Positions 1 through 22,064 of a DNA stretch of 22,064 bases are shown here, piece after piece; position 1 is the stretch's first letter, and the number at the start of each line of letters is the position of its first letter. The DNA is taken from positions 1 to 22,064 of the IMG/VR virus record IMGVR_UViG_3300028388_003023; one strand, 5' to 3'. The stretch is from a virus. A model generated the notes under the pieces. That model made no database searches, was not told where the DNA came from, and was given only the letters and a program-made list of their open reading frames with translations. The position numbers and the translations under genes are program-made.

Positions 1-237
1 AATATCTTCTTCCCAGCTGGAGCGGATAAGAAAACGCTGCATAGCGTGCACTATCAGGCTTGGAAACAAGGGTGCAAGGGTCTATATTATCTACGTACAG
101 AAACATCCAACAAGGCAGAGAATGTCTCTCAGAAAGTAGAACGTGAGAAACTAGACGATATTATTAATCCAAATGCAATCAATTTTAACAACGGAAGCGA
201 ACCAGATCAGGATTCATGTATAGCTTGTGAGGGATGA
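1..237 (+). CDS. nrdA: Ribonucleoside-diphosphate reductase large subunit, C-terminal fragment
   Basis: The window opens inside this gene; the last 78 codons are present and read in frame from base 1. NrdA reduces ribonucleotides to deoxyribonucleotides with the NrdB radical subunit. The fragment carries the end of the alpha/beta barrel (NIFFPAGADKKTLHSVHYQAW, then GLYYLRTET) and a flexible tail ending DSCIACEG. The CxxC pair in that tail is the redox shuttle that class I enzymes re-reduce through glutaredoxin or thioredoxin. nrdB follows 550 bases downstream, after an inserted homing-endonuclease-like gene. The identification rests on the tail motif, the barrel-end sequence and the neighbour nrdB; the catalytic core lies outside the window. 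Confidence 0.9.
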   Translation, partial: NIFFPAGADKKTLHSVHYQAWKQGCKGLYYLRTETSNKAENVSQKVEREKLDDIINPNAINFNNGSEPDQDSCIACEG

Positions 238-273
238 TTTTTTAATTTTTTTGCGTTGCTTGCCAAGGCTAAG

Positions 274-281
274 TATAAATA
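274..281 (+). promoter_or_regulatory. T4-type late promoter (TATAAATA)
   Basis: An exact T4 late-promoter octamer lies in the 72-base gap after nrdA, upstream of the NUMOD3-like gene. By T4 geometry (octamer at -13 to -6) transcription would start near 287. A 6-bp inverted repeat pairs 282-287 with 306-311. It would place the Shine-Dalgarno AAGGAGG (296-302) in the loop and part of the ATG in the stem of a read-through transcript; a late transcript would lack the 5' arm. The promoter call rests on the match and the two similar sites in the window. The hairpin is weak. Confidence 0.6.
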
Positions 282-309
282 ATATTATCGAATCTAAGGA
301 GGAAGTAAT

Positions 310-774
310 ATGCATGATCCAATAGCCGAAGCACTAGGAATGAGACCATTGGGATTTTCTATCGATCCTAACGAAGGTAGAGATCCCAATGAAACTAATG
401 AATGGAGGATGGGCGGTTATATAAATGAAGCGATGTATGAATACCACTCAATTAGAATGACTAAAGACAACCCAATGAAGAATCCTGAGATTGCCAAAAA
501 GGTTTCAGACACTATACGAGAATCTTATGAATCTGGTCGTCGTAAACCTAGAAAAATTACCGACGAAGAAAAGAAAAATCTTTCAGAAAGGATGAAAAAG
601 AGCAATCCGGTTCATACACATCCTGAGAAACATAACTTTAAAAATAACTCTTACGTAAAAGGTCGTAAATGGTATAATAATGGTGAAGAGAATTTATATC
701 TTTATGAAGATGAAGAAGTGCCAGAAGGATTTGTACCCGGCATGAAACCACAAAAACGTAAGAAAAAAGACTAA
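310..774 (+). CDS. NUMOD3-like homing-endonuclease-associated protein without a nuclease domain
   Basis: A 154-residue basic protein between nrdA and nrdB, a classic site for mobile intron or free-standing homing genes in T4-like phages. Residues about 54-72 (NPMKNPEIAKKVSDTIRES) resemble the NUMOD3 DNA-binding repeat of GIY-YIG and HNH homing endonucleases, and 84-100 may be a second, degenerate copy. The C-terminus has the WYNNG...PEGFVPGM pattern (121-145) often found at the end of phage homing-type proteins. I see no GIY-YIG, HNH or LAGLIDADG core, so it is either a nuclease remnant or a DNA-binding protein. The start has a strong AAGGAGG 8 bases upstream. It has its own late promoter at 274. 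Confidence 0.6.
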   Translation: MHDPIAEALGMRPLGFSIDPNEGRDPNETNEWRMGGYINEAMYEYHSIRMTKDNPMKNPEIAKKVSDTIRESYESGRRKPRKITDEEKKNLSERMKKSNPVHTHPEKHNFKNNSYVKGRKWYNNGEENLYLYEDEEVPEGFVPGMKPQKRKKKD

Positions 775-787
775 CAGAGGAAAAGAA

Positions 788-1996
788 ATGGAAGTATTAA
801 TTTACACAAAATCAAATTGCCCGTTCTGTGAAAAAGCTAAAGCTTGGTTTACTCAGCACGGCCATAGCTACACTCAGATTGTATTAGACGACGAAGAACA
901 ACGTATGGCGTTTTATCAAAAAATGTCGAACGGTAAGCAAGTTCGTTCAGTTCCTCAGATTTTTATCGACGGTAAACACATCGGCACGTATAATGACTTA
1001 ATGGCAATTGCTGATAAACTAGTTAAGAAGCAAGGCGGTCTACTTGAGTTTTCAGAAACTTACAAACCATTCCACTATCCTTGGGCTGTCGAGCTTACTA
1101 CTCGACACGAGAAAGCACATTGGATCGAAGACGAGCTTGACTTATCAGAAGATGTGTCTGACTGGAAGAGTGGTAAGATGACTCCTACTGAGAAAGAGTA
1201 CATCACTAACATTCTTCGCTTGTTCACTCAGTCTGATGTTGCGGTAGGTCAGAACTATTATGATCAGTTCATTCCTAAGTTCAAGAACAACGAAGTTCGT
1301 AATATGCTAGGGTCGTTTGCTGCCCGTGAAGGTATTCATCAGCGAGCTTATGCACTCTTAAACGAAACACTCGGTCTTCCAGATAGCGAGTATCATGCAT
1401 TCCTCGAGTATTCGGAGATGGCTGACAAGATCGAGTATATGCGGAAGGCCGATACAAACACTCTCAGAGGGCTTGGATTGTCACTGGCTAAAAGCGTGTT
1501 CAACGAAGGTGTAGCACTATTCGCTTCGTTCGTAATGCTCCTGAACTTCCAGCGTTTTGGTAAGATGAAAGGTATGGGCAAGGTTGTTGAGTGGTCTATC
1601 CGCGACGAGTCTATGCATGTCGAAGGCAATTCAAAACTCTTTAAGGCTTTTTGTAAAGAGCATAGTCGAGTCGTCGATAACGAGTTCAAAAAAGAAATCT
1701 ATGATATTTCTCGTGATATTGTTGAGCTCGAAGACAAGTTCATCGAGCTCGCTTACGAACTTGGTACTGTTGAAGGGCTTGACAAATCTGAGGTGAAGGA
1801 ATATATAAGATATATCACGGACAGACGTTTGCTTCAGCTCGGTATGAAGCCAAACTTTAAAGTTAAAGAAAATCCACTACCTTGGTTAGAGTGGGTTCTA
1901 AACGGCGCGGATCATACAAACTTCTTCGAGAATCGCGTAACCGAGTACGAAGTAGCTGGATTGTCTGGAAGTTGGGATGATGCTTACGCCGCATAG
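788..1996 (+). CDS. nrdB: Glutaredoxin-NrdB fusion (class Ia RNR small subunit)
   Basis: A 402-residue fusion. Residues 1-80 are a glutaredoxin with active site CPFC (11-14), the cis-Pro segment SVPQIFIDG (54-62) and a conserved G near 66. Residues 90-402 are the radical-generating subunit. By E. coli NrdB pattern the di-iron ligands are D150, E181, H184, E240, E274 and H277, and the radical tyrosine is Y188 (EGIHQRAY). All are intact. The fused glutaredoxin probably re-reduces the NrdA tail cysteines in cis, making the reductase partly independent of host reductants. The small subunit on its own is normal length. The start is preceded by AGAGG at 775-779. ALAS starts 8 bases after the stop. 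A second, free glutaredoxin lies at 7660. Confidence 0.95.
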
Positions 1997-2004
1997 GTAA
2001 GCTT

Positions 2005-3213
2005 ATGATTGATGAAAAGCCGTTTCGAGCGTTAGTTGACAAGCTTAAAGACGAAGGTAAGTATAGAGTCTTTAATGATATTGTAAGGGATCGAGGTAAG
2101 TTTCCTCGAGCAACTTGGTACAGTAAGTACTCTCCTAAAACAATAGTCAATTGGTGCTCGAACGACTATCTTTGTATGGGTCAAAACCAATATGTTATAG
2201 ATGCCATGCAAACGGCTTTAGATAAGACAGGGAGTGGTAGTGGAGGTACTCGCAACATCGGCGGTACCTCTCATTACCATGTTACTCTCGAAAAAGAACT
2301 TGCTAAACTCCATATTAAAAATTCTGCACTGCTGTACACTTCAGCTTATGTCGCTAATGAATGGACTCTCATCTCACTAGCTAAAATTATACCTAACATT
2401 TGTTTCGTATCAGATAGCAAGAATCACGCATCTATGATCATGGGTATTAAACACAGTGGCGCTAAGAAAATCGTTTTCGAACACAACAACATTGAAGATT
2501 TAGAAGCTTCATTGATTCAAGCTCGCGAGGAATGTTATGTTCCTTGTATTGTATTCGAAAGTGTTTATAGCATGGATGGAGATGTAGCACCCATTGAAAA
2601 AATTTGTGACCTGGCTGATAAGTACGGCGCTATTACATATATAGACGAGGTACATGCCGTAGGATTATATGGAAACACTGGAGCAGGATATTGTGAAAAA
2701 CTTGGATTTGCAGTCTCAAACAGAATCGACATCATCAATGGCACGTTGGGTAAAGCGTATGGTTGCCAAGGAGGGTATGTCGCTGGCGATCACGTTGTCA
2801 TTGATGCAATTCGCAGCGTGGCTTCTGGTTTTATATTCACTACTAGCCTCAGCCCAGTAATGTGTGCTGGTGCTATAGCATCAATACGTTATTTAAGAGA
2901 TCACAACGAATTACGAGAGCAGCATCAAGAACGAGCTGCGACTCTGAAGCAAATGTTAATCGAAAACGACATCGAAGTCTTCGAAGAAGCTTGCACTCAC
3001 ATCATTCCGGTAATGGTTCGAGATGCTAAACGTTGTAAAGAAATAAGTGATAGGTTACTGAATGTTCACGGAATATATATCCAGCCAATTAATTATCCAA
3101 CAGTCGATGTGGGTACTGAACGGCTACGAATTACACCAACTCCACTACACACTAATGGTATGATGGAAAACTTAGTAGAAGCACTAAAGGAATCATTCGA
3201 TTATGTTAAGTAG
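2005..3213 (+). CDS. hemA: 5-aminolevulinate synthase (ALAS, Shemin pathway)
   Basis: A 402-residue, full-length fold-type I PLP enzyme that condenses glycine and succinyl-CoA to 5-aminolevulinate, the first tetrapyrrole precursor. Visible motifs are [12 protein letters not shown] (48-59), [12 protein letters not shown] (81-92), SDSKNHASM (136-144), [13 protein letters not shown] (184-196), [11 protein letters not shown] (213-223), the PLP lysine K250 in [18 protein letters not shown] (274-282) and [12 protein letters not shown] near the end. The GTRNI..T block and the terminal QPINYPTV...ERLRITPTP separate ALAS from the related KBL, BioF and SPT enzymes. Best likeness is to alphaproteobacterial ALAS. 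The start has AGGTAAG overlapping the nrdB stop, and the 3' end overlaps AOX by 11 bases, so the two are probably translated together. Aquatic phage ALAS genes (valaS) have been reported before. Confidence 0.93.
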
Positions 3214-3772
3214 AGATGCGATAGCTAAGAGCATGACAATGTTTTTTAGATTCTTTGCGGACACTTTCTTCGCAAACCGCTATGGTCATCGAGCAGTTGT
3301 GCTCGAAACTATTGCAGGTGTTCCAGGCATGGTTGCAGGAATGTGGATTCATCTCCGCAGCCTACGGCAGGCTAAAACTGGATATGGCCCGCAAATACGA
3401 GAGCTATTAGCAGAAGCAGAGAATGAGCGCATGCATCTCATGTTCTTTATTGATATCGCGCAACCGAACTGGTTTGAAAGAACTTTGATCATGATAGCCC
3501 AGCTTGTATTCTTTACATTTTATCTCTCCATGTATATCTTTGCTCCAAAACTCGCTCATCGTATGATTCATTATTTTGAAGAAGAAGCAGTTCGAAGCTA
3601 CACTTCATATATCGAGTTGGTAGAATCTAAAGATATCGACAATCCTCCAGCTCCTCAATTAGCTATTAATTATTACTGCCTTCCTAAAGACGCAACTCTT
3701 GTTGATATGCTAAGATGCGTAAGAGCGGATGAACAAAAACACAGTAAAGTAAACTGGGAATACTCAATTTGA
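3203..3772 (+). CDS. aox: Alternative (ubi)quinol oxidase, di-iron
   Basis: A 189-residue protein of the AOX/PTOX family, a monotopic inner-membrane enzyme that oxidises quinol and reduces oxygen to water without heme and without pumping protons. The four signature blocks are intact: [10 protein letters not shown] (E35), AENERMHL (E75, H78), EEEAVRSYT (126-134) and RADEQKH (E177, H180). The hydrophobic stretch 94-118 fits the membrane-binding region. Length is short relative to eukaryotic AOX but normal for the catalytic core in bacteria. The start lies inside ALAS, with AAGGA about 11 bases upstream; the stop overlaps the next gene by TTGA. Cyanophages are known to carry the related PTOX. 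The ALAS neighbour, RNR and SdhB argue for an AOX acting on ubiquinol in a heterotroph rather than a plastoquinol oxidase. Confidence 0.93.
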
Positions 3773-4818
3773 AGTGGCTTACTTTATTCACTGCAATACT
3801 ACTGGCTTCCTGCGCAGCCTACTTTAGTATTGTCGGTCTAATGACAATATTTGCTGGTGCCGCACTGACAGTAATGGTTATGGCTGGAGTTCTTGAGTTC
3901 GCTAAACTCGTTAGCGCAGCTTGGTTACACTATGAATGGGACAAAATAAATAATTTAGTCCGGGCATATTTTACCACAGCAGTTTTGATATTAATGTTCA
4001 TAACTAGCATGGGTATTTTCGGTTACCTTTCAAAGGCGCATATTGATCAAACTGTGCAGGTTGGAGGAAACAATGAACTTAAAATTGAAATGCTCGAAAG
4101 AAGAATCCAACGACAGCAGGGTATTATAGATGACTCCGAAAAGGTCGTGTCGCAATTGGACAATGCGGTCGAGATACTACAAGAGTATGACAGGATCCGT
4201 GGTCCGGACGGAGCAATTGCTGTCCGTGCTGCGCAAACAGAGGAAAGGGAGTCGCTCAACCGAACTATCGAGAATGCGTACTCTAAGATTGAAACACTCC
4301 AGACCGAATTACTCCCCCTTAAGAAACAGCAAATATCTCTTGAGGCTGAGATTGGTCCGCTCAAATACATCACGGAGTTAGTTTATGGAAAAGAAAACGC
4401 TAGAGACAATTTTGACCGCGCTGTTCGTGGGATTATCATACTTCTTGTTATTGTCTTTGATCCTCTTGCTGTAATGCTGTTAGTAGTATCGACAGGCGCA
4501 TTTAAGAGAGATAGACTTAAAATCAAACCACTGATTGACGAAGATCAAATCATGAGGATGGACTTAGATGGAAATACAACCAGTAACGCCGATAAACGAA
4601 ATGACACAAAGAACACAACCAGTGATGGAGAAACCGATCATAAAGAAAGTAGTCAGGATCGTGCCGAGCATAAATATACAACAGGAGACGACGTACACTT
4701 ACAATCGGAATGGTCAATTAATATCGACGGTAGTGAGGGGCTTCGAAGTGAATCTTCTGACTTAGAAGAAAAGAGCTCTAGGGGGCTTACAACAGTAATG
4801 AATAGGAGACCAGTATAA
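3769..4818 (+). CDS. Membrane protein with central coiled coil, function unknown
   Basis: A 349-residue protein starting at a TTG that overlaps the AOX stop (TTGA), so probably translated by coupling. Hydrophobic segments are at about 3-23, 24-46, 66-87 and 219-243 (the last contains VFDPLAVMLLVVS). Between the third and fourth lies a long charged coiled coil (about 100-205). This layout (membrane hairpin, coiled coil, last membrane helix with FDPLAVML) resembles uncharacterised proteins I know from marine T4-like phages. The last 85 residues after KPLIDEDQI are low-complexity, rich in D, N, T, S and K, and read unlike the rest. In this stretch another frame holds a better-looking ORF (4568-4765). 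Role in the ALAS-AOX operon is unknown. Confidence 0.75.
   Translation: MKWLTLFTAILLASCAAYFSIVGLMTIFAGAALTVMVMAGVLEFAKLVSAAWLHYEWDKINNLVRAYFTTAVLILMFITSMGIFGYLSKAHIDQTVQVGGNNELKIEMLERRIQRQQGIIDDSEKVVSQLDNAVEILQEYDRIRGPDGAIAVRAAQTEERESLNRTIENAYSKIETLQTELLPLKKQQISLEAEIGPLKYITELVYGKENARDNFDRAVRGIIILLVIVFDPLAVMLLVVSTGAFKRDRLKIKPLIDEDQIMRMDLDGNTTSNADKRNDTKNTTSDGETDHKESSQDRAEHKYTTGDDVHLQSEWSINIDGSEGLRSESSDLEEKSSRGLTTVMNRRPV
4568..4765 (+). CDS. Possible nested ORF or frameshifted C-terminus (65 residues)
   Basis: This ORF is wholly inside the 3' part of the membrane-protein gene, in the +1 frame. It starts with ATG just after an in-frame TAG and has GAGG at 4554-4557 as a ribosome binding site. 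Its product has a balanced composition (PIIKKVVRIVPSINIQ, then TYTYNRNGQLISTVVRGFEV), whereas the host frame there is low-complexity. It is either a true overlapping gene, the ancestral C-terminus of the membrane protein displaced by a frameshift, or chance. No relatives could be compared here. Confidence 0.35.
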   Translation: MEIQPVTPINEMTQRTQPVMEKPIIKKVVRIVPSINIQQETTYTYNRNGQLISTVVRGFEVNLLT

Positions 4819-4819
4819 C

Positions 4820-5455
4820 ATGAAAGATGAAGCAAAAGTTGATTTAACAAAAGCACTACTAGGTGGGCCGGCCTTCTATTCCAGACCATCTAGCTATATG
4901 CATTCCTTTTACTTGTATGAAATTAGTAGTGCTGAAGCTTACACTGATTGGTTAGATACGATCCGCAATTGCACTGAAAACGATGTTGTAAAAATACACA
5001 TCAACTCGCCTGGTGGTGATCTACTTAGCACAATACAAATTATAAGAGCGCTTCAGGAAACTCTAGCGACGGTTATTTGTTCGGTTGAAGGGCAGTGTAT
5101 GTCTGCAGCTACGCTTATCTTCTTACAAGCTGATGTTGTAGAAGTTTCTGAACACTCGATGTTCATGTTCCACAACTACTCCGGCGGTACTTTCGGCAAG
5201 GGTGGCGAAATGATGGATCAACTTAAGTATGAAGCTGAGTGGTCTAAAAAGATGTTCGGTGACATTTACGACGACTTCTTAACCGACGAAGAACTCGAAG
5301 CAATGTTTAATAACAAGGACATTTGGATGACCGGCGAAGAAGTAACAGAACGAATAAGACAACGAGCAGAACGACTTCAATTAAAACTAGAAGAAGAAGC
5401 TGCAACCGAAAAGCCTAAAAGACGACGACGCAATTCGTCTGAATCGGACACCTGA
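4820..5455 (+). CDS. clpP: ClpP-like serine protease
   Basis: A 211-residue S14-family protein. Features in order: INSPGGD (61-67, the glycine-rich oxyanion strand), nucleophile S95 in EGQCMSAATLIFLQAD, catalytic H118 in MFMFHNYSGG, and a likely acid D167 in KDIWMTGEEV. The ClpP fold length is normal, with a basic tail (PKRRRRN). The serine sits in CMSAA rather than the host-like ASMGA, as in other phage and SppA/ClpP-mixed proteins. Roles in phages include redirecting host ClpA/ClpX proteolysis or processing virion proteins; neither is shown here. AGGAG at 4805-4809 precedes the start. The next gene encodes a second, zinc-type protease-like protein. Confidence 0.85.
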   Translation: MKDEAKVDLTKALLGGPAFYSRPSSYMHSFYLYEISSAEAYTDWLDTIRNCTENDVVKIHINSPGGDLLSTIQIIRALQETLATVICSVEGQCMSAATLIFLQADVVEVSEHSMFMFHNYSGGTFGKGGEMMDQLKYEAEWSKKMFGDIYDDFLTDEELEAMFNNKDIWMTGEEVTERIRQRAERLQLKLEEEAATEKPKRRRRNSSESDT

Positions 5456-5497
5456 CGATGCGCGTCCTTTCTTTCAACCTTTTATGGAACGAGAGAA

Positions 5498-5791
5498 ATG
5501 GACGCGTGTTATGATGCAGAAACTTACTTGTGTCCAGATTTACTGGGATTCCAAGAGAAAGTCGTATTCGTTAACGAATCGAGCTTAGTAAGAAATTGTA
5601 AAGACTTTGAAGCCGAAGCATGCGCAGTAATAAATTTTAAAATGAAAACGTGCACAATATACTTGAACGGTGTACGAGGGCCAACTGCTTCTGACTTAAC
5701 ACATGAAAGAAACCATTGTAGAGGTTGGAATCATGAAGATATTAATACCGGTGAATACGAAAAAGAACATTGGTTCCCGATAAGGAGATAA
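5498..5791 (+). CDS. Small protein with metzincin-type zinc motif
   Basis: A 97-residue protein with HERNHCRGWNH at 69-79, which fits HExxHxxGxxH: H69, H73 and H79 as possible zinc ligands and E70 as general base. The rest is short, with five cysteines (4, 12, 34, 42, 52) before the motif, and no clear signal peptide. Cysteine richness would suit an exported, disulfide-bonded protein, but no export signal is seen. It lies 42 bases after the clpP-like gene in the same frame, with no in-frame start between. GAGAG precedes the ATG. Protease activity is inferred from the motif only. Confidence 0.6.
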   Translation: MDACYDAETYLCPDLLGFQEKVVFVNESSLVRNCKDFEAEACAVINFKMKTCTIYLNGVRGPTASDLTHERNHCRGWNHEDINTGEYEKEHWFPIRR

Positions 5792-5795
5792 TATT

Positions 5796-6215
5796 ATGAG
5801 TAGTATAACAAAGTATTTGTGGAGAGGCGCAGGATTATTATCTGTAGGTATGGCCTATATCGGTGTTCTTGTCCCTGGTATCCCGACGACTTCTTTTCTA
5901 TTGCTAGCACTATGGTGTTTTAGTAAAGGTTCACCTGCTCTACAAAAATGGATATGGGAACATCCGACATTTGGTCTCTATGTAAGAAATTGGTCAGAAA
6001 AGCGCGTTTACCCTACTAAAGCAAAATATATAATGTTAGCATGCTGCGGTTTTAGTTTCGTTTGGATTTTATACTTGCAACTTAAACTTGTAGCTACTAT
6101 AAGTATAGGACTCTTTATGTTGTTCTGGCTAGTGTGGGCTTGGCGGTATCCCGGCTCTGTAGAAGAGTACGACCGCCGAGTATCGGAGGGTCGACGCATT
6201 GGATGGTTTAAATGA
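5796..6215 (+). CDS. DUF454 (YbaN-like) inner-membrane protein
   Basis: A 139-residue protein resembling E. coli YbaN throughout: GAGLLSVGMAYIGVLVPGIPTTSFLLLALWCFSKGSP near the N-terminus, then WIWEHPTFGLYVRNW, and two further membrane helices (about 78-98 and 100-118). The family is small, polytopic and uncharacterised. AAGGAGA lies 8 bases before the ATG. The gene overlaps the next one by ATGA. It looks like an acquired bacterial gene, and YbaN-type proteins are common in proteobacteria. No role in infection is known to me. Confidence 0.85.
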   Translation: MSSITKYLWRGAGLLSVGMAYIGVLVPGIPTTSFLLLALWCFSKGSPALQKWIWEHPTFGLYVRNWSEKRVYPTKAKYIMLACCGFSFVWILYLQLKLVATISIGLFMLFWLVWAWRYPGSVEEYDRRVSEGRRIGWFK

Positions 6216-6424
6216 ACGAAAAAGATGAAAAGAAAAAAACAATGAATCTACGTGAATTCACTTACAATCTTCGTCGATTACAGCATGCACAACAAATGCA
6301 AGACGAGCTTGAGAATATTGAAATGATTGATCGAGTAGTTGAGTTCATGGGAAGTGATCTGCCCGAAGCCGAATATATAATCTATAGAATACAACGAAGG
6401 TTGCGCAACGATAGGAAATATTGA
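6212..6424 (+). CDS. Small charged helical protein, unknown
   Basis: A 70-residue hydrophilic protein, predicted largely helical (NLREFTYNLRRLQHAQQMQDELENIEMIDRVVEFM), with no membrane segment and no recognised domain. It is coupled to the DUF454 gene by an ATGA overlap, and its stop overlaps the region where the AbrB-like gene begins. The overlaps at both ends and the coding composition support a real gene. Confidence 0.7.
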   Translation: MNEKDEKKKTMNLREFTYNLRRLQHAQQMQDELENIEMIDRVVEFMGSDLPEAEYIIYRIQRRLRNDRKY

Positions 6425-6426
6425 TC

Positions 6427-6699
6427 ATGAAACAAGTGTACTTAACATCAGAAATTTTTCTAGAAATCCCGGATGATCCTGATAATGTTTTGATGATACT
6501 CCCCCCTGAAATTTGTGAAGCAGCCGGACTCGAAACCGGCGATACATTGGAGATTAAAATGAAAGATGAAACGCTTACTATAAATAAAAAACCCGTCCCT
6601 AAGATTTACGAGAGTCCAGACGGTGGCAAAACTGTTTACTCTCGTAACTTCGGTTCGAAAGAGCGCGAACTAATCGAGAAACTAGACGAAGAAAACTGA
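6427..6699 (+). CDS. AbrB/MazE-like swapped-hairpin domain protein
   Basis: A 90-residue protein. Residues about 20-53 (DNVLMILPPEICEAAGLETGDTLEIKMKDETLTI) fit the AbrB/SpoVT/MazE swapped-hairpin fold, with the usual P-E...GL..GD.L signature. The C-terminal part (YESPDGGKTVYSRNFGSKERELIEK) is typical of phage members. Such proteins bind DNA as dimers or act as antitoxins; no toxin gene is beside it, so a regulator or a DNA-binding structural protein is more likely. I chose ATG 6427 over the in-frame TTG 6421 because AGGAAA at 6412-6417 is correctly spaced to it. Confidence 0.7.
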   Translation: MKQVYLTSEIFLEIPDDPDNVLMILPPEICEAAGLETGDTLEIKMKDETLTINKKPVPKIYESPDGGKTVYSRNFGSKERELIEKLDEEN

Positions 6700-6720
6700 G
6701 GTATATTATGAAGAAAGAAC

Positions 6721-6894
6721 TTGAAGGAAAGTAGTGAGAATATTATAGATACTGAGATAGTTGACGAAAAAGCTATTCTTAAGATATTCAAAAAAGATAA
6801 TCAATATCTTGACGAGTGGGACGACGCTCGAAAGATTAAATTCATTCGTGATTGGAAAGAGAAGGACATGAAAAATGCCAATGAGTCACTATAG
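6721..6894 (+). CDS. Small charged protein, unknown; start uncertain
   Basis: A 57-codon frame runs from TTG 6721 to a stop inside the next gene (KESSENIIDTEIVDEKAILKIFKK...LDEWDDARKIKFIRDWKEKD). It reads like a genuine acidic/basic phage protein and fills an otherwise empty gap. The best ribosome binding site (GAGG at 6698-6701) instead serves ATG 6708, which gives only an 8-residue peptide in another frame. So the gene may use a weak TTG start, or a one-base frameshift may have separated the ATG from the body. Confidence 0.5.
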   Translation: MKESSENIIDTEIVDEKAILKIFKKDNQYLDEWDDARKIKFIRDWKEKDMKNANESL

Positions 6895-7495
6895 GAGATG
6901 GGTCGGAGGCCACTGGCCTGAAGTACAAAAGTGGCAACATGACTTCATCACTCAACACCTCTTAGCCTATAACCCATCAAAAACTTTTTTAGACATTGGT
7001 TGCGGTTCACTTAGACTTGGATCTAAACTCATCAAGACTCATGATGCGGGAAAGTACGTTGGTCTAGACACCACTCAAGAACTTATTGACTATGGACTAA
7101 ACTACGAGATCAATCCGACTATACTCGCAGAAAAGAATCCTAGATTTATTATTTCTGACAGATTTGACTATTCTTCTTTAGGAGAAGAAAAGGTAGATAT
7201 CGCTTGGGCTTATGCTGTTTGGTTTCACGTGCCTGAGTGGCTCCTTCGCCTCGGTCTTAAGAATACACGTGAGGTAATGAAAGACGACGGTGTATTGTTC
7301 TCTGGTTTTGGTGGAGAACCGCCAGGTCCAAACTCGGAGATTCCAGACGACGATTATGTTTATGACGATCGCCAGCTAGTTTTCTGGAGATGGGAAGAAG
7401 ACTTAGCGAAAATATTTAACGAATGCGGTCTTTCGTTTGAGTATAGAGCGGACACCATTAAAGGTGGTTACTTAGTTCGAAGCGTTAAAATCTAA
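6875..7495 (+). CDS. Class I SAM-dependent methyltransferase
   Basis: A 206-residue protein. Motif I is FLDIGCGSLRLGSKLI (about 48-63), followed by an acidic motif II region (YVGLDTTQELIDYGLNYE), a post-core DIAWAYAVWFHVPEW, and a C-terminal strand pair ending GGYLVRSVKI. The substrate is not evident. There is no DPPY or PC motif of DNA methylases, and the fold is closer to small-molecule or protein/glycan methyltransferases. The ATG has AAGGA at 6863-6867. The gene overlaps the end of the preceding 57-codon frame. Confidence 0.8.
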   Translation: MPMSHYRRWVGGHWPEVQKWQHDFITQHLLAYNPSKTFLDIGCGSLRLGSKLIKTHDAGKYVGLDTTQELIDYGLNYEINPTILAEKNPRFIISDRFDYSSLGEEKVDIAWAYAVWFHVPEWLLRLGLKNTREVMKDDGVLFSGFGGEPPGPNSEIPDDDYVYDDRQLVFWRWEEDLAKIFNECGLSFEYRADTIKGGYLVRSVKI

Positions 7496-7504
7496 AGGTG
7501 TTAC

Positions 7505-7663
7505 ATGACAGCTAAAAACGACATCACTGGCGACACACTTAAATCGAAAGTCAGTAATAAAAAATACGATGAAGGATGGGATAGGATCTTCGGCAAGAAG
7601 AAAAAGAAAGAAGAAAGGCCAGTGCATCCTGCTGAAACTCGATATCCTCATTTGAAAGAATGA
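7505..7663 (+). CDS. Conserved small phage protein (52 residues)
   Basis: The product is MTAKNDITGDTLKSKVSNKKYDEGWDRIFGKKKKKEE.... The DITGD...YDEGWDRIFGKK block is one I recognise from many marine and T4-like phages, where it has no known function. It is hydrophilic with a lysine run and an alkaline tail (HPAETRYPHL). AAAGGTG precedes the start, and the stop overlaps the glutaredoxin start (ATGA). Confidence 0.8.
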   Translation: MTAKNDITGDTLKSKVSNKKYDEGWDRIFGKKKKKEERPVHPAETRYPHLKE

Positions 7664-7893
7664 TTACGATATACGGAACTCGTGGATGCGGCTTTTGTAA
7701 AACAGCAGTTGAAAAATGTCGCAAGAATAGATTAAAATATGAATACAAAGATGCTTCGATAGTTAAATATTATAAAGAACTTCAAGCGTTCGGTGTAGAT
7801 ACTCGATCTATGCCTCACGTGTTCGTTAACGAGCAGTACTTAGGAAGCTATCATAATCTCATAGAGTATATTCAAAAGACGAGGATTAAGTAG
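7660..7893 (+). CDS. grx: Glutaredoxin
   Basis: A 77-residue stand-alone glutaredoxin: MITIYGTRGCGFCK with active-site CGFC (10-13), cis-Pro segment SMPHVFVNEQYLGSY (48-62), ending in the usual amphipathic helix. It donates electrons from glutathione to targets such as NrdA. It is the second glutaredoxin in the window; the first is fused to NrdB. It is translated by coupling to the preceding 52-residue gene and followed directly by the next gene. Confidence 0.92.
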   Translation: MITIYGTRGCGFCKTAVEKCRKNRLKYEYKDASIVKYYKELQAFGVDTRSMPHVFVNEQYLGSYHNLIEYIQKTRIK

Positions 7894-8154
7894 ATGCAAT
7901 GGCCAGAATCAGAACATTGGAATGGTGGCGTCAAAAAATCGTTTCAGTTTGATAACGGCTATGGCGCATCATTGGTTTGCTGCCCAGGATCCTACGGATA
8001 TGAAGAAAACCTTTGGGAATTAGCTGTTATTAAGAACGGCAATCTTTGTTATGATACTCCGATCACAGATGATGTTATCGGTTATTTGAATGACCCAGAA
8101 GCAGACGAAATTTTAGAAAGGATTGCACGACTACCTCCACTCGCCGTGCATTAA
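7894..8154 (+). CDS. Conserved phage protein (86 residues), unknown
   Basis: It begins directly after the glutaredoxin stop. The segment FDNGYGASLVCCPGSYGYEENLWELAVIKNGNLCYDTPITDDVIGYL resembles an uncharacterised family found in T4-like and marine phages. No catalytic motif or membrane helix is seen. Soluble and acidic. Confidence 0.75.
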   Translation: MQWPESEHWNGGVKKSFQFDNGYGASLVCCPGSYGYEENLWELAVIKNGNLCYDTPITDDVIGYLNDPEADEILERIARLPPLAVH

Positions 8155-8181
8155 ATCACTGAGAATAAAAAGGAGAATACA

Positions 8182-8328
8182 GTGGCTAAAATGAAAAATG
8201 ATCCTTTAAAGCTTCGACATGAACCTATTGTTAAGGGAACATGTCAAGGTAGGGGATTAACTAAAACTTCATCTATGAATAAACATAAAAGACGCAGTTA
8301 TAAAAAATATAGGGGGCAAGGCAAGTAA
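8182..8328 (+). CDS. Small basic phage protein (48 residues), GTG start
   Basis: It has a GTG start with AGGAG at 8171-8175. The product is strongly basic (MAKMKNDPLKLRHEPIVKGT, then GLTKTSSMNKHKRRSYKKYRGQGK). The C-terminal SMNKHKRRSYKKYRGQG block is one I recognise from small phage proteins encoded next to nucleases. It likely binds nucleic acid or is a scaffold peptide, but this is not shown. The stop overlaps the nuclease start (TAATG). Confidence 0.75.
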   Translation: MAKMKNDPLKLRHEPIVKGTCQGRGLTKTSSMNKHKRRSYKKYRGQGK

Positions 8329-8816
8329 TGTACGAGTACAGAGCAAAAATTAACAGAGTAGTCGACGGTGACACTGTTGATGTAGATATCGATCTTGGTT
8401 TTGGTATAGTATTATCAGACGAACGAGTTCGTATCATGGGCATTGACACTCCGGAATCTCGTACTCGCGATAAGGTTGAAAAGGTGTTTGGTCTTGCTTC
8501 GAAAGCGAGATTGAAGTCTTTACTAGGCAAGACTGCGGTTTTAAAAACTCAGGTCGCTAAAGACGGTGAAGATATGAAAGGTAAGTTTGGGCGCATCTTA
8601 GGCGATTTCGATGTCTATGATGCAAACAAAGACGCTTGGAGACCAGCAACTGATGTTTTAATTGAAGAAGGTCACGCTGTTGCTTATTTCGGGGGAAGTA
8701 AGGAAGAGATTCAAGCGAAGCACATGGTCAATCGCGAGAAACTACTACGTGAAGGTGTAGTATCAAAGGAAGACTATGATAAAGCTATACTTCTTATGGA
8801 GAAGAAACAGAAGTAA
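8328..8816 (+). CDS. Staphylococcal-nuclease-like (thermonuclease) protein
   Basis: A 162-residue SNase-fold protein. Residues 9-24 (NRVVDGDTVDVDIDLG) hold the metal-binding acidic residues, DERVRIMGIDTPES holds the catalytic Arg and the Glu of the family, and KFGRILGD holds the second Arg. The IDTPES and KFGR blocks match the active-site set of SNase, so it is probably an active Ca-dependent nuclease. No signal peptide is seen, so it would act in the cytoplasm, perhaps on host DNA. It is coupled to the preceding small basic gene. Confidence 0.88.
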   Translation: MYEYRAKINRVVDGDTVDVDIDLGFGIVLSDERVRIMGIDTPESRTRDKVEKVFGLASKARLKSLLGKTAVLKTQVAKDGEDMKGKFGRILGDFDVYDANKDAWRPATDVLIEEGHAVAYFGGSKEEIQAKHMVNREKLLREGVVSKEDYDKAILLMEKKQK

Positions 8817-8820
8817 TAAC

Positions 8821-9015
8821 ATGTTTCCATTTAAGATAGCTATACTACTAAATGCTGTACTCCTCACGGGGTGCAGCATTTTTGTTATAGAGCATGAAGA
8901 AGGCAACTTACCTCATATTGAAATCAATGAAGCGCGTTACGTGTGCCCGAACGGAGACGTAGACGTAGACGTCGATCGAGACGAGATGGTATTCACCTGC
9001 AAAATAAAATTTTGA
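8821..9015 (+). CDS. Small lipoprotein
   Basis: A 64-residue protein with a short hydrophobic signal and lipobox LLTGC (14-18; Cys18 is the lipidation site). The mature part is short with a repeated acidic GDVDVDVDRDE. It would be anchored in the host envelope, in keeping with a Gram-negative host. I chose ATG 8821 over the in-frame ATG 8776, because only the former gives a clean signal peptide. It has no proline-rich tail as in Rz1-type o-spanins; it could be an exclusion or lysis factor. A terminator-like hairpin lies in its signal sequence. Confidence 0.75.
   Translation: MFPFKIAILLNAVLLTGCSIFVIEHEEGNLPHIEINEARYVCPNGDVDVDVDRDEMVFTCKIKF
8850..8883 (+). terminator. Terminator-like hairpin inside the lipoprotein ORF
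   Basis: An 11-bp stem (8850-8860 with 8871-8881, one T-G wobble) with a 10-base loop, ending in five T at 8879-8883. It looks like an intrinsic terminator for the unit ending with the nuclease, but it sits in the coding sequence of the lipoprotein. It could act as a leaky attenuator. Confidence 0.35.
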
Positions 9016-9024
9016 AAAAAATAG

Positions 9025-9053
9025 TTGACATTTTCATTTTGATTTGGTATAAT
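9025..9053 (+). promoter_or_regulatory. Sigma70-type early promoter (TTGACA-17-TATAAT)
   Basis: A perfect -35 (9025-9030) and -10 (9048-9053) with a 17-base spacer and an extended TGG before the -10. It drives the 150-residue gene at 9080. It belongs to the window's shared promoter family. Confidence 0.9.
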
Positions 9054-9079
9054 AGCAGTATATCAATGAGGAATCGATT

Positions 9080-9532
9080 ATGTTCAAACCTTTGCTTACT
9101 CCATATCAGATGCTAGAACTGGGTGTCTTCGATGGAGATTACTTTAGCGGGGATTTCAGTGACTTTGATTTTTCCCCCACAGTGTCTACTTCAAATCTCT
9201 TTATGGAAGGCGCTTCACAGCCAAAAGAGGTATGGCTAGAAAAGGGCTGGATCACTGAAGAAGACCCATACGGTTGGTTCCAATGGTATACTCGTTACTA
9301 TCACGGACGTCGCATTCCAGAGCTCGATAATTGGCAGATTGGCCGATACAATTCTTTTACTGCTCGGCATGGAGCTCAGGTACGCAAGAACGGCAACGGC
9401 GACTTGTCTAAGCGAATGAAGCAACGACAAGCTCTCCTTCACTGGGGTGCCGATCCTATTCCAGATCTTGATATGTTGCCTGAAGAAAAGATCAATTTTC
9501 TATTCGTCAAAAAACAGTTGACAGATACATAA
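9080..9532 (+). CDS. Conserved phage protein (150 residues), unknown
   Basis: The product starts MFKPLLTPYQMLELGVFDGDYF, with a conserved core EDPYGWFQWYTRYYHGRRIPELDNWQIGRYNSFTARHGAQVRKN and RMKQRQALLHWGADPIP. I recognise this layout (tyrosine- and tryptophan-rich core, then RQALL.W..DP) from phage and some bacterial proteins with no known function. The basic residues in the core would suit nucleic acid binding. It is soluble. It is first in a unit with its own promoter, and its 3' end contains the next promoter. Confidence 0.8.
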   Translation: MFKPLLTPYQMLELGVFDGDYFSGDFSDFDFSPTVSTSNLFMEGASQPKEVWLEKGWITEEDPYGWFQWYTRYYHGRRIPELDNWQIGRYNSFTARHGAQVRKNGNGDLSKRMKQRQALLHWGADPIPDLDMLPEEKINFLFVKKQLTDT

Positions 9533-9546
9533 TACTATGTTATAAT
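9518..9546 (+). promoter_or_regulatory. Sigma70-type early promoter within the end of the preceding gene
   Basis: AAAACAG followed by TTGACA (9518-9523), 17 bases, TATAAT (9541-9546). It overlaps the final codons of the gene at 9080 and drives the one at 9598. Confidence 0.88.
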
Positions 9547-9597
9547 GATTCATGTAATGAACATTCGTCCATCAAATGTAATATAGATGATACAATT

Positions 9598-10035
9598 ATG
9601 ACTATGCATATCTTGAGAGGTACACCCGGCCTCAACACTAAAAAAACAAAAGCTAAACTTACTAAAACGAAACTTGAGCAGCTTAAAACAGAATGGCGTG
9701 CTCACAATAAGCGAATGAAGCAATCAGGTAATCATGACCTACGCTATTCTAGTCTAGACGACTATATTAAGTATTGTTACGGAAACACGAAATTCAAAAA
9801 GGAGTTTAAAGAATATGCGCCGCCGTCCACACCATCGTATCGCGAGACACAACAGTACCCTTCAGCAAGCATCTCGCCGTCGCGAGCAGATGCGCTTGCG
9901 GGAGCAACAGCAAGAAAAGAACCTCAGCGATACACAGGAACCCTCGTCAAAGGAATAAGCACAATGCATAAAAGTAACGCTGTGCCGATTATTGATGAGC
10001 GAGAAGCTAAAGAACATGCTGCTATGCGCCGCTGA
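9598..10035 (+). CDS. Conserved phage protein (145 residues), unknown
   Basis: The product starts MTMHILRGTPGLNTKKTKAKLTK, a lysine-rich N-terminus, and ends TGTLVKGISTMHKSNAVPIIDEREAKEHAAMRR. The MHILRGTPGLNT start and the KGI.TMHKSNAVP...A..RR end match an uncharacterised family of marine and T4-like phages, so the reading frame is secure. The true start may be ATG 9604 rather than 9598. The middle (residues 75-110) is low-complexity and rich in P, S, A. Basic, perhaps DNA-associated. Confidence 0.8.
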   Translation: MTMHILRGTPGLNTKKTKAKLTKTKLEQLKTEWRAHNKRMKQSGNHDLRYSSLDDYIKYCYGNTKFKKEFKEYAPPSTPSYRETQQYPSASISPSRADALAGATARKEPQRYTGTLVKGISTMHKSNAVPIIDEREAKEHAAMRR

Positions 10036-10072
10036 TTCTGTAACACTTTGATACAAAAAACAATCCCTTTAG

Positions 10073-10112
10073 AATCAATAACTTATGATTTTCCACACAT
10101 AAGTTATTGATT
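10073..10112. repeat. 15-bp perfect inverted repeat with DnaA-box-like loop
   Basis: The arms 10073-10087 and 10098-10112 are perfect complements; the 10-base loop is ATTTTCCACA. The loop region contains TTTTCCACA, one mismatch from the DnaA box TTATCCACA. There is no direct T-run, and the AT-rich arms do not make a typical terminator. It lies in the 167-base gap between genes, upstream of the next promoter. It could be a terminator, an operator or an origin element. Confidence 0.7.
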
Positions 10113-10141
10113 TCGTTGACAAAACTTTTTTCAAAAAACAG

Positions 10142-10170
10142 TTGACATTTGCTTTGAAGCCGTATATAAT
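10142..10170 (+). promoter_or_regulatory. Sigma70-type early promoter
   Basis: TTGACA (10142-10147), 17 bases, TATAAT (10165-10170). A second TTGACA 26 bases upstream (10116-10121) has no matched -10. It drives the gene at 10203. Confidence 0.9.
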
Positions 10171-10202
10171 GGTTCCATCAAATGAAAGCAGGAATGAAAA
10201 AT

Positions 10203-10478
10203 ATGATCTCCATCGAAAACACCACCAGGTCTTACTCTGGTCGCCGCGGCTGTATGTGTGGCTGCAACGGTACTTACAACGAAAGCGTTCGAGCTCGCAA
10301 AATGGCGATCACTCAGTTGATGAAGAACTCTGAAGTTCGTATGAACGTTTGGGAAAGGAATGACGGATCGATCGACGGTTGCATCTTTGTTGATACTGAC
10401 ACTCGTAGTCGAGTATTGTACTTGAATGCTCGTGGAGTTAACGAAGCCCGTGCTATGGGAATCAAGGAGGAAGTATAA
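10203..10478 (+). CDS. Small phage protein with CMCGC cysteine cluster
   Basis: A 91-residue protein (MISIENTTRSYSGRRGCMCGCNGTYNE...). The CMCGC cluster at 17-21 could bind a metal; a short C-x-C-x-C without partner cysteines is unlike a standard zinc finger. I place the start at 10203, because AGCAGGA at 10187-10193 is correctly spaced to it, while the in-frame ATG at 10182 lies within about 12 bases of the -10 and would leave almost no leader. It overlaps the next gene (TAATG). Confidence 0.75.
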   Translation: MISIENTTRSYSGRRGCMCGCNGTYNESVRARKMAITQLMKNSEVRMNVWERNDGSIDGCIFVDTDTRSRVLYLNARGVNEARAMGIKEEV

Positions 10479-10654
10479 TGTCAGAAGTAAAATGGTACGC
10501 TCGTGGTGAAATGGGCGAGTACGTTCTAGAAGTGGTTGAAGCGATGATCAACGAGTCTATCAACATGGACGCCTTCATTTCCTCCCTCAGCTTTGTGGGA
10601 CTAAGTGAACAGGATATCATGGACGTCTACGCATCAGAAGTTCTAGGAGTGTGA
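10478..10654 (+). CDS. Small phage protein (58 residues), unknown
   Basis: The product is MSEVKWYARGEMGEYVLEVVEAMINESINMDAFISSLSFVGLSEQDIMDVYASEVLGV, acidic, with no recognised domain. AAGGAGG at 10464-10470 precedes the ATG, and the start overlaps the previous stop. Two bases separate it from the next gene, so it is part of one early transcript. Confidence 0.72.
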   Translation: MSEVKWYARGEMGEYVLEVVEAMINESINMDAFISSLSFVGLSEQDIMDVYASEVLGV

Positions 10655-10655
10655 C

Positions 10656-10862
10656 ATGAGCGAGTTGAGAAACACCATCAACAAGCGAATGGATGTCCTC
10701 CAAGCTTGGATGGAAGCTAACTATCATCTTAAGCGCCCAGAAGTTGTGATTGAGCACATTGAAACGATCAGTAAGCTCTGGTCTGTATTAAGTGAAGAAG
10801 ACCGTGACTACATTCAGTGTGCTCGTCACGCTATTGAAGAAAAAATGGAATGGGTACTATGA
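10656..10862 (+). CDS. Small helical phage protein (68 residues), unknown
   Basis: The product is rich in helix-forming residues (MSELRNTINKRMDVLQAWME.., HIETISKLWSVLSEEDRDYIQCARHAIEEKMEW). AGGAG at 10645-10649 precedes the start. The stop overlaps the next ATG (ATGA). No domain is recognised. Confidence 0.7.
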   Translation: MSELRNTINKRMDVLQAWMEANYHLKRPEVVIEHIETISKLWSVLSEEDRDYIQCARHAIEEKMEWVL

Positions 10863-11134
10863 CTGAATTTACAGAAGCAGTTGAAAAGCGGCGCTTGATG
10901 ATTGAAGCAGAAGAGTGGGCTAAACTCGTAGAAAACATGCATTGCCACGGACTAACGAGCATGTGGTATGAAACTCCGGAATCTCTCGAGATTTCTAAAG
11001 GAAAGATGGTGACTGATATTACGTACAACGACGGTCACATTGAGCGAACTATCGGTGGTAAACTAGTGTACACGTTTGGTGAACCTTTGAAGGGAGAAGA
11101 GCTACTCGACAAGTATGTAAAAGTCGGAAGATAA
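10859..11134 (+). CDS. Phage protein (91 residues), unknown
   Basis: I chose ATG 10859, coupled to the previous stop by ATGA, over the in-frame ATG 10850. The product has an N-terminal helix (TEFTEAVEKRRLMIEAEEWAKLVENMHCHG) then beta-rich sequence (KMVTDITYNDGHIERTIGGKLVYTFGEP), a layout often seen in small phage proteins. No catalytic motif is seen. Confidence 0.7.
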   Translation: MTEFTEAVEKRRLMIEAEEWAKLVENMHCHGLTSMWYETPESLEISKGKMVTDITYNDGHIERTIGGKLVYTFGEPLKGEELLDKYVKVGR

Positions 11135-11137
11135 GTT

Positions 11138-11746
11138 ATGCATAATCGTAATATCCCGCCTCTTTCTTACGTTTTAATCGTTGTTGTTCTTTTACTTGCG
11201 GTTTGGAAGATTCCTCCTTGGGAGCTTTTATTCGATAACGAAGAGACTGTAAGCGCAAATGAAAGCGTATCACCTCATCCTCCCGTTATCATGGAAGCAC
11301 TCGAAAAAGAACTTATTACGTTAGAAGAACAAGATGAAATCGAATGTATGGCAATCAACACATATCATGAAGCTCGGGATCAATCCGTCGCCGGTCAGCT
11401 TGCTGTCATGCACGTCGTTCTTAATCGTGTAGCGAGTCCTAAGTTTCCAGATAGCATATGTGGTGTTGTTACTCAAGGACCTACATACGTGAATTGGTTA
11501 GGTAATACCTGGCCTGTTCGAGATCAGTGTCAGTTCAGTTGGTATTGTGATGGAATGAGTGATACCGCTGAAGATGTTGAGTCGTACAAAAAGATTAAGA
11601 AACTTGCTGATCAAGTAGTTACTACTGAAACTTTTGACATTACTGAAGGCAGCACTTACTACCACGCCGACTATGTAAAACCGAATTGGCGAAAGCAGTT
11701 TCGTCGAGTCGTAAAGATCGATACCCATATTTTTTACGCTCCTTAA
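11138..11746 (+). CDS. SleB/CwlJ-type cell-wall hydrolase with N-terminal anchor (putative endolysin)
   Basis: A 202-residue protein. Residues 9-24 form one hydrophobic helix with no cleavage site, followed by an acidic linker and the Hydrolase_2 domain from about 66: CMAINTYHEARDQSVAGQLAVMHVVLNRV (E78 is the likely catalytic Glu) and CQFSWYCDG. This family hydrolyses peptidoglycan glycan strands. The membrane helix suggests a signal-arrest-release (SAR) type endolysin, exported without a holin channel and then released. No holin or spanin gene is adjacent. Several cysteines (70, 108 region, 131, 136 region) could mediate the disulfide control known for some SAR endolysins. It ends just before the late promoter at 11750. 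Confidence 0.85.
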   Translation: MHNRNIPPLSYVLIVVVLLLAVWKIPPWELLFDNEETVSANESVSPHPPVIMEALEKELITLEEQDEIECMAINTYHEARDQSVAGQLAVMHVVLNRVASPKFPDSICGVVTQGPTYVNWLGNTWPVRDQCQFSWYCDGMSDTAEDVESYKKIKKLADQVVTTETFDITEGSTYYHADYVKPNWRKQFRRVVKIDTHIFYAP

Positions 11747-11749
11747 GAC

Positions 11750-11757
11750 TATAAATA
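11750..11757 (+). promoter_or_regulatory. T4-type late promoter (TATAAATA)
   Basis: An exact octamer in the gap after the hydrolase gene. By T4 geometry transcription would start near 11763, inside the 5' arm of the hairpin at 11756-11783. It drives the resolvase and, through ATGA coupling, sdhB. Confidence 0.8.
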
Positions 11758-11783
11758 CCTCTATTACGTGATTAATAGAGGTA
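11756..11783 (+). promoter_or_regulatory. RBS-sequestering hairpin for the resolvase gene
   Basis: A perfect 11-bp stem (11756-11766 with 11773-11783) around a CGTGAT loop. The Shine-Dalgarno AGAGG (11777-11781) for ATG 11788 is in the 3' arm, so it would be hidden in transcripts from upstream promoters. A late transcript starting near 11763 would keep only about four base pairs and expose the site. The same design is known for T4 gene 49 (endonuclease VII) and lysozyme. Confidence 0.75.
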
Positions 11784-11787
11784 TATC

Positions 11788-12342
11788 ATGGTCATTGCAG
11801 GTGTGGACTATAGCTTGACTAGTCCTGCGATTTGTGTTCATGCTGGAAAAGAGTGGAGCTACGACAATTGTAGGTTTTATTATCTAGTAAACAAAGAAAA
11901 GCATTTAGAAGTAGAGGATGAGAGATATGTTCCAACACTATATCCCAACTATTCAGAAGACGTTGATCGATTTCACTTATTGTCTGAATGGACAGTGGGA
12001 AATATACTTAGTGATTCCGCTGATCTTGTTGCTCTAGAAGGATACGCTTTCGGAGCAGTGGGTCGAGTTTTTCAGATCGCCGAGAACGGCGGCTTGCTTA
12101 AATATAAGCTGTGGGAACAAGAAATTCCGGTTTCAAACTATCCTCCTACGATGATTAAGAAGTTTGCTACCGGTAAAGGTAATGCAAATAAAGAAATGAT
12201 GATAGAATCATTTGAGAGTGAGACTGGAGTAGACATTCGAGAGAAATGCGGAGTAACAAACAAACAATGGAATCCTATTAGTGATATCGTTGATGCTTAT
12301 TATATTGCTAAGTATGGTTTTTATCAGGAATTGGAAAAATGA
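11788..12342 (+). CDS. RuvC-like Holliday junction resolvase
   Basis: A 184-residue RNase H-fold nuclease. Acidic residues fit the RuvC set: D7 in AGVDYSLTSPAI, E84 in VALEGYAFG, and D166/D169 in SDIVDAYYIAKYG. The segment RVFQIAENGGLLKYKLWE and the PP.MIKKFATGKGNANKEMM region are typical of phage members. It would cut branched DNA before packaging, the job of T4 gp49, here by an unrelated fold. Its mRNA hairpin and late promoter suggest late expression. The stop overlaps sdhB (ATGA). Confidence 0.88.
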   Translation: MVIAGVDYSLTSPAICVHAGKEWSYDNCRFYYLVNKEKHLEVEDERYVPTLYPNYSEDVDRFHLLSEWTVGNILSDSADLVALEGYAFGAVGRVFQIAENGGLLKYKLWEQEIPVSNYPPTMIKKFATGKGNANKEMMIESFESETGVDIREKCGVTNKQWNPISDIVDAYYIAKYGFYQELEK

Positions 12343-13046
12343 AATATACTATTTCAATTTATAGATACAACCCAGACACAGACGACGCACCTTACATGAA
12401 AGACTATGACTTCGAAATATCCGAAGGGTCTGACATGATGGTGCTCGACGTGTTGATTGCGCTAAAAGAGCAAGACTCTCAACTAACTTTTAGGCGCTCA
12501 TGTCGCGAAGGCGTCTGCGGTTCTGATGGCATGAACATCAACGGGACGAATGGTTTAGCGTGTGTGACACCAGTCTCGTCACTTAAAGGAAATAAGATTA
12601 AGATTCGACCTTTACCGGGAATGCCTGTAATTCGAGATCTTGTTGTTGATATGAGCCAGTTCTACGCAGCTTACGAAAAAGTTCAACCATATCTTATTAA
12701 CAATGAACCGACTGGCGGTATTGAAAGATTACAGAGTCCAGAAGATAGGGCCAAGCTTGATGGTTTGTATGAATGTATTATGTGTGCATGCTGCTCTACA
12801 GCCTGCCCAAGCTTCTGGTGGAATCCTGACAAGTTTTTAGGACCTCAAGCAAACTTAGCTGCAGCTAGATTTTTACTCGATAGCCGAGATAAAGGAACAG
12901 AAGAAAGACTTGCAAAGCTTGATGATCCATTTAGTGTATTCCGCTGCCATGGTATTATGAACTGTGTAAGCGTGTGTCCTAAAGGATTAAATCCCACTAG
13001 AGCTATAGGACATATTAAACACATGCTACTTGAAAGAGGATTATAA
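12339..13046 (+). CDS. sdhB: Succinate dehydrogenase iron-sulfur subunit
   Basis: A 235-residue, complete protein, close to E. coli SdhB (238) along its length (SIYRYNPDTDDAPYMKDY at 6-23, RPLPGMPVIRDLVVDM at 90-105, SVCPKGLNPTRAIGHIK at 211-227). All cluster ligands are present: 2Fe-2S by C55, C60, D63, C75; 4Fe-4S by C146, C149, C152, C213; 3Fe-4S by C156, C203, C209. It passes electrons from SdhA to ubiquinone in SdhC/D, but no sdhA, C or D gene is in the window, so it would have to join host subunits. It is coupled to the resolvase. The CGSDGMNINGT form is gamma/betaproteobacterial rather than alphaproteobacterial (usually CGSC). This is very unusual for a phage. Confidence 0.95.
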   Translation: MKYTISIYRYNPDTDDAPYMKDYDFEISEGSDMMVLDVLIALKEQDSQLTFRRSCREGVCGSDGMNINGTNGLACVTPVSSLKGNKIKIRPLPGMPVIRDLVVDMSQFYAAYEKVQPYLINNEPTGGIERLQSPEDRAKLDGLYECIMCACCSTACPSFWWNPDKFLGPQANLAAARFLLDSRDKGTEERLAKLDDPFSVFRCHGIMNCVSVCPKGLNPTRAIGHIKHMLLERGL

Positions 13047-13047
13047 A

Positions 13048-13704
13048 ATGATAGTAATATTTAACGGTCCGCCCGGATCTGGAAAAGATGAAGCAGCGTC
13101 ATACTACAAAGAAAACTTTGGTTTTGGAAATCTAAGTTTTAAGTATCAATTGTTCAAAGAAACTATTGCGCACTTTGGCGTTGATCGTGATTGGTTTATG
13201 GAAGGATATGAAGATCGTTCTTCTAAAGAGCGAAAGGAAGTTGTACTCGGTGATCGTTCTCGCCGAGAAGCTTTGATTCACGTTTCCGAAGATATCATCA
13301 AACCTACTAAAGGTAAAGCTTACTTCGGTGAGCAGGTTGCTGCCGAGATCGAAGATAACAATCATTACGCGATTGCTGACGGCGGGTTTGTCGAAGAGCT
13401 ACAACCTCTAATCGAAAGAGTAGGTGCTGAGAACATCTTTCTTGTTCAACTTACTCGCGACGGACATGACTATTCTTCTGATTCCCGTCGGTACTTCAAC
13501 GGAATACTTTTTAAAGAGTACACTATTAATGGCGCAACAGCTATCGATAAACAATACGTTCTTCCGGAAGAACTGAACATTCGTACATATCGTATACATA
13601 ATAATGGATCAATTCGAAACTTTCATTCTGCATTAACTGACATTTACAATGGGCTTAATCATGAACTCTATCTTAAACAAGCTGCAAGGGATGCCGACTC
13701 CTAA
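13048..13704 (+). CDS. P-loop dNMP kinase-like protein
   Basis: A 218-residue protein with Walker A GPPGSGKDEA (7-16), then LSFKYQLFKETI and SRREALIHVSEDIIKP, which resemble T4 gene 1 (deoxynucleoside monophosphate kinase) relatives. It would phosphorylate dNMPs to dNDPs during phage DNA synthesis and so complement the RNR. I chose ATG 13048 (AAAGAGGA at 13033-13040) over the in-frame TTG 13030, which lies in sdhB. The C-terminus overlaps the next gene if that gene's first ATG is used. Confidence 0.75.
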   Translation: MIVIFNGPPGSGKDEAASYYKENFGFGNLSFKYQLFKETIAHFGVDRDWFMEGYEDRSSKERKEVVLGDRSRREALIHVSEDIIKPTKGKAYFGEQVAAEIEDNNHYAIADGGFVEELQPLIERVGAENIFLVQLTRDGHDYSSDSRRYFNGILFKEYTINGATAIDKQYVLPEELNIRTYRIHNNGSIRNFHSALTDIYNGLNHELYLKQAARDADS

Positions 13705-14476
13705 CGTAGTCAACCTTAAAGAATGTGCTGATCGACGTGAATACACCATGAACGAGTTTCGTAAACTCGGTGTGAACAACGTTAACATGCATTCTTATGA
13801 TCGATATGAAAACGATCCTGTTCCCTATGTCGGTGAACAATCTCTTATTGATACTATTACTAAGGGTGTTACTTCATCTCATTTACTTACGATTAAGTGG
13901 TGGCTAGAAAACACCAGTGAACCTGTAGGCATCTTTTTCGAAGATGATGTAGACTTCACTACCGTACATCATTGGAGCTTTACGCTGCAAGAATTCATTG
14001 ACAGGTGTGGTGACCAGTGGGGCGCTTTACACCTGTGTAACGTGTTTGAGTATCCTTATGATGTTGATAACGAGTATCCAGCTATGGTACCACGCCGTAG
14101 ACAGCTTTGGGACCACGGGCTTCAGTGTTATGTACTTAAAAGATGGTATGCCGAAAAGATTGTTAAATACTACTTTGACGAATGGGATGAAAAGAAAGCT
14201 ATTCATATCCGCATGCCTCTTGGCGCGCCTCCTTCATTTGAAAATAATGTGATGCACGGGTTCGGACTCGCGATAAGCTTTCCTCTTTTCAACCAGAATG
14301 TATTCGACTTCAGGTCTAAGAATATATACTACTACAACAAACAGGCTCAGTCAGCTATCTACTCACACGAATTTATCAAGGACTGGTGGGAAAAGAAAGG
14401 TAGCAAAATGGACCTCGAAGAAATTTTTAATAATGAACGTGAAAATCATAAAAAATATGGAGAATTAACACTATGA
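13649..14476 (+). CDS. Glycosyltransferase family 25-like protein
   Basis: About 275 residues. It starts with a short leader then VVNLKECADRREYTMNEFRKLGV (20-42), the pattern of GT25 (LPS beta-1,4-galactosyltransferase-like) proteins, and has EDDVD (98-102) in GIFFEDDVDF as the metal/sugar-nucleotide motif. It may glycosylate phage DNA, virion proteins or host surface sugars. The start is uncertain: ATGs at 13649, 13661 and 13691 are possible, none with a good ribosome binding site; the first two overlap the kinase by 56 and 44 bases. The stop overlaps the next gene by ATGA. Confidence 0.75.
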   Translation: MGLIMNSILNKLQGMPTPNVVNLKECADRREYTMNEFRKLGVNNVNMHSYDRYENDPVPYVGEQSLIDTITKGVTSSHLLTIKWWLENTSEPVGIFFEDDVDFTTVHHWSFTLQEFIDRCGDQWGALHLCNVFEYPYDVDNEYPAMVPRRRQLWDHGLQCYVLKRWYAEKIVKYYFDEWDEKKAIHIRMPLGAPPSFENNVMHGFGLAISFPLFNQNVFDFRSKNIYYYNKQAQSAIYSHEFIKDWWEKKGSKMDLEEIFNNERENHKKYGELTL

Positions 14477-15432
14477 GTTGTATTTACAAAGGTGAAGTAA
14501 TTGAGACTGAACTATCTAAGAACTCGTGGGGTGGTACAGAAATGATGCGTCAAAGACTTATCGAGAACGTCGACAAGTCTCTTTTGGAAAATGTGGCTAT
14601 TCACTTATCTCGTCCTCGTGAGATTTATGAAGATGTAGCAAACATTCTTTGGTGCCACGACCTCGCAGAAGACCCTGAAAATAAGATTCTATTAGACGGC
14701 GGTTGGGACAAGTTCGATTACTTTGTATTTGTTTCTGCGTGGCAACGAGATCAGTATATCATGAGATTTGGTATTCCCTATTCGAGATGTACTGTAATTC
14801 ATAACGCAGTAGAGAAACAATACGCGCCTCAACAAAAAGACTTGGAAACAATTCGATTTGTTTATCATACCACTCCACATCGAGGCCTCGAACTTCTCGT
14901 TCCAATCTTCGAAGCACTGGCGAAAGAGTTTGACAACATTCATCTTGACGTTTATTCGTCTTTCGGAATCTACGGATGGGAAGAACGAGACGAAACTTAT
15001 TCTGGCTTGTTCAAGCGAATTGAAGCGCATCCCAACATGACTTATCATGGTGCAGTTTCAAACAATGAAGTACTCGATGCTCTTCAAAACGCTCATGTAT
15101 TTTTGTATCCAAACATTTGGAAAGAAACATCTTGTATTGCGTTGATCGAAGCTATTAAGAGCCAAATGTTGTGTATTCATCCGAATTACGGTGCTTTGCC
15201 TGAGACCGGATGCAACGCAACGATCATGTATGACTTTAACGAAGATGCTCAAGTCCACGCCAACTACGCTTTTGCTGTCACGAAGCAAGTACTTCAAACT
15301 ATGAGAGCAGACCCTAACTACTTCCACGGGTTTACTTACTCTGATCGTTTTAATCTTGCTCGAAACAACATCCAGTCCTTCACGACCGTTTGGACTGCTA
15401 CACTATCGAGATTTGCGCAACAAAACAGTTGA
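14473..15432 (+). CDS. GT4-type glycosyltransferase
   Basis: A 319-residue protein with GT-B features: SKNSWGGTEMMRQRL near the N-terminus, FVFVSAWQRDQYIMRFG (84-100), TVIHNAVE (107-114), RFVYHTTPHRGLELLV (127-142) and the nucleotide-sugar pocket YPNIWKETSCIALIEAIKSQMLCI (213-236) followed by GALPET. It transfers a sugar from an activated donor; the acceptor is not known. It is coupled to the previous glycosyltransferase (ATGA), so the two may act in series. The promoter for the next unit lies in its last codons. Confidence 0.87.
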   Translation: MSCIYKGEVIETELSKNSWGGTEMMRQRLIENVDKSLLENVAIHLSRPREIYEDVANILWCHDLAEDPENKILLDGGWDKFDYFVFVSAWQRDQYIMRFGIPYSRCTVIHNAVEKQYAPQQKDLETIRFVYHTTPHRGLELLVPIFEALAKEFDNIHLDVYSSFGIYGWEERDETYSGLFKRIEAHPNMTYHGAVSNNEVLDALQNAHVFLYPNIWKETSCIALIEAIKSQMLCIHPNYGALPETGCNATIMYDFNEDAQVHANYAFAVTKQVLQTMRADPNYFHGFTYSDRFNLARNNIQSFTTVWTATLSRFAQQNS

Positions 15433-15457
15433 CATTTTCAGTGAAGCGGGTTATAAT
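15429..15457 (+). promoter_or_regulatory. Sigma70-type early promoter with palindrome over the -10
   Basis: TTGACA (15429-15434), 17 bases, TATAAT (15452-15457). The -10 lies in the odd palindrome GGTTATAATATAACC (15449-15463), which is perfect except for its central base. It drives the exonuclease gene at 15487. Confidence 0.9.
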
Positions 15458-15486
15458 ATAACCTCAATTTCACTATGGACTAAACT

Positions 15487-16344
15487 ATGGCTATTCTAGT
15501 TGACTACAACCAAGTGATGCTGGCGAGTTTATTCGCTGGCATCGGTAATCACACTGACATGGATGTAGATGAAAATCTTCTGCGTCACATGTTTCTTAAC
15601 TCAATTCGCTTTAATCGTAAAAAGTTTCACGATGAGTACGGCGAGATTGTACTATGCGTCGATAACAAAGATGTCTGGCGGCGAGACTACTTCCCGTACT
15701 ACAAAGCAAACCGCAAAAAGTCTCGAGATGAGTCTGAGCTCGACTGGAACAAGCTGTTCGAGTCGATTCATCGTATTCGTGCTGAGATCGAAGAGTTCTT
15801 CCCGTATAAGGTGATCAGCGTCGATCGATGCGAGGCTGATGACATTATCGCTACCGTTGTTCATGAGTATGGTACTGAACTTAACATGGGCTCTGAAAAG
15901 TTTTTGATTCTATCTGGTGATAAAGACTTTATTCAGCTTCATGGATATGCTAATGTTGATCAGTATAATCCGGTCATGAAAAAGTGGATTCGAAATGATA
16001 ATCCAGATAAATACCTGCAGGAACATGTTCTGAAGGGTGATGTTGGTGACGGAGTCCCTAACATCCTTTCTGCCGATAACTGCCTTGCTGTTGGTGAAAG
16101 GCAGCGTCCTATGACTAAGAAGCGCATGTCAACTTTCTTCGATACTTCGAACATGGATGAAGAAACTCGTCTTCGCTATAATCGAAACAAGAAGATGATT
16201 GACTTATCTGAGATTCCTGAAGAATACAAAGAGCGCATTCTTGAACAATACAACAAAGAAAAAGGAATTGGACGGGAACACCTGTTCAACTTCTTCATTA
16301 AGAAAAAATTGAAGAATCTCATTACAGACATACAGGATTTTTAA
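15487..16344 (+). CDS. T4 RNase H-like 5'-3' exonuclease (FEN family)
   Basis: A 285-residue FEN/5'-nuclease-family protein. Acidic metal-binding sets: D6 in ILVDYNQ, LCVDNKDVWRRDYFPYYKANR (56-76), RCEADDIIAT (113-122), LILSGDKDFIQL and VLKGDVGDGVPNI. The RRDYFPYYKANR and GD.GDGVPN blocks match T4 RNase H (305 residues). It removes RNA primers and lagging-strand 5' ends in T4-type replication. It is first in a unit with its own promoter; the next gene starts three bases after its stop. Confidence 0.9.
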   Translation: MAILVDYNQVMLASLFAGIGNHTDMDVDENLLRHMFLNSIRFNRKKFHDEYGEIVLCVDNKDVWRRDYFPYYKANRKKSRDESELDWNKLFESIHRIRAEIEEFFPYKVISVDRCEADDIIATVVHEYGTELNMGSEKFLILSGDKDFIQLHGYANVDQYNPVMKKWIRNDNPDKYLQEHVLKGDVGDGVPNILSADNCLAVGERQRPMTKKRMSTFFDTSNMDEETRLRYNRNKKMIDLSEIPEEYKERILEQYNKEKGIGREHLFNFFIKKKLKNLITDIQDF

Positions 16345-16346
16345 TA

Positions 16347-16787
16347 ATGGCTATCAAACTAGCAATTTCTGAAGTTCTATCAGAAACAGCTAAATTCAAA
16401 TCGAAACTCGAGAAGGTCGAGTTCCTACGACAAAATGATTCAGTTCCTCTGAGAACGATTTTAAGACTCATCTATGACGAGACTATCGAGTTTCTCTTAC
16501 CAGACTCTGCTCCACCTTGGAAACGAAATAAGCTTGTCGACGCACATACGATGTTGTATCGTGAAGCGCGGCGATTGCGTATTTTCGTGAAAGGTGGAGG
16601 TTACGACGACATTAAACAAGTAAAGCGAGAAGCACTGTTCATTAGTCTTTTAGAAGATATTATGAATGAAGATGCAGAGCTACTAGCTAATAATATGTTA
16701 TCTCACAAACCAGTGAAAGGTGTTACTAGGAAAACAGTAGAAGAAGCGTTTCCTGACCTGTTCACTTCTCCTATCAAGCTCGGATAA
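16347..16787 (+). CDS. Conserved phage protein (146 residues), DUF6433-like
   Basis: The product contains EKVEFLRQNDSVPLRTILRLIYDETIEFLLPDSAPPWKRN, then MLYREARRLRIFVKGG and REALFISLLEDIMNEDAELL, ending VTRKTVEEAFPDLF. I recognise this as a conserved T4-like phage family of unknown function that sits near replication genes. No catalytic motif is seen; it is mostly helical. It follows the exonuclease gene. Confidence 0.82.
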   Translation: MAIKLAISEVLSETAKFKSKLEKVEFLRQNDSVPLRTILRLIYDETIEFLLPDSAPPWKRNKLVDAHTMLYREARRLRIFVKGGGYDDIKQVKREALFISLLEDIMNEDAELLANNMLSHKPVKGVTRKTVEEAFPDLFTSPIKLG

Positions 16788-16804
16788 AGGAAATAGTTTT
16801 TCAA

Positions 16805-16975
16805 ATGGCTAAGCGTTATAAGGATATTCGTGACTCTTATCTTGATGATTGGGAAGACATCCGTAGGGAAGATCGTCAACGCGAAAAGCAAAAAGGCAAG
16901 CGTCGTAGAAATAACCGCAAAGGAAAGCATAACGAGAAGTTTCAGAACTTTAAGGATTTTTCTGACGACTATTAA
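16805..16975 (+). CDS. Small basic phage protein (56 residues)
   Basis: The product is MAKRYKDIRDSYLDDWEDIR followed by a very basic stretch (REKQKGKRRRNNRKGKHNEKF) and an aromatic acidic end. AAAGGAAA at 16787-16794 precedes the start. It ends just before a promoter. It is likely real from position, RBS and composition; a nucleic-acid-binding role is inferred from charge only. Confidence 0.7.
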   Translation: MAKRYKDIRDSYLDDWEDIRREDRQREKQKGKRRRNNRKGKHNEKFQNFKDFSDDY

Positions 16976-16982
16976 AAAACAG

Positions 16983-17011
16983 TTGACATTTCATCAAAAC
17001 GTTGTTATAAT
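16983..17011 (+). promoter_or_regulatory. Sigma70-type early promoter
   Basis: AAAAAACAG then TTGACA (16983-16988), 17 bases, TATAAT (17006-17011). It drives the HAD gene at 17040. Confidence 0.9.
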
Positions 17012-17039
17012 GGTAGCGTAAAATGAAATGGGAATGATT

Positions 17040-17615
17040 ATGAAAGAAAAAGTGATTTTAGTTGATTGTGACGGTGTTCTGTTGGACTGGGTGTATTCCT
17101 TCGGACAATGGATGAAGCGTCACGGATATGTTGAACAATGTAATGATACCTACAGTATCGATCAGCGCTACGGTATCGACCGCGCTGAAGGCAAGAAATT
17201 GGTTCGTATGTTTAACGAGTCTGCGTGGATTCGTAAGCTACCTCCGTATCTTGATGCCATTAAGTATGTGAAGAAACTTCATTCAGATCATGGATATATC
17301 TTCCACGCTATCACGTCTTTAAGTAACGACGACTACAGCCAACACTTACGTACTAAGAACTTAATTGAACTGTTCGGACCTACTGTTTTCGAACGCTTCA
17401 CCTATCTTGACACTGGCGCTGATAAGGACGAAGCCCTCAAGCTATACGAGGGAACAAATTGCATCTGGGTTGAGGATAAACCTGAAAACGCAGATGAAGG
17501 TCTTAAGAATGGCTTAGATAGCATTCTGATGCACCACAGCCACAACACAGATTATGTAGGTGAAGCTAAACGAGTTTACAACTGGAAAGAAATTTATGAA
17601 TACGTGGTTGGTTGA
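17040..17615 (+). CDS. HAD-superfamily phosphatase (deoxyribonucleotidase-like)
   Basis: A 191-residue protein with the HAD nucleophile motif VDCDGVLLDW (8-17; D9 nucleophile, D11 general acid), Thr/Ser of motif II in AITSLS, and the acidic motif IV region CIWVEDKPENAD. The layout resembles 5'(3')-deoxyribonucleotidases, which would tune dNMP pools alongside the RNR and kinase genes. I chose ATG 17040 because it follows the GGGAATGA leader and is the third in-frame ATG after the promoter; 17028 would add MGMI. Confidence 0.78.
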   Translation: MKEKVILVDCDGVLLDWVYSFGQWMKRHGYVEQCNDTYSIDQRYGIDRAEGKKLVRMFNESAWIRKLPPYLDAIKYVKKLHSDHGYIFHAITSLSNDDYSQHLRTKNLIELFGPTVFERFTYLDTGADKDEALKLYEGTNCIWVEDKPENADEGLKNGLDSILMHHSHNTDYVGEAKRVYNWKEIYEYVVG

Positions 17616-17617
17616 AT

Positions 17618-17625
17618 TATAAATA
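17618..17625 (+). promoter_or_regulatory. T4-type late promoter (TATAAATA)
   Basis: An exact octamer in the gap before the gene at 17652. A short repeat GTTAT/ATAAC (17628-17632 with 17645-17649) follows, spanning the weak GGG ribosome binding site, a reduced form of the layout at 11750. Confidence 0.6.
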
Positions 17626-17651
17626 ATGTTATACAGGATATGGGATAACTG

Positions 17652-17894
17652 ATGCCAATCTATTCTTTTAGAGATAAAAACACACAAGAAACTTTCGACA
17701 GAGTCATGTCTTATGACTCTAAGCTTGAATTCCTCGAAGAAAATCCTCACTTAGAATCTATTATAACTTCAGCACCGAGTATAGGTGATTCGGTGCGTCT
17801 TGGTTTGCGTAAGCCAGACCAAGGATTTCGTGATGTCCTTAAAAACATTAAGTCTAACAAGGCTTATTCAAACAACAAAATCAACGATTTTTAA
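17652..17894 (+). CDS. Conserved phage protein (80 residues), FmdB-type N-terminus
   Basis: The product is MPIYSFRDKNTQETFDRVMSYDSKLEFLEENPHLESIITSAPSIGDSVRLGLRKPDQGFRDVLKNIKSNKAYSNNKINDF. The MP.Y.F...TQE start resembles FmdB zinc-ribbon proteins, but the cysteines are absent; the KPDQGFRDVLK.IK block near the C-terminus is shared by T4-like phage proteins of unknown function. It is preceded by a late promoter, unlike most small genes here. Confidence 0.72.
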   Translation: MPIYSFRDKNTQETFDRVMSYDSKLEFLEENPHLESIITSAPSIGDSVRLGLRKPDQGFRDVLKNIKSNKAYSNNKINDF

Positions 17895-17916
17895 AAGCAG
17901 TAAAATCCTTGATTTT
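17877..17916 (+). repeat. Tandem pair of short hairpins between two genes
   Basis: AAAATC-N3-GATTTT occurs at 17877-17891 and again at 17902-17916, each a 6-bp stem with a 3-base loop. The first covers the last codons of the preceding gene; the second ends 3 bases before AAGGAGG of phoH. They may be RNA-stability or weak terminator elements. Confidence 0.4.
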
Positions 17917-17932
17917 GATAAGGAGGCTTTAT

Positions 17933-18694
17933 ATGTCGAGACAACGTCGCTTAACTGCAAAAGAGAAGCGTAGACAAGAGCGTGAGAAGAACGTAACTTT
18001 AAATTCCAAGTTTAGCATGCGACACATTAAACCTATCACACAAACACAGGAGGATATGTTTTACGAATATCAAAGCGGAAAAAATATTGCTGCAATAGGT
18101 ACAGCAGGAACGGGTAAAACTATGTGTGCGTTATATCTCGCACTGCAAGATGTTTTATCAAACGATGGATACGAACAAGTAGTAATCGTTCGTTCTGCAG
18201 TGCAAACGAGAGAACAAGGCTTTATGCCAGGATCTCAAGCACAAAAAGAAGCAGTCTATTCTATCCCTTATTCAGATATTACGTGTGATTTGTTTGGTCG
18301 TGGAGATGCTTGGGATATTCTCAAACAAAAACGCCAAGTTAAGTTTATGACATCATCTTTTGTAAGAGGATTGACGTTTGACAATTCGATCATTGTAGTA
18401 GATGAGTGCCAGAGTATGACCTATCATGAACTTGATAGTATCATCACTCGAGTCGGCGAGTCTTCGAAGATTATCTTCTGTGGAGATACTCGACAAGACG
18501 ACCTAGCAGGTTCTCGAAATCGTAACGACGTTTCAGGCCTTGCTTCATTCATCAATGTACTTAAAGGTATTCCTTCATTCGCGCTTATCAACTTCGGAGT
18601 CGAGGACATTGTTCGCTCAGGCCTCGTAAAGGAATATATAATTGCAAAGGAACGATTTGAATCTAAAGGCAGCGTTCGCTCGATAGCGGCATAA
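17933..18694 (+). CDS. phoH: PhoH-like P-loop ATPase
   Basis: A 253-residue protein, with a basic N-terminus (MSRQRRLTAKEKRRQEREKN) and a RecA-like core: Walker A GTAGTGKT (56-63), VRSAVQTREQGFMPG (86-100), Walker B IIVVDECQSM (153-162) and an STR-type motif FCGDTRQDDL. It is widespread in marine phages and linked to RNA or nucleotide metabolism, but its role in infection is not settled. I chose ATG 17933 (AAGGAGG at 17920-17926) over the upstream in-frame ATG 17909. Confidence 0.92.
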   Translation: MSRQRRLTAKEKRRQEREKNVTLNSKFSMRHIKPITQTQEDMFYEYQSGKNIAAIGTAGTGKTMCALYLALQDVLSNDGYEQVVIVRSAVQTREQGFMPGSQAQKEAVYSIPYSDITCDLFGRGDAWDILKQKRQVKFMTSSFVRGLTFDNSIIVVDECQSMTYHELDSIITRVGESSKIIFCGDTRQDDLAGSRNRNDVSGLASFINVLKGIPSFALINFGVEDIVRSGLVKEYIIAKERFESKGSVRSIAA

Positions 18695-18696
18695 AC

Positions 18697-18741
18697 TAAG
18701 GAGGGGGTGGCTGCCCTTCGGGGCAGCTACTCAATTACATT
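18697..18741 (+). promoter_or_regulatory. Shine-Dalgarno, UUCG hairpin and spacer upstream of ATG 18742
   Basis: TAAGGAGG (18697-18704) is a perfect anti-SD complement but lies 37 bases from the ATG. Between them, bases 18705-18732 form a 12-bp stem (two G-U pairs) closed by a C(UUCG)G tetraloop. Folding leaves the 9 bases 18733-18741 between SD and ATG, a normal spacing. T4 genes 25 and 38 are reported to use such helper hairpins. No T-run follows, so it is not a clear terminator. Confidence 0.8.
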
Positions 18742-18936
18742 ATGGCAAAATATGCAGTTAAAGTTCCACTCGGTCATGAAGACGACGACTTGTTATTCGT
18801 TACCGAAGGAGATACTAAATTTAAACTAAGACCCAAAATGTTTGACACCGTGGCACAGGCACAAGAACATGCAGAACTATGGGGTCCTAAGGCTGTCGTT
18901 GTAGAACTTGACGACGATTACGAGATACTACTATGA
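18742..18936 (+). CDS. Small phage protein (64 residues), unknown
   Basis: The product is MAKYAVKVPLGHEDDDLLFVTEGDTKFKLRPKMFDTVAQAQEHAELWGPKAVVVELDDDYEILL, acidic and soluble, mixed beta and helix, of a size common in small phage beta-strand proteins. Translation would depend on the hairpin-looped Shine-Dalgarno. The stop overlaps the next ATG (ATGA). Confidence 0.75.
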   Translation: MAKYAVKVPLGHEDDDLLFVTEGDTKFKLRPKMFDTVAQAQEHAELWGPKAVVVELDDDYEILL

Positions 18937-19178
18937 GTACACAAGAAATTCAAAACTATAAGCTAAACTGGCTTAGCAACAAATGCTTCCGTGTACCTGT
19001 TACATCAAGCGATGGCGAGCATTATCAATGGTTGAAAGAAAATATCGATGAAAGAGTTTGGGAAATGTCTGTTCATCCTAAAACAAAGAATCCTACTTTC
19101 TTTTTCCAGAACGCAACTGACGCAGAAAAATTTAGAGAGCAATTTAGAGGCGAATCACGCACAGTTGACATTGGCTAA
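18933..19178 (+). CDS. Small phage protein (81 residues), unknown
   Basis: The product contains NKCFRVPVTSSDGEHYQWLKENIDERVWEMSVHPKTKNPTFFFQNATDAEKFREQF, aromatic-rich, mixed helix and strand, with no recognised domain. It overlaps the preceding gene by four bases, and the promoter at 19165 lies in its last codons (the final VDIG is read across TTGACA). Confidence 0.7.
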   Translation: MSTQEIQNYKLNWLSNKCFRVPVTSSDGEHYQWLKENIDERVWEMSVHPKTKNPTFFFQNATDAEKFREQFRGESRTVDIG

Positions 19179-19193
19179 TTATTGTGTTATAAT
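19165..19193 (+). promoter_or_regulatory. Sigma70-type early promoter with inverted repeat over the -10
   Basis: TTGACA (19165-19170), 17 bases, TATAAT (19188-19193). A 9-bp inverted repeat (19174-19182 with 19189-19197) overlaps the -10. It drives the exonuclease gene at 19223. Confidence 0.88.
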
Positions 19194-19222
19194 TAGCGCA
19201 TTATTACTAAATAGGTTATATT

Positions 19223-19909
19223 ATGTTTACCCACTTTGATCATGGGATTGATCTACCGACACTTACTCGCAAGACAACAGAATCTGGTCGCCGATACTTC
19301 ACACCTACCGGGGAAGCTTATCCTTCAGTTACTACTGTCCTTGGCATTCTTGGTAAAAAGGAACTAATGGAGTGGCGAAAGCGAGTAGGAGAAGACAAAG
19401 CGAATCAGATTTCGCGTCAAGCGGCCACGCGCGGAACTGCAGTACATAAACTTTGTGAAGACTATCTCGACAACAAAGAAGATTATTCTAAAAAGCACAT
19501 GCCTGCTAACATTCACATGTTTAACACCATGCGCTCAGTGCTAGATGAGAAAATAAATAATATATGGTTCCAAGAAGCTTTTCTCTACAGTGATGAGCTA
19601 CAAACAGCAGGACAGGTTGATTGCATTGCCGAGTTCGAAAACGAATTGTCAGTGATCGACTTTAAAACTTCACGTAGACCGAAAAGCCCTGATAAGATCC
19701 AAAACTACTTTATGCAGGTATCTTTCTATGCTAAAGCATTCGAAGAACGCACAGGCACTCCTATCAAGAAAGGTGTAGTCCTAATAGGAGTTGACGACTC
19801 GGAGCCTCAGATCTTCGTTATCGATACTGAGGAATACATCGAACACTTTAAAGCCGTAAGAGAGGCGTATAGGAATCTTTATGAAAAGGACAAGGTACGT
19901 AATAGCTGA
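19223..19909 (+). CDS. PD-(D/E)XK nuclease (RecB/Cas4-like exonuclease)
   Basis: A 228-residue protein. The catalytic set is H75 in RGTAVHKLCEDYL, E118 in FQEAFLYS, D133 in AGQVDCIAEF and D146-x-K148 in VIDFKTSRRP, the usual order for phage PD-(D/E)XK exonucleases. The N-terminus has YPSVTTVLG, common in this group. It could process DNA ends for recombination or degrade host DNA. It has its own promoter; the next gene overlaps its 3' end by 29 bases. Confidence 0.87.
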   Translation: MFTHFDHGIDLPTLTRKTTESGRRYFTPTGEAYPSVTTVLGILGKKELMEWRKRVGEDKANQISRQAATRGTAVHKLCEDYLDNKEDYSKKHMPANIHMFNTMRSVLDEKINNIWFQEAFLYSDELQTAGQVDCIAEFENELSVIDFKTSRRPKSPDKIQNYFMQVSFYAKAFEERTGTPIKKGVVLIGVDDSEPQIFVIDTEEYIEHFKAVREAYRNLYEKDKVRNS

Positions 19910-20231
19910 TGACGATATGGGAATATTCTTAGGCACATACAACGGTGAAGATTTCGGCGACGAAAATGATAACCGGGTCTACATTTGTTTTGCTTCACAG
20001 AATCCTTTTGGCTTAACGAGTTCATGTTCTTTCAACACAGAGGCTGCGGCCAAGTTTTTCATTAGAAACGCGTTTCCTCCAAGTAAAAGAGAAGGACTTA
20101 AGATATTGCCAGTTGAAACTGATAATGACTATCCGAGCGCTATCGATCTAATCAAGTCAGGCTATGGTGAATTCACTCATGATATGATCGACGGTCTATT
20201 TGACGAACAATCATTAAGTACAATACATTAA
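19881..20231 (+). CDS. Phage protein (116 residues), unknown
   Basis: The product is MKRTRYVIADDDMGIFLGTYNGEDFGDENDN..., mixed strand and helix, with FNTEAAAKFFIRNAFPPSKREGLKILPVE in the middle. It is acidic and soluble. The start ATG 19881 (AGGAA at 19870-19874) lies inside the nuclease gene. No known domain was recognised. Confidence 0.75.
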   Translation: MKRTRYVIADDDMGIFLGTYNGEDFGDENDNRVYICFASQNPFGLTSSCSFNTEAAAKFFIRNAFPPSKREGLKILPVETDNDYPSAIDLIKSGYGEFTHDMIDGLFDEQSLSTIH

Positions 20232-20234
20232 ATT

Positions 20235-20762
20235 ATGGAAAAAACTAAACTAGTTAACGACGCTTTGATGTTAGCGGTAAAAGCTCACGGAGATCAGCGT
20301 CGTAAATATACGGGTGAACCTTATGTTGTTCATCCTGTTCAAGTGTCAGAAATAGTCGAAACAGTAGAACACACGCCAGAAATGGTAGCAGCTGCTCTAC
20401 TGCACGATGTAGTAGAAGATACGAACATAACCCTGCAATATATCGAAGATCAGTTCGGTGCTGTTGTAGCCGAATACGTACATTATTGCACGAACGTATC
20501 TGAGAAGAAAGACGGTAACCGGGCTTTTCGCAAAAAGATGGATGCCGATCACTTTGCTATGGGACCTGCTGAGTCTCAAACTATTAAGATAGCAGATCTG
20601 ATCTCAAATGCTGAGAGCATAGTCCTGCACGATCAAAAATTCTTCCACACAGCGTTCAAGCATGAGAAAAAGTACATGCTAAGCGTTCTCACCAAAGCAG
20701 ACCCTATCCTGCGCGAAGCTGCAGAAAAATACCTCGAAAGCCATTGGCATCAGGCCATATAA
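20235..20762 (+). CDS. SpoT/Mesh1-like HD hydrolase (alarmone hydrolase candidate)
   Basis: A 175-residue HD-superfamily protein. Motifs: AHGDQRRKYTGEPYVVHPVQV (17-37; H33), AALLHDVVEDTNIT (53-66; H57, D58, and E61/D62), FGAVVAEYVHYCTNVSEKK and IKIADLISNA (118-127; D121). The order fits the hydrolase domain of RelA/SpoT and small alarmone hydrolases such as Mesh1, without a synthetase domain. It would remove (p)ppGpp and so relieve the host stringent response; a related NADPH phosphatase role is also possible. It starts three bases after the preceding stop. Confidence 0.82.
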   Translation: MEKTKLVNDALMLAVKAHGDQRRKYTGEPYVVHPVQVSEIVETVEHTPEMVAAALLHDVVEDTNITLQYIEDQFGAVVAEYVHYCTNVSEKKDGNRAFRKKMDADHFAMGPAESQTIKIADLISNAESIVLHDQKFFHTAFKHEKKYMLSVLTKADPILREAAEKYLESHWHQAI

Positions 20763-20827
20763 CTTTTTGATCTAAGGCAACCGGTTCCTTATTCCAAAAT
20801 GATCTAAAAAAATAATCCCTTTCATGG

Positions 20828-20833
20828 TATAAT
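20828..20833 (+). promoter_or_regulatory. Extended -10 promoter (TGGTATAAT)
   Basis: TATAAT at 20828-20833 is preceded by TG at 20825-20826, the extended -10 form, but no TTGACA is found 17 bases upstream (TAAAAA instead). The following leader (CCATCAAATGAAAACAGGAA) nearly matches the one at 10177. The preceding gap (20763-20804) has AAGGCAACCGGTTCCTT, a weak hairpin that may terminate the previous unit. Confidence 0.7.
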
Positions 20834-20864
20834 GGCTCCATCAAATGAAAACAGGAATGAATTT

Positions 20865-21218
20865 ATGAAAGCTCACGTATACTTCCACAACCGCAACGGT
20901 GATGTCAAGCGAGTTGCAGAAGTCACTATTCCTAATGGGTTTGACACTAATGAGGCTCTTGAGTCTGTCTACATGCGGCTTCAGAACATTCGTGGTTCTT
21001 GGTCCTTCGGTCCTTTGTTCGAGGGTCAGGCTGATCTTGAGGGTCAACCTAATTACGATCATTCGGATGCAGTGAAGTTCGTCGGCAAGCATCCTCAGAA
21101 CCTCAAAGGTGAGAAGCTCGGTGAGCGATCCATGATGATTGGTGATCTGATCACTTTGAATGGGAAGACTTACGAGGTTGCTCCCTTTGGATTTGACGAG
21201 TATAAGGAGGCAGTGTAA
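20865..21218 (+). CDS. Conserved phage protein (117 residues), unknown
   Basis: The product begins MKAHVYFHNRNGDVKRVAEVTI and contains NEALESVYMRLQNIRGSWSFG and GERSMMIGDLITLNGKTYEVAPFGFDEY. The last block (S..IGD.I..NG..YEVA..GF) is shared by a common small phage family. I chose ATG 20865 (ACAGGA at 20851-20856), not the in-frame ATG 20832, which lies inside the -10 element. The stop overlaps the next gene (TAATG). Confidence 0.8.
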   Translation: MKAHVYFHNRNGDVKRVAEVTIPNGFDTNEALESVYMRLQNIRGSWSFGPLFEGQADLEGQPNYDHSDAVKFVGKHPQNLKGEKLGERSMMIGDLITLNGKTYEVAPFGFDEYKEAV

Positions 21219-21298
21219 TGAGTCGTAATGTTCTTTTCGTGGCTGGTCTGATCTTAGTGTATATGAGCGCTTTCTATCTGTATGGAGTGATGGTATAA
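21218..21298 (+). CDS. Single-helix membrane microprotein (26 residues)
   Basis: The product is MSRNVLFVAGLILVYMSAFYLYGVMV, one transmembrane helix. AAGGAGG at 21204-21210 is well placed, and TAATG overlaps link it to both neighbours, so it is probably translated. It could be a membrane-active or modulatory peptide, but no family is known to me. Confidence 0.6.
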   Translation: MSRNVLFVAGLILVYMSAFYLYGVMV

Positions 21299-21459
21299 TG
21301 ACTGTGTATGTGCTTGTGTTGAAGGGCTGGACGGACTCGGAAATGATAGGCGTGTTCGCTACCGAAGAGGCTGCTCTAGCTCGCGGTAATGAACTCGAAG
21401 AAAAATGCTCTGAGTATGACATGGATGTTTATGTGTATGAGATGGAGGTTCAGCAATGA
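21298..21459 (+). CDS. Small phage protein (53 residues), unknown
   Basis: The product is MTVYVLVLKGWTDSEMIGVFATEEAALARGNELEEKCSEYDMDVYVYEMEVQQ. The layout (YVL......E.IGVF.TEE.A....) resembles small phage proteins of the type that may carry one strand-helix-strand fold. It is coupled to the microprotein by a TAATG overlap. Confidence 0.68.
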   Translation: MTVYVLVLKGWTDSEMIGVFATEEAALARGNELEEKCSEYDMDVYVYEMEVQQ

Positions 21460-21489
21460 AATTAAATGAAAAAAAAATTGAAAAAACAG

Positions 21490-21518
21490 TTGACATTTGT
21501 TTTGAACTAGATTATAAT
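21490..21518 (+). promoter_or_regulatory. Sigma70-type early promoter
   Basis: AAAAAACAG then TTGACA (21490-21495), 17 bases, TATAAT (21513-21518). It drives the DUF932-type gene. Confidence 0.9.
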
Positions 21519-21555
21519 GGCTCCTGTAAATTAAACTAATTGAGGAAATTTTGTT

Positions 21556-22064
21556 ATGGCACACATGATCGAAGAAATTAACGGCGTTGCTCAGATGGCT
21601 TATCGCGAGTCTGCTGGTCTTCCTTGGCACGGACTGGGTACTCCTGTCTCTGACGACATGACTCCCGAAGAAATGATGAAAGCCGCTGGTCTTGACTGGT
21701 CTGTTCGTCTTCAAGACTCTTTCATCGAACTAAACGGTGAAAAGGTTCCCACTGGCCAGCAAGCGCTGGTTCGAGAAACTGACGGTAAGATTCTTACCAA
21801 CGTCGGTGGCAAATGGAATCCTTGCCAAAACGCTGAAGCTTTTGACTTCTTCACTGATTTCGTCAAAGCAGGCGACATGGTAATGGATACTGCCGGTTCG
21901 TTGAAAGACGGCCAGATGGTTTTCGCTGCAGCTGATGTTCGAGATGGTTTCGAACTCTTCGGTGGTGACGAGGTCAAAGGTTACCTTCTGTTCTCTAACC
22001 CTCACGTCTATGGTCGCTCTATTGATGTTAAGTTCATCATGACTCGAGTGGTTTGTAACAACAC
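21556..22064 (+). CDS. DUF932-type (TIGR03299) phage/plasmid protein, 5' part
   Basis: About 170 residues before the window ends: MAHMIEEINGVAQMAYRESAGLPWHGLGTPVSDDMTPEEMMKAAGLDWSV..., with GKWNPCQNAEAFDFFTDFVKAGDMVMDTAGSLKDGQMVFAAADV and VKGYLLFSNPHVYGRSIDVKFIMTRVVCNN. The WHGLGT start and R..V.NN end block are those of the DUF932 phage/plasmid family of unknown biochemical role, often expressed early. GAGGAAA at 21542-21548 precedes the ATG. The C-terminal part lies beyond the window. Confidence 0.9.
   Translation, partial: MAHMIEEINGVAQMAYRESAGLPWHGLGTPVSDDMTPEEMMKAAGLDWSVRLQDSFIELNGEKVPTGQQALVRETDGKILTNVGGKWNPCQNAEAFDFFTDFVKAGDMVMDTAGSLKDGQMVFAAADVRDGFELFGGDEVKGYLLFSNPHVYGRSIDVKFIMTRVVCNN

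Follow-up and report, generated by a model that had tools for sequence, protein, structure and literature searches.

The junction between the phoH gene and a small downstream gene in a marine T4-like phage (positions 18697-18744) is probably an accommodated (split) ribosome-binding site (RBS) of the type described for T4 genes 25 and 38, which, judging from its sequence and that of related junctions, would be derived from a hairpin at the 3' end of phoH. The window analysed here (22,064 nt) corresponds to the left half of a virus record of 44.6 kb (IMGVR_UViG_3300028388_003023). As listed in Table 1, the phoH stop codon is followed, in order, by a perfect Shine-Dalgarno sequence (SD; TAAGGAGG), a hairpin, a short spacer and the ATG at 18742 that opens a 64-aa gene. 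The SD lies 37 nt from this ATG, or 9 nt if the hairpin is discounted.

Table 1. Features of the phoH junction and its surroundings in the window.
Feature	Position	Strand	Basis
Perfect sigma-70-type promoter (TTGACA-17-TATAAT), upstream of the phoH operon	16983-17011	+	Promoter scan
phoH gene; own SD TAAGGAGG at 17919; stop TAA 18692-18694	17933-18694	+	Pfam, PHROG
SD1, Shine-Dalgarno sequence TAAGGAGG	18697-18704	+	2 nt past phoH stop
Hairpin, 12-bp C(UUCG)G, spanning the SD-to-start gap	18705-18732	+	Fold and relatives
Spacer AATTACATT, 9 nt, hairpin to ATG, without SD or U-tract	18733-18741	+	Sequence
64-aa gene, putatively translated from the bridged SD	18742-18936	+	7 IMG/VR relatives
81-aa gene, overlapping the end of the 64-aa gene	18933-19178	+	ORF, relatives

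The hairpin is composed of a 5' arm (GGGTGGCTGCCC, 18705-18716), the loop TTCG (18717-18720) and a 3' arm (GGGCAGCTACTC, 18721-18732), which form a 12-bp stem with two G-U pairs. A sequence-only reading had placed an SD, a 12-bp hairpin, a 9-nt spacing and an ATG 37 bases away at this site; all of these coordinates proved exact, and the stem does begin directly after the SD, which ends at 18704. The predicted folding energy is -22.8 kcal/mol for the hairpin alone (z -5.9; 0/200 dinucleotide shuffles were equally good) and -24.9 for the segment 18697-18744 (z -5.5), and hardly any base of the SD is paired in this prediction. This is the sole long C(UUCG)G hairpin of the window, the runner-up having 6 bp and an intragenic location. 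A search of the window against Rfam at the gathering score gave no matches. Like an intrinsic terminator, the hairpin is a GC-rich stem-loop placed right after a gene, and U-tracts accompany its counterparts in some relatives; unlike a terminator, it is followed in the window, as in the related loci L008 and L019, by no U-tract. Directly after the stem stands AATTACATT, and a terminator scan of the window did not list the hairpin. For want of a U-tract, the window hairpin was not accepted as an intrinsic terminator.

The SD at 18697 is the best match to the anti-SD found upstream of the listed ORFs of the window, with a duplex energy of about -12 kcal/mol. No SD is present in the 20 nt adjoining the ATG (-1.8), and the energy of the best second SD (SD2) between hairpin and ATG is +2.7. 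Six intergenic plus-strand copies of TAAGGAG/AAGGAGG occur in the window. Five of them (at 295, 5781, 10464, 17919 and 21203) have an ATG 6-8 nt downstream (for 21203 the ATG was taken from the printed sequence, since the ORF extends off the window); the copy at 18697 is the only exception. About one sixth of the window genes have no SD, so the ATG at 18742 might likewise be used without one.

That 18742 is the real start is indicated by the homologs of the 64-aa protein, which align from residue 1: seven IMG/VR relatives share 69-78% identity over residues 1-64, the initial Met included. Searches with this protein revealed no Pfam family and only weak PHROG matches. Neither BLASTN with the junction nor tblastn with the 64-aa protein gave a match in annotated phage records, and hence no cultured relative was found. 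The sequence-only reading had named an unannotated start codon just past 18704 as the observation that would count against it. The only start codon nearer to the SD is GTG 18707, from which the SD could drive a short leader ORF of 40 codons. It lies 2 nt beyond the SD, a spacing too short for initiation, and does not share the reading frame of the 64-aa gene either in the window or in L008, the closest relative, where its frame closes early, after about 20 codons; in L019 the corresponding GTG is absent. GTG 18707 was ruled out as a start by its bad spacing, wrong frame and non-conservation, and a leader ORF is highly improbable as the function of this SD.

Comparison with characterized systems bears out the likeness to the helper hairpins of T4 genes 25 and 38 that the sequence-only reading had proposed (PMC3014915). 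In T4 gene 25 the SD, located 27 nt from the AUG, is brought to 11 nt by an RNA hairpin (Nivinskas 1999; Malys and Nivinskas 2009; reviewed in PMC3014915), and in gene 38 a structure between SD and AUG cuts the spacing from 22 to 5 nt (PMC3014915). For gene 25 the mechanism has been demonstrated with mutants and structure probing, and for gene 38 with mutants (PMC3014915). The window site shares with both a distant SD, a stable hairpin that leaves a functional spacing, no nearer SD, a real start, and a hairpin and geometry that are kept (in two independent relatives). As in gene 25, the junction between two cistrons of a T4-type phage combines a distant SD with a hairpin; the genes concerned are unrelated (26 and 25 in T4, phoH and the 64-aa gene here), the gap is larger (37 reduced to 9 nt), and the 12-bp UUCG stem is flush with the SD. 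The resemblance to gene 38 lies in the shortening of the SD-AUG spacing by an intervening structure, although the gene is again unrelated and the hairpin is a different one. The probing and reporter evidence belongs to gene 25 and the mutational evidence to gene 38, whereas the window site is known from its sequence. In the split RBS of E. coli thrS, the ribosome accommodates a hairpin without unfolding it (PMC3936740). The window junction also has a hairpin inside the ribosome-binding region. The looped-out hairpin of thrS is situated between an upstream single-stranded docking domain and a domain that contains the SD and the AUG; in contrast, the window hairpin sits between SD and AUG. Intergenic CUUCGG hairpins of T4 and other phages, reported by Tuerk (1988) as cited in PMC8948821, are similar in being very stable C(UUCG)G hairpins between phage genes, but the hairpin by itself defines that class, and the window element is defined by the place of its hairpin between SD and AUG. 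The literature search, for which most subscription papers were out of reach, found the T4 and thrS cases and no genome-scale survey.

The genetic surroundings of the junction were also analyzed. The window contains nrdB, phoH (Pfam PhoH, E 1.9e-42; PHROG phrog_170, E 2e-76) and exonuclease genes, and the right side of the record carries ORFs that we take to encode a T4-like tail sheath, tail tube, portal, prohead protease and major capsid protein. The stretch from the hairpin to 18742 holds no promoter, and the one at 16983 is followed by another perfect promoter only at 19165, towards the 3' end of the 81-aa gene; transcripts that cover the 64-aa and 81-aa genes must therefore come from phoH and read through the hairpin. 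In most hairpin-bearing relatives, the gene directly after the hairpin is the 81-aa gene or the exonuclease gene.

Several other elements of the window were noted in the course of this analysis. A promoter block, AAAAAACAGTTGACATTT-N-TATAAT, is present in five plus-strand copies (9506-9563, 10130-10187, 15417-15474, 16971-17028 and 21478-21535) and also at 19165-19193; these blocks are likely phage early promoters, judging by their sequence. Four promoter sites within 15000-22064 fit the sigma-70 consensus at 12/12 positions. A 34-nt direct repeat, TATAATGGYTCCATCAAATGAAARCAGGAATGAA (94%; 10165-10198 and 20828-20861, + strand), covers a promoter -10 region and two ORF starts, and a text resembling it, TTATTCCAAAATGATCTAAAAAA, is found ahead of 20832 and also near 29550 of the record. 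A glutaredoxin-NrdB fusion is encoded at 788-1996 (phrog_22 thioredoxin, phrog_86 NrdB). The adjacent 402-aa ORF (2005-3213, + strand), presumably 5-aminolevulinate synthase-like, is possibly a host-derived metabolic gene. Finally, a 12-bp hairpin (11755-11784, + strand; -14.1 kcal/mol, z -4.0) covers with its 3' arm the SD (AGAGGT) of a 184-aa ORF starting at 11788, and its 5' arm is overlapped by a T4-type late promoter sequence, TATAAATA, at 11750. The region 11750-11800 thus matches the layout of T4 gene e, in which an SD-hiding hairpin is overlapped by a late promoter. By analogy, the SD of the 11788 ORF would be hidden in long early RNAs and exposed in late RNAs begun inside the hairpin.

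To examine the same junction in other phages, 80 phoH loci were fetched and the DNA 3' of the phoH stop was compared. Of 31 representatives, 29 carry a strong hairpin behind phoH (z -1.6 to -6.7) and two, L049 and L073, have none (z above 0), while the stem, loop and flanks vary widely among representatives. Compensatory changes, suggested by the sequence-only reading as a check on the stem, were indeed observed: in the close clade both sides of the stem change at pair 2 (G-C/G-U/A-U) and pair 8 (C-G/U-A), as read by eye with hand-placed stem arms and L013 left out, so that the hairpin is kept despite sequence drift. In the window, L008 and L019-21, the SD stands against the stem, the ATG follows 9, 9 and 10 nt beyond it, respectively, and both a second SD and a U-tract are lacking; the spacer sequence differs in L008 (9 nt) and L019 (10 nt). 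In a table of 32 relatives, an ATG no more than 12 nt from the hairpin is confined to the window, L008 and L019, whose SD1 energies range from -9.6 to -12.6. The bridged geometry is thus shared at this locus by just two distinct relatives (L008 and L019-21). In the phoH tree L019 stands apart from the window and L008, with weak deep support, and the bridged layout may therefore have arisen twice.

Most relatives outside this group have a U-tract and/or a second SD past the hairpin. Junctions that lack SD1 usually carry a second SD behind the hairpin. In L013-L018 there is no good SD ahead of the hairpin, and a U-tract and a good SD are found behind it; L009-12, sister to the window and L008 in the phoH tree, combine a strong SD, a U-tract and a weak second SD, an arrangement that looks like an intermediate. 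U-tracts follow the hairpin in L009-12, L015-18, L029, L038 and L065. The strengths of SD1 and SD2 are anticorrelated (Spearman rho -0.50, nominal p 0.003, 32 relatives, uncorrected for relatedness), and such an exchange across relatives is the outcome that a functional SD1 predicts. The bridging role that the sequence-only reading assigned to the hairpin is upheld by these data; what that reading had missed is that the site is the one occupied in relatives by the terminator-like hairpin at the 3' end of phoH.

This common location raises the question of whether the hairpin is merely the 3' end of the phoH mRNA (a terminator or a barrier to exonucleases), with the SD being a relic or serving some other role and 18742 being used without an SD or by loose reinitiation. 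The U-tracts of many relatives fit such an explanation, as do the several SD-less genes of the window and the SD-like motifs that precede clear U-tract hairpins as well. We consider it unlikely, as the window hairpin lacks a U-tract and does not figure among the terminators called, no promoter separates it from 18742, and SD1 is strong exactly where SD2 is missing and an ATG follows at 9-10 nt. The motifs in question, with the next start at least 20 nt away, occur in L022, L029, L038, L053, L064 and L065, most of which have a U-tract; retention of SD1 in these six falls outside the bridging model.

A different arrangement is seen in L032-37, L069, L079, L082, L083 and L087, in which AAGGAG ahead of the hairpin can pair with CTCCTT behind it. 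This CTCCTT adjoins a second SD (AAGG), which is followed by the ATG, and the pairing is a possible SD/anti-SD/SD switch or coupling device. A MAFFT alignment of these junctions was too gappy for formal pair counts. They and the SD-before-U-tract junctions could represent regulated states, reinitiation aids or intermediates. If the window junction were an RNA switch as well, alternative pairing would expose or hide its SD1, as in the group of L032, L079 and L082. Such a switch is hardly credible here, because no anti-SD partner exists past the hairpin in the window, L008 or L019, and the predicted window fold leaves the SD practically free.

The distribution of the bridged layout was then examined in IMG/VR. 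A first pattern scan required an ATG; stem lengths came out bimodal, and the long-stem matches mostly had a gene opening soon after the hairpin. An unbiased scan, in which no start codon was demanded (AAGGAGG, 0-6 nt, GGGC-UUCG-GCCC), yielded 45 distinct SD plus UUCG-hairpin sites. At 26 of them (24 under a stricter ORF cut), an ATG opening an ORF of 50 aa or more was located about 5-13 nt past the stem. These in-range ATGs had no SD of their own, and starts located farther away often had a strong one. The median SD-ATG spacing, minus the hairpin, was 9 nt; canonical sites of these contigs have a median of 6 nt. When a scrambled purine motif replaced the SD, nine stretches were retrieved, with a start in range at 0 of 6 distinct sites. 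Only 4 of 283 non-seed noncoding tetraloop hairpins in the fetched DNA had a start in range and no SD after the hairpin (three of the four, including L007 and L019 of the phoH-junction family, had an SD before it), suggesting that the layout is rarer away from UUCG stems or that the criteria were too strict. No further bridged sites were found in the remainder of the 44.6-kb record. With a slightly narrower pattern, 84,980 prokaryote genomes gave just seven matches, all of them lacking the bridged layout; five were a single terminator-like Pelagibacter site, 47-48 nt ahead of the next gene.

Clustering of the downstream proteins gave 19 unrelated families for both scans pooled and about 12 for the unbiased scan, the latter figure being our own count from the clustering. 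One of the families is a tail tubular protein, and the upstream genes checked at bridged sites include those of major head and virion structural proteins. In a family of 92-aa HTH proteins, the UUCG loop is swapped for GCAA or CUCG, and some members have no SD1 and carry an SD after the hairpin instead. Seven hairpin-free loci (L406, L409, L413, L423, L424, L427 and L432) have AGTACCCCCACC right ahead of the 92-aa HTH start, a conserved pyrimidine-rich leader without an SD in otherwise different contexts. The repetition of the layout in unrelated phages, with ATGs at SD-like spacing, further argues against a hairpin that only marks the end of phoH. Altogether, the helper-hairpin reading is supported by the lack of a hidden start, the exchange of SD1 and SD2 in relatives and the recurrence in about 12 families.

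Ribosome binding at the window junction, accommodation of the hairpin, any termination activity and the history of the site are inferred from the sequence, the predicted fold, the conserved start and hairpin position, the SD1/SD2 exchange and the recurrence in phages, which were obtained directly. In the proposed mechanism, the 3' end of 16S rRNA would pair with TAAGGAGG just behind the phoH stop, and the 12-bp UUCG hairpin would remain folded, looped out on the 30S platform. The effective SD-AUG spacing would then be 9 nt, not 37, and the 64-aa gene would be initiated at 18742. An unstructured 37-nt spacer would block SD-directed initiation. Since the stability of the hairpin greatly exceeds that of the SD duplex, accommodating it should be easier than unfolding it. 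Ribosomes that have just terminated on phoH may also be passed to the SD, which lies 2 nt beyond the stop. The SD might even act by holding the terminating phoH 30S for reinitiation at 18742 over the hairpin, so that entry would be coupled to phoH translation and not independent. The short distance from stop to SD1, and the stops that overlap or abut the SD in the wider set, agree with such coupling; yet stop-SD overlap is usual in tightly packed phage genes (e.g. at 5781), and coupling is compatible with, not opposed to, a split RBS. As a separate explanation it appears improbable. Regarding its origin, the hairpin of the accommodated RBS appears to be a descendant of the phoH 3'-end (or leaky terminator) hairpin kept by relatives, and it may retain part of that function. 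The same hairpin bears a U-tract in relatives and probably marks the phoH mRNA 3' end there too; the window lineage has no U-tract, and its hairpin lies within the RBS of the next gene.

The presence of the same layout in many unrelated phages suggests that a trick documented for two T4 genes is a common phage design, and on sequence grounds it looks commoner in phages than the literature found indicates. The recurrence in unrelated phages and the absence from cellular genomes go beyond that literature. Gene callers and RBS calculators presume an unstructured 5-10 nt spacer, and the 64-aa gene would be scored as SD-less. Should bridged sites be frequent among phages, many of their starts rated "SD-less" are misjudged, and the tolerance of the 30S subunit for structure between SD and AUG could be tested on the natural series with an SD before or after the hairpin. 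Whether hairpin-bridged RBSs are a widespread, phage-specific form of gene packing seems to us an evenly balanced matter; in such packing, the 3'-end or attenuating hairpin of a highly expressed upstream gene (major capsid, virion structural or phoH), placed in the RBS of the next, would serve both, and lineages would switch between SD-before and SD-after states. The layout suggests that the hairpin could tune the end of the upstream mRNA while the downstream RBS is spared.
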